Shown in pieces: positions 1-64,000 of a stretch of 64,000 nt of DNA. The number at the start of each line of letters is the position of its first letter. Within the stretch, counting starts at the first letter, position 1. The stretch is from Aotearoamyces nothofagi. Lineage: Eukaryota > Ascomycota > Leotiomycetes > Leotiales > Tympanidaceae. The translations under genes were made by a program, and so were the position numbers. The DNA lies in NCBI GenBank assembly GCA_015345905.1, contig JADDTR010000004.1, positions 248,001 through 312,000 on the forward strand, given 5' to 3'. The notes below the pieces were generated by a model. That model saw nothing but the letters and a program-made list of their open reading frames with translations. It had not been told where the DNA came from and searched no databases.

Positions 1-2060
1 TGTAGCAAACCTTGATAGTAACGTCAGAGTTCTGATCACTATTGAGAGAGCTAGCAGTTTGTCTATTAGCTGTCTCGATAATATAGTAGTATAAGATACT
101 GCTTCCTCTAGCTTTGGCTATAATGTCGACAAGTAAGTTAGAAGAAAAACGAGAGTAGAGGTAAAGTAAAGAGCTGGACTATATCTGGTAGAGACCAATA
201 TATAGAGCTTATCAGAAATATACTATAGTATTACAGTATAGAGGTTGGTGTAGATGAAGAGTATACAGAAGGAAGAGAGAGTATTTTGAAATAAAGAGAG
301 TGTTTGTATATAGTACTGATTGTACTAGTACAAATATAAAAGTGAATGCTATTGCCTAGCCTAGTATATATTTAGACGAGTGTAACTTAGAGCCCCTCTT
401 TCAGCAAGGTCTAAGGCAGTAAGTCCTAATTCGAGTATTGCCGGTCGGCAGAATAATAAATATAATAGCAACTTGATAGCTTTACTGCCAGAGAATATAG
501 ATTAATATAGCTGTATAATTAGTAATAGAGAGATCGAGCCAGCTGTAGCCTTATACAGTACAATCTGCCCCCTGGTGATTAGGTAAGAGAGCTGTGATAT
601 ACTCTCCTTATAATATTTGTAGCCATGTAGTTGGAATATACCTCTATTTCGATTCTGTCTAGTTGAAAGTCTATGCCTTTATCTAACAGTTTGCTATTGC
701 TAGACAAGACGACTCTAGAGTGCTATATTCTTACTGGAGGCATCGATTTAACACTTAAGAAGGTGATGAAGTTTACATCTAGCTGTTATATTACTTCTAG
801 CTTATTAGTGATCGATGAGCTCCTCAGCGATCAATGAACTTCTTGTTGATCGGTGACAATAAACTTCGGTGGCAAGAAGCTTCGGTGACAAGAAGCTTCG
901 GTAACAAGAAGCTTCCTCTACTATCTCGCTATTTATCTCCTCTTCGATTGTCTTCTTTGGCATTAGAAAGGTATTTGTAGAAGTATTACTCCTTTCTATT
1001 AACTTCTTATCATCTAGATATATATCTACATTGGTAGATAGTCGGTATAAGAAACCTCTCTATACCTTGTCTACAAGGACTTAGTCGAGGCCTATATCTG
1101 AGTATACTATCTCGACTGGATATAATAAGGCTGGCTTTTGATAGAGATAGAGGATCGATGAAAGGGGAGAAGAAGGTAGCTGTTAAATAGACAGCTTTAG
1201 TATATCTCTCAGATAAATAACATCGATATTCCAAATGTCGAATGTTGGTATCATTAGCAATTAGTGATACAATTGATAAATGATATAGGTATCCTATTAT
1301 ACCCCTCCTCTAGAACTAAAAAGAACGCTACCCGGTGTTTTAAAAGCAAAATAAATTGGTGAGATCCAAGTACCTATTTCTAGATAGCTCTACAAATCTC
1401 ATCGCCGCTCTATCAATTGTAAATGATAGTGATACTGCTGCTACTATTTCGGTGTATTCTACTTCCAGTAGGAACTTCGATATATCTATCTCCGGCAAGT
1501 GTAGAATATATATCTTAAGATCGTCTAGGTGATACTTCTTTGTTTTTCTATCTCTATAGATGTTATAGACTAATTCCAACACTGGTGATCGAAGTTCAAC
1601 AAGTAATCGGGGTCCTATCTACTAAGACTCTAGTTTCTTCCTATATACCTTATCCTTCTAATGATTGTAAATAAGTACTAGGTCTCCAATCTTTGGCTTG
1701 GTCTATTGTAGATTCCTAGATACTTCCTATTTCTTGTATACTTTAGCTACCGATATAGCCAGTCGGTTATATTCTTCCTCTCTTTTCTTCTACAGGAATT
1801 TCCAATGAGCCTCTAGGGCTGCTATATTTGTCTATAGAGTGTCGTTGACTGCTGTTGTATATTCTGCTACTAAAAGCTGCTAGTGTTCAAGAGTGTATAT
1901 CTATTTAGGTATATACTCTAGCATTATCTTAGACGGATAGAATCTATAGGATTTGATCAATCGAGTGTTGATTACCAATGCTGTCTCAGAGAAGGAGTAT
2001 ATCTAGAAGGATACCGAGTACAGTCTATAATCTAGAACCTACTTCTATAGTTGTCCGGAT
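1..2060 (-). mobile_element. Eroded LTR-retrotransposon-like remnant
   Basis: TA-rich, RIP-like sequence. Read on the minus strand between about 2040 and 1600 it resembles the end of a Ty3/gypsy-type integrase: a helical segment rich in charged residues, followed by a short stretch resembling the 'KPKIGDLVLIYNH' motif that many fungal gypsy integrases carry after the core. No terminal repeats could be matched inside the window. The element is clearly broken many times and old. The remaining 1.3 kb holds no readable gene. Family assignment rests on one short motif and is tentative. Confidence 0.4.
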
Positions 2061-2068
2061 ACTAATTG

Positions 2069-2365
2069 TAGACTGGCCAACGGTCCAGTTCGGTCCGGTC
2101 TCGAGAGTAATTTGTAGACCGTTTTACAGACCGGACCGTTTCTTCTGAAACCGGACTGGACCATTTCGGAATGGTCCGGTCTAGGACCAGACCGATATTA
2201 ATGGTCCGGTCCAGGTTATAATACTATAGACCGTTTAGATAGTAAGACCGGACCGGACCGTTTCAAAATGGTTCAGTCTAGGAATCTCTGAACCGAACCG
2301 AACCGTTTTAAAACGGTTCGGTTCGGTCCAGAGCAAAACGGTCCGGTCTAAGAAACGGTCTATAA
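2069..2365. repeat. Left subterminal repeat array of the hAT
   Basis: About 300 bp of repeated and self-complementary blocks built from GGTCCGGTC, GAACCGAACCGTTT and AGACCGTTT, in both orientations. The first ~80 bp match the end of the element at 20114-20649 read in reverse. Subterminal repeat clusters are the usual transposase-binding region in hAT elements. That role here is inferred. Confidence 0.75.
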
Positions 2366-2577
2366 CGATTAAATATATTATTAGATTATTTATATTAAAA
2401 TCGGAATAGTTTAAGATTTTACATGTCATTGTATTACTGTTGAGCATTACTGTTCGGAAAACACGGGAATTTTAAAGGCACGATATATCTACAATTCCAG
2501 ATGTCATTGTATTACTGTTCACTGTTACTGTTATACTAATAACTACAAAAGCAGGATTACAGTTAAATTTTTTTTAT

Positions 2578-3263
2578 TTACAAATTGTAGGCCCCTTGGA
2601 CTACTATAGAGGTACAAAACTACTTCACCAGCTGTATATCCTTGCTCTAGATAGTAACATGCTTAGTGTAGATTGTATACATATTGGAAGCTAGAATTCA
2701 TTAGTTATTTCATCATTAATTAATAGGGAGATTCAACTTACCCTTAAAGAACGAGGTCAGATATACCTTATTGGCCTCCTAGAGTGCTAGAATAGCAGAG
2801 GACTAGTACTGCAGACTGCCGTCTATCCTTATGTCCTAGGTGATTTCATGAACCAGGCGCTGGAATGCCAATTTTGGCAGGAGGAACCCAACCTCTTTTT
2901 GGTAGTGCCTGATTTCAAGTAGAGTATAGGCTATTCTTGATTAGTAACTATATACATTAGACAGGGGATTACTTACTGCCTGCCTTTACAGGGCAAGGAT
3001 TGTCCGAGACCCTAGGAGGCCTTGGATAGAGGTAGAGCTCGTCGGCCTTATAGATTCGATCCTATACAGCCTTGGCGATATTATACCACCAGCGGTTTGC
3101 AATTGCCTTGGTGTACAAAGGGATGTATAAAGTGGCACAAGTGCCTGTAATATAAGGTTAATAGTCTGAAGTAATAGAGGGGGAGGAGGGAGGGGGGGGG
3201 GGGGGTATACTTACCTTGGTCTTGAAGGCTGACCTTCTTGGGTGACTTCTTTACCCGAGGCAT
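2578..3263 (-). pseudogene. Histone H3-like (CENP-A-like) relic inside hAT
   Basis: A minus-strand spliced gene. It starts with MPRVKKSPKK, has an intron with GTAAGT donor at 3214, and continues downstream through a histone H3 fold. Readable blocks are KAGTYTLLEIRHYQKE (H3: RPGTVALREIRRYQKS), GFLLPKLAFQRLVHEI (H3: ELLIRKLPFQRLVREI), SSAILAL-EANKVYLTSFF (H3: SSAIGALQEASEAYLVGLF), and MYTIYTKHVTI-SKDIQLVK (H3: [20 protein letters not shown]). Splice joins in the right phase fall before TYTLLEI and before the SNMYTIYTK block. Stops replace glutamines at conserved H3 positions (TAG for CAG), as RIP would do. Loop 1 (DIRIDGSLQYQ, taking the last Q from a TAG) is two residues longer than in canonical H3 (DFKTDLRFQ), the length seen in CENP-A. 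The N-tail is unlike H3. The family call comes from residue pattern only, without a database search. Confidence 0.75.
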
Positions 3264-3776
3264 TGCAAATTGTAATACTATCAGATCAGTTAAAATCTAG
3301 ACGCTCTATATTACTGTTACATATTACTGTACTTACTTTAGTAGAGAGAAGAGGTCTTGAAGAAAAAGAAGGAGAGAGCAGAAGCAGAAGAGAAGGCTCT
3401 CTTTATAGACGAGAAAAAGCAATTCACTGTTTTAGACAGCTATCGCTTCCTTTCAGTGAATTGCTTATTTTAGACAGCGATCAAATAAAGAAAAGGTTTT
3501 ACAATACTAAGCTGTACACTATTGACAACAAAGAAAGCTTCTACCTATTGACAATAAAGAAAGCCTCTGCCTATTGACAACAAAGAATAGTAGTAACCTC
3601 TATACTAAGTCAGGGATATATAAGAGTCAATTCCTCTCCTCGATTTCTCTCTTTTTACCTTCTTCAAGAATCGACTTGAGTTACCTTGTAAGTAGAGCCC
3701 CCTTCTCTTTTTTCTTTGTAACTTATAGTAATGCTCTACAGTAATGCTATTATATCCAATTCTCGATTCTAGCAAC

Positions 3777-4598
3777 ATGGCCACCTCTTTCAATAACTGC
3801 TGTACTATAGTGCAAGAAGATAGTTGTACTCTTATTGCTAAGGCACTGACTGCTGATTGTTAGATAAGTCAATAGATTTTCTCTACTTGTTACTAAGTGT
3901 AATATTGATATCAATATATAGGCTTGTAATCGCTGTTGTAAAGCCTGGGCCAAGAAGGCCGATTGGTCTAAGCTGTCTACTGCCTAGTAGAAGGCCGAGC
4001 TAGATGCTGCCGAAGCCGAGCTAATAGCTCGCTATATCGAGCTTGGCCTAGACTATCAATCTAAACTGACGGCAATTATAGATGCTGAGGCAGAAGCAAT
4101 TGCCGAAATTGACAAGGAGGCAAATAAGTAGATGCTCAAGAACCTGCCTAAAAAGGTTAGTCAAATTGTCTTTCCTTTCCAGAGTACAATATTAATATTA
4201 AATATAAATAGAAAGGAAAGCAGAAGGAGAATAAGATAGATGAAGTAGAGGGTACTATTACCAGGGCCTTTACAAGAAATATAAAGCTGATGATTGAGTA
4301 CTGGGAACATGCTATCATTACTGGTGGTACAGATATTGTCCCAGATGTAACCGAGGCTGAACTGAAGGCTTTTGCTGAGAAAGCAAGCAATCCTAAGGAC
4401 GTTTGCTGCTTCCTTAGCAATCTTGCTAAGGAAGATAACAAGGAGGATAAGGATAAGGATAATGAGGAGGATAATGAGGATGATAAGGATGATGAGGATA
4501 AGGATGATAATATTGAGGTTATCATCAGCGATGATAATGATGACAATAAGGACGACGATGATAAGGAAATAAAGGACTTCATTGTCGATGATAAGTAG
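3777..4598 (+). pseudogene. Coiled-coil protein with long acidic tail, inside hAT
   Basis: Plus-strand reading begins MATSFNNCC and after a probable short intron (to about 3924) continues ACNRCCKAWAKKADW, then an Ala/Glu-rich helical stretch (KAELDAAEAELIARYIELG, DAEAEAIAEIDKEAN). It ends in a ~100-residue open frame (4290-4598) with a tail made almost only of D, E, K and N. In-frame TAGs stand where CAG is expected, so it is RIP-damaged. It is divergent from the H3-like relic with about 510 bp between starts. The tail alone is repeated, RIPed, at 7964-8100. Cys-rich start plus coiled coil recalls small uncharacterised fungal repeat-borne proteins. A basic-protein or histone-binding role is suggested only by the acidic tail and its neighbour. 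Confidence 0.5.
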
Positions 4599-4799
4599 GT
4601 AGATAGATTAATTTAAGTTGCATGTTACAATTTGTTATAGGTCGGTTGTATTCTTATAGGTCTATATACCTCGTTTAAAATCTTTCGTGAATCCGAGTAC
4701 CTAAGCATTACTATAGATCGTTACTATAGACCGGTTTTACCAAACTACATCAGCTATTATATAGATCTCAATACTTCTCTTTATTATATCTCAACTTCT

Positions 4800-7540
4800 A
4801 TCTCAAGACTCGATGTCAATGATATCGCTTCTTAACACTGATGTTAGCGTTGATGGCTCTCTCAACCTTTTGAGTCAAAGAGAAATGCTAGACTTTATAA
4901 AAACGCCAAACTTACATTGTACAATATAGACATCTGACAAAGAGTGAGAATGGTATATATAGTAGTCAGAGAAGGTCTAGGGAGAGCCCTTTGAAAGTGA
5001 ATTTGCTAAGATTATATAGGCAAAGTCCAAGAGGTCCTGAGCTTGGTCTTCCTTCTATCAGGCCATTGAAATCAAGACTGAGAGTACCAAGGTAGTATAT
5101 CGATTGTATTGGAAGGTTTATTCTTATCTCTAGCCTAAGTAATATAGTAGTAGTACTTCTACACTTACTCATCATTTAGAAAGGTGTACAGTTGGAACTT
5201 CTATATAGATACAGATTGACCTAGTGAATATTGTATCTATACAGATATATTTACTTTGATAGTCGAACAGTAACGCTGAATAGTAATACTATATAACTCA
5301 ATAGAGCTCGACATTGCCATTTTCGACTGATAGTTGGTAAGAACAACTATATATCACGATTATATCTACAAGCTTCCTATTCTAAATCATTGAGAACAAA
5401 GAGCTATACAAGACATTTACAATGCTCAGATCTAACATCAAGATCCCAGGTTGTATAACTGTTCACTCGATCCTAGACAAACAGTATAAAAGGGTTATAG
5501 ATAAACTGTTAGTTGATCTACCTTCGATTGGTAAGATATCCCTAGCTCTCGATGGCTGGCAAAGTCCTTTCAGACAATCATTTATAGCCATTCTAGGTTA
5601 TTATATTATAAAGGATTGGAAGTGGAGAGAAGTAATAAGTAGCTTCTTTCTAGACTTAGGGTTATTGATCTATATAGATTCTTATCAGGTTTGAATATAT
5701 CAAAGATATATATATAGGAAGATATATAGTAGATATAGTCTATACTATCATCGATAGATTCTATTTGACCGACCAGATGTTTTGTATAACTATAGACAAT
5801 ATATCTAATAATAGTACTATAAGAAGAGAGTTGGAGTTAATGTTAGATGATATAGAGTAGAAGGCCCAAGCAACAACAATACTGTATATAGTACATATTA
5901 TACAGCTAGTTGTAAAAGCTATAATGACATCATTTCATATAAAGCTAGGAGAAAATATAGACAAGGAGGATAGAGACGAAGGCAATAGAATTGAGCTCGA
6001 TGTCGAAGAGGATAGTAGTGTAGTTGCTGTAATCTAAAAGGTAAGTATAGAACTCTGAGAGTTATAATACCCTACCTATAGTAACACCTGATAGTAATGC
6101 TAATCGATTTACTTTTCGAAGATATATAGTTTAAGCAAGCTTGCTAGTCAGTTGAGTAGAAGGACAGAGCTTTTATTACTCAAGCAGTTAGAGATCGAAT
6201 CTAAACGACTCTTATATATGAAGATTGATATTGATATATAATAGAACTCTATATATGATATAATTCTTTGTATAATGTATCTTTAGGTTCTATTAAAAAG
6301 CTGGTTGGAGACTCAGATAGAAAAGGAGCCAGTACTTGACTGTCTCAACCTGACAAATATAGACTAGAAGAAGCTATAATATCTTGTTATTCTCCTTCGA
6401 CCTTTTGCTGAATTTATAATGCTTCTTGGAACTATAAAGGACACTACTGTCAACTATATCTAGAATGTCTACAACGAGCTATTTATCTATCTCGAGCAGC
6501 TTTGGACCAAGCTAGAGATCAAGGATTTATCTCGAGACCCCTGGATTACTGAGTTTATCACTGCAATAGAGATGGGACTCTAGAAACTTTCAGTATATTA
6601 TTCAAATACTGGTGGTGAAGCTGAGGACTAGTATACTCTTGCTATAATTCTAGATCCCTTACAAAAGCTAGATGTCTTTGCTCAGTTTCAATGGAGTCCT
6701 ACATTTAGAGCAAAATATAAATAGGTGTTCCTAAAGTATTAGAGGAACAATTATAAAGATACAATGTCTGACGACCTTACTACTGATATAGGTTTTGCAG
6801 TTCTAAGTACAATGAAAACCCTCAACTCGATTTTTAGACATCAACGACAAACGCCTGGTATAAGGTCTTTGACAGCAAACTCTATACCGAAGAACGAAGC
6901 AGAACAATATCTGCTTTTGCCTCTTTATTCTACAGATGCTGAAACTTCAGTCTTAGCTATATAGAAGGGACTAGAGAGTTCTTATTCTTCTGTTATACAG
7001 ATGGCTTGTAATATTCTTACTATTCTAGGTATACAAACAGTAACACTAAACAGTAATACAAAGGGCTAACAATTATTTATAAAAGCTGTTGGCTCCGGGG
7101 TTGAAAGAACATTCAATATTGCACGAAACCTACATGAATATTATAGAGCTCAGATGAACCCTAATATAGTCACTAAATCTATAATAGTTAAGTACTTCAA
7201 CAGGTTTAAATAGGAGATACCTAGAGAATAGAGCAATATTGATCATCGATATAGTACAGAGGATATTAATGAGTCAATTGAGAAGAGAGAGAGGGATATT
7301 GCAGCAGAAGCAGAGATATCAGAGGACGAGGTAGATATATTAGACTTACCTCTTATATAGCAAGCGTTATAACAAATACAGAGGATAGGAACATCAATAC
7401 CAAGGCCAAGACGAAAGAGGACATTAGATGATAATCAGAGTACAGACGAATTAAGTCCTATAAAGAGCTAGGCAACTCAGTGAAGAAGAGTTTAGGAGTC
7501 TAATAGTTTAGAAGTCTAAGATACAGAATTGTGATTTTAA
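4800..7540 (+). pseudogene. hAT transposase (RIP-damaged)
   Basis: The order of domains fits the hAT superfamily. A degraded BED-type zinc-finger region lies at about 4960-5190 (ending ...YSSSTSTLTHHLERC, with some cysteines changed to tyrosine). The RNase-H-like core has LALDGWQSPFRQSF at about 5550 (first catalytic Asp in a DGW context) and FCITIDNISNNSTI at about 5790 (second Asp). The C-terminal dimerisation region at about 7085-7215 reads AVGSGVERTFNIARNLHEYYRAQMNP. Several TAG/TAA codons interrupt the frame, so this copy cannot make a full transposase. A charged, acidic tail follows (7260-7540). The same gene is repeated, more damaged, at about 8290-12100. Confidence 0.85.
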
Positions 7541-7639
7541 ATGTAATTGAAATCGAACAGTGTTACTATTGAGCATTACTGTCTATATAACTCAAGCGAT
7601 GTAATTGAAGCTTCTAGTGTTACTATAAAGCGTTACTGT

Positions 7640-7963
7640 CTACATAACCAATAAACGGTCCAGCCTGAACTGAACTGGACTGGACTATTATTTACAGTTC
7701 AGTCTCGAGCTATATAATGTAGACTGTTTTTCGAAGTAGTCTAGACTGAACTGGACTGTAAATACTGGTCCGGTCTTAAGGACTATAATGTAGACCGTTT
7801 TTCAAAGCAGTCTAGACCGAACTGGACTGTAAATACTGGTCCGGTCTCAAGGACTATAATGTAGACTGTTTAAAAATCGAGGTGCTCAAAGACCAGACCG
7901 GACCGCTTTTTACAGGCCGATCTAGTCTGGACTGTTTATTTACAGTCTGGTCTAACCAGTCTA
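7640..7963. repeat. Right subterminal repeat array of the hAT
   Basis: Three near-repeats of the block 'AGACTGTTTTTCRAAGYAGTCTAG...GTCCGGTCTYAAGGACTATAATGTAGACCG' followed by the terminus ending ACCAGTCTA. The last ~120 bp, read in reverse, match the start of the 20114-20649 element almost base for base apart from C/T and G/A changes. A heavily RIPed copy lies at 12217-12531. Confidence 0.75.
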
Positions 7964-8987
7964 AAGAGAAGAATAATAAAGAGAATAAAGAGAATAAAGA
8001 TAAGAATAATAATATTAAAGTTGTTATTAGTAATAATAATAATAATAATAAAGATAATAATAATAAAGAGATAAAGGACTTTATTATTAATAATAAATAG
8101 ATAGATAGATTAATTTAATAAGTTGTATATTATAATTTATTATAGATTGGTTATATTTTTATAGATCTATATACCTTGTTTAAAATATTTTATAAATCTA
8201 AGTATCTAAGTATTATTATAGACTATTACTATAGACTGGTTTTACTAAACTATATTAACTATTATATAGATTATATAGATCTTAATACTTTTCTTTATTA
8301 TATCTCAACTTCTATCTTAAGATTCAATATCTATAATATTACTTCTTAATATTAATATCAACATTGATAGCTCTTTTAACTTTTTAAGTTAAAGAGAAAT
8401 ATTAGACTTTATAAAAATACTAAACTTATATTATATAATATAGATATCTAATAAAGAGTAAAAATAATATATATAATAGTTTAAAAAGGTTTAGAGAAAG
8501 CTCTTTAAAAGTGAATTTACTAAGATTATATAGATAAAGTCTAAAAGGTCCTAAGTTTAATCTTTCTTTTATTAGACTATTAAAATCAAGACTAAGAATA
8601 CTAAAGTAGTATATTGATTGTATTAGAAGGTTTATTCTTATCTTTAGTCTAAATAGTATAGTAGTAGTACTTCTATATTTATCTATTATTTAAAAAGATA
8701 TATAGTTGGAACTTCTATATAGATATAGATTAATCTAATAAATATTATATCTATATAGATATATTTACTTTAATAGTTGAATAGTAATATTGAATAGTAA
8801 TATTATATAATTCAATAGAGCTCAATATTACTATTTTCAACTAATAGTTAATAAGAATAACTATATATTACAATTATATCTATAAGCTTTCTATTTTAAA
8901 TTATTGAAAACAAAGAGCTATATAAAACATTTATAATACTCAGATCTAATATTAAGATTTTAGATTATATAACTATTTACTTGATTC

Positions 8988-9504
8988 TAGACTAACTAAA
9001 CTAGACTATAAATAAATAGACTAAACTAGACTAAACTATAAAAAACAGTCTAGTCTAGTCTTTAAGTACTTTGATTTTTAAATAGTCTATATTATAGTTC
9101 TTAAGACTAGACTATAAATAAATAGTCTAGACTAGATTAAACTATTTAGAAATAGTCTAGTCTAGTTCTAGAGATCTTAGACTATTTCTTTTCTAAATAC
9201 TCTAATTACTACTTTTTTTACAATTCTAATATTAAGAGTATTACTATTAAGTATTACTATTCTATATAGATAAAAAAAGTTATAAAATCTTTTTTCTAAA
9301 AATAGTTATAAGAGTTCTAAGAATAGCTCTTTATAGTCTAGTTTAGTCTAGACTAGACTATTTCTAGAAATAGTCTCTATTTTCTATTTGAGACTAGACT
9401 ATTTATTTATAGTTTAGTCTAGTCTAGACCTAAATAGTCTAGTCTTTAAAACAGTTTATAAATTACTTTTAAGACTAGACTAAACTAGACTATTAAACAG
9501 TCTA
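8988..9504 (+). mobile_element. Short non-autonomous hAT derivative
   Basis: A 517-bp insertion that splits the transposase relic. It begins TAGACTAAC and ends ACAGTCTA, and is flanked by a perfect 8-bp duplication cttgattc (8980-8987 and 9505-9512). The intact target is readable in copy 1 at about 5468 (ctcgatcc). It has no coding capacity and consists of inverted AGTCTAGTCTAGAC blocks. It is almost fully RIPed, with very few CC/GG left, so it is older than the insertion at 11040. Confidence 0.88.
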
Positions 9505-11039
9505 CTTGATTCTAAACAAATAGTATAAAAGAATTATAGATAAACTATTAATTAATCTACCTTCAATTAATAAGATATCTCTAGCTCTTAATAGCTAGTA
9601 AATTTCTTTTAGACAATTATTTATAGCTATTCTAGATTATTATATTATAAAGAATTAAAAGTAGAAAGAAGTAATAAATAGCTCCTTTTTAGACTTAGAG
9701 TTATTAATCTATATAGATTCTTATTAGATTTAAATATATCAAAGATATATATATAGAAAGATATATAGTAGATATAGTCTATACTATTATTAAGAAATTC
9801 TATTTAATTGACTGAATGTTTTATATAACTATAAACAATATATCTAATAATAGTACTATAAAAAGAGAGTTAGAGTTAATATTAGATAATATAGAGTAGA
9901 AGATCTAAGCAACAATAATACTATATATAGTATATATTATATAGCTAGTTATAAAAGCTATAATGATATTATTTTATATAAAGCTAAAAGAAAATATAGA
10001 TAAGAAGAATAAAGACAAAGATAATAGAATTGAACTTGATATTAAAGAGAATAGTAGTATAGTTGCTATAATCTAAAAGGTAAATATAGAACTCTAAGAG
10101 TTATAATATTCTATCTATAATAATATTTAATAGTAATATTAATCGATTTACTTTTTAAAGATATATAGTTTAAGTAAGTTTACTAATCAATTAAATAGAA
10201 GGATAGAGCTTTTATTACTTAAGTAGTTAGAGATCAAATTGAAACAACTTTTATATATAAAGATTGATATTGATATATAATAGAACTCTATATATAATAT
10301 AATTCTTTATATAATATATTTTTTAGATTCTATTAAAAAGCTAGTTGAAGACTTAGATAGAAAAGAAGCTAGTACTTGACTATTTTAATCTAATAAATAT
10401 AGACTAGAAGAAGCTATAATATCTTATTATTCTCCTTTAACCTTTTGCTAAATTTATAGTACTTTTTAGAACTATAAAGGATACTACTATCAACTATATC
10501 TAAAATGTCTATAACAAGCTATTTATCTATCTTAAGCAGCTTTAGACTAAGCTAGAGATTAAGAATTTATTTTAAGACTTTTAGATTACTAAGTTTATTA
10601 CTATAATAAAGATAAAACTCTAGAAACTTTTAGTATATTATTCAAATATTAATAGTAAAGCTAAGAACTAGTAAACTCTTACTATAATTCTAGATCTCTT
10701 ATAAAAGCTAGATATCTTTACTTAGTTTCAATAGAGTTCTATATTTAGAGCAAAATATAAATAGATATTTCTAAAATATTAGAGAGACAATTATAAAAAT
10801 ACTATATTTGACAACTTTACTATTAATATAGGTTTTATAGTTCTGAGTATAATAAGAACTCTCAACTTGATTTTTAGATATCAATAATAAATGTCTAGTA
10901 TAAGATCTTTGATATTAAACTTTATACTAAAGAACAAAGCAGAACAATATCTGCTTTTGTCTCTTTATTCTATAGATATTAAAACTTCAGTCTTAGCTAT
11001 ATAAAAGAGACTAGAGAGTTCTTATTCTTTTGTTGTATA

Positions 11040-11575
11040 TAGACTGTCTAATAGTCTGGTTTGGTCTAGTCTCAAGAGTAATTTATAGACCGTTTTAAAG
11101 ACCGGACTGTTTAGGTCTAGACTAGACCGGACTGTAAATAAATGGTCCGGTCTCAAATAGAAAATAGAGACCGTTTCTAGAAACGGTTTGGTCTAGACCG
11201 AACTAGACTATATAGTTCGGTCTAGACTATAAAGAGCTATTCTTAGAACTCTTATAACTATTTTTAGAAAAAAGATTTTATAACTTTCCTTGTCTATATA
11301 GAATAGTAATGCTCAACAGTAATGCCCTTAGTATTAGAATTGTAAAAAAAGTAGTAATTAGAGTATTTAGAAAAGAAACAGTCTGAGATCTCTAGGACCA
11401 GACTAGACCATTTCTAAATGGTTCAGTCTGGTCTAGACCATTTATTTATAGTCTGGTCTCAAGGACTATAATGTAGACCGTTTAAAAATCGAGGTGTTCA
11501 AAGACTAGACTGGACTGCTTTTTACAGTTCGGTCTAGTCCAGACTATTTATTTACAGTCTAGTCTAGCCAGTCTA
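11040..11575 (-). mobile_element. Short non-autonomous hAT derivative
   Basis: A 536-bp insertion in the transposase relic, in the opposite orientation to the 8988 element. Termini are TAGACTGTC and GCCAGTCTA. The flanking 8-bp duplication is gttgtata (11032-11039) and gttatata (11576-11583), one change apart. The empty site in copy 1 reads gttataca at about 6990. It keeps many GGTCCGGTC blocks, so it has seen less RIP than the surrounding host element and probably arrived later. Confidence 0.88.
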
Positions 11576-12531
11576 GTTATATATATAGCTTATAATATTC
11601 TTACTATTCTAGATATATAAATAGTAATACTAAATAGTAATACAAAGAGCTAATAATTATTTATAAAAGCTGTTGGCTTTAGAGTTGAAAGAACATTTAA
11701 TATTATACAAAATCTATATAAATATTATAGAGCTTAGATAAACTCTAATATAGTTATTAAATCTATAATAGTTAAATACTTTAATAGATTTAAATAGAAG
11801 ATACTAAAGGAATAGAGTAATATCAATTATTGATATAGTATAGAAGATGTTAATAAGTCAATTGAAAAGAGAGAGAGGGATATTATAATAGAAGTAGAGA
11901 TATTAGAGAATAAAATAGATATATTAGACTTATCTTTTATATAGTAAGTATTATAATAATTATAGAGAATAGAAATATTAATATTAAGACTAAGATAAAA
12001 GAGGACATTAGATAATAATTAAAGTATAGATAAATTAAGTTCTATAAAGAGCTAGACAACTTAGTAAAGAAGAGTTTAAAAGTCTAGAATATAGAATTGT
12101 AATTTTAAATATAATTAAAATCAAATAGTATTACTATTAAATATTACTATCTATATAACTCAAGTAATATAATTGAAGCTTCTAGTATTACTATAAAGTA
12201 TTACTGTTTATATAATCTATAAATAGTCTAGACTGAACTAAACTAAACTAGACTATTATTTATAGTTTAGTCTTAAGCTATATAATATAGACTATTTATT
12301 AAAATAGTCTAAACTAAATTAGATTATAAATACTAATATAGTCTCAAGAGCTATAATATAGACTATTTATCAAAGCAGTCTAGATTAAACTAGACTATAA
12401 ATACTAATCTAATTTTAAAGACTATAATATAGACTATTTAAAAATCAAGGTATTTAAAGATTAGACTAGACTACTTTTTATAGTTTAGTCTAGTCTAGAC
12501 TGTTTATTTATAATCTAGTTCAACTAGTCTA

Positions 12532-13292
12532 ATAGAGATTATCAACTCTATTCTATAGAAACTTAGAGGCCTTATAATACTATTTATAATTAGTATAGAA
12601 TTTAGATAAAGTAGAAGAAAGATTTATTTTAATAGTATTATAGGTTTTACAATTGTATCTATAGATTGAATTAATAGATATTTATAAACTATAAAGGCAA
12701 TATTATATACTCTATAGACTAGAACTGTCTATATAAGTAAACTAGTAATAATCTATATCTTTAATCTATATTCTATAACCTGTTTTTTTATAGCTAATTG
12801 CTTAAGATAATCTATAAATATAATAGTATATTATAGATAATTATTTAATAAGCTAGATATATAATCTTAAATATATAACAAAAATAACTAATTCTAGAAA
12901 TCTTTCTCTTCTTATCTTAGATATATAGGCTATCTTTTTTTCCCCTGCCTTAAAGGCTGTATATCCAACTATATCTAATCGGTAAGTTATATACACTGAT
13001 CGAATATATACAAGAGCTGGTAACATGATCTCGGAACGGATATACTTTTATCCTAGCGGCGCTAGATTCCTCTTGGATATAGCCTAAGTGCCTGAGGTAA
13101 TCCTCTTCTTGCTTCTGGCACGTGTTTCACCAAGAACACCTCACTATCGACAAGATGTATATGCGTCCCGGCTACACTGATAGCTGATCCAGTAGTGACC
13201 ATCTGGTCGTGAAGTGAGATGAATCACACCCAGTTGTTTATTGCTTTCTGACATAGTGAGTCTAGGTACAACCGCCCTTCCAGAAACCTCCA
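12532..13292. other. TA-rich repeat edge, then start of gene island
   Basis: 12532-12950 is TA-rich RIP-like sequence without a readable gene and without clear similarity to the hAT. From about 12,960 the base composition rises sharply to the gene-island level. No promoter element stands out before the kinase-like gene at 13293. Confidence 0.6.
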
Positions 13293-14207
13293 ATGGACCA
13301 CACCATTCAATATCCGCTGGGCATCAATCGTCAAGATGTGGTGGGACTAGGCATCACAGCATTGGTCGCCCGCCTTGATGCTGTTATCAAGTTCGCCCGG
13401 CATACTGAGCTACCATTGCTCGAGAGAGAAAAGGGCATCTACGAACGCCTCGGACACGATCACGATGGGGTTCTCCGATATTATGGAAACCTAGGGGACG
13501 CTCTTATCTTACAATATGCCTGCCATGGCTCTATAAGACAATACTACGCCAGCCAAGCCAAGTCGGTGTCGCTCCCACTACAACTTCGTTGGGTTGAACA
13601 GATCACGGCCTCGGTCGCTTTTATCCATTCCAGAGATGTGTTGCACGGGGATATCTCCTGTAACAACGTCTTGCTCGATGAAGGCCTTAACGCAAAGCTT
13701 GGCGACTTTGCTGGGTCTTCGATGGATGGCCAAGACCCTCTCATATGCTATGAGACCAGTCACGAACATCCTGAGATTATAGGCATTTCGACAGGAAGTG
13801 AGCTCTTTGCTCTTGGTTCTACCTTCTATGAGATAATGACAGGATCCAAACCATATAAAGAGTTGTCAGATACGGAGATAATCCGTGCATATACAGAAGG
13901 GAATTATCCAAGTCTGGTCTCTTTAGCTGCGTTTAACGATACCATTTATAAGTGCTGGACTCAAGGATATGCAAGTGTAGATGAATTATTAGAGGATGTG
14001 AAGGCTGAAGGTATGAATTTTCAATTATTGAGATGTTCAACACTGATAGTTCCTAGTTACTACCAAGTCCAAACTTATCGCACCATTCCAACCATCTGCA
14101 CTCCGTTATACCACCGCATTCCCAATAGTCCTTACTATCATGTCCCTGCTTCCTATCCTGTTCTGGGCAAGAAACCGTCGTTAAGTAGTCTATATCTTGT
14201 ATTTTAG
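13293..14207 (+). CDS. Protein kinase-like protein, divergent
   Basis: A 304-residue single-exon protein with a reduced protein-kinase fold. Visible parts: a VIKFAR stretch in the position of the ATP-anchoring lysine, the catalytic-loop motif HGDISCNNVLLD (about residue 119, HGD instead of HRD, Asp and Asn kept), then GDFAGS in place of the DFG magnesium loop, and GSELFALGSTFYEIMTG matching the helix-F 'D-x-W/F-S/A-L-G' region. The glycine-rich loop is not recognisable (GLGITALV). Such HGD/DFA kinases are common as expanded, fast-evolving families in filamentous fungi, and activity is doubtful. The last ~60 residues show no domain. It sits at the border of the TA-rich block, an accessory setting. 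Confidence 0.78.
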   Translation: MDHTIQYPLGINRQDVVGLGITALVARLDAVIKFARHTELPLLEREKGIYERLGHDHDGVLRYYGNLGDALILQYACHGSIRQYYASQAKSVSLPLQLRWVEQITASVAFIHSRDVLHGDISCNNVLLDEGLNAKLGDFAGSSMDGQDPLICYETSHEHPEIIGISTGSELFALGSTFYEIMTGSKPYKELSDTEIIRAYTEGNYPSLVSLAAFNDTIYKCWTQGYASVDELLEDVKAEGMNFQLLRCSTLIVPSYYQVQTYRTIPTICTPLYHRIPNSPYYHVPASYPVLGKKPSLSSLYLVF

Positions 14208-14237
14208 CAAATATTTAAGCTGTCTTAATCGGCAAGG

Positions 14238-14465
14238 TTATACCCCTAGAAGCTCAGGCGGACATTGAGGACAATCGCCCGGCCTTTTCGATGACCCCAT
14301 CACAAGCACTTTACCACCTTTACCTTTAGCTGGCGACGCATCGGCGCAGTAGTGCCCATTAGCTCTGGCTTTGTTGCATTCATCCCAATCGCGATTGAGC
14401 TGAATATGCTTGGGGTCGGCTCTGCATTTACTGAAATAGTACGACTGGTCAAAGTAGTGACACAT
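14238..14465 (-). CDS. Small Cys-rich protein (paralogue A)
   Basis: A 75-residue protein with no signal peptide. It opens with M-C-x11-C-x-A-x-PKH, continues with single cysteines near residues 30 and 40, has a KGKGGK loop, and ends with a CPxC pair followed by PELLGV. The same opening spacing and a CPxC end occur in the 57-residue gene at 15347-15520 in the opposite orientation, so the two look like diverged paralogues. The pattern suggests a small zinc-binding fold (inference). Function is unknown. It is convergent with the kinase-like gene, 30 bp apart. Confidence 0.55.
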   Translation of the reverse strand: MCHYFDQSYYFSKCRADPKHIQLNRDWDECNKARANGHYCADASPAKGKGGKVLVMGSSKRPGDCPQCPPELLGV

Positions 14466-15346
14466 CTTGTTGGAGATAAGAGTAAGAGGGTGTGACGAAG
14501 TAATTTCGGTTTATTGTACATTAATCACTTGTAGGTGTTTTTAACTCGGAATGTAGTCTTCGATGTTCATAGCAGACTACTCCAGCTATATACCTGTAAG
14601 TGGTTACCACTTATCGTACCAATTCAGGCACAGTGAGCTTTGGTCTACCTGACTGGTTCGTAATGTTGCTGCTGCAGATATTGAGTAGCTTGCGGGGAGG
14701 CAGACATCATGCATTAGAATTATGCAAAGCAGTTACGATGCATACGTCCTGCTGATATGATCTGTGAGACACCAACTTGAGCTTGAGTCGTCGGTGCCTG
14801 GCCTTGTAGGCGTGGCACCAAACCGCGTCTAAGATTCCCGATTTGCGCAAGGGTTCCTTATCTTTCCCACACCTGTTCTGTAGAATTCAAGTATCCTCTC
14901 ATGCGCACTGGCTAAGCGCGTGTGCTTTATTAGTGCCCGTGTTGTCTCGTGTCACCAACAGCTGCATAGGCGGGACCAGGTAAGGTAGGGTACAGCCTTA
15001 ATTTACCTCCACCTCGAGCAAGATAAGACTTTCGGTCCACAGCAAAAGCGGGGTTACCAAACATCTGACCGAAAACAGCAGGTGGGGGATCCTTCGTCTT
15101 CGCGTGAATGTTCATCAAGCATTTTAGGCTCCCATGACTTTAAGTTGTGGTTGCACAAGGACTACTATGTTATATAACTATCCTTCCTCATCATCCTACC
15201 TATTAGACCTGTTCCACTGTATTGACTCAATTATCCCCCTTCGCTTATCTACTACCATTGCTGTAGATCCTCTCTATTAGGTCTCACTCCTACCTTGTGA
15301 CTACCTTACCATTCGCTGATCGAAATACACCAGCCATACTATCAAG
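14466..15346. promoter_or_regulatory. Divergent intergenic region between small Cys-rich genes
   Basis: No gene was found in these 881 bp. The last ~170 bp before 15347 are strongly pyrimidine-rich on the plus strand (cttcctcatcatcctacc, cactcctaccttgtgactacc), the usual composition just upstream of fungal start codons. This supports a real transcript for the tiny gene that follows. Confidence 0.4.
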
Positions 15347-15520
15347 ATGTGCATTCGATACGTCTATACCACGAAATACGTCAATTGTACCGCGTCACCG
15401 AAGCATGCCGTAATAACATACGATCCTCAACCCCCATGTGGGAAGCCGGACTGTAATGGATACCAGGACCAACATATAGGATCAACCACCAAAAAGGGAG
15501 GAGTCTGCCCTAAATGCTAA
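15347..15520 (+). CDS. Small Cys-rich protein (paralogue B)
   Basis: A 57-residue frame: M-C-x11-C-x-A-x-PKH, then CGKPDC in the middle and a terminal CPKC. The first twenty residues match the spacing of the 75-residue protein encoded at 14238-14465 exactly (Cys2, Cys14, Ala16, Pro18, Lys19, His20). Six cysteines and one histidine make a small zinc-binding module plausible. There is no signal peptide, so it is not an obvious secreted effector. A pyrimidine-rich leader precedes the ATG. The frame could be missed by length-filtered gene callers. Confidence 0.55.
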   Translation: MCIRYVYTTKYVNCTASPKHAVITYDPQPPCGKPDCNGYQDQHIGSTTKKGGVCPKC

Positions 15521-16220
15521 ACATCTTAATAGGTAAATGATAATACAAGTCTCGTCGAGCTTCAATTTCTAATAGAGATGCAACATGTAGATAAAGTTAA
15601 GTGGATGATCATTGCTCGGCTGAAGGGTTAACGTGATTTTGTTTGATGGAAACTGTCTTTGAAGATGCGAATGTTGGAGATTGGAATTCAATAAAAAGTT
15701 GCATGGGTAACCAGGCATAAACAGTAAGCTTGATTGTTGGGAGGTCCTCGGTCTTGATAGAATACTCGATGTGATGTGCGATAACGTGGCGTGGACAAGA
15801 TTTGCGAGATGGTGGGGCACAAAGGCGCTCATGTGAGTTATTTTTTACCCGGTAGTGACCCCGAATATCCTGGCACACTTTGGGCTTCAACGCCTTTGGG
15901 CCTGCGACGATGTTAGGCCGATTTGCGGCTTGAGAAACGATCAGCCACATCGTAGTTACCGGGCACCAAAAGTGTTCAGCCACAAACATGACACGGTCGA
16001 CGCGGCTCCTGGAGCCTTACTATTTATTACTCAGCCAAGCACCGGGGGATCATGTCACGTGGGGGGATTGACTTGTTTACCACAACAACACCTCGATGCC
16101 GCTCCAAAAACCGTGACAACAACTCACCAAAGCTATGGGCGATCTACGCCGATGACATTGTCCCCAGACATCCATTGTGTGCGTCAGTGCCAGATATGCT
16201 ACAATTTCCAACTACCCACA
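15521..16220. other. Intergenic region before nuclease-like gene
   Basis: The open frame of the next gene extends back to 15855. That upstream part lacks family similarity and is read as 5' untranslated sequence. No other gene is visible. Confidence 0.4.
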
Positions 16221-17639
16221 ATGCAGCCTGCAAGCATTGTCGATGGCTGGCTGGACGATGTTCACAGCGAAGGCATACATGCATGTGAGGCAGAAAGCGC
16301 TCTCGCCATCACTAGCCATCTCGAACTTCAGCATCCAAGTCGAAAGCGACGAGCACGCTCAACACACATTATCGAATCTCACCAGAAGAGACAAAAACGG
16401 AGCGTGGATCCAGAGGCTATGGATTCCGTTGAGACTTCCCGTGCTTTACGATCCAGCAAAAAGCCAGAAGCTGCAAAACGGGAATCAGCGTATACGGCGT
16501 CCATCAATGATGCATCGGCGTCTTCTCTAGCCAAGCTCACCCGCGCCACTACCTTGAGTCAACCAAGTACTTGGTCTCGATCGAAAAGCCCAACCCGGAC
16601 AAGAAGTCGCAGTCCTGCAAAGACTGTCCATGATCTAGAGAATGCCGATCCGCCAACAATCTATCTTCAAATGCGACATCCAGATAACGAACTCCCTCCC
16701 ATGGTACGAGACCTTAACAACAATGTGATGCGAGCTAGTCGGAGAGGAAGAGGACTGCTGCCAGGAATAATCAAGGTACGCCACTCAGTCTTTGGATCAA
16801 CTTTTCTGATTTCCTTTTTAGCCGCTTCTGACACCTCATCTTGACGATTGCGATGCTGAAGACGATGATCTATTCGACAATCTTGCAGACGAAGAGGCAC
16901 AAGATACTTTTAAGAGCATTTTGCATATACACACAAAAGCCCTGAAATGCTTTGAATCTGACAAACCAGAAGCAAGCTGGGGGGAAGAGGTTGTCAGGCC
17001 TCTACTGGATTTGGCCGCATCCAGGACAAAGGGTCGGACAACCATAGAGAATGTGTTAGTACTTCAACGCCGTTACTTCTTTAGCTTATAGAATGTAGGA
17101 CCAGCACAAATATTCAACCCCCAACACTGATTCCTCGTGGTTCTGGCATCGTGGGCCTCCCATACGAAGGAAAGAGAGTTGATTATGGCCTGTTTATTGA
17201 CCCCACGAAGGACGAGGTCCGGCAAATCAAAGAGAGGCTCAAAAAATTACCGGACGGAGAAGTTTGGAGTATAAACCAGACCGAGGCATACTATCTTCGG
17301 GAAAAGCCATTATTATCCTCAATCGAGTTGAAGAAAATTCGGTCGAATCACGATCCTTTGCTACAACTTGCGATTTGGAACTCTGCTATGTTTCAGCGAC
17401 TCGAAGGGCTCTTAGACCTGACCCGCCATGGAGGCTTGATGCTGCCGATTCCATCAGTGGCGGTATCTGGGCATAGTTGGCAGGTTTGCTATAGCTATGT
17501 TGAAGAAGATGGTTGTAGTAGGGTGAGTCATGGCACATGGTTCCATGAGCAAAGGCTGACTTTTAGGTCTTACGAGGAATGGTTGATATTGGGTCTACAG
17601 TGGATGTTGTGGGGATATATCGAATACTGGGGGCTTTAG
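16221..17639 (+). CDS. PD-(D/E)XK nuclease-like domain protein
   Basis: This resembles a large, expanded family of uncharacterised Pezizomycotina proteins with a PD-(D/E)XK fold. The chosen start gives MQPASIVDGWLDDV, like the usual IxxWLxxI opening. A low-complexity Ser/Arg region with SRSKSPTRTRSRSP follows. Exon 1 ends at 16775, and the intron is 16776-16821. The conserved core holds KRVDYGLF (likely active-site Asp), SSIELKK about 55 residues later (E-x-K), HGGLMLPIPSVAVSGHSWQV, and the closing MLWGYIEYW. The second intron near 17053-17091 is awkward: the obvious GTTAGT donor and TTATAG acceptor shift the frame, while other pairs are weak or give a very short intron. The gene model there is uncertain and the gene may be decaying. 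Family members are often found in accessory regions. Confidence 0.72.
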
Positions 17640-18008
17640 ACGTGATTGCTTCATATGGAGTGAAGGAATATTGGCCGTGGTTGTCGCGATGCTTGTTCTC
17701 CTAAAGGTGGGCTCAAGAAAATTTGATGCGAAACTTGTTTCCAACATGTCCTGTTGAAAATAAAAGGCTTGTGAGAGATACATGACATTGGGGACCGATC
17801 ACAATGGGAAAGGTTATTGGAGATGGATCCATCGTGAGGACGGGACCTAGAGGCAAGCCTTCCTACTTCGAGACTGTCACCACCCGCGCGACTACGCGCA
17901 CTGAGACTTGGGTGGCTGTCGTTACTACCTATCGAGGGAGGAGATATATGTTATACATCTTGCCAATGAAGTGAGATTGGGCCATGAGACAGGCATCTTG
18001 CAATGACG
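17640..18008. other. Intergenic, no gene seen
   Basis: No supportable gene was found between the nuclease-like gene and the duplicated segment at 18009. Confidence 0.4.
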
Positions 18009-18475
18009 CCGCTTACACGTGATATACTGGAAAAGGCATGATCAGAATCAGTGCTATTGGTGCTAAGTCTAAATGCTCCACAATACCGCATAAATCCAAA
18101 ATGACAACTCGAAACAAATGTAGAAGGAAAGGAAAATTCAACAAAAGAGGATAGCAAGCAAGTTCTAAGGGCCATGTATAAAGTAGGGAATGCTCCGAGA
18201 CCTAATCAAAGAAAAGAACAACGGCTACAAGCTGAGCGCGTNCCGCTTACACGTGATATACTGGAAAAGGCATGATCAGAATCAGTGCTATTGGTGCTAA
18301 GTCTAAATGCTCCACAATACCGCATAAATCCAAAATGACAACTCGAAACAAATGTAGAAGGAAAGGAAAATTCAACAAAAGAGGATAGCAAGCAAGTTCT
18401 AAGGGCCATGTATAAAGTAGGGAATGCTCCGAGACCTAATCAAAGAAAAGAACAACGGCTACAAGCTGAGCGCGT
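18009..18475 (+). repeat. 233-bp duplicate flanking an N: assembly join
   Basis: 18009-18241 and 18243-18475 appear identical over 233 bp and are separated by a single N at 18242. This is what results when two contigs that overlap at their ends are abutted with a placeholder instead of being merged. The short frames in the two copies are therefore one sequence counted twice. A real tandem duplication is much less likely with the N exactly at the junction. Confidence 0.88.
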
Positions 18476-19440
18476 CTTGAATTGTTTTAAATGCAGCTAT
18501 CAACTTTGTCAGCTCTGTAAGATCTGCATCTAGCTTTACATTATACTTCTTTTTATACCAAGTAGTAAAAGAAAGAAAGCTAGCCGGATCGAATCCTTCT
18601 TGTACTCCTACCTTTGCAAGCTGTACTTAGACCTTGACTACAGGTTGCACTTCGGCCTTGATTGATCGCGAGACTAACGCTCCAACAAATGGAAAGGTCC
18701 TATCTTCAGTTAAAGTTGAGTTGGCCTTTTTTCTATAGATACAAGTGCACTTATCCTCAACTCGATCTCGGCTTTCTAGTTCTTCGTTGATAATATAGAC
18801 TGTATAGAACTGGGCCCTCTCACTTGTTTCTCGTTCTATACATTTCCGAAGCAGGTTATCTATAGCCCTTTTACTTTCTATCCAATCTTAAAGGTCTGTA
18901 TACTATATCTAGATAGGATTTCCTTCTTTCCACTTATATAAGGTATAGATTGCAGGTTCCTTTAGTAGCTCTGGTCTATAGGATTCAGCTATAGTATAGA
19001 GGATCTTGACAAACTCATCTTTCTTAGTCCTTCTACCAACCTCTATTATATAAGGGCAGTTTAGATATATATCAGCTGTATTCTTAGTAAAGTCTTTATA
19101 GAGAAGGACCTTAATATAAGAGCAGACTTATAGTCCAATTGTAACAAAGAGTTGTCTACTATATATCTAGCCTTTTTTATTACCCTTTCTGAAATACTTA
19201 AACTTATATTCTATAATCATTTCTCTATCTTTAGTAAAGTCTAGTTTTCCTATATTTAGTTTGTTTAATTTATATAGGTCTATACCAATGTTGGTTTTAC
19301 TTGTACTATTGTCTATAATACTACTAGCTATAATATTGATAGAAGTAGTATTTATAGAAGTAGTACTATTTCCTCTAGATAATAGAGACTTTAACACTTT
19401 AGACAGTAGCTTCAATATCCAAGTACTAGAATAAAAGCTT
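18476..19440 (-). pseudogene. RIP-damaged unidentified gene
   Basis: On the minus strand one frame runs from ATG at 19415 to about 18480, roughly 310 codons, interrupted by a handful of TAG/TAA codons of the RIP type. It reads like a real protein: LDFTKDREMIIEYKFKYF, NTADIYLNCPYIIEVGRR, SERAQFYTVYIINEELES, and AEVQPVVKV near the end. I do not recognise the family. Base composition is lower in GC at the 5' side and rises towards 18480. It may be part of a repeat or a damaged host gene. Confidence 0.4.
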
Positions 19441-19507
19441 GTATTGACTAGCTTAGTAAGTTTCTATACTCTACTAAGAAACTATTCTTTTGCTCTTATA
19501 TTGGTAG

Positions 19508-20029
19508 TAAACTATCCAATAGTCTAGTCTAGTCTAGTCTCAAGAGTAATTTATAGACCATTTTAAAGACTGGACTGTTTAGGTCTAGACTAGACTAGAC
19601 TAGACTATAAATAAATAGTCTAGTCTTAAATAGAAAATAGAGACCATTTCTAGAAATAGTCTAGTCTAGACTAAACTAGACTATTAAAAGCTATTCTTAG
19701 AACTCTTATAACTATTTTTAGAAAAAATATTTTATAACTTTCTTTATCTATATAGAATAGTAATACTTAATAGTAATACTCTTAGTATTAGAATTGTAAA
19801 AAAAGTAGTAATTATAGTATTTAGAAAAGAAACAATCTAAGATCTCTAGAACTAGACTAGACTGTTTTTAAATAGTTTAGTCTAGTCTAGACTATTTATT
19901 TATAGTCTAGTCTTAAGGACTATAATATAGACTATTTAAAAATCAAAGTATTTAAAGATTAGACTAGACTGCTTTTTATAGTTCAGTTTAGTCTAGACTA
20001 TTTATTTATAGTCTAGTTCAACTAGTCTA
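19508..20029 (-). mobile_element. Short non-autonomous hAT derivative, RIPed
   Basis: A 522-bp element of the same family as 20114-20649 but reversed. It begins TAAACTATCC (from TAGACTGTCC) and ends CAACTAGTCTA. It is strongly RIPed. The flanks attggtag and gtctatag do not form a clear 8-bp duplication, so the insertion site has changed since. Confidence 0.8.
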
Positions 20030-20113
20030 GTCTATAGAAATATTAAGAAACTTATTAATAATAAGCTTTTTATAAATTTCTAAATACTTACTAACAGCTT
20101 CTATTAATATAGA

Positions 20114-20649
20114 TAGACTGGCCAGACTGGACTGTAAATAAACGGTCTGGACTGGACCAAACTGTAAAAAGCGGTCCGGTCTGGTCTTTGAGTATATTGA
20201 TTTTTAAACGGTCTACATTATAGTCCTTGAGACCAGACTATAAATAAATGGTCTAGACCGGACCGAACCATTTAGAAACGGTCCGGTCCGGTCCTAGAGA
20301 TCTCAGACCGTTTCTTTTCTAAATACTCTAATTACTACTTTTTTTACAATTCTAATACTAAGGGTATTACTATTGAGCATTACTGTTCTATATAGATAAG
20401 GAAAGTTATAAAATCTTTTTTCTAAAAATAGTTATAAGAGTTCTAAGAACAGCTCTTTATAGTCTGGACTAGACTATATAGTCTGGTTTAGTCTAGACTG
20501 GACTATTTCTAGAAACGGTCTCTATTTTCTATTTGAGACTAGACTGTTTATTTACAGTCCAGTCTAGTCTAGACCTAAACGGTCCGGTCTTTGAAACGGT
20601 CTACAAATTACTCTCGAGACCAGACTGGACTAGACTGTTGGACAGTCTA
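20114..20649 (+). mobile_element. Short non-autonomous hAT derivative, best preserved
   Basis: A 536-bp element with termini TAGACTGGCC and GGACAGTCTA and a perfect 8-bp target duplication aatataga (20106-20113, 20650-20657). The left ~120 bp match the right end of the full hAT at 7963 in reverse. The right ~80 bp match its left end at 2069 in reverse. The interior is GGTCCGGTC-type inverted blocks plus a TTACTATTGAGCATTACTGT motif, with no coding capacity. It retains many CC and GG dinucleotides, so it is probably the most recent insertion of the four. Confidence 0.92.
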
Positions 20650-20657
20650 AATATAGA

Positions 20658-22010
20658 TATATTGTTCTTCTAGTCTAAAAGCTTATTAGTAATAAGTCTT
20701 TTCAATTAAAAGAAGTTTGACTTATAAGTATAGTATTTAGCTAGACTTCTAATATAAGGATCTCTATTGGCCTTAAGTAGCTAATATATATAGCTAATTC
20801 CTTATTAACAACAAGTCTTTTGAAAATAGATAAGTTTACTTACTATAGATTTTCCTTCTAGCAGCTAGAATTAGAGAGAAGATAAATAGTAGTAGAGCTC
20901 TAATAGATAAGGTAGATAGTATAGTATTAGCTGAAAAGCTTATTAATAATAAGTCTTTTAAAATAGTAAGTTTACTTATATAGAGAGTTGATACTAAAGG
21001 ATTATAGAGTTCTAGTTGATTATAGTAACTATAATAGAATTACTAGAGGTAGAAAAGATATAAGTAAAAGGTACTTTAAAAGTCTTATTAACAACAAACA
21101 AAAAAAGGAATTTAAACTCTCTCTACTATCTAGAATATATTTTCTTTAGTCTTAGATAGATTCTCTACTAATTATATACAATATCTATAGAATAGATATC
21201 AATATCAAGATAGTGTTTTTATCGAACTCAAGGAATATAGTATATTCAAGCTGTAAAAGCCTTCTGATCTATAGACTATCTTTACAATTATTGTTACTCT
21301 TTACCTTTAGCTACAAAGTATTAGAGTAAAGTTATAAATAGTAATATTTGTTCTAGAAAGACTTTCTCTCAGCTAGACTAAGATTATATTAATTATATTT
21401 ATACTCTTTACTATATTCTCTAAACAAATATTGTCCTTGTTAAGAATAAAATCATCAATTCCTATATACTATATAACTTGTTTGTTCTAATTATTTCTAG
21501 CAAGTTTGATATTTTACTAATTGTATAACTTTATCTTACTCTATTTATTGTCTATTTATTATAAGATACTTATTGAAGATCTTATTTCTACTATCCTCTA
21601 TAGAGTTATATATAGACTAGTACTATCTTTTATATACTACTATTCAGATTCTACTTTAGTAAAAACTAGACTGTCTTTTCAATACTCTTTACTTAGCTAG
21701 TAATAAAAGCTTCATTAAAAGTAAATACAATATTTCTATTTGCATCTTGTTCTAATAGAAATATCCTCTAGATAGATAAGTCCATTTATTCTAGAGTCTA
21801 TACTATACTGTCTATAAGGTTGATTAATTGATTAATCTAAGTCTATATAAAAAAGAGATATAATTAAAGAGCAATTAGACAGAGACCTTTCTATCGATGA
21901 CTACAAACTTCAACCTTTATCTACTTATAGTACTATCAAATCTGTCTGTTACTGTTGAAATCCTTATATCTATATAGAACTATAGCTTATAATTAGAATA
22001 TACTCTGTTC
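20658..22010. other. TA-rich RIPed repeat, unclassified
   Basis: Very TA-rich sequence with no long frame on either strand. A few short motifs recur (for instance 'agcttattaacaacaagtctttt' variants near 20690, 20810, 20940 and 21080), suggesting a degenerate repeat of about 120-140 bp. No element family could be recognised. Confidence 0.5.
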
Positions 22011-22256
22011 TTAGTCACTGTCCTCAATACCTTTGAAATCCCTCTCTGTCTCTGGAGGAGATAGTAGATTGTAATCCTCATCAGAACCATTAGGATCATA
22101 TACTACTATAGCCCAACTTGGTGCTAGAACTTTCGCCTGCAAATAGGGATTGTAAGATGCACCCTCTGTATCCTTTACTCTTATCTTTGTCGCTGTCTTG
22201 ATCTTTCTATACCAATCTATAGTACACTCTCTCGGCAATATAGAATGCAGCAACAT
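22011..22256 (-). CDS. Hypothetical 81-residue protein or fragment
   Basis: An open frame with protein-like composition: VLAPSWAIVVYDPNGSDEDYNLLSPPETERD and an acidic end GIEDSD. It begins inside the duplicated segment that flanks the N at 22442, so its 5' end depends on how that join is resolved. The family is not recognised. It may be the last exon of a longer gene truncated by the repeat or by the assembly break. Confidence 0.25.
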   Translation of the reverse strand: MLLHSILPRECTIDWYRKIKTATKIRVKDTEGASYNPYLQAKVLAPSWAIVVYDPNGSDEDYNLLSPPETERDFKGIEDSD

Positions 22257-22707
22257 TTGACTATAAACTTGCTATAGATGCAGTATACAGAGAACATCCT
22301 GTATACAATAGATTATGATATCTCTATTCAGCGGCCCTCTCATCAAAGACGGTGTATTGCCCTCCTCCCTCTGGAGCGAACATATATAACCGTCGTCACG
22401 TGATATACCGGATGACGCCATGCGTGGATGGGTTACTGGGANACTCTTATCTTTGTCGCTGCCTTGATCTTTCTATACCAATCTATAGTACACTCTCCCG
22501 GCAATATAGAATGCAGCAACATTTGACTATAAACTTGCTATAGATGCAGTATACAGAGAACATCCTGTATACAATAGATTATGATATCTCTATTCAGCGG
22601 CCCTCTCATCAAAGACGGTGTATTGCCCTCCTCCCTCTGGAGCGAACATATATAACCGTCGTCACGTGATATACCGGATGACGCCATGCGTGGATGGGTT
22701 ACTGGGA
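22177..22707 (+). repeat. 265-bp near-duplicate flanking an N: assembly join
   Basis: 22177-22441 and 22443-22707 are the same 265 bp with at least two C/T differences, separated by the single N at 22442. As at 18242, this looks like an unmerged contig overlap. The differences could be read errors, two haplotypes or strain mixture. Frames starting MYCPPPSGANIYNRR appear in both copies and are one sequence counted twice. Confidence 0.85.
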
Positions 22708-23440
22708 CTTGGTCTCAGTGATTACTGTCAGTGCATTCAGTCGCGACGTCATATGTCTAATGTGAACAAGAGCGTTTGCTGTCATTGTTGGCAAATAGGT
22801 CTGCATTCCCACCGTGCTTGTGATATAGATGATTCCAACAAGCCTTGTGGCCCAGAGCCGCCTGCGCTCTGCCAGTCATCCATCTTCCCAGTTTAAACAC
22901 CGAAATAATCATTTTACCTTTACACGATCTAGAAGCAGGGGGGAAGAGCCGGTCCCGTAAGTTCGTACGCTACCAGCCTCCTGTTCGTCCCGCCCATGCC
23001 TTTTCGAACCGCAAATCCCAACCACACCCAAACAAGGAAGCACGACAACACAAGGGGCAAAACAATTAGTTGCCAAAGGGGAATATAAATCTATGTACTG
23101 CAGAATAAACAGGGTTATTTTTTGTTCCTTTTTGATTTTTTAGGGGCGTAAGAGGCGTTAGAGGCGTAAGATCCGTGAATATCATTATGATGAGTGACGT
23201 CGGCCCGATGCGGATGACTTTCGTGGGGTTGGTTCGATGCGGATCAAGCTGTTCCAAGGATAAATGAAAGAATATGCTGTAGAGTATCAAAGGAAAAATC
23301 AAGAGAGCGTGTGGTGACTATAGAACGTCTCGGAAGACAAATGAAAGTGCTGCAAAAGGAGTGTCGTGCTTGTCTTTATCGCCATGGCCCCTCGGATATC
23401 GTGCTCGCTATCGTCTTTCGTTACTGTGAAATATGGCCCT
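22708..23440. other. Intergenic, no gene seen
   Basis: No supported gene. It holds the 3' flank of the disordered-protein gene to its right, including a TTTTTTGTTCCTTTTTGATTTTTT run near 23120, and a small array gcgtaagaggcgttagaggcgtaag near 23145-23170. Confidence 0.4.
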
Positions 23441-26035
23441 TTAGCCCGTACTCATCCTCCTCGAATCTCCAGAAGCCCTCGGCTTCAGATCCAACAACCG
23501 CGCACTCCCAGCGCTGATACGTCTAGCATGAACCCTTCCGTAGTCAACACTGGTCGCTCTCTGGACTTTAGCTTCTCCAGGCTGATCTAAAGACTCGAAG
23601 CTATAGTGCTTTTTGTCTGCTTCAAAATCATGGTCCGTCTCTCCTGGGCCTTCACTATCCGAGTCATCTCCGTAATCATTTAGTAAGCCCTCGCGGGATT
23701 TCGCACGTGGCTCATGGTGTACGATTGTAGCGTGTCTAGTTACAGTACCCCATTTGGTCTGTTGTGGCTCGGTAGGGCTAGCCAGGCTGTCACCGTCTTC
23801 TTCATCGCTAGAAGGCATAGGATTTCCGCTGGCCCGACGTTGCGTATAATCCTTTCCGAAACCATCCTCAGGACCAGGAGTTAAACGACTGAAGTATTCG
23901 TCTTCGGCTATGCCGAGCTCCTCCGCCGACTCCAAGTGATCCCCATACGGCTTCTGTAACGAACTGGAACTATCTCGCAATGGATGAGGTGGAAGCTGTG
24001 CCGAACTTCGCTTGGATCCTACTCTGGGACGGCCAGAAAGCCACGAACCTTCAGAGTCAATTGAGGCTAGTGACTGAGACATGGTGATGATAGGTTCTGG
24101 AGACGGCCCATCCCCAGAATGGTATCCACTGGTAGGTGTCTCGTTTTTAAGGCGTGTGGCCGGTTCTAGAGAGCGATAGCCACTAGTAGGTGTATCATGT
24201 CGTATTCGAGAAGTCGGGTCGGCAAATGGGCTATCTGAAGACCCTCGGCCACCACTTCTCTTTTCGAGATATCCCGCCAATATGGATGGTACAGTATCAG
24301 CTTCAGGTGACTGAACTCGAGAGTCTGGAGGCGATAACGGGAGCTCTGGTAAATCTTCTCTAAACCTTGACATAGTACGTTTTGGTACGCCGCCGGTAGA
24401 CACTCGGGGAGGTGCATAGGTGCTTGATAGTTGAGCTGCAGTTGACATAGAATCGCGGGACGTGTTGGAAAAGGATGAAGGCACGGATGCCCGCTTATTC
24501 TTCGAACTGCGCTTAAAGAACGACGTCCATGACTGATGCTGGCGAGTGCTTGTGTCAGAGCTTCTCCCTTCGGATTCCGGGTACACTGGTATTGGTAGAC
24601 TAGGTTGGGGAAGCTTGTTGACATCTATCATTTGAGAAATGCTCGATGCCCCACGAGTGTGCCCTTTGGGCGACGAAGGGGCAGACACGCTTGCTCTTGA
24701 CAGTTGGGCAACCTGAGCGGTACCGAGGACGGGCTCTTCTGGATCATCTGTCGGCGAGCCCGCTTCCGTGCCAGGTAGACTTGAGCTTCGGGGGAAATCA
24801 CCAAGTGGATTCGGCACGGTGTTCGCAGAATCCTCAAGGCTGAGGTCTTCGGGGCGTTTGCCACGTCTCAATGAAGACGCATCTGACGCCTTTCTTTTGG
24901 CGTAGTTTGCAGGACTCGTCTCAATGCCCAATCCCATTAGTTCTCTACCAAGCACCCCGCGTTCCATATTCTTAGGCGGTGATGTGCCGTTCTCCCGTGC
25001 CTCTATTTCAGCCGAAGTTTGCTTCTCCGCCCGCTTCTGCAATTTCCGCGCCATGTTCTGCTGATCTGAAATCCTCTTCCTCTCTGTTCTTCTCTGATCC
25101 CGCTCTAGTAGCTCCCTGATGTCGCTGGAGTCCAAATCATCTGCGAGATCGTCTATTCTCTTGCGTGCTTTGAGCGTCCCTTCTGGGACGAGGACTCTGT
25201 CGGACACCTTCTTCCTCTTGAGATCAGATCCCTCTGTGCCGAAGCTAGGCTCATAGCGAGGGTTCTCGGAATATCGTATTGTCGGATGAGGTGCGAGGAT
25301 GTCGATTCCCTTAAGCTGATAGGAGGCATGTCGTTCGGATTTTGAGGACAGCGACGAGTGAACTGACTCGTGCAAGGGTAAAGAAACATCGGAGGCTGGA
25401 TTGGTAAAAATCCCACTTATACCACGCATCTTCTTGGTGTCTCTCTTCATCGGTCTTCCCGCAATATCAGGCGTGGTAGCTGCCCGCAGCGGCATGTGTG
25501 CACTCATTGCCTTGATTTCCGCTTCGCGTTCGTGATCCTCTTTGCGCTTCTTACTAGACCTGCGTCGATTGAGATCTTGTGCGCTCCTCTTATGCAACGT
25601 TGGCACTCTTTGCCAATCTTGTCCGCCACTCTGTTCTCCATGTTGGCCTTGGCTACCGTTCTCCGATGCCAATCCCGCTTTCGTATTCCAGGGAGACGCT
25701 GACCTGGTATTGCCGGGGAGTGGCGGTACAGGGTGTGTCTTGTGGGCATCTTTTGGTACTCGGATTGTGTCGTTTCGTCCGGGCGAGAAGCTGTATGTCC
25801 GCCTTTCAGGATTACGCTGCAGCTTCTTCTGCCCTCGGGACTGTCTCCGGCTTCTGCGGCTCTCCTTCTCACTCCTCTTTCGACCCAGACCCGAAGTGCT
25901 CATGTCGCCGACATGGTGACTCCCCGGGCCCGACTGAGCACTCGCGTCAGGCATAGCTGTCTCGAAGGGCGGGGTCTGTACCCCCCTACGAGATTTCTTG
26001 TGACTGCTCCTCTTTCGGAAGGGCCAAATGCCCAT
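23441..26035 (-). CDS. Large disordered fungal protein, MGIWPFRKRSS start
   Basis: A single-exon protein of about 864 residues (876 if the upstream ATG at 26071 is used). I prefer the internal start because MGIWPF followed by a basic stretch (RKRSSHKKSRR) reads like a natural amino terminus. The protein is Ser/Pro/Arg-rich and mostly disordered. Visible islands are LDSSDIRELLERDQRRTERKR (coiled coil, about residue 300), QSWTSFFKRSSKNKRAS, two RHDTPTSGY/KNETPTSGY repeats, ITMSQSLASIDSEGSWLSGRP, and an acidic C-terminal third with DDYFS/SDEEDGDS-type stretches. It carries many phosphorylation-like sites. No catalytic domain is visible. It resembles conserved uncharacterised Pezizomycotina proteins. 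Function is unknown. Confidence 0.8.
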   Translation of the reverse strand: MGIWPFRKRSSHKKSRRGVQTPPFETAMPDASAQSGPGSHHVGDMSTSGLGRKRSEKESRRSRRQSRGQKKLQRNPERRTYSFSPGRNDTIRVPKDAHKTHPVPPLPGNTRSASPWNTKAGLASENGSQGQHGEQSGGQDWQRVPTLHKRSAQDLNRRRSSKKRKEDHEREAEIKAMSAHMPLRAATTPDIAGRPMKRDTKKMRGISGIFTNPASDVSLPLHESVHSSLSSKSERHASYQLKGIDILAPHPTIRYSENPRYEPSFGTEGSDLKRKKVSDRVLVPEGTLKARKRIDDLADDLDSSDIRELLERDQRRTERKRISDQQNMARKLQKRAEKQTSAEIEARENGTSPPKNMERGVLGRELMGLGIETSPANYAKRKASDASSLRRGKRPEDLSLEDSANTVPNPLGDFPRSSSLPGTEAGSPTDDPEEPVLGTAQVAQLSRASVSAPSSPKGHTRGASSISQMIDVNKLPQPSLPIPVYPESEGRSSDTSTRQHQSWTSFFKRSSKNKRASVPSSFSNTSRDSMSTAAQLSSTYAPPRVSTGGVPKRTMSRFREDLPELPLSPPDSRVQSPEADTVPSILAGYLEKRSGGRGSSDSPFADPTSRIRHDTPTSGYRSLEPATRLKNETPTSGYHSGDGPSPEPIITMSQSLASIDSEGSWLSGRPRVGSKRSSAQLPPHPLRDSSSSLQKPYGDHLESAEELGIAEDEYFSRLTPGPEDGFGKDYTQRRASGNPMPSSDEEDGDSLASPTEPQQTKWGTVTRHATIVHHEPRAKSREGLLNDYGDDSDSEGPGETDHDFEADKKHYSFESLDQPGEAKVQRATSVDYGRVHARRISAGSARLLDLKPRASGDSRRMSTG

Positions 26036-26529
26036 CTTACCGCTTGTGTTGCTGCGCTCACTTCCCCGCAAAGCTCGGGGGACTCGCGGCGTATGCTCGT
26101 TCTACCAGGCAGTATTCGTTGATAGAGCCATCGATTGTTATGTCTTTCGTCCGAAGTAAGGTTCCTGGGGAGATTCGCGCGCGCCTCGTCCCGTCGCTCC
26201 TGTGGCGATTAGATCTTGATGTAGAGATATGTCGGTGATTAGAAGCGGGATGGTTTGCGCAGGTTGCATGACTCCGCAACTTCGAACTGCACCGGCGCGG
26301 CGGGTATGCTGCAGGCTGCAGATAGAGTCCGCTGGGCGACAGGATTTGCAAGGCTGGAGGTGAGCTTCAGGACGGAGCAGGAAGGAGGCGACGCAAGGAG
26401 GCGGATGAATTGAAGGAAGTAGGTAAAGGAGGCCGAGTAAAATAGGACGAACAGTCGCCGTATGGAGTCCGCAAGTAAGGTTGGCAGGGATGGGCGACGC
26501 AGGAGAACACGAAGGATGGACAGCCCGGG

Positions 26530-26573
26530 CGGGCTGGGCTGGGCTGGCTGGGCTGGCTGGGCTGGCTGGGCTG
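26530..26573 (+). repeat. GGGCTGGCT minisatellite
   Basis: About four to five copies of a GGCTGGGCT unit in tandem, at the start of the GC-rich stretch upstream of the disordered-protein gene. Confidence 0.8.
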
Positions 26574-27299
26574 CTCGGTATATCTGAGCACTCTCGTATG
26601 CGCAGCGCTCGTCAATGCAGTCAGTCTCAACGCAGCGCAACTTCAATGCGGCAGGATGAGGATGGAGGGGCGAGCCAGAGCGTCTGTCGGTGTCAGGACT
26701 GCAGTGCAGTAATTGCAGGGCAGTAATTGCAGTGCAGTAATTGCAGTGCAGGTGTTGATTGAGAGATGGGCTGGGGGAGATGTACAAGTACAAGTACAGT
26801 ACGACGCCGGGCACGATGTGTCTGGCGGGTGTCGAGCCCTGTTCGTGGGCTGCGTGCGTGTTCAGCGTGTTCAGCGTGGCCAGTGTGCCAGACCAGAACC
26901 CACCGGCGACCTCCCGGCCTCCCATACGGCCAGCCGCAGCGGAGTCCTCTGCAGAACTTTTCAGTCCCCAGGCGCCCAGGGCCCTGGAGCACCTGCGGCC
27001 TCTATGGTACAGTAGTGGCGACAGGGCGCAGGCGCAGGGGCGCAGGTGCATATATACAGGAAGTGCAGTACAGTGCAGTACAGTACTGTACATTACATCT
27101 AGTACATCCAGTACATCCAGTGTACACTATACAAGTAACCTGTACTTGCTAACCTGTACTTGTACTGATGTACTGTACTGTATGTACCTGTACTCTGCAG
27201 TGCAGTAGAGTGCAGCAGAGACATAGGGGCGCATCGGGGGCTGTAGCCAGGCCAAATAGCTAGACAAGAGTGGGTTCAGTGGGTTCAGTGGGTTCAGTG

Positions 27300-27500
27300 G
27301 AAGAGATGGGCCGGTGGTAGGGTGGAAGGGTAGTGGACGGGTCGTGGACGGGTCGTGGTAGGGTGATGGTAGGGGTGGTAGGGGTGGTAGGGCAGCGGTA
27401 GGGCAGGGTAGGGTGGGAGAGGGTAGGGTAGGGCGGTACAGTGGTAGGGTTATGTAGGGTCGGGTCGTCTACTGGACGGCGGGTGTAGGGGCGTTAGGGC
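27300..27500 (+). repeat. GGGTA/GGGTGGTA-rich strand, G-quadruplex-prone
   Basis: About 200 bp in which the plus strand carries runs of three to four G spaced by one to seven bases (ggtagggtggaagggtag, tagggtagggcgg and similar), far more than the four runs needed for a quadruplex. A preceding triple GTGGGTTCA repeat lies at about 27270-27300. It is not a telomere: units are irregular and internal. Confidence 0.65.
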
Positions 27501-27807
27501 GGTGGACGGTGCAAGTACTGTACCGTACTGTACTGTACTGTACTGCACCTGGGCAGGCTGGATGTCCGTACAGCACAGTACAGCACAGTACAGTGCTTAC
27601 GAGCTACGAGTCACGAGTTACTGTACAGTAGGCGCTGGAGGACGGAGGGTGCAGGCTGCCACTGGTGGCCGCTGGGTGCGGGCGGGGCAGCAGGCAGCAG
27701 GCAGCGGGCAGCGGGCAGCTGGCAACTGGCTCAGACAGTAAGTACAGTACACTCCTACTCGCTGTCGGGTTTCCAGTGGGGCCGTCGACCGCTGGGTCGT
27801 ATAGGAT

Positions 27808-28235
27808 AGTACAGTATACTTAGAGCAGTACAGTACAGTACAGTATACTTAGGACAGTACAGTATACTCAGTATTGTACAGTATACTTAGAGCAGTATAG
27901 TACAGTACAGTATACTTAGGACAGTACAGTATACTCAGTATTGTACAGTATACTTAGAGCAGTACAGTACAGTACAGTATACTTAGGACAGTACAGTATA
28001 CTTAGGACAGTACAGTATACTCAGTATTGTACAGTATACTTGGGGCAGTATAGTATATTTAGGGCAGTACAGTATAGTACAGTATACTTAGGACAGTACA
28101 GTATACTCAGTATTGTACAGTATACTTAGAGCAGTACAGTACAGTACAGTATACTTAGGACAGTACAGTATACTCAGTACAGTACAGTACACTTAGGGCA
28201 GTACAGTATATTTAGGGCAGTACAATACAGTACTG
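27808..28235 (+). repeat. GTACAGTATACTTAGGACA higher-order minisatellite
   Basis: About 430 bp built from GTACAGTATACTTAGGRCA units, combined into a higher-order repeat. The marker GTATTGTACAGTATAC recurs at about 27871, 27938, 28024 and 28110, giving spacings of 67, 86 and 86 bp. Units contain the palindromes GTATAC and TGTACA and are rich in TACAGTA. No terminal inverted repeats or coding capacity were seen. Confidence 0.85.
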
Positions 28236-28803
28236 TACAGTAGAAGACGACGCCGTGGGTACCCTGTAACCTCCCTCCTCTGCTTATCGTGGCTTTCATG
28301 GGGGCAAGCCCCCAAACCCCCGGCCTCGCTGCGCTCGCTTGGATGGCAGGTGCACTGTGCTTGTACAGTGCATGCCATGCACTCGACGGTAAGTACATCG
28401 ACGGTATGTACATCGACGGTACTATACTGTATACACGGCTATACTGTGCAGAGCAGAGGCCTGTGAGGTTTGAAGCTGAGGCCGGCCGGGATGCGATGGG
28501 ATGGGTGGATGGGAGGGACAACTCCGTACCTGTACAGTACGTACTGTGCGGCAAGAGCTGTGCCCTGGCTACTCAGGCCCCATCCCTACTGCCCCTACTG
28601 CCCCTACCGTCCCTGCCGTCCCTGCCGCACCGCCCGTGCCTGGGTCTCGCCCTGGGAGTGCAGCCTTTCCGCCCTCTGCTCTAGCTACTGTAGGTACAGT
28701 ACTGCTGCTTCCTTCCTGTTCAGCGACCCTGCCCACCGCGAGCCAGGCGCATGCACACTGGCAGGCCACATACGGGGTTGCCATATTGTACAGCAATCTT
28801 ACT

Positions 28804-28835
28804 GTTCGTTCGTTCGCTCGTTCGCTCGTTCGTTC
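28804..28835 (+). repeat. TTCG/CTCG microsatellite
   Basis: Tandem GTTC/GCTC tetranucleotide units (gttcgttcgttcgctcgttcgctcg), eight units long. Confidence 0.8.
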
Positions 28836-31273
28836 CATACGCACAGCACTGCAATGGACTGTGTATGGCGTGAAAGACCCTATATGCCGACACGAGGTAC
28901 CTTACCTGTCCGTCCTGTATGGTACGCATAGCCCAGCGTGATGACGGACTGACCTGACAGGCACAGCTACCAGTCGGACTGCTACGACCGCTGCAGCGAC
29001 AATGCAACAATGCAACAGCAGCAGCTCAGAAATTAAATGCCGATGCATGATTAATAACGGCCCGTGTATGCCTTGTGAGTTGTGTGCTGGCTGGCCACCT
29101 TGCCCTCTCGCTGGAGGACTCGGATACGCTCCGCCGTGCGTACTCTGTACGCCTAACACTGTATCAAAAATAGCCATTTTTCTGCCCGCGCCCACCTACT
29201 AACAGGCACTGTACTACCTTACTCGTTGCGCTGAGCTAACTAAGGTAGCTCTCGTGTCTATACCTTACTACGTACTCGTACACTTCCTTTACAAGGTACA
29301 ACGCACTCCGCGACCAAAGAAAGATAGACGTCTTTGTACTTGTACTGTACCCGTACTCAACAGGAGTAGGCGACGCTCGAATGGCTCCAAGAGTAGCTGC
29401 AACAATGCCATGATGCTGCATTCGTTCCCTACCCCGGAGAACACTAAGCTAAGCAAGCAGCTTAGGCTGGAGACGGAGAGCGGACAATGAGCAATTGCTG
29501 CTTGGCGAACAGCCAAGCCAAGGTACCTCGGATACACACACGCACACACACTTCAATATCGTTGCAGTGAGTATATCATGGTAGCAAAGGATCCAAAGCT
29601 CTTTAAATTCGGCAAGTTCGGCACCCTAACAATGCAGCTTCTTTTCTAGAAGCTGCTCTATTTTTTTCTACAAGAATTGAGCAGAGCTGAGTGTGCGTTA
29701 GACGTGATGGATGCTTTCGGTGCTGTCCACTTTTCCGCCTTTTGTGGTGTGTGGAGAGAGGTCGGGCACCCGCTTTTCGAGGTACCTACCTAGGTACTCA
29801 CTAGGTACTCACGCCTGCCTGCCTATACTAATGTTACATTATGCTCATCATAAGGCTCAAAATAGAATGTACAGGTGATGTCCTCACTACTACCTGCCGT
29901 ACCGAAAACTGCTTAAAGCTTAAAAGACATGTTAGTGAGAATGAAAACTCGACACTTGAAATGGAGCCTACCAACCTTACCTACCCGTGCTTGCTTGTCG
30001 TCCTTTGGTGCATTTGCTTGAGGGGTAAAGTAGGCATGGTGGCATTACTCGGTGACGATGGCGGTGATGATGATGGATATGATGCGAGGTGACGGTGATA
30101 TCGGGGAGCGTTGGCGATCTCAGACAGCAACAGGCAGAGCGCAGCCATCACGCCCTTGTTCAGCCACAGTACCTACCATGTGCTACTAGCACGAGCATCA
30201 GGGCCACAATGGCTTATCCACCATGGCTTATTCAATAGGCACACTGGATATTGGAGAATTTACAAAAAAGAAAGGCCTCCGGTATCCACCGCCTGTTCTC
30301 GCTTCTGTTTCTGACGGCCGAGGCTAGAGCTGTATATCAACCGGAGGACTGTACAGTTCAGTATAGTACAAGTATCATATACCGTGTATCATGGCAGCGC
30401 GACGTCCTTTTGTGTACAGAATGAATAGTTCTCGAGTGCGGAGAACCTCGAACGAACGCCACCATTGCCACTCCCTGACTCGCTGTGGGTGCGACTACTG
30501 TCCGCCTATCTGCCCTGCCACACCTACAGCACCCAAGATCCATCCATATCTTCCCCCGGAGTTCCCGATGGCAAACAGCTGACCGGCACAGCAGGGTATT
30601 TTGGATGGAAAGCAAGGATGCGTTCTCTGCACGCAGTGCTTGCTCAAGGACCTACTGTAATGCACAGAAGGTTTACCAGCAGGCTGATTTGATATCTCTG
30701 GCCTGATAGGCTTGCCGATCAATTCAAACAGGCTTGCCGGCAACGTCACATTCTCATCGAGCTTTTCGGATGAACTTTCTCGACAAACCAAACACTCATC
30801 TTGTCTCTTGGTGCTCAGTGAGTGACCAACACCTCCAGGGTCTGCATTGTGTACTCGCACCTCCCCGAAACTAGGATGCCGTGATGTATCTCCGATGCTG
30901 AGTCCGTCACACTGCTCCCTCGTGCAAAAGTATAGTCACGTGCCACTACTAAAGATTTTGCTCGCCACGTAGATTCCAAATCATAACAATGACAACTATA
31001 ATTGTATCTATGTACATCTAAGTTATCATCGATGCAATTAGCTCAAGGCATTTGGGCCTCGCTTCCAGAGCAGCTTTCGTGGATGTGATCTCCAGAGTTC
31101 AGTGCTTAGTGTACTAGCCTCAGGCTACGATTTATGGCTAAGGCAATCTCGCATTGTTAGCTTTGTTTACTTCGGGGTTCCTGTAAACAGTTACAACGTC
31201 GACCTGTGACAATTGATGCGATCTTCCCAAACGTGCGCGCAACTTCAAATAACTTCGTTGTATAATATTGAGA

Positions 31274-32774
31274 ATGTCTTACAATCCAAGAATGAGTATG
31301 GCTCCGCCAAATTCGCAACAGAAAAATCGAGGAAGGAAGAAGGAGGAAGATAGCGATGCATTCATGCGCCTGGTATAAGACTCTCCAACAATACCTGCTG
31401 CGCCATGCATTTACTGATTTGAGCTCCGTAGCCCGATAGTGAGATTGCAGGATGTATCAGCGACATAGGCGTACCGTTTACCGCAGCAGACCTTCAGAAG
31501 CCGAACCCTCTCCAGATTCAGCAAATCTTCCAATGGTTCGCAGAGCTCCTCATGAATACAACACACGAGACAGTCAGCCCTGCGATGCGCGCTGCAGCGG
31601 AGGACGTCTGCGGAGAATTTGTGGACGTTGTCCCCTCCGATGTGCGCAACCTTATGGGCTTCTATGTATCCTTACGCAAGCTTCTCATCGAGTGCGGCGT
31701 CACCGATTTCTCATTCCAGGATCTGCAGAAGCCAACCCATGAACGCCTCTCGAAGATCTTCAGCTACATCATCAACTTTGTTAGGTTCAGGGAGAGCCAG
31801 ACCGGGGTTATCGACGAGCATTTCAACAAGGCCGAAACCACCAAAGTCCGGATTGAGACGCTGTACATGGAGAACCAAGATATGGAAGCCAGACTTGAAG
31901 AGATGAAGCGCAATCGGAAGGCAATGGAGGGACATGTCGCTGAGAAGGTCAAGCGAAATAAGGAACTGAAGCAGCGCCTGCGAGACTTGCAAACTGGCCA
32001 AGCAGAAGTCATGACGCGCTACAATGGACTCCAGAAGCGGAAGGACGAGCTTACCACTGTGTTGGAAGATAAGACTGCTGCAACAATTACTCTGCGGCAG
32101 GAATCTTCCAAGCTCCGCTCTTACGTCTTACAATCACCAGCAGCGCTACAAGCCTCTCTTTCTGACTTAGGAAACACATTGGCTACGGATAAGACATATA
32201 TCGATACCTTGGACCGCCGAGCTCGAGCCCTCCAGACAAGTACAGATACCTTCGCAGTTGTCTCATCCGACGTTGCATCATGCATAAAGATACTAGAGGA
32301 GATTTCTACTGAGCTGATGAAAGAGGAGGAGGAAAACGTCAAGAACGCCCGACAACGCGATGCGCTTTCAGAACATGGCAATAATGTTAGGGAAATTGAA
32401 CGCGAAGAAAATTTACTGCAACGGCAACTGGCGAAATTCAATGAGCGTACGGAGAAATTAAGAGAGGGAAGCAGAGAGAAGGCACAGGCTGCGAAGGAGA
32501 GGATGGAAGAGCTCCGTGCTGTGCATAGGAAACTGACAGAGGAGCGAGGAGAAAAGGGTAGAGAGATGGAGAGGAGAAGGGTCAGAATTGAGCAGACAGA
32601 GAAGAAGGTATGTCGCCACAGAAGAAAATTAGAAGGTGAAACATATTAACATGGGCATAGATGGTGGACCTGAAAGAGAATATTGAGAATGAGATTCATA
32701 ATGCTCACGACGAGTTTTTGAAGATGGACTCGCATATCAAATTGTACATCACAGAGATGGAACAGTCGATTTGA
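31274..32774 (+). CDS. NUF2: Kinetochore protein Nuf2 (NDC80 complex)
   Basis: Nuf2 pairs with Ndc80 to attach kinetochores to microtubules. There are three exons: 31274-31372, 31432-32607 and 32661-32774, all joined in phase, giving 462 residues (yeast Nuf2 is 451). The N-terminus MSYNPRMSM and the calponin-homology region ([71 protein letters not shown]) are followed from about residue 165 by an uninterrupted coiled coil. The last exon encodes [25 protein letters not shown], the usual end. The start is set by the short first exon that encodes the conserved tail before the CH domain. It is convergent with the gene at 32962-33996. Confidence 0.93.
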
Positions 32775-32961
32775 GTTGCCTCGTATGATATTTGGAGATT
32801 GGAAAGGAGTACTGGAGGACTTCAGCGGACGGCGTTAGGGAATCGGTATATACCTGTCGATGTATGGCATGATAATGATATTCGCACTTTTCTGCTTGTG
32901 CTTTATGCAAACCATAGCCCAGTTTTATGTCATTGGTGGCAATGAACACATGTGGCCATGA

Positions 32962-33996
32962 TCAGTTCGAATCATCCCAATCTCCTTTTCCAAATCGAAA
33001 CCATCTCCTCAACACGGTCCCGACCTCCACCATCCGTCCGCTCCATATTCCATCACTTGTATCATAAATAGCCTGCCTCGAGCTCCCATTCAACATGGGC
33101 ATCTTCTCCCTCCACATCTGTAAATCCCTCTCCTTTTGCATCTCGGCATTTCTCTGAGGATCAAGATCAACACCAGAAGTATCCGCACCAACCGTAGCGT
33201 CAAAATCCACGTCAAGATCTCGCCCACCGGCATCATCGTCGACGGGATCTCGAGACTGATCCCGTTCCTCAACTAGGATGACCCTTATCCCTGCTCTCCT
33301 GCCCGCATCGACCAAACCCGCAACCGTGGCACACAGACCCTGCGCACTCCACTCGCTGGTATTCCTATGCAGCGCCACCAGCCCACATACAACCAAAGCT
33401 GGCGTTCCGGCGTCGGCTTTGCCAGGCTGCTGCGCAGGCTGACGGGGCAGCGAAGACGGCGACGGGAATACCGACAAGTAGGCACGCAGGTGCGAGAGCG
33501 TAGGGGCAAAGACCGTAGCTACGTGCCGACTACTGGCTATCTGACGGAGCGTTGGGACGAGCAGCGGATGCGCGCGCTGGTACGGCTGATCCGCGCTATC
33601 TGCAAGGCGCCCAGGATCCGGCGCAGGGGAGGGGCGCGGCCTTGGGCCCTCGGAGGGCTGGAGAGGCTCAGACGGCGGGCCCGGGGACTGGGAGACAGAT
33701 TGGAGCAGCGAGTTGAGGAAGGCAGACCGCTCGCTGCATATTATGAGCGTGGTGGGCCGGGCTTGGCGGGTCAAGATGTAGGCAAGCAGTTCGGAGGGCA
33801 GGCAGGCTGGGAGAGCCAGCGGCTGTGGTATCGACATGTCGGAGGCGCTGTGTATCAGTGACGGCAGCCCGTCGAGGAATTGAGGCACTTGTTCGCGCCA
33901 CAGCGCTCGAGCTATGAGGCTGGTAGATCCGCCATCGTGAGAAGAGCTGCACACGCGACGGCTGTAATCAGTGGCAATGATTACTCGTGCGTTCAC
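32962..33996 (-). CDS. Conserved fungal protein of unknown function
   Basis: A 344-residue single-exon frame, GC-rich. Sequence islands: SLIARALWREQVPQFLDGLPSLI, CLPSELLAYILTRQARPTTLIICSERSAFLNSLL (a beta-strand/helix alternation), HPLLVPTLRQIASSRHVATVFAPTLSHLRAYLSVF, TPALVVCGLVALHRNTSEWSAQGL, GIRVILVEE, and a C-terminal KMPMLNGSSRQAIYDTSDGIWSGRMVEVGTVLRRWFRF. The order of hydrophobic strands recalls a divergent RecA-like fold of the Elongator-subunit or Shu/Rad51-paralogue type, but no Walker motifs are present, so this is only a guess. A second possible start is Met54 (33837). The ALWREQ helix before it looks conserved, so the longer form is kept. It is divergent from AP-3 beta, 200 bp apart. 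Confidence 0.7.
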   Translation of the reverse strand: MNARVIIATDYSRRVCSSSHDGGSTSLIARALWREQVPQFLDGLPSLIHSASDMSIPQPLALPACLPSELLAYILTRQARPTTLIICSERSAFLNSLLQSVSQSPGPPSEPLQPSEGPRPRPSPAPDPGRLADSADQPYQRAHPLLVPTLRQIASSRHVATVFAPTLSHLRAYLSVFPSPSSLPRQPAQQPGKADAGTPALVVCGLVALHRNTSEWSAQGLCATVAGLVDAGRRAGIRVILVEERDQSRDPVDDDAGGRDLDVDFDATVGADTSGVDLDPQRNAEMQKERDLQMWREKMPMLNGSSRQAIYDTSDGIWSGRMVEVGTVLRRWFRFGKGDWDDSN

Positions 33997-34195
33997 GTAT
34001 TATAACATTCGGTATGAGCGAGAGAGCATCATAGAAGACGCTCTTTAGGCTGACTGCGCGCCTGGGATTGGTTACACGTTCGTTTGCTAACGACGCCGTG
34101 CTAATCTAATCGTGAGATATATTAGAGCGCGAGGTAGCTCTCCATCGTCGCTTAGCCCCACTACCAGGCCTTGGCCGTAAACAACAACCTGTATC

Positions 34196-36775
34196 ATGGA
34201 GTCGATATCCAGGATATCCAGCCTGCTTGAGAGCGGTACGTCCCATCTGCTGCCTGCCGGGCTATGCGCAGGAACCTCTTTGCTTTTGCTGATATTGCAG
34301 CAGCTCGAGACCTGACTCTCGATGCCGCCCAAGCAGCCCGGAGCTCGCGCTCCTCCACGAAGACCATGCCGACCCAGCAGATAAAGAAGCTCCTCGACAG
34401 CCGGAATGATCGAGACGTCCTGGATGGGTTGCGGAGGGTCATCTCGGTACGTCTGGAGAGGGGAATGGGCCGCGGCTCTGGGCGCAGCAGCTCCGCAGCG
34501 AGCGAAGAGCCCCGGGCTTGTGCTGACCGTTTGATAGATGATGTACCGTTCTCAGCCCTGCCTGACCTTCTTCTCCGCCGTGGTCAAGAACGTGGCCTCG
34601 CCGAACCTCGAAATCAAGAAGCTCGTCTACATATACCTCCTCGATCACGCCGAAGCCGAGCCCGACCTCGCTCTGCTGTCGATAAATACGATACAGAAGT
34701 CCCTCTCAGACGGCAACCCCCAGGTCCGCGCCCTGGCGCTCAAGACGATGTCTGGCATCCGCGTCCCGGTCATCAGCCAGATTGTCTCGTTGGCTATCAA
34801 GAAGGGGCTTGGGGACATGAGCCCGTATGTCAGGAAGGCAGCGGCCCTAGCTATACCGAAGTGCTACAGGTTGGATCCGAATACGTTGCCACAGCTTCTT
34901 GACTACTTGTCGACGCTACTGGGAGATAGACAGTACTATGTAGCTGGTGCAGCTGTTAAGGCCTTCATGGATATCTGTCCGGACCGCATTGACCTGATTC
35001 ACAAGCATTATAGAGGCCTGGCCAAGAAGCTGGTGGACATGGATGAATGGAGCCAGCTAGCAACTCTACGACTGATGACCATATATGCGAGGAAGTGCTT
35101 TCCGCGACGGAGTCGAAAAGTCACAAAGGGTAATGGCTCAAAGGGATTCTACGGAGATGAAGATGGTGGAGACGAAGAAGAAAGCAGCGAAACTGTAGCC
35201 GTCCTCGACCCAGATCTCGAGCTCCTTCTCAAGAGCATCAAACCGCTCTTGCAGAGCCGTAACTCAGCGGTAGTAGTTGCGGTGGCTCGGTGCTATCTCA
35301 ACCTTGGCACCCCAGAGTACCTCCATTCGGCAATCGGCCCCCTTGTTGCATTATTACGAGGGCCTCAAGACATACGGCATATTGCGCTCTACGACATCGT
35401 CTCCGTTTGTATAGAGACGCCTCAAAGTTTTGTAAAATACGCCTCTCATTTTCTAGTTCACTCTACGGACCCTCCCCAAGTTTGGGAACTGAAGCTGGAA
35501 GTACTCACACTTATATTCCCACACTCCGATCCTCACATCAAGGGTCTCATACTTAACGAGCTGGAGCATTTTTCCTGCGGCTCCGACAGGGATCTGGTGC
35601 GCGAAAGCGTGCGTGCAATTGGAAGATGCGCCCAGAGCGATGCAAGGACGTCCGCCCGCTGCTTACGTCTGCTTTTAAAGCAGATTACCAGCCCTGACGG
35701 AAATCTAGTAGCGGAATCTCTGACGGTGATCCGTCATCTAATACAACAAAGCCCGGAGTCCCATACACGCACAGTCATCCGATTAGCAAAGAACTTGGAT
35801 ACGGCAACCAACCCCCGAGCGCGGGCAACGATCATTTGGCTCGTTGGAGAATTCTCTGGTATCGATGGCGAGAACAACATCGCAGCAGATGTACTGCGCA
35901 TCTTAGCAAAGGGCTTCGCAGATGAGGCCGAGCCTGCCAAATTGCAGATCGTTCTGCTTGCAGCGAAGGTGTACTTGCACTATCTCAATCGTTCACAAGA
36001 AGCTGAAGGGACGGCAAATTCCACATCGCAACCCGCGGCCTCATCTGAAGGTATTGCCGATAGTGGCGAAGGATTCCAGGAGTTCAATCCATCACTGGAA
36101 CCTACAGCTGTAGCGGGGATGCCAGATGAAAATCATCCGATAGCCCTCCTCTGGAACTACATCCTTCTTCTCGCCCGTTACGACGTCTCTTACGACCTTC
36201 GCGACCGGACGCGGCTCTACAAGGCCCTCCTCGCCGTGCCGTCATCAACGCAACTGGCAAGCCTCATGCTCCTCGCGCCAAAGCCGGTACCACACACCCC
36301 GAGTCCCTCGGAGAGCCGGAAGGGCTTCACCCTGGGATCCGCGAGCCTCGTGGTCGGCGAGGACGGAGGCCTGCACGGGCTGCGGGGCTACGAGCCTCTG
36401 CCCGACTGGGTGCGGCCCGAAAACGAGCCCGACCCGTCGCTCAGGGATGTGGGCACCCCGCCTGCCGAGTATGGCGAGAGGCGCACCCTGCCGGCCGGAG
36501 ATGTGCTGGACAGCGCCATGAGGAACGGGAAGACGTCGCCGCGTGATGGGGCTGGGAGGAGCAACGGCGTGGCGGCTGGTGGGAAGGAGAAGACTCTCGA
36601 CGACTGGCTCGCGGAGAGCGAAGAGGAGGAAGAAGAGGAGGAGGAGGAGGAGGAGGAGGAAGAGGAGGAAGAGGAAGAGGAAGAGGAAGAAGAAGAAGAA
36701 TCCAGCGAAGAAGTATCCGAATCAGAGGAGGAAAGTGACGATGACGATAAGGAGCAGGATAGATTAGTCAAGTGA
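34196..36775 (+). CDS. APL6: AP-3 adaptor complex beta subunit
   Basis: The large beta subunit of the AP-3 coat that sorts cargo from Golgi/endosome to the vacuole. Exons: 34196-34235, 34301-34446 and 34538-36775, joined in phase, 807 residues. The start MESISRISSLLESA leads into TLDAAQAARSSRSSTKTMPTQQIKKLLDSRNDRDVLDGLRRVIS and then the adaptin HEAT-repeat core (FFSAVVKNVASPNLEIKKLVYIYL, NTIQKSLSDGNPQVRALALKTMSGIRV, SPYVRKAAALAIPKCYRLD). The hinge is acidic: near residue 200 a GDEDGGDEEESSE insert, and the end is a Glu-rich run of about 30 residues finishing SESEEESDDDDKEQD. The C-terminal ear domain of animal beta3 is absent, as is usual in fungi. Confidence 0.92.
36620..36700 (+). repeat. 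GAG/GAA trinucleotide tract in AP-3 beta
   Basis: An almost pure purine tract of GAG and GAA codons encoding the poly-Glu tail. Such tracts expand and contract easily, so the length may vary between strains without breaking the frame. Confidence 0.85.
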
Positions 36776-37285
36776 AGCCATGCATTTTACTGGCTCGAAG
36801 CCCCGATCAGGCAGGGATGCACTGGCATTCTATCACAATCTTATGTTGCATATCATGACAGACTATGAAAGTTCAGGCTGCTCGTGTGCCTCTCTCGGTG
36901 GTTAAGCTTGTCCTACATTGTGATTTTGCTCTTTCGCTCTTCTACCTAGTCGCCAGAAGATTCTGAAAAGGGAAAAGCGCTCTTGGTCAGCGGCTGCGAG
37001 CTCGGCTGAGCTAGATCCGAGTGTGAGAACTCTCGAGACTTGTTACGGAAAGCACGGGAAACGCTTGAAGAGGCCTGACGAGAAATGCAAGAACTGAGTG
37101 GCCCTGAGATAAAATAAATAGACTGAACTTTAGAAGTTCACAAACACAAAGACCACTAATGGGTGAAGACAGGACACCGTTGACCAGTGACAACAGGGAA
37201 AGTAGATCTTGTCGATTTGAACCTTCCGGCCCTCTTTTTGAAACCGTGGCCTCCTGATAGTTGACGAGCACAAAACGTGCCATGA
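36776..37285. other. Convergent intergenic region
   Basis: It lies between the stop of AP-3 beta and the stop of the CCHC-finger gene. A 90-codon minus frame (37011-37283) has no family similarity and lies in the 3' region of the CCHC gene. No separate gene is called. Confidence 0.4.
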
Positions 37286-39830
37286 TTACCAGCGGCGACT
37301 AAGTTGTTGTCAATTCAACATGTTTTGGAAGTATGAACAAATAATACATACCTATAAGCATCAGCGACCTTTGGCTGGCGTCTCTTAAGCTTCGGGGTCA
37401 CATCATCGATTTGGCGCAAAGGCTCTGCTCTCACTACATCCTTAACATCCCGTTGCATGCCAACCTCTTGTCCAAGAATTTCAGTCGACAGGGGTGTCAA
37501 GGGTGAGCCGCCATGGTAGACCCCGTTATTATCATCGTGATGTGGGGCCACGCCGGTACCGGCTTGCCCTTGGTGTTGCAATGCTTCTCGTGCTGAGCCA
37601 TCAGAAGACGGGCTGTCAAACGCGCCATCACATTGTCTTCTCATATGAGCAGGAGGTGGTGGGGGTGGTAGCTGACCACCCCGGTGGATCTGACGATACT
37701 CACCTTTACTGCCATTGTTATCGGATGAACTTGCATTACTGTAAGAGCCGCGAGCACTGACATAGCCAGAGTCTTGCCTACTAGGTCTGTGACGGTAGCC
37801 CTCTCGTGATGTACCATGATGTGTAAGGTCGCTAATCAAGGAGGTTCGTTGAAGGCTTGTGGTCTGCTCGCTCACTGGTTTTGGTGCTCCGGTGACTCCC
37901 AAAGACGCTAGAAATGCCTCCGTGGTGTCTACCTGTACTCCAGTTGCAGCATGGCCTTCGCCTGGTTGCGGAGCCCATGCATCATCGTCGGCTCCAAAAG
38001 CTGGAGTTCCTTGCCTGTCGAGGTTCGGGGTGCCTGACTTCTCGGCAAAGGGGGCTACGGACTTATGTGACGCAGAAATGTTCTGCGAATCATACGAGGA
38101 ATTCAGCTGTTGGGTTTTTGAATAGGTGTTTGGTGATGACGGCTCTAAAAAGGCTTCTTGGGCAATCTGTTTATCAACGTCTTCTTGTTCATCTTCGGAC
38201 CATGCCCGCTTTCGTGAAGATGTTGAGGGTTCAAGATCCTTAATATTCATGACTTCATCCTGCTCGACTCCGTCGTATTGATCTTGTGCACAAGACCCCA
38301 ACTCACCAAGCGGGATTGGTGGAGAATCATGATTGATCTTCTTAAAAACAGGATCAAAGCGAAGTGTTGACCAGTGCAGTGACTTCTCGGCAATAAGTGT
38401 GTAGACCTCCAGATTGTTAACCCGAACATACTTGCATGCCAACCCATGTGAGTTATAGGCCGGTGGTAAAATAGGATCCTCGTTGAAAATTGTAGGTAGT
38501 GGATGAGCAATTGGATCTGCAGATGATCGGTCAATTTCTATGAAAGCCTTCTGCAGGTCCCAATCAAAATCTAGTATCTCATTTGTTTCATCAGCCAGCG
38601 GGTGACTGGCTCGACCTTCCTGTGCCTCTTGACCTTGCTGAGTACTCGAGACACTTGAAGACCGTGATCCTGCTAAGGGGGTCAGATGCTGCTGTGAATG
38701 AGAGGGTGGGCCAGAGTGAAGATTTGATGTGGCATATTGCTTATTTGGAGGCCTGTACTGTGAAGCGCTACGCTGTCTCTGTAAATTCGACTTCTGAAAC
38801 TGGGAGCTCTGGGTGCCCTGGTGCTGCTGAACATCTTGCTGATTTATTGGAGGAGGATACATTACAGGAGCTGCAGGTGGTTGGCCCCATTGGTGACCTT
38901 GCTGAGGGTGGGAAGACTGTGTATGAGTATGTGGCCGCTGAGGTGCTGGCGGGGAGTAATAAGGAGGATACTGCCGTGGTGGTTGATGTAGCATAGCTGA
39001 CTGGTCGTATTGCGACGAAACATCATATCCGTATGCTTGCGGTACAGAACTTTCATGATATGATCCGTATTGGTTAGGGGGCAATGACGCATACGGATAC
39101 AATCCTAGAGCAGGATCTTGATATCCGCTTTGTTGCTGATCACCTTGCTCATAGGATTGAGTGTTTGGGTTGTAGCAATATCCTTCAGGACTTGTCAATG
39201 CGGCGGGCTGGCCATAGCCTGGTGCCATACTTGTCATAGATTGACCATAACTCTGAGGAATTCCAGAGGATTGTTGGTAACCAAAAGGGGCGTACGGGTT
39301 ACCTGAATGTTCTGGTGGTAGCTGTTGGGTATACAGTTGGGTCTGTGTTTGGCTATAAGGGACTGGCTGATTCTGACGTGTGAATGTCTGTGCTTGAGCT
39401 GAATAGTATCCTTGGCCTAGACCTAATGGTGGGTTCTGTCTTGGTGGCGGCGCATAGCGAGTTACAACGGGACCTGTGGTAGGAGGAGGGAATCTCGTAA
39501 CTACTGGCCCGGTCTTGTGGCGCTTGTAGGGTCGGTAGTCTTGCCCAACTTGAGAATTATCTATGGTCCGAGGAGCTTGGGCGGCTTGGGCGGCCTGTGC
39601 AGCACGTGCTGCAGCCAACCCCCTATTTTTGATCAGTCCCGCTGTTTGGAAATTCATCTGGTTTTAAGGCCCTTGTAATAATAATAACAATGACAGTGAA
39701 GAGGTACTTACGCGGGAATTGTTCGCGTAGGTTCCGGGCAAGCCATCATAAAGTGATCACTAGCACCACAGTTGTAGCAGGTTGCTGGCCGAGGGGGCCC
39801 CTCTGCAGCTACTTCCAATTGTTCGGCCAT
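37286..39830 (-). CDS. CCHC zinc-knuckle protein, Gln/Pro-rich
   Basis: Three exons on the minus strand: 39830-39712, 39622-37352 and 37298-37286, joined in phase, 800 residues. Exon 1 encodes MAEQLEVAAEGPPRPA and one zinc knuckle CYNCGASDHFMMAC (C-x2-C-x4-H-x4-C), a single-stranded nucleic-acid binding finger. Exon 2 begins GLAAARAAQAAQ, then a prion-like Gln/Tyr/Pro/Ser-rich half, a short ordered island (ALDFDWDLQKAFIEID, ACKYVRVNNLEVYTLIAEKSLHWSTLRFDPVF) and a disordered end with a GGQLPPPPPPAH run. The 13-nt last exon adds the ending AYSRRW. An RNA-binding, granule-forming role is inferred from the finger plus low complexity. The gene family is fungal and uncharacterised. It is divergent from the phosphatase gene. 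Confidence 0.8.
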
Positions 39831-40609
39831 CCTGGCCGTAGTCAACCGGCGAGCATAGACCGATGTATATTACGGCCGTTAATGAAAGGGGTCCGTTCAG
39901 CAAATCATAGATGCTAATATTAGAGGCTTTGGCTAGCAAAGATGATAACGTGTCTTTGGCGAAAAGTATAAGCTCTAAGGTAGGTCATGTGATGAATGAC
40001 AGTCCAAGTGAGCAAAAACGGAGCAACCAAGCAATACTCTCGCAGACGCGTCAAATAGGAAATCGTTCGGCAGTGTGATGTTGACAGTTTGAAATGTAGT
40101 GTTATTCGTTCGTGCACAGCTGCTCTCTTACCCAGGGTCTGACCAGTATGAAATACAGCAGCTAGCCAAAGACACAAGAAAGCCAACGGATAGAGAGTAT
40201 TGCCAAGAGAGTCTCTTGGAATGGCAATCCAATTTGAGGAGAAGCGAAGATAAGTGAAGCAAGGTCTTGAAAGGGGTACCAGATGCTGAGAGATATACAC
40301 ACTGAACGAGGAAGTGAGGGTTCACGGCGCTAAGGTATTCGTTTAGCATCTAGCGTCGCCTAGAGAACGAGGAACAGCCGCCAGCCGCGAGGCAATAGCG
40401 AGGCTATGAAATGTGTAATCAGATAATTCTCATGACCTCTATTCTGAAATGCAATTATCATGGTCCTTCATGGTTCTTATGATCTGATGCAGCTTAAGCG
40501 ATGATGTTTGTAATTCAACAACCACAACCTTCCGTCGTCTCGCGTTCCAGCTGCGTCTTCTAATATCCCAAGCTGGGTAGCTCTTACCAAATCCCAGAAG
40601 CGGTGCAAT
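39831..40609. promoter_or_regulatory. Divergent promoter, CCHC gene / phosphatase
   Basis: 780 bp between two divergent starts, without a supportable frame. No individual motif is claimed. Confidence 0.35.
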
Positions 40610-41743
40610 ATGCCAGGCCTTCCATGTAAGTAGTTCTGCCAAACCATCTACTACTAATAAGAAATTCACGCTGATTGCGTAGCATCTGTCGATCTTGACG
40701 AATGTATCTCACGACTATACAAGAAGGAGCTTCTAGCGGAATCCGTAATCGAAGCAATATGCGCGAAGACAAAGGAGCTGCTGATGCAAGAAAGCAATGT
40801 TGTTCATGTACAGGCGCCTGTCACAGTTGTCGGGGATATACATGGCCAGTTCTATGATTTGATTGAGATCTTCAAGATTGGCGGATACTGCCCAGATACG
40901 AATTATCTCTTTCTTGGTGGGCGCCCGGCCCTCGCTCTCTTCGCGGTCAGAGCAAATATTGACGACTCATCTAGGCGATTACGTTGATCGAGGAATGTTT
41001 AGCGTCGAGACCATTTCCCTACTTGTTTGCTTGAAGCTTCGATATCCGCACCGAGTGCATCTAATACGAGGGAATCACGAATCACGAGGCGTTACACAGT
41101 CCTATGGCTTTTATACAGAGTGTTCGCGGAAGTATGGCAATGCCAACGTGTGGCATTACTTCACTGATATGTTCGACTTCCTAACTCTAAGCGTAGTCAT
41201 AAACAATGAGATTTTCTGTGTTCACGGAGGTAGGTTACTCACCAGATCGGCAATTGCAATGTGAAGACTTACCCATTTTCAGGCTTGTCACCTTCCATCC
41301 ACTCTATCGATCAGATTAAGATTATTGATCGCTTCCGTGAGATACCACACGAAGGCCCAATGGCAGATCTGGTCTGGTCAGATCCCGATCCAGATCGAGA
41401 CGAATTCTCTTTGTCCCCACGCGGAGCTGGGTATACTTTCGGGGCTCAAGTCGTGAAGAAGTTCCTCGACGTTAACAACATGACACATATCCTCCGCGCG
41501 CATCAGCTCTGCCAGGAAGGTTACCAGGTACTCTATGATGACCGACTAAGCACGGTATGGAGTGCTCCGAATTACTGTTATCGGTGTGGCAACATGGCTA
41601 GCGTGTTAGAGGTCAGCGACACATCGGAAAGATACTTTAATGTCTTTGCTGCAGCACCAGAGAATGACCTGCATAGAGGAGATTTGCAGCAAGGAGGTGA
41701 AAAGCAATCTGATGGCAGCGCGCTGCCAGAATACTTTTTATAG
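40610..41743 (+). CDS. PPG1: PP2A-family Ser/Thr phosphatase, Ppg1-like
   Basis: A catalytic subunit of the PP2A-like metallophosphatases. Exons: 40610-40625, 40683-40916, 40975-41229 and 41283-41743, 321 residues, all phases fit. The tiny first exon (MPGLPS) is supported by GTAAGT, a CTACTAATAAG branch site and an AG at 40682. Metal and active-site motifs are complete: [17 protein letters not shown] (rebuilt across intron 2), [33 protein letters not shown] (across intron 3), [12 protein letters not shown], and [11 protein letters not shown]. The C-terminus ends YFL, as in PP2A, where the terminal Leu is methylated. The KELLAES...[16 protein letters not shown] start and Ile/Asp-rich core match the Ppg1 branch better than PP2A or PP4. 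Ppg1 acts with the Far/STRIPAK complex in yeast. Confidence 0.88.
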
Positions 41744-41994
41744 ACAGCTCCTGGGGCCATCTATGGCCATGTCTTCGGGGCCGCACTGGACGAAGGCTAG
41801 GCGTTTGGGAATGTCCATTACAGGCGCGCATAGCATAGAGTTCGAGTATCATGAATTGAATTCTTGTTCCGAGCACCTCAATCGGAGTTCTAAGCAAATG
41901 CCAGTGAACAAGAGTCTTGCTGTTATGCTCATTTCTACATTCTCATAATTCCATCATTTTCTCAGTCCCAGTCATAAGTTCTGTCTTTTAGAAT

Positions 41995-42940
41995 CTACCA
42001 GTCCTTGGAAATATCGAAGCTCCACTCGAACTCAAGATGCTTGTGCTTATCGTCGTCAACGAAAGTTGAGACAGCAGTATAATGACCACGAGCGAGCATG
42101 CCAGAGGGGGCATCCTCATCAGCAACTAATGGATGTCAGTCATCAACGTGAGTGGAGTAGGTGGTTTGGGGCTTACATCTCTTGGAGTAGAAAGGTGTTG
42201 TCTCAGTGTTTGGGGCATAGCTTCCCTAACATCGGGGTCAGAACGGGATCATCAAAAACCAAACAACTGACTCACGATCATCTCCTGGTCCTTGCTAACC
42301 CTAATACCTTTTCGCTTGACGATCTGAACGTACTGCAAACCACTGAGAACATCATGTTGAACCTTGAACTTGGCAGTCATGTTGAACTTTGCGCCTTCCT
42401 TAATCTTAAATGGCTTGTCCTTGAGAGTGTGCTCGGCGCCCTTGGTGCTAAGATCAATAGTAACGGGTGGACGGCCCTCACTATCCATAGTAAGGGAGAG
42501 GATGATGCAGACACGCGGATCGTTGGGATCAGAGATGGTCTTGCCGCCGGAAAGGCCCAAAGATTCCTTGTAGCGCTGAAGAGACTCATCCCCGGCATCT
42601 GCATCAAACATTAGCTTGCTGATTGCATAGAGGAGGTGGAAGAGAATGCGGAGTTTTCCGAACGAGGGGCCCGTCACGTGTAAGCACAGCACGTGGAAGC
42701 TCCTGGCGGTAATGACGTGCAGAAATGCGACTCGAGAGGATAGAGCACGGACAGATCAAGAATTGTCTAGAGAATCTTCGACAGGGAAAGACCACAACAG
42801 CAAGTGCAATTTTATACTCATGACGTTGGCAAATGCTGAAACTCACCCATGTTTTGGTACTCATCCATTGTCTTCTTCTGGCCGACTTTAAAGCCTTCAG
42901 TCTGGTCCGGGAGCAGATCCTGTTCGTCGTGGGACGCCAT
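41995..42940 (-). CDS. RDI1: Rho GDP-dissociation inhibitor
   Basis: Keeps Rho/Cdc42 GTPases soluble in the GDP state. Four exons on the minus strand: 42940-42847, 42598 to about 42277, a short exon near 42230-42180, and about 42125-41995, together about 198 residues (human RhoGDI is 204). Readable parts are MASHDEQDLLPDQTEGFKVGQKKTMDEYQNMD (regulatory arm), DESLQRYKESLGL, the immunoglobulin-like prenyl pocket (GRPPVTIDL, IKEGAKFNMTAKFKVQHDVLSGLQYVQIVKRKGI, KDQEMIGSYAPNTE), and the end GMLARGHYTAVSTFVDDD, LEFEWSFDISKDW. The first intron is long for this genome (248 bp). Exon edges near 42277 are given to within one or two bases. It is convergent with the phosphatase gene, 250 bp apart. Confidence 0.92.
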
Positions 42941-43866
42941 GTTTTTTCTGATTCGTTGACTGTGGAACTGTTATTAGAGAAGAGATATGTTTCACCTCAG
43001 AAAAGGTCACCTTGGTAAATACAACAATGGTGGGGTTTCAGGATGCGTCTCACCGCCCTTGGCCCTTGTGGGGATCAACTCGGTTCGCAGTCACGTGGGG
43101 ACCCGATTCACGGAGACCCCTCCGGAATGAATGTGAGGGTGCTGTATCACGAATGGTAGCAGATTTCGTTGCATGATGCATCTTTCAGTCGAGGAATTTA
43201 TTATTCATTGCGTCCAGCGAAGATGTTTAACTTCTAGGATTCAGCAGTTACATCAAAAGCCCATTATTCCACTAGTTATAGGTAGTTATCCGTGAAGCCC
43301 CTTTTACTAGTCAAGCATAATTTCCGAGGGACTATGCTCATCCCCTCATACAGAAGGGTGTTAGCAAAGTGGCGAAACTTTGATCACCAAACCGTCGCTT
43401 GAAGTGGCCCGCCACTTTTGTTAAATCCCTTCCGCACAGCATAGCAAAATGTAGGCGATGCCTAGGAGTTCTGTCCGCAGCCTTTCTGAAACGATGAGCC
43501 TTCATGGGAAGGGGAGGTACACCATATATTTATGGTAGTTCAACATCGATATGACAGCAATTGCGTCGTAAAAAGGATAGTATGAGCAAACTGAAATGCA
43601 CTGAGGAAGGATCCGTTAGTAGCAAAACGAAAGTGCTGGTGATGTGGTGCCCACGGCAACGTAGCATCATCCAAGTCTCGCTCGAATGGTCTTGATAGTT
43701 GATGAAATTATTATCAGATATCAGTTATCCCGTGAGCCTTGTTTCTCTTTCATAACTTACATACGTAACCACACACTCCTAAACCTGGGCTCAAAAACTC
43801 CAATACCACCATATACATATATTTTTTTTCATATAAAGCACAACTGGCTCAAATCAGCCAAACTGT
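42941..43866. other. Intergenic, no gene seen
   Basis: Upstream of RDI1 and downstream of MET8. The near part (42941-43100) includes the RDI1 promoter. No supported gene. Confidence 0.4.
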
Positions 43867-44728
43867 TCAACAGCCGACACAGAAGCCGAAGCTGCCATCA
43901 AACGTGTCCGGCTCATTATCCAAAGCTTTTAGGGATCCTATGGGGGGAACCTGATTTGGACCGTAAAATTTTAGAAGAGCTACCATATCTTCTTCATCCA
44001 TTCTACAGAGGTCTTCTAAGCTGTAGGCATCGCTGACTTTCATCATCCTGAATAAAATTAGTGTATTCCACTAACCAAATCATACAGAAGCTTACCAAGC
44101 CATCCTCTTGGGACCCTCCTCTGTAGCTGGCGCAACCTTTCGCAGCATCTGCCGTAATTTTCCGACGTTTGTAACAGCTTCCCCTGCATTTGTAGGCAGG
44201 TTGTCTGCAATAGACCGCCTGACAATATTTGCCAACCTAGGACCTTTGCCATTCGTGCTGACCATAATCTGTAAAGGCCCGTCTCGGTGAACACTACCAA
44301 AGTAGAAATCGCATTCTTTGGGGACATCCGCAATATTCACAGGTATCTTACGCTCCTTACATAACTTCCAGATTTGCGAAGATGCTTCTGGATCGTCGAC
44401 CGCTGTGAGGACCATATCAACGTCATCAAGGTCGGAGGGCTTGAATTTGCGATCAACATAGTCAACTTGCCCCCTTTCAATTCTATAAGCTACCTCAGCA
44501 TTTAGGCCTTCGATCGGCGATACTACTGTAACCTTCGCATCGGCATTGAGGACGTTCAATATTCGACCTGCAGCTACCTTTGTCTCTGTTAGTCATAACA
44601 CTGTGATTGATATGAACCTGAGCGCATACTTCACCGCCTCCAACAACCAAGACTCTCTTATTCCTAATCTGCCACGCCAATATCAGCGAGCCGCCACCTT
44701 CAATCTCGGGGAATCGCGATTTAGTCAT
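43867..44728 (-). CDS. MET8: Siroheme synthase Met8 (dehydrogenase/chelatase)
   Basis: Oxidises precorrin-2 with NAD and inserts iron to make siroheme, the cofactor of sulfite and nitrite reductase. Exons on the minus strand: 44728-44630, 44577-44096 and 44047-43867, joined in phase, 253 residues (yeast 274). N-terminal Rossmann part: GGSLILAWQIRNKRVLVVGGGE/VAAGRILNVL, with the nucleotide-binding GGGxVAA rebuilt across intron 1. Then VDYVDRKFKPSDLDDVDMVLTAVDDPEASSQIW, ADVPKECDFYFGS (containing the Asp thought to serve both reactions), QIMVSTNGKGPRLANIVRRSI, and the C-terminal helical segment ending KRMAWMMKVSDAYSLEDLCRMDEEDMVALLKFY. It is divergent from PEP7, only 196 bp between starts. Confidence 0.92.
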
Positions 44729-44924
44729 ATTGTGATAAAGGCACAAGCATTGATGAGGAAACTTTCAGCCTCGTAGATATTTAATGCCGATAGCGATAAT
44801 AAACCTTGCTTAATCAGCCACCCGAGCTATCAGTGAACCTCTATCGTCTCAGCCCTGCCTCAACTCAAGCTTATCCTCATACTTTTCCGCGCTTGTAGCA
44901 AAGAACTTTGTATCTACTCCCGCC

Positions 44925-47051
44925 ATGGCTGCTCGCAAGCTTGGAGGCGGGAGGATACTCGGGAGTGGGAAGTCTTTGGCTCCTCCCACCCCTCCGGCGC
45001 ATCAGAGGTCCACAAGTCCACTATCCATATCTGCAAGTCCTGTCTCCGGGAACTCGGAGAACTCTTCCCCTCTGGCCACTTCTCCTCTTCCTGATAGTGG
45101 ACAGGATCTTAGCTCTGTAGTATCACTTGTCCATGGTAATGGAGAACCCTCCGTCACAGCAGCGAGCACGAAGCTCATATGTCCAATATGTAACGAAGAG
45201 ATGGTACGTTTCGACGTAGGTAGCAGAGCTCTTCTATGTTAACTAATTTCTTACAGATGACATTACTGCAGCTCAATAGGTATTTACATTGGTGCTAACA
45301 CTGATATATCAACTAATGGGCTCTAGACATCTCGACGACAACCATCAAGAATTACCTGAAGGCGAGCAGGACGAAGTAAAGAATTGGTTCGACAAGCAAG
45401 TAATCAAAGCAAAGAAATTTCAACCTCTTGCCGTTATCAATCAGAAGCTCAAGGGTTTGGAAGTATTTGAGTCCAACGATGGGCCAATTCCCGTGCTTCG
45501 ACAGACGACACCCATTGCGAATAATCGAGTGTCCCCCCCCGAGCGGACACGACAACCAGACGCCGACGAAGTTGTCACACGAGCTCACTGGCAGAGAATA
45601 GGCTATGATGATGCATGCACTGAACCATCTTGTGGGAAGAGATTGGGTCCTGTCAATGGTACCGTTAATTGCAGAAAGTGCGGTCGCCTCTTTTGCGAAG
45701 ATCACACCATGTATCAAATGAAGCTTTCAAGATCTGCACAACACGAACCCGTCCGAGGATTTTGGTGCAGAGTATGTGAGACCTGTTACAAGTCCCGGGA
45801 AGGTTATAATGATCATAACGGACTTATAAATGATCATACCAGCGATTTCATGGCGTTACGCAGGAGAACTGTTGACAAGCAGTATCTGGAGATTTCGAGA
45901 CTTGAGAAGCGCCTTACAAAGCTCACGCAATTGTTAGTGAATCCACCAAACGAACTCGCCAGCAGCAATGGAGGCATGCTATCTCCAGTATCTTTGAATA
46001 CTCAAAGGAATCAACGCAAAGCTCTGGAGCAGTCCGTTGTAGGATGGGAAGATGATTCAAAGGTTCTAAAATGCCCTTTCTGCCAACAAGAATTTGGATC
46101 ATGGACATTCAGAAGGCATCATTGCAGGCTATGTGGTAGGGTTGTCTGCGCCGATCCTCGAACAGACTGTTCCGCCGAGATTGGCTTGAATGTGACTACT
46201 AGTAAGCATCTCCTATCATTATGTTTCTCGTCAGCGATTGACGAATAACAGAGACTGGCTTACTGTCAGAGAAATTAGGAGGTGGCATAAGCCTTGACAT
46301 ACGGATTTGCCGAGATTGTAAATCCACTGTCTTCAGCAAAAAGGATTTTGAGGATGAATTGTTACATAAACCGCCAGATCAGAAGTCTTATGAGACTCTA
46401 CTTCTTTTCGAGAAAGGCATACGACTTTTATTAGCTAGTTTTCAGCGGTCTCTGGTTACATTACAAGATCCAGACAAGCCGCCTTCACACGATAAACTCG
46501 CTGAGGCTTCGAAAGTACGCAAACGATTAATTGACTCCTTTGGGAAATATGACCTCGCTGCAAAACGAATCAGAGATCTTCCAACATCCTCTCCTACACA
46601 ACTGAAACTTCAAAAGGCTATCTACCAGCAAGCTTCGAATTTCTTACACCTTCACATGCTGCCACTTAAGACGCTCCCCAGGATGCTCAAGCATGCTTCA
46701 CCACACGGTCTTAATGCCAACTCTAGAATCCATGGTGGAAGCGCATTAGCCGCAATTAAGTACAACGACATTGACTCTGCAAGCCAGGTCAGCAGCAGCA
46801 GTGCAGTCTCGGTAATTGAAGCAGAAGAAAAGGAGTTGCGTGAGCGTCTCATAGTTTTGGAAGAACAGAAATTCTTCGTCAGCGAGATGATCGTAGACGC
46901 GAATAAGCGTCGGAGATTTGACGAAGTTTCAAGTCTTTCGATGAATTTAGAAGATCTTAGTAAAGAAATAGACTCTGTAAATGGCATGATCTCGCAAATG
47001 GATTTTGCGGGCGCATATGGACAGAGTTCGGGGTTAGGAACAACAAGTTGA
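44925..47051 (+). CDS. PEP7: FYVE-domain endosomal protein Pep7/Vac1
   Basis: A Rab5 effector that tethers Golgi vesicles to the endosome (orthologue of rabenosyn-5). Exons: 44925-45203, 45257-45279 (23 nt), 45327-46201 and 46252-47051, in phase, 658 residues. A C2H2 finger CPICNEEMMTLLQLNRHLDDNH spans the microexon at about residue 88. A first, incomplete FYVE-like finger (CTEPSCGKRL...CRKCGRLFCEDH) is at about 200. A full FYVE domain with the PI3P-binding RRHHCRLCGRVVC motif is at about 365. The C-terminal part holds helices typical of Rab-binding segments (LRERLIVLEEQKFFVSEMI...DLSKEIDSVNGMI). The layout is that of fungal Vac1. Confidence 0.93.
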
Positions 47052-47832
47052 TGAATATCTCGACTGCATGGGTGGCGTTGAAAATGGATTGGCAGAGATC
47101 CCAAGAAGGTCTTAGCATCAATGGAGTTCGATTTGAGGTTAATATCTGCAAATGGGCACCACAACCGGCGCCTATGATACAATTTCACAATGAGATTAAT
47201 TATATCTTTCATGAACATCTAAAAGTCCAACTGTATTCCCGTCACCCTTGACCATAGATGTATCATGCGGTAATTCTATTCTCGCATGTAATGAAAGCAA
47301 TGGTAAAATTCTCCATATCCTCTATTTATTGTGCTCAAGATTTTTGAGGTTCTGAACTACAGCTTCTTACTCTAAGATATCTAGCCTTAAGATTATATAA
47401 GTCAAAGAATACGGCTAAATCTTGAAACCGAGATAGCTCCTCTGTAATATGTTTACTATATCAAGACAAGTTGGGCGCGATGGAGGCTGATGCTTTTGAC
47501 AGGGAATCCCAAAGGCAAGTAGATGTCAAAATCTTAAGTAGGGTCAGAGGCCATAATTAAACACAGCTTAAACGTACTTGTTAGTCTTCTAAATAGGCAT
47601 ATTCAAGAACAAACAATCATCTGTTAATGTAGGTAGTTAAGGTACTTGAGTAAGTCGAGTCGAGTACTTGCGCCGTTTTTCAAGGCTGGAGATTGGCCGG
47701 TATCGACCCAATCAAAACCTAGAACGCAAAGTGTAATTGAAGCGGGCTCAGCCTCGTCGCCTCGCGACAACATCGATATAAACAGAGCCAACAGATAACA
47801 CTTTGTTGAACGCAAAATCGAGTTTTGTAGTC
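47052..47832. other. Intergenic, no gene seen
   Basis: No supported gene. TA content is raised near 47280-47460. The last 150 bp are the FTA1 promoter. Confidence 0.4.
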
Positions 47833-48885
47833 ATGGCTCCAGAACTATCAGACCAGCCTCGATATCCTCTATATTCGACAACTTTCACGGTACATCGTCT
47901 AGCGCCTCTCTACCATGGCGACTTGGCGCTTGATAAGCCCACATTAGCACACTACGCGTCTCAGTTCCGCGACATACTGGTCGGAGATGTTCTACGAGGT
48001 GTCCGGGTTGGACTTGCTGCAGATGACGATACCCTTGCTCGCGTTGGCGGGTTGCGGACTGTACAATGGAAACTACTAGGGACCGAGGACGAATGGCTGG
48101 CCCAGGTCGATCAGACGGAGACTATGGGTGATGATGCCACCAACACTGAATACAGTCGCCGTGGAATATTTGCAGAAATCGCATACGAGAAAGCCGTTTA
48201 TACCGCGATCTTATTACAAGGTCTTGAAGAGGTCGACAACACCGGCGCGGTACAAGAGCCTGGCTTCTCCCATTATCCTTTATTACTCACTCGGATGCCT
48301 GGATCACTACGAGAGACATTCTTGAACTTTCTAGCTACAACCTTTGATACAAGGGCAGCGGTTATGAAGCCATCCTCTCACTTTCTGACGGCTACTCTGG
48401 AGCAATACATCTCAGAAATCACTACGCTGGAAGGTGAACTCCTAGAGTCTCAGCGGGCCGCTCGAGTCTTACGAACAGTCATTAAAGATATTCTTATCAC
48501 AGTCGTCTTTGATCTCCCAAGCGGAAATTCGTCGTTAAAGAGCATAGACATTACGATTCCTAAAGAAGACGTGGGACGTATGATCGAATATGGTCGAAAG
48601 CTGCAAGAGAGGAAGTCTGACGGGAGCCAAGAAACCCCATTCAATGCAGCGCTAGCCCATTACATAGATAGTCATTTGGCTCTAGATATAGGGCACACTT
48701 ATGTGAACATTTCCAAAATCGCTTGTGGGCCTTTTGTGCTGGGTGTGGAGGGCAAAATTAAGCTTTCTCCGCCATTACAAGCTGGGGATGATGAGGGCGT
48801 CAAGGCAAAAGCCACCACAGCACTGATTTCAGGACTCATAGAGCTTGCGAAGGGAAACCAAGCAATGAATATACCTCACGCATAG
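47833..48885 (+). CDS. FTA1: Inner kinetochore Fta1/CENP-L-like protein
   Basis: A single-exon 350-residue protein. The opening YPLYSTTFTVHRLAPLYHG and LAHYASQFRDILVGDVLRGVRVGL with W-x-L-L-G is the signature of Fta1, the Sim4-complex (CCAN) counterpart of CENP-L, which binds CENP-N. The middle, FSHYPLLLTRMPGSLRETFLNFLATTFDTRAA, and the end, HYIDSHLALDIGHTYVNISKIACGPFVLGVEGKIKL, also match the fold. The ATG at 47833 is used because codons before it start only from TTG. The symbol follows fission yeast usage. Recognition is by pattern only. Confidence 0.8.
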   Translation: MAPELSDQPRYPLYSTTFTVHRLAPLYHGDLALDKPTLAHYASQFRDILVGDVLRGVRVGLAADDDTLARVGGLRTVQWKLLGTEDEWLAQVDQTETMGDDATNTEYSRRGIFAEIAYEKAVYTAILLQGLEEVDNTGAVQEPGFSHYPLLLTRMPGSLRETFLNFLATTFDTRAAVMKPSSHFLTATLEQYISEITTLEGELLESQRAARVLRTVIKDILITVVFDLPSGNSSLKSIDITIPKEDVGRMIEYGRKLQERKSDGSQETPFNAALAHYIDSHLALDIGHTYVNISKIACGPFVLGVEGKIKLSPPLQAGDDEGVKAKATTALISGLIELAKGNQAMNIPHA

Positions 48886-49921
48886 CGAGATGGTTTTCAC
48901 GAAAACCGAGCTCTATCCACATTGAGGGGTACTCGATTCGTCTCAATAAAATTGGTGTCAGTACGACAAAGTCGGTTCTATTCGGGGCAGAGGTCTGCAC
49001 CGTTCTCTCCCAACCGTCTCTAGCTCCTGGCCGAGCAATTTCTTATCCTCGCATTGGCGAGATATAGTCATCATGACTCCTCCCACCGCTCTCAGAAGCA
49101 TGTCAGTCACATCGTCATCGAGAGCTGGCCGGGACTTCCAACTACAGAACATCACAAGGCAAAGGCCATACTATGAACTCTGGCGTGTATTAGTTACCTA
49201 CGCGGTATCTTCATCGCAGCGGCGAACCTCAGCAACGAAATCAATATTGGCTTCGGCTTTATTACGTCCTTATCGTGGTGTCAGCTAACTATTTGCTGAT
49301 ATTCTACGAGAGAACTAAAGGCCTCGAGAGAAGGGGAGTATATTGGAGGATGTATACATAATAGAGGTACAGATATAAGGGAAATGCCACCTCATAGGAG
49401 ACTTTTAGTTGGGGACAATGGAGTAGGAAGATTAAATAAGCTGCCTAAGAACATATGATCGTACCGTAATCACAAGGACGTAGCGAATATATTTGTAGAC
49501 AGGGATTATATGCTATAGCACGGTAGGCGAAGGATATTATGGGTGTGTCACTTGGTATTAGCTTATGGGAAGGTGGTCTATTTATCTACTGCCTGTGAAG
49601 AAAGGCTTGTAAAGGACGAGTTGCCAAGCACTTTCCTTAACCGAGCATATTGGTTTTGAACATTCTTTATTCAAAGAGGAGAGACTTCTTCGAAGGTCTG
49701 AGATCGTATATAAACCCTCAAGATGACTATGAAGCATTTTAGTCATGCTTTCCCTGTCGCCAACCTCTGCCCCCATGAAAACCCATCCATTCCATTTTCT
49801 AACAATGCATTTATTAAGATCATTTCCCTAGCTAGATACAAAACTCTCCGACTCAGAACTAGAAGGATATGATACATTTAAGAAATGCACTTTTCGTAAA
49901 TCATTGTCCTGGTCGCATGTT
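48886..49921. other. Intergenic, no gene seen
   Basis: Convergent region between FTA1 and the CDP-DAG synthase gene. Frames here are short and featureless. Confidence 0.4.
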
Positions 49922-51510
49922 TCATCGCCGCCGAATTTCAACTTTGAGGCAATCTAGCACCTGATAGAGTATTAGCATTATATAATTGGGAAAGACAAGG
50001 AGAGATATACCGATTCTGGGACTACGCCCTGATTGTATAGGTGCTTGCTGATCCCTTTCACCAGCTCTATCTGCTCTGCCGGACTTAACCCATTAATAGC
50101 AGTCTCAATAACCCCGCCTAGCGATACCTTGTACACAGCGATAAAGCTGTGATAGTACATATAAGCAAAGAACCCCATAATAAACTGGCAATCCATACGA
50201 TCTGTCATGCCACCATGCCCAGGAATGGAATCTCCGAAGTCTTTGATTTTAAATGTCCGCTTGAGACCAGAGGCGAAGAAGCCTCCAAAAGGAGCGATCA
50301 AAGAGGCAAATGATGCAAATACTAGGATGTGGAATTGCATGGGTGCCACCTTGATGCTGCTTGCGAAGGGGAACCAGAGTGGCAAGTGATAGGTATGTGG
50401 GAGGAAAACAGGATTTGGCGTGCATTGTAACCCTGTCCATGCATTTGCACCGAGGTTCTATATAAAATTATTAGTAACCGTTCTAGGATGTCTGCTGTTA
50501 ATCAAGGGAGACCTACATTGACAGGACAAATAAAGTAATCATAACGCATGAGAATATTAATCATGAAAATGCCGAATATAACTGTCAAAATCCAAGCCCC
50601 AACGAACCCTTCCACTGTCTTCTTCGGTGAGAGCTTGATGAGTTGGGTGCGACCAAATGTGATACCACAGAGATAAGCAAATATGTCGTTGCAGATGACA
50701 AGGGATACCGGAAGGAAGAACCAGATCATGCCCTCAAACACGTTGTTCATGATGAAGTGAGTCTCGACCACAATCAGATAGAGGGCCATATGAGTCCATG
50801 CGAATTGAGTAAATTGGAATCGGTAATGGCCTGCTTGTAGGGATGCAACGAAGAAAACAAAGCCTGTAAAAATGTTATTAGTAGCAAACAAATAGAAAAG
50901 GGCATCTTCTACGAACCTATAACATAGAGCACGAAGCTTATGAACCGGTGATGTGTCGCAAAGGCCTGCAAGACTTTGTCGACCAGCACGATATGTTTGA
51001 AGTAATAGATCACACTCTCGCCGTAAAGAAAGTACATGGTCGTTGCTAACCAATACCAGTTCAAGGCTTTTGTGAAGCGCAATCGGCGAGCACGACTGGG
51101 GACATTCGCAATGGCAATGACTTCCTTGAATGAAATCACCTGAATGGCGGTTACAAGTGCAATAATGTAGATGTGACCCATGGCCATAGCCCCAAAGAAA
51201 ACGCCAATCATGGCGAACGTCCATATCGCTCTTGTAATAAAGGACTGCTTCTTTTTCTGGTATTCGGATTCCGGATTTCCTTGTACCTATGTTAAATGAA
51301 GATAAGCACTTGATCTTGCCAGAAACAAACAGATAATCTTACGCCTGTTGTTACATTACCGCTGCCTTGCGGCTGCGAAGAGCTTTTTTCAGAGGTCTCG
51401 CTGATGTCTGAAAAGCTGCTTCTTCGACCGTCCGCACCTGTACTGTATCCGTTCCCATTCCCATTTCCATTCCTGTGATTGAACTTGATATTACGGCGAG
51501 GCTTGGCCAT
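49922..51510 (-). CDS. CDS1: Phosphatidate cytidylyltransferase (CDP-DAG synthase)
   Basis: Makes CDP-diacylglycerol from phosphatidate and CTP in the ER, the entry to PI, PS and cardiolipin synthesis. Exons on the minus strand: 51510-51343, 51286-50917, 50863-50517, 50457-50011 and 49960-49922, 456 residues (yeast Cds1 is 457). A cytosolic N-tail MAKPRRNIKFN with NGNGNGNG is followed by many membrane segments (TFAMIGVFFGAMAMGHIYIIALV, FVFFVASLQAGHY, LYLIVVETHFIMNNVFEGMIWFFLPVSLVICNDIFAYL). The family signature is intact near residue 360: GLKRTFKIKDFGDSIPGHGGMTDRMDC, with the catalytic Asp pair. The last exon encodes only VLDCLKVEIRRR. It is divergent from the Rad26-like gene. Confidence 0.95.
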
Positions 51511-52317
51511 CTCTACGGTTTCGTGCGCGGCGCGCAAAAGGAGGTAGACAGCTCTCGGTGTTGCTTGGACGACTGGTGCTTTTGCAAGTGGCTTCGACAC
51601 TCCAGATAGGGACGCTGGGTGATCTCAGCGCGCAGACATCGATAACGAACAAGTGCCGGGTCGATGGGGTGAAGAACGAGGAGTGGGCTCTGCTTATGAG
51701 ATGTCGTTGGTAAAGTTGAGGTGCATTTGATGGTTGCGTCCCAGCGGCTGCCCTACGTAATCTAGCAGCCTGAACAATCTCGTCCAAGCTTGTGAAAGTT
51801 GAATGCTCTCGCCTCCACAGTGCTTGCTAGCTCCGATAGGAACGGTACGTTGGGAGATCAACCTTCTGGTATATGCTCTGTATATGTAATGTATATGTGG
51901 ATGCGATATATTTCAGATATAACTATGGATTCAAGGTTTCTACGCCGGGCCTCTCTTTTATTTCTACGTGTCGTGTCCGTTGCCCTGCGCGGCGCCGAAA
52001 GCTCCGTACGCAGCGCAGCGTGCATGCTGCTTTTCGCAATTTCAGGGTCCCAACAAGCTCTCAGAGTTCCGCCCGGACGTCTCGCTCATGCCGCCGGGCT
52101 CCGGGGCTCCGGGGCTCCGGGGCTTCGAAGACAAAGTACAGTAGAGAGGTCCAGGGCGGTCGGTTGTGGCACAATTAATTGTTGGACTGATAGTTGTAAA
52201 AGCTCTCGGCTCCAAACAAGCGTGACTGTTTCACGCGCCCTGGATGCATGGATGGCGAGGTGTACAATTATGGCTTCAGTCCACCAATGACCGTTGAGTC
52301 AATGCTTCATCCGTGGC
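51511..52317. promoter_or_regulatory. Divergent promoter, CDS1 / Rad26-like
   Basis: 807 bp between divergent starts, partly GC-rich. It contains a tandem GGGGCTCC repeat (see next). Open frames here lack family similarity. Confidence 0.4.
52096..52125 (+). repeat. GGGGCTCC tandem repeat
   Basis: Nearly four copies of an 8-bp GGGGCTCC unit about 200 bp before the Rad26-like start. Confidence 0.8.
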
Positions 52318-54719
52318 ATGGCAGGTCACGACAACGGAGATGATTTCTTCTCCGATGATGGCCTCGATACACTCCCCCAAAATGCTTTGCAAGAGCTCGA
52401 GAATACTGCTATACAATTCACCCAGCGCCAGACGCAGACAACGTTCATAAAGCCTCCTCCTTCTTCTGATTATGGGGACGAATTCGATGATGAAGATCTT
52501 GATGATGCGGTGATTATTGATGAAGCCCAGACAATATCAAATAGACTCCAACCTTTGTCACCGGTGCACCCTGGACCTGCGGCGCAACGAGAGCAGTCTC
52601 TCCACAGTCGATTTGCAGGTCAGCTCAATGTCAATTTAGTCACAGATAGGATATTGCAGAATGAAAGGGCACAAAATAGGCATCATGCTCCTTCTGCTCA
52701 GACAGAAGCAGCGAGGCCACTTCCACGAGATGGACGGCCTCGCGCGGAACTGGAGGCAAGTTCTGCCACAGTAACAGATGGCCCAGATTCCAATATAGAA
52801 GATCTTCAATTGAAGGTCCATGAGGTTTGTTTCGATTTTCTTTCCTGTCCGAATATATACTAATGACTCTACAAAGCTGCTTCGAGAACGAGATCGACTA
52901 CAACAAAGCCTGAATTCGAAAGCTGGAGAAATCTCCATCGTACGCAGCAAGCAAGAAAGGGCGGCAAAGGAATATGAACGTGAATTGACTGCTATCAGAA
53001 AACTAAACACTGAACAATTAGCGCAGCAACAGAAAGCCATCGAGCAAGCGAAGGTGGCAGAAAAGACAACTGCTACAGAGTTAGAATTTGTGAAGAGGGA
53101 TCTGTTTGAGGAGGCAGAAAAGGTACGGAATTTGAGAAGGGCCAAGGAGAAGCAGAAGGATACAACGGGTGATCTGGTGACCACACCAAAGAAGAATAAG
53201 ACGTCCGCGTTTCGGGATGGATTTGATGATGATGAGATTCAAATTATCTCTCCGTCAAAGTTTGGCAGGAGATCGAATGGTGGCACTCCAACAAAAATTG
53301 GAGCTAAAAGAAAACGTAGAGAGCAAGACAGTCCGGCTGCACCTCTTGAAGTTAGACAGGATGAGCCTCTATCACTGGACCAAGCCGAGCCTCCTGCTAT
53401 GGTCGTGGACGAATCCCTTCTAGAAAGATTGAGGCAACCGGATGATAGGCTTGATGTGAGTAGTACAAACATAGTTATATCGTTCTTGCAACCAACTAAT
53501 ATTTGTAGTTTCTGGAAATGGTCTTGGATCATAGGCTAAATCAGAGTTGCCTTAGAACTTTGGAAGAGTTCGCGAAGCTCGCGTTTCCAACTGTTCCTAA
53601 TGAGTCATTTGCATCAATAGTCATAGGGAAACTCCCCGCCCTAAGCGTGAAGCAATCCACTTCCGATTTTCCAATCGAGTTTTGTGATCTTATCATAACA
53701 CTATGGTCAAGATGTCTTATGGAGAAATATGTATGTCAACACTTACATGATGGCTTTAAGTTTACTAACTGTTAGCGTAGTATAAACCTATATATCTACT
53801 CATTGATCTTCTGACATTCGCTTTGGAGCTCAAAACAATGGCGATTGCGCCCCATGTCATTCATTCTCTTGTACCAGTCGCCCAAAATACAGCCGATCTC
53901 ATAGCAATTCCTCGACTTACGCGTGAATCTTATACACAGTTCGCGAAAGATATTGATGTATCTGCATGTTTAGCCGTAATACACCTTGCGGCACTTGGCT
54001 GCATGGGAGACAAGGAACATACGGTTCAGTTCTGGAGGCTCATGAGACTCGATTTCGTCTTGATGATCTTAAGCCAACACCAACCTGTGAAGGATTTTGA
54101 CATGATGTTGCAACTGCTCGCAATGGGCACAGTGGAAGACAGTATTGGGCCTAGAGCAATCGATCAGGATACACAACAAGATCAAGTAAGGTACATCATC
54201 GACCGAATGTCTCTACTACTCGTTAGTACACCTATGGTACCAGAGGGCTCAGTGAAGCATGACGAGTTAACAATATCGAATCTACGATACCAAATTCTAC
54301 GAACCTTGCAGGCGTTCTGCCAGACTACCTATGGCGGAGAGGCTATCGCACTGCACTCGCACGCCATCGGCAGACTTGTGAAGTTGATGAGTGACGAGCT
54401 GGATGCCCTGTACAACTATCGATCCGGCCGTAAGCAAAGTGCGCGTCTTATATGCCTAGCCACACGGATCGTATATCATCTTGTCACAAAGCACGATAAG
54501 TCTATCAACATGCAGCAGAAACTGTCAGTAATTCATGGTGGAACCCAGAAGTATCTGATTTGCCTCGCCAGGCTGAACTTCTCAGAGCTGAAAGGGCTCG
54601 TCCTGGAAGCGGATATTGATCGTGAGGTTACAGAGTGTGCACTGGAGATGCTGGAGATGGCTGTTACACCGGAGGAAGGCGATGCTATACATTCTGCATT
54701 TAATCCTCCTGATACATAA
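52318..54719 (+). CDS. rad26: ATR-partner checkpoint protein (Rad26/ATRIP/Ddc2)
   Basis: The regulatory partner of the ATR/Rad3/Mec1 kinase in the DNA-damage checkpoint (A. nidulans UvsD). Exons: 52318-52824, 52877-53455, 53509-53730 and 53781-54719, all in phase, 748 residues. The acidic N-terminus (DDFFSDDGLDTLPQNALQELENTAIQFTQ) fits the RPA-recruiting segment. A coiled coil runs from about residue 165 to 275 (LLRERDRLQQSLNSKAGEISIVRSKQERAAKEYERELTAIRKLN). A disordered KRKRREQ stretch with basic residues follows. The C-terminal half is helical repeats (DLLTFALELKTMAIAPHVIHSLVPVAQNTADLIA, CLAVIHLAALGC, FWRLMRLDFVLMILSQHQPVKDFDMMLQLL), as in the Rad26 domain. A close alternative family is not apparent. 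Confidence 0.85.
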
Positions 54720-55069
54720 TGGGTTTCGGGAGCATGGCGTTGTAATGAGAGGGTACATTGGTATGGCGTTATGTAAATGGTGCTAGCATTACTTTGGCGC
54801 CCTGCATCTGCGGAAGTTCTGGTTCGGTATTTGATAAATAGTGAGTGCTATCGAACCATGCCTTCTCACAAGGTACAATTATGAGAGATCAACTTGCACA
54901 AAATCAACCGCTATATTTGGATGTCCTAAGCTGAGCCATCCTATGGTATCCACGCTAATTCTATGCAATCGTACAGTCTGCTGATTCATTAGGATATCAC
55001 TTTTGGGTCTAACAATCACTCAAACGCTTTGGTCTCATCACAGCGCTACACATAGTGTGCACTCAGCGC
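54720..55069. other. Convergent intergenic region
   Basis: It lies between the stops of the Rad26-like and SulP genes. No gene seen. Confidence 0.4.
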
Positions 55070-57888
55070 TCAACCACCTCCCTCATCTCCGGCTTGATTT
55101 CCGTATTCGGCATCACTGCCCAATTCCTCTAGTTCAGTGAGGCGCAATGCCTCATCGACACTAGCCACAAAATGCGTCTTCCCACCACAGGAATCCAAAA
55201 TTCCACTCCGTTTGAATAAATCCCAAATAGGGGATCCATCGTTCGGTCCCCGCGTAAAAAAAACTCTTACCCCTCGCTCTACGTAATTCGACACAATCTC
55301 GAGGAGTACCTGTGTTCCTGAGCCATCTAACCCTGTAACACCGTGGATATCGAAGATGATGTTCCGGTTATGTTCTGCTAAGCGAACACGCGGTAATGCC
55401 GGGTGTGCAGCCATCGTGCCGTAGAGCTCGAGACGGCGGAGACGGTTCTTCAGATCACCCGTGTTCGCGAATGTGAGAGGCTCTGGAATTTTCACAATAA
55501 GGCAGCCTTCAATGAACTCGAGCTTCTCGGGATGATCTTCCGCGTTTTCGAAGCGATTCGTCCCCGGAATGCGACCAAGAATTTGTATTCGAGGGCGTGT
55601 GCTGTGCTTAATGACGGACAGCAGTGAAAACCCAATGCCGATTGCAATCCCGAGTGAGAGGGAGTAGAAGATTGTCGCACCGAAGATTATAAGCATTAAA
55701 CCGAGCTCAGTATAGCCCCGGATGCGGATAAAAAAGGCGATGTCGTGCGGTGCTTCTTCAATGAGAGACCATGCTACGACAGTAACCATTGCTGAGAGAA
55801 CGGCTTTCTATTGTGCGTTAGTATTTGATAGAAGGTTAATAGATTCAAACAGGAAAGCTGCAAAGTGTACTTACAGGGAGGTAGTAGAAGTATGGAAGGA
55901 GGAACAGCACGCAAACGACAGTAATAATACTCAAGAATATACTGCTCATTGGTGTCTTGCCTCCTGTTGATGCATTAACTTTACTCCGTCCATAGCCACC
56001 AAATGCAGGCAACGCGCCGAAGCAACCGCCAAGTAAATTGGCAAGTCCTAGAGCCACCAGCTCACGGTTAGGACTCAGTTGGATACCCTGTATTCCTTGT
56101 CCTGATTTATTTTCGCCACCCCCAAGTGATTTGGCGGCCACGGAAGACTCAAAAAACCCCAGTAATGCAATCAAGAACGATGTTCCCATCGCTTCACGGA
56201 TATGCTTCATGTGGGAGTACTGGAATGGCCAGCGAAATGGGAATGGATTTCCAGACGTTGATTTTACTTCCCCCAGAATTCTGAGACCTTGCTCGTCCCA
56301 TCTGAAAGCATATGTGAGAACAGCTGATAATACGACGACCAGAAAACGGTCAGGAAAATAGGCAACTGCCGGATAACGAGGCTGCAGGCGCCTCTTTACT
56401 TCCCTAATCTGGCGTTAGTAATAGAAGACACATTTGTTGACTATCCAACTCATCTGGGCTGACAAGATCCTAAAGGAAAAGCACCAAACATACCTAAATA
56501 CCATTATAATTGAAAGGCTAACGCCAGCCACCAGACATGTCAGCCCATGAGCAGACCTAAAATGTGTAAAAAGGAATCCTAGTTTGTCGATGCTACTTCC
56601 ATGGCTAATGCCAAGATTATCCGCAAGCTTCCCGAGGCCCATCTCTGTAATTAGTTGATCTATCACGATGATGAAGCCCACTGAAGAGATGAAACCACGC
56701 ATGAATGGTCGCGACAGCACGCTTTCCAAGAATCCTAATCTTGTCAAACCAGCAATCAGAATGACGGCTCCTGACATTCCTGTCACCATTCCTGCTACTC
56801 GTGAATGCATCTCATCGTCTGCGTCACCAGTCTCACCAGATTCAACGCTGTCGCGGACAACTGAGCCAAGAAGGAGAGAACCAGCAGCCTCAGGACCGAC
56901 GATCATCTGGGGGCAACTTCCAAGAAAGGCATATACGAGAGGATTGAAGACGAAGGAATAGAGCCCATTGATGGGCGGGATATGTCCAAGATTGGAAGCG
57001 TAGGAGAGCGCCATTGGAATGTAAAAGGATGCCATTGTAATGGCTGCTATGAGGTCTCCTTGCAGGTATGACCATCTATATTGCTTGATCCAAGAAAAGA
57101 ACGGGATATAGTAGGTTGCATACCTGTAACAGAACAGATTAGCACTTCTAATTTAAACTTGGGAGGATTACTATGTGACATAGAATAATAGGAAGCTCTA
57201 GGTTGAAGTAGTGCCTTAGTACGACGTACATAATTTTAGACGTCTGAATCCCATGCTGTTCTGCTAGCCGTGCTGTTTTACTCTTCCTTTTTCCAGGACT
57301 ACTCGGTCTCGTGAAAATGTCGGCGGTGTTGGCAAAGAACCAGCTTGGGGACATCGTCTCGCTTCCTCCAGACCCGACCTTGCCACTCCTAACACTCCCA
57401 GGGCGGCTAAGCACCCTAGGTGAGAATGTACCATGATTGCAGTCACCAGGATGTATATGTTCGTTGACGATTTCGAAGGGTTTTCGCAGCAGCGCTGTCG
57501 TCTCCCTTGCTGCGTCCCCAGCCCTCGTTCCAAGATTACCAAGAAACGACGTCGAAGCATCTACATGGTCATTATCGTTGCTGGCACCACCAAAGCTATT
57601 GTCGCTCTGCACGTCTGTCGCGGCGTTCCATGAGCTATCCTGAGACTGCATGGGCTCTATAGCTTCGTCTTTGCTTGCGGCCATCGTTGGTAAAGATGCT
57701 AAATCGCCGTTCTTTAAGTCTTCGTCCGCGCTGGTGTCCTCTGATGAAGCAGATAAGGTGTGTGCTTCGCGCAGACCGCTAGGTGTTAACGGGGCATGCT
57801 GCTGGAGTTGACTTCGGGCTGAGGATGTCCTGGAATGCGAGGGCGTGGATAGAGTCGAGCTTGGATCAGTTGACGGTCGGGACGACAT
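55070..57888 (-). CDS. SulP/SLC26-type anion transporter with STAS domain
   Basis: Exons on the minus strand: 57888-57230, 57123-56494, 56403-55875 and 55807-55070, all in phase, 851 residues. A ~220-residue Ser/Thr-rich cytosolic N-terminus is unusual compared with plasma-membrane sulfate permeases. Then comes the transporter core: YYIPFFSWIKQYRWSYLQGDLIAAITMASFYIPMALSYA, GLYSFVFNPLVYAFLGSCPQMIVGPEAAGSLLLG, SFLIALLGFFESSVAAKSLG, NRELVALGLANLLGGCFGALPAFGGYGRSKVNASTGGKTPMSS. The C-terminal STAS domain (about 690-825) includes NIIFDIHGVTGLDGSGTQVLLEIV. The long N-tail and core resemble the yeast YPR003C/YGR125W (Vsb1) group, whose members act on internal membranes. Substrate (sulfate or another solute) cannot be told. 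Confidence 0.88.
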
Positions 57889-58450
57889 TGCTGCTTCAGG
57901 TTCAGGGAACTACCGGTCCTGGTAGATACTGTCTCATGTCGTGTATATGAATAGCGGTGCAAAATGAGCACCAGGGCTAGAATATACGATGGTTGATGTA
58001 GAATGCGCGTAGGGAATCGGTGTGGATGGGTCGCGACCCAGGTATTACTAGTGGCAATGCTAAGGGACGTCTAGAAATTAATCTTGGGCAGGTACTCGAG
58101 CATTGCGCAGTATCTATGCTCCCTAGATAGCTTGACTACCAGCGGAGATGTTTCTATTATATTCTATTATATTCAGCGATGATGCATACTTGCAATATCC
58201 ATTGCCGCCCCAAATTGGAGATGCCTTCACTATGCGACGTGAACTGCGTCATAATGTCCTCCATCCCGTCGGTAACTCGTAAGGGTGCACCTTGGCAGCT
58301 TATGCTTATCGCAACGCCTAGTCATTGGAAACAAAAATTGGACACGCCCTGATTGGATCACGGCTGTTGGCCAACTTTATAATTGTCAACCACGAGGTGT
58401 GCCGCCGATAAAACGCTGCAGTCCTATATACCTTCAAGACGAGAGGGAAA
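57889..58450. other. Intergenic, no gene seen
   Basis: SulP promoter on one side and thiolase 3' end on the other. No supported gene. Confidence 0.4.
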
Positions 58451-59807
58451 CTATGCTTCGTTTACAAATAATCCTGCCATTCCTTGCCCCGTCCCAATGC
58501 ACATACTGGTCAGTAGAATCTTCTTCTTTTGCCTTCGAAGTTCGCTCAATCCAGTCACAATCTGTCTCGCACCTGTGCACCCCAATGGGTGGCCTAACGC
58601 AATGGCACCTCCTCTTGGATTCATCTTCTCGTAGGGAAGCTTCAGCGTGTCTTTGCAGTATATGGCCATAGAAGCAAATGCCTCATTGATTTCGATGACA
58701 TCGCAGTCATCGATTGTAATGTTAAATTTTGTCAGAAGCTTCGGGATTGCGATTGAAGGTCCAATGCCCATTATTCGCGGTGCTACACCAGCAACTGTAG
58801 CGCCCACAAACTTTGCTAAAATGGGTTGTCCCAGCTGAATGGCCTTTGATCGCTTCATGAGGAGAAGGGCGGCAGCTCCATCGGTAACTTGGCTAGAGTT
58901 GCCACCTGTGCTCCTGTCCCCGTAATCAGGGAAAGCTGGGCGAATCTTGTTCAATCCCTCAAAAGTGGTGCCATACCGAGGACCTTCGTCCTTGGTGAGG
59001 GTAACCTTTTTCACCTCACCTGTCTTGGGGTCTTTGACCTCAGTCTCGATCGGGACGATTTCATCGTCGAACCAACCGGCCTTTTGGGCGCGCTCAGCAC
59101 GCCCATATGACTCTGCAGCATATCGATCCTGCGCCTCACGAGAAATATTGAAGTCCTTGCCAACGTTTTCTGAAGTCCAGCCCATGGGCATCATGCAGTC
59201 CGCGGCTTCTTGGTTCTTTGCGACTTCGGGGTGGAACGGCTTGTCGAGACGGTCTCCACCTTCGCTCATCGATTCGGCACCAATGGCAATACCAATTTCA
59301 ATACTCCCTTCTAAGATTTGATTTGCAATATCTTGAGTCGATTTGAGACCCGAGGAGCAGAATCTGTTTACTGAAGACGCGGCAGTTGTGTTTGGGTAAC
59401 CGGCAGCAAGGGATGCGGCACGAACGATATATGCGGCTTTACCGCTGCCAACCTTAATGTTTTATGTCAGTATATAGGATATATCCATAGAACAAGAGGG
59501 TGCGTACATTACCAACACAGATGTCTTCAACAAGTTGAGGATCGAGTCTAGATTTCTCGTTCACCTTCTTCAACAGCGAGTAAATAATATAATCCAGCGG
59601 GGTGTCTTTGAAGCCACCCTTGCCTCCCTTTGTCAAAGGGGTTCGGATTGCCAAAGTAATAACTATGTCGTCTGCATTTTTTGAAGTGCTGATAAAAGAG
59701 TTAGCATATAGCGAGCAGTCGTTAACGCAGGGATTAGCTCACATGGACGAAAGCCCGGATTGTCCGGGGGTCAAGTGCTTGAGTATTGCAGAGAGTCTTT
59801 CAGTCAT
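58451..59807 (-). CDS. POT1: Peroxisomal 3-ketoacyl-CoA thiolase
   Basis: The last step of fatty-acid beta-oxidation, releasing acetyl-CoA. Exons on the minus strand: 59807-59743, 59688-59508 and 59452-58451, joined in phase, 415 residues (yeast Pot1 417). The start at 59807 is decided by the targeting signal: MTERLSAILKHL contains RL-x5-HL, a perfect PTS2. Active-site parts are complete: SSVNRFCSSGLKS (nucleophile Cys near residue 114), the GGNSSQVTDGAAALLLM loop, INEAFASMA, GGAIALGHPLGCTGAR (His) and CIGTGQGMAG (second Cys). The upstream region has two CCTCGG motifs. Confidence 0.95.
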
Positions 59808-59913
59808 CTTGAGGAAATTGTCAGTACTTTCGGGTATAAAGAAAAAGATGGGAAGGCTAATGTTTAAGGACATTCATATCTGGGGTCAATGTGGGAATGG
59901 TGAAGCAGATGAG

Positions 59914-59933
59914 CCTCGGCACAGATGCCTCGG
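59914..59933 (+). promoter_or_regulatory. Two CCTCGG fatty-acid response motifs
   Basis: CCTCGG at 59914-59919 and again at 59928-59933, about 107-126 bp before the thiolase ATG (read on its opposite strand as CCGAGG). CCTCGG is the known binding motif of the zinc-cluster activators FarA/FarB (Aspergillus) and CTF1 homologues that induce beta-oxidation genes on fatty acids. Presence as a close pair is seen directly. Function is inferred. Confidence 0.6.
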
Positions 59934-60017
59934 GTCGGCCGCCGGCAATCTCCAGCATTGAAGTTCAAGTACCAATAAGTTACTAGGTTATTACTATAGT
60001 ATTGTTCATGTCGGTGA

Positions 60018-60055
60018 TTCCCCATCAGGAAATGGGGGGGTCCTGATCAGGGAAT
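60018..60055. repeat. Imperfect inverted repeat with G7 loop
   Basis: Arms ATTCCCCATCAGGA and TCCTGATCAGGGAAT around a short loop with GGGGGGG. It could be an element end. A TATA box follows 50 bp further on, in front of the decayed region. Confidence 0.5.
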
Positions 60056-60102
60056 TTCTCGCTTGACGGCCCGGCCGCTAGCGGGAAACCCCTCCAAGCT
60101 CG

Positions 60103-60109
60103 GTGTATA
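60103..60109 (+). promoter_or_regulatory. TATA box and CT-rich leader
   Basis: TATAAAT in the context ggtgTATAAATcctgcgctgcttccc, followed by a strongly pyrimidine-rich stretch to about 60270. This is a good match to fungal promoter architecture, but the sequence downstream has no intact frame, so it may drive a decayed gene or element. Confidence 0.4.
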
Positions 60110-61479
60110 AATCCTGCGCTGCTTCCCACTTCCATCGCTGTTCTTTCCTCACTCACGACCTTCCTATACCTTTCTCAGCTCCTAGCCTTGACCACCCTCA
60201 CTGCCCTGCTCGTCTCGGCCTCACCTCAATCCGGCGCTGCCACCCGTGCTGCTCCCTCAAAATCTCCAAATCGTAGGGCTTGACTTCTGAGATTGTATAC
60301 TCTTTGCTCATCTGCACCTCCTCTATCTTCCCGTCGATCGAGAGATGGAGCTGCAATCGATGCAGCTGGAGATCATCGACCGAGAGCAGTGGTTCTACTA
60401 GCGATTATATTGTAGGCAGTAAATGGGATTTCTTGAAGCTGCATTATACAGTACGGTTATTTGATCACATTACAAATGAGGAATTTCCAAGGAGATGATA
60501 GCAGATCGAAGAGACGGAGCAGCAAGGAGGGGCTGAGGCAGAGCAGAATTTGCAGGGACCGACCCAGTATAGAGGAGCTACTTTGAAGGACATGTATAAG
60601 AGAGCCATCTGCCAACAGGTTGAACGAGAGAATCTGTAGAGCTGCTATTCAAAATCTACTTCCTGCTTCTATCCTCACCTCCAATGGCTTCTTTGAGAGT
60701 CATCCCTTACAAATACGTTCCGACGAAACGGCAATACAACAGTAAGCACAAACGCTCCAGCGTCGACAAGCAGCTTGGTGCTCATTGCAGCAAGCTGCAA
60801 GGCGAGCTGGGCATTTTGCCTGAGAAAGTATAAGAATCGACCATTGCAGAAACCCCTGGTGATGCTTGTAGAGCTGGTGAGAAGAGTAGGCATGACAACG
60901 TCTACAAGACCAATACAGACGATCCGGTGAGGCGAGGGATCTAAGATCTTGCACCTATCCCAAGCGTTGGAGTCTTTCTCAGCGACGGTGCTATAGATCA
61001 AGACACTTTTGAGGGAGAGATTGGCTATAGCCAAGTCGAATTCACTACCACTACTAGCTCCCTGAGGTCTCCTCGCGGCTCTGCTAAGCTATCGCACTCT
61101 TGGATTGATTAATGTCGAGGATCTACGACTTGTAAACTAGCTGAAGCTTCGCTCAGTATCCATTCGACTAGTCACGCAAGTTGAGATCGATATGTACTAT
61201 ATTCGACTTTGTGAAATACGCACTTGGTAGCTTGCTGGAGACAGGACACCTATTGTAAGCGAAACTTCAGAACATGGTGGGAGAGGAGATTAGCGATAGG
61301 AAGGTCTATTATTTAGTTGATTGGGTCCCAGATTTGGTGCGAGGCGCTGTATTGCAGAGGGCAAGAGCAAGAGGTGGGGAGTGGACTCAAGGATTTTCAT
61401 ACTTCAAAAAGCCAAGGGGTAATTAGGCACGCAGTGCTTGAGCTGCCGCTTATTTATCTTACAGAAGATGCCTACTACT

Positions 61480-61731
61480 CTAGGCCAGACTTTGTTCCCA
61501 GTATATATATACCGCGGCTAGAGTCCTCCCTAGGAATTTGTCGAAGATCCACTTCCAAGGCTGGTCCTCTTTCTTATATACCAGTAAGCGCTGCTCGTCT
61601 AGGTCTTTATATAGAATACGTTTTCTCGTGCTCGAGCGGTCCGACTCTTTTTTGCAGGAACATCCGTCGTCGCTACTGTTGGAAACGATAACTTTGAAGT
61701 TGTCGAAGCTCATGTTAATAAAGCTGGACAT
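61480..61731 (-). pseudogene. Myb/SANT-like domain remnant
   Basis: An 83-codon frame with DLDEQRLLVYKKEDQPWKWIFDKFLGRT, followed by a truncated end. This matches the fungal Myb/SANT-like pattern '(W)xxLDEQRLLAYKKExKxWxWIFxKFPGRTPxAVRxRW', with the usual first tryptophan and terminal RxRW lost or changed (VYIYW). Such domains occur in repeat-associated fungal genes. The remainder of the gene is not readable. Confidence 0.5.
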
Positions 61732-62285
61732 GGTCTATAAGTAAATAAATTTAGCCTCAAAACAATTTACTCGAACCATTTCTTGTTCCGAGTAAATAGT
61801 GGAGCTAGTGCGTCTCCGCAATACTTCAACCTTAATTGAAGCACCACCTAGCGGTGTGAGTGAAAATGTTAATTTCTTGGTTTCTAGACCAAAAAATTCG
61901 TTGATCTCATTACTCCTGCTCCAGGTGCCACGTTTTTAGAAATTCCTATCTCCCCCTGTCCTCATTCGGGCACTTCCCTATACAGTATTCTCTATATAGC
62001 AGATTTCCTAATGGAACGGACGCAATACAAAACTCTACTCTATACAGTTCAGAGTTGCCGCTTGCTGGGTGGGATAGGCGGCATCTTGATTCCTATAGTT
62101 GAGCACGACAAGGCGTCGACCTGCTGTATTTATCCATTCTCTATCTGATCCTTCCTTTCCTCCCTATATACTAACCCAAATCCCTCTCCAAGTTTAATAA
62201 CCGCCAAGTCTACCCTCAGGTTGCCTTGAGTAGTATAGGAGTCTGAATTTCGTGCCAAACTTTCTGTAGACTCCTAATCGAGCCT

Positions 62286-62721
62286 TTGGTTAAAAAGACA
62301 GTCCCTACATCCTCTATAACTACAATTCATGCACTGGCCTTTCTTGCAGCCAGTCTTGATATTACAATGACACCTATACAGATTCTTTGGGACGAATTCC
62401 AACGTCGCGATTACAATGTAGTTAGCCCAAAGTTCCGACCACGAGAATATCTAGAAGAGTGTGAAGACAACACTTGGCCCTTTCTTTGTCACATCAAATC
62501 CTCTATACACCCTCAAACAAATTAAGGGTGTCTAGGACTTGCACAACCTACTGTACACCTACTGCTCCCGTCGCGAAGTTTTCGAGCCGGAAGGGAGTGA
62601 AGAAAGCCGCTACTACCCTCAAGATTACAAGTCGTATAGCAAGGAGAGGTCAAGTTCCGGTGCGCCTGATCGTGTATATACATGCCCTGTCTGCGGCCAT
62701 AATTCTTTGTTGGACAAATGA
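62286..62721 (+). pseudogene. Decayed unidentified coding region
   Basis: Two neighbouring frames, one reading TPIQILWDEFQRRDYNVVSPKFRPREYLEECED and, about 15 bp after its end, in another frame, YCSRREVFEPEGSEESRYYPQDYKSYSK...DRVYTCPVCGHNSLLDK. Composition looks like protein, and the CPVCGH motif suggests a zinc-ribbon end. An intron or frameshift lies between them. I do not recognise the family. Confidence 0.3.
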
Positions 62722-64000
62722 CTAACCAGGAGGCAAAGTCCAGTCAACTCTGTGTCGACGTCGACTTACAGCTTCAAATGACTATTTTCTAACTGCGCCG
62801 AGCCTATCACGAGAGTATCACGACATCATTTGACAGCGTTATCTGCTGCAAATGGAGATACAACGATGACCGGGCATTTCTTAGAGCCAGGCACTCAGCA
62901 TTCTCGACGATTTTGTTTCTGATTCGACGCAAATATTGCAAGCTGTGACAAATGGCCTTCGAGGGACAATACATCTGCGGTTGAAACGTGGTGCTTCTAT
63001 ATCGAGCAGGATGGCCTCTACAAACGTCGTTGTAAGGCGTCAGTAGGTGGATGCAAAAACGACATGCATATTAGTCAGTCAAAGGGCTTTTAGAGGCATT
63101 GCATAGTGCAATAGCTGTTTACAAATCACTGGGCAGATACTTGAGAATAACATCATTATTGACTCTGCCACTGAAGGAGGCCCGAGGGGAAGATTGATCG
63201 ACCTGGACTCAGCGAAGGAGCTGGACAGGGTGCCGAGTGGAGCTAGTCACTCGACCGATAAGGAAGTAAGGTAGTATATTGAGGACGTCATGGATCTTGG
63301 GAGCATTATTCATTCTGTAGAAAGCCTATCGCCCATCACCGTTCACATATCCAGCCCCATCCTAAACAAGGTAAACTTCTGTTTTCTGCAGCACCCATCC
63401 CTTCCAACATGTATTCGAGCAGAAAGCTTTCACATCATCGTGTGACAGCCTTCACCGAGGGATCCTCGTATTCGATCTCCACGGTATTGAGAAGAAGTTT
63501 CGACCCAATCTGCTACTGCCATACACGATGTCGGTCCTTCTCGTTACAAGGTAATGTTGAATCCGAAATGGCTGAGACAGAGAAAGTTGAAGAGTAGCAG
63601 AAGTAGTATATGAGGCTGCTTGGGCTTGGGGAAAGTGTACAAGTCGATTCACATCTTTCTCAATATCTTCTTCCTTTCGCTCTCGAAATGATTTCAGCCA
63701 GTAAATAACCTTCAACCCCCAGCCCCCCTTCCCTCCCCCTCCCCACACAGCACCTGCCTCTCCCCTATCAAATCAGAGATTCCATTTCTCTCGATACTGC
63801 TCTAATTTAACCTGTATGAATTCCGCTATATCTGGTGGATCTTGCACTTCAGGTGTCGCCTTGAACGTCTACAACCTCTTCAGTATAGACTGCCAAAAGG
63901 TTGGTTCTTGAACAGCCTGATTATACCAGAAAGTTCCATTTTCCATACATTCTTCTATCAATCCTGACAGTACTGCGTCTTTCTCCCTTAAAACCATGAT

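Follow-up and report, generated by a model that had tools for sequence, protein, structure and literature searches.

The whole 64-kb stretch of DNA that was analysed, here called the window, contains a hAT transposon (element A) in which three genes can be found between the ends, namely, in this order, a histone-H3-like gene (H3L) on the minus strand, and a central open reading frame (ORF) and a hAT transposase gene on the plus strand. Copy B, a second, incomplete version of this hAT, adjoins the right end of element A, and three short non-autonomous elements (MITEs) share the ends of A (Table 1). Host genes in the window include Nuf2 and an adaptin; together with the mutational signature described below, they would fit a filamentous ascomycete as host. 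Scanning the window with Rfam and for tRNA genes gave no hits.

Table 1. Position of element A, its genes and related sequences in the window (RIP, repeat-induced point mutation; TSD, target-site duplication).
Feature	Position	Strand	Evidence and remarks
Element A, hAT transposon, 5,895 bp	2069-7963	plus	Left-type to right-type end; terminal motif TAGACTGG(C/T)(C/T)A
TTACTGT/ACAGTAA motifs, 12 dispersed sites	2432-7640		Near both ends and in spacers; possible subterminal repeats
H3L, histone-H3-like gene	2578-3263	minus	Splice model, PF00125, PDB H3, RIP-type differences
Central ORF	3777-4598	plus	Blocks 3777-3860, 3922-4155 and about 4212-4598; divergent from H3L
hAT transposase gene	4920-7240 (approximate limits)	plus	In pieces, broken by stops; C-end dimerisation region
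Copy B, partial hAT copy, heavily RIP-mutated	7964-12531	plus	blastn 80-85%, three co-linear pieces
MITE 1, same ends as A, inserted in copy B	8988-9504	minus	TSD CTTGATTC / CTTGATTC
MITE 2, same ends as A, in copy B	11040-11575	plus	TSD GTTGTATA / GTTATATA, one mismatch
MITE 3, same ends as A	20114-20649	minus	TSD AATATAGA / AATATAGA

The reading of H3L starts with an ATG at 3263 and runs through four exons (3263-3215, 3144-2977, 2930-2742 and 2690-2578) up to a TAA stop at 2580-2578. The three introns, of 70, 46 and 51 nt, are each of the form GTAAGT...AG and in phase 1, and their removal restores the H3 frame; a spliced minus-strand reading with introns at phase-correct places, as an earlier note made from the sequence had proposed, is thus confirmed. 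A histone profile search, suggested there as a check, was performed on the product with X written at the stops. It matched the Pfam family Histone PF00125 over residues 70-157 (1.1e-18; 68.1 bits for a cut-off of 26.4), while the top PDB chain was a histone H3 (2.3e-21), with H3 chains spanning residues 63-159. According to both searches, H3L has a core histone fold with an H3-type alpha-N helix. The four helix blocks each align with H3 free of gaps, as had been claimed, and an insertion of two residues lies between alpha-1 and alpha-2, so that loop 1 is 2 residues longer than in H3 and equal in length to that of human CENP-A. When H3 was compared by tblastn with the full 64-kb window, H3L scored 61.2 bits and the runner-up 18.5 bits; in a first-order Markov control (500 resamplings of element A), the top H3 match reached 23.5 bits.

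With regard to the type of H3, identity amounts to 44/87 with metazoan H3 and likewise to 44/87 with yeast H3, and to 47/87 with a filamentous-ascomycete H3. Identity to CenH3 is lower (Cse4, 33/79; human CENP-A, 29/79), and a closer relationship of H3L to CENP-A/Cse4 than to H3 is thus contradicted with these two CenH3 references. The canonical H3 N-terminal tail is absent, the Pfam and PDB matches starting at residue 63-70, and the C-terminus also differs from that of canonical H3. The gene model is least secure in its N-terminal part, because residues 1 to about 65 are unlike the H3 tail and because exon 2 can be read in another frame with just one stop. Pfam gave no match for this alternative frame (74 aa, 2986-3210), and an alternative splicing, with a start one base later and a different acceptor for intron 2, was dropped for the four-exon phase-1 model. 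The single-sequence structure prediction of exon 2 displays one helix at low certainty (mean pLDDT 61.1). No relatives of exon 3 were found in viral contigs or prokaryote genomes, which says little as these are non-fungal collections.

Element A starts at 2069 with TAGACTGGCCAA, and short terminal inverted repeats are present as TAGACTGG at each end. Over 75 bases and with transitions allowed, the left end shows an agreement of 0.95 with all four other left-type ends and of 0.53-0.61 with five right-type ends. For the right end, at 7963, the agreement is 0.97-0.99 with three other right-type ends; that of copy B, the only remaining one, was compared one base off (12532). The location of H3L between both termini, as stated in the earlier note, is in accordance with these matches. 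An 8-bp target-site duplication is usual for hAT elements. Around element A none was found, the flanks being ACTAATTG and AAGAGAAG, and a scan around A for paired termini bordered by an 8-bp duplication returned one poor candidate (2162-7672, with 11/16 end bases and one TSD mismatch); in the control, one of 20 random host stretches also yielded a candidate. Because there is no such duplication and the scan yielded one poor candidate, we infer, rather than read directly, that the two ends of A come from one insertion. TTACTGT sites are concentrated in the element, which holds 12 of the 29 in the window where 2.7 would be expected from its length. These TTACTGT/ACAGTAA sites could possibly act as subterminal repeats bound by the transposase.

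The central ORF has an acidic C-terminus with a run of Asp and Glu, and its second block holds three interior TAGs. Neither a Pfam family over cut-off nor a PDB match was obtained for it, and no relatives were found in viral contigs, a non-fungal collection that says little in this respect; the structure predicted from a single piece of it is helical and of low certainty (pLDDT 58.9). The transposase gene is interrupted mainly by TAG, with a few TGA and TAA. After removal of one predicted intron and with X at the stops, its C-terminal region was identified as Dimer_Tnp_hAT PF05699 (6.5e-6; 26.3 bits for a cut-off of 21.4). The N-terminal part is weakly BED-like (zf-BED, E 0.73, under cut-off). 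Six other pieces, the BED-like one among them, matched no hAT family in Pfam, and one piece searched in PDB gave no match. The PF00125 match, the H3 chains in PDB, the ends of the element and PF05699 together support the presence of an H3-derived gene inside a hAT, which was the central proposal of the earlier note.

Copy B covers the hAT from the acidic C-terminus of the central ORF as far as the right end, does not include the H3L end, and is the only other sizeable copy of this hAT in the window. It is probably older than element A. Since the two copies meet at the exact right end of A, it is more plausible that A inserted into B than that copy B arose by tandem duplication of A. As the left half of B is missing and the two flanks of A differ, a rearrangement may have come after such an insertion. 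The three MITEs, of about 0.5 kb, are bordered by 8-bp duplications (two exact and one with a mismatch) and may have been moved by the transposase of the H3L-bearing hAT; a fourth candidate, at 19508-20034, has no 8-bp duplication. When the window was searched for additional remnants with RIP-type changes tolerated, three borderline matches to the H3L end (66-67/80) and none to the N-terminal part of the central ORF were obtained, the transposase control reaching 80/80.

From element A to copy B, 623 differences can be counted in 3651 aligned columns, and 574 of them are C>T or G>A. These figures come from four aligned pieces, in one of which (125 columns) the right end of A is set against a MITE instead of the end of copy B, and overlaps of about 30 columns between co-linear pieces are counted twice. 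Changes of C depend on the following base, with 274/351 sites changed in CA, 102/138 in CG, 96/199 in CC and 101/590 in CT contexts. This is the pattern of RIP. At the level of triplets, CAG is changed more often (90/109 sites) than CAA (88/136 sites), which explains why the stops are mostly TAG. The reading frame of H3L is not intact, and its six interior stops are all TAG. The claim that TAG stands exactly where H3 has Gln applies to the four stops inside the histone fold, three of which are opposite Gln in both metazoan and yeast H3, while the one at residue 150 is opposite Gln in yeast H3 only (Met in metazoan H3); it does not apply to the stop at residue 44, in a stretch without similarity to H3, or to that at residue 159, opposite Arg. 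Among the amino-acid differences from metazoan H3, 19/36 can be reached by C>T/G>A alone, compared with 2/36 for the reverse changes and with a mean of 6.5 in shuffled controls, none of 2000 shuffles reaching 19. The values are 16/37 for yeast H3 (0/2000 shuffles) and 15/34 for the filamentous-ascomycete H3 (1/2000). Considering this excess of RIP-type differences, some of the divergence of H3L from H3 probably reflects mutational damage, before which the gene would have been nearer to H3. RIP has inactivated both H3L and the element around it, a point absent from the earlier note; since H3L is dead in this copy, what is left is a fossil rather than an active system.

Other repeats and biased stretches can be found in the window. 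To the left of element A, positions 1-2060 are RIP-like (TA/AT of 1.16-1.4) and harbor several short open frames that by eye resemble retroelement remnants. Near-perfect tandem duplications at 18009-18476 (234 bp x 2) and 22177-22707 (266 bp x 2), both at 99%, flank an AT-rich RIP-mutated block. A satellite-like array of AGTACAGTATACT units with a period of about 67 occupies 27802-28237, and a TA/AT ratio of 3.5 is observed at 27001-28000 amid otherwise GC-rich sequence.

Element A is best explained, with a probability of about 0.85, as a full-length, dead fungal hAT that carries an intron-containing H3-derived gene between its ends. In such a scenario, an ancestral element would have taken up an H3 gene either as genomic DNA or as a spliced copy into which introns came afterwards, and would have travelled with it before landing in an older copy of itself. 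RIP would then have placed the TAG stops and many missense changes in the H3 gene, as well as the stops in the central ORF and the transposase. The H3-like protein would most likely have been a passenger unneeded for transposition, the main rival being a chromatin role for the element.

It is improbable that H3L lies outside the element, as the pseudogene of a host H3 variant or CenH3 beside which a hAT landed. While the lack of a TSD around A and the single gene-bearing copy in view would be compatible with this, H3L is located inward of a left-type end for which four matching ends exist in other copies, with the transposase on the same side, and the TTACTGT motifs of the element flank it on both sides; in addition, the same gene set is described in PMC3538342 for an element from a different fungus. 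Decoding of TAG as glutamine, by recoding or suppression, would leave H3L active and would fit six of six interior stops being TAG and four of them falling on Gln of yeast H3. It was rejected as very improbable, since the preference of RIP for CAG over CAA gives TAG-rich stops unaided, long stop-free frames with known domains are present in the window, and TAA and TGA also occur in the transposase frames.

In another reading, H3L would be no cargo but a permanent part of a hAT lineage whose core genes are H3L, central ORF and transposase; it would have been inherited in common with the Pyrenophora element and would serve, e.g., to shape the chromatin of the element or of its target. This is unlikely, although the three-gene set is the same and the size nearly equal (5.9 kb vs. 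about 5.6 kb in P. tritici-repentis, as given in PMC3538342), and H3L has a loop-1 insertion and a non-H3 N-terminal part, N-tail insertions being mentioned by the same source for its H3L as well. Against it, the residue is kept at 20/36 of the sites that H3, Cse4 and CENP-A have in common and at 19/35 of the variable ones (p = 1.0), eight loop-1 columns and four stop columns being left out. When RIP-reachable changes are set aside and a site is taken as kept if identical to either H3, 6/26 invariant and 8/29 variable sites are changed (p = 0.76). A long-kept working histone is disfavored because invariant sites are kept no better than others; H3L shows no sign of constraint, a result of low power from one RIP-damaged copy that speaks against a core gene. 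The broader proposal of a fungal hAT lineage with its own H3 variant and divergent acidic protein as core genes, spread by descent or horizontal transfer and used on its own chromatin, in which case the Pyrenophora element would be no one-off capture, is likewise doubtful.

The earlier note could name no well-described hAT bearing a gene of this kind, but histone-H3-carrying hATs have been reported from seven Dothideomycete species in the accounts given by PMC3538342 and PMC6710886. In Pyrenophora tritici-repentis, a hAT of about 5.6 kb is described with H3L, a central ORF and a hAT transposase, and its H3L is present in 26 near-identical copies, mostly intact and with ESTs, having N-tail insertions and fully matching neither H3 nor CenH3 (Manning et al., 2013; PMC3538342). 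H3-like sequences are also described in hATs of Pseudocercospora, Cercospora and Sphaerulina (Dhillon et al., 2019; PMC6710886). According to this report, six Mycosphaerellaceae each contain 135 to 784 copies of H3-like hAT sequences, inactivated by RIP with a CA to TA bias; the elements, of about 9.5 kb in P. fijiensis, carry one or two H3 as an intron-less retrocopy, the dimerisation domain was not found, and the presence of H3 is read as a 'recent and independent event' (PMC6710886). Among the matches listed in a literature search of titles and abstract openings, no third report of an H3-carrying hAT was found, PMC4994206 merely citing the Pyrenophora report at the passage concerned.

Compared with canonical histone H3, H3L can be aligned from alpha-N to alpha-3, but lacks the tail and has a loop-1 insertion, six stops and another C-terminus; compared with CenH3, its loop 1 aligns ungapped with that of human CENP-A, whereas its identity is below that to H3. 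Like the Pyrenophora element, element A has a hAT dimerisation domain, a central ORF and an H3-like gene between its ends, a likeness by gene set as described in PMC3538342, and in both the H3-like protein is altered in its N-terminal part and is in full neither H3 nor CenH3. Whereas 26 mostly intact copies are mentioned there, a single one is present here, interrupted by six stops and bearing the signature of RIP. The H3-derived sequence inside a hAT and the inactivation by RIP are shared with the Mycosphaerellaceae elements as portrayed in PMC6710886, in contrast to which element A has three introns in its H3 gene, a length of 5.9 kb and a recognizable dimerisation domain. If the three-gene layout shared with Pyrenophora is homologous, H3L would be a long-standing gene of this hAT lineage, older and more widespread in hATs than in the interpretation quoted from PMC6710886, and it could be asked whether a histone of its own benefits a transposon. 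If H3L is instead a separate capture, fungal hATs would have acquired H3 on at least three occasions, and the reason for this would in turn be worth asking. Element A is a further, dead case of the known histone-carrying hATs, resembling that of Pyrenophora in layout and those of the Mycosphaerellaceae in fate.
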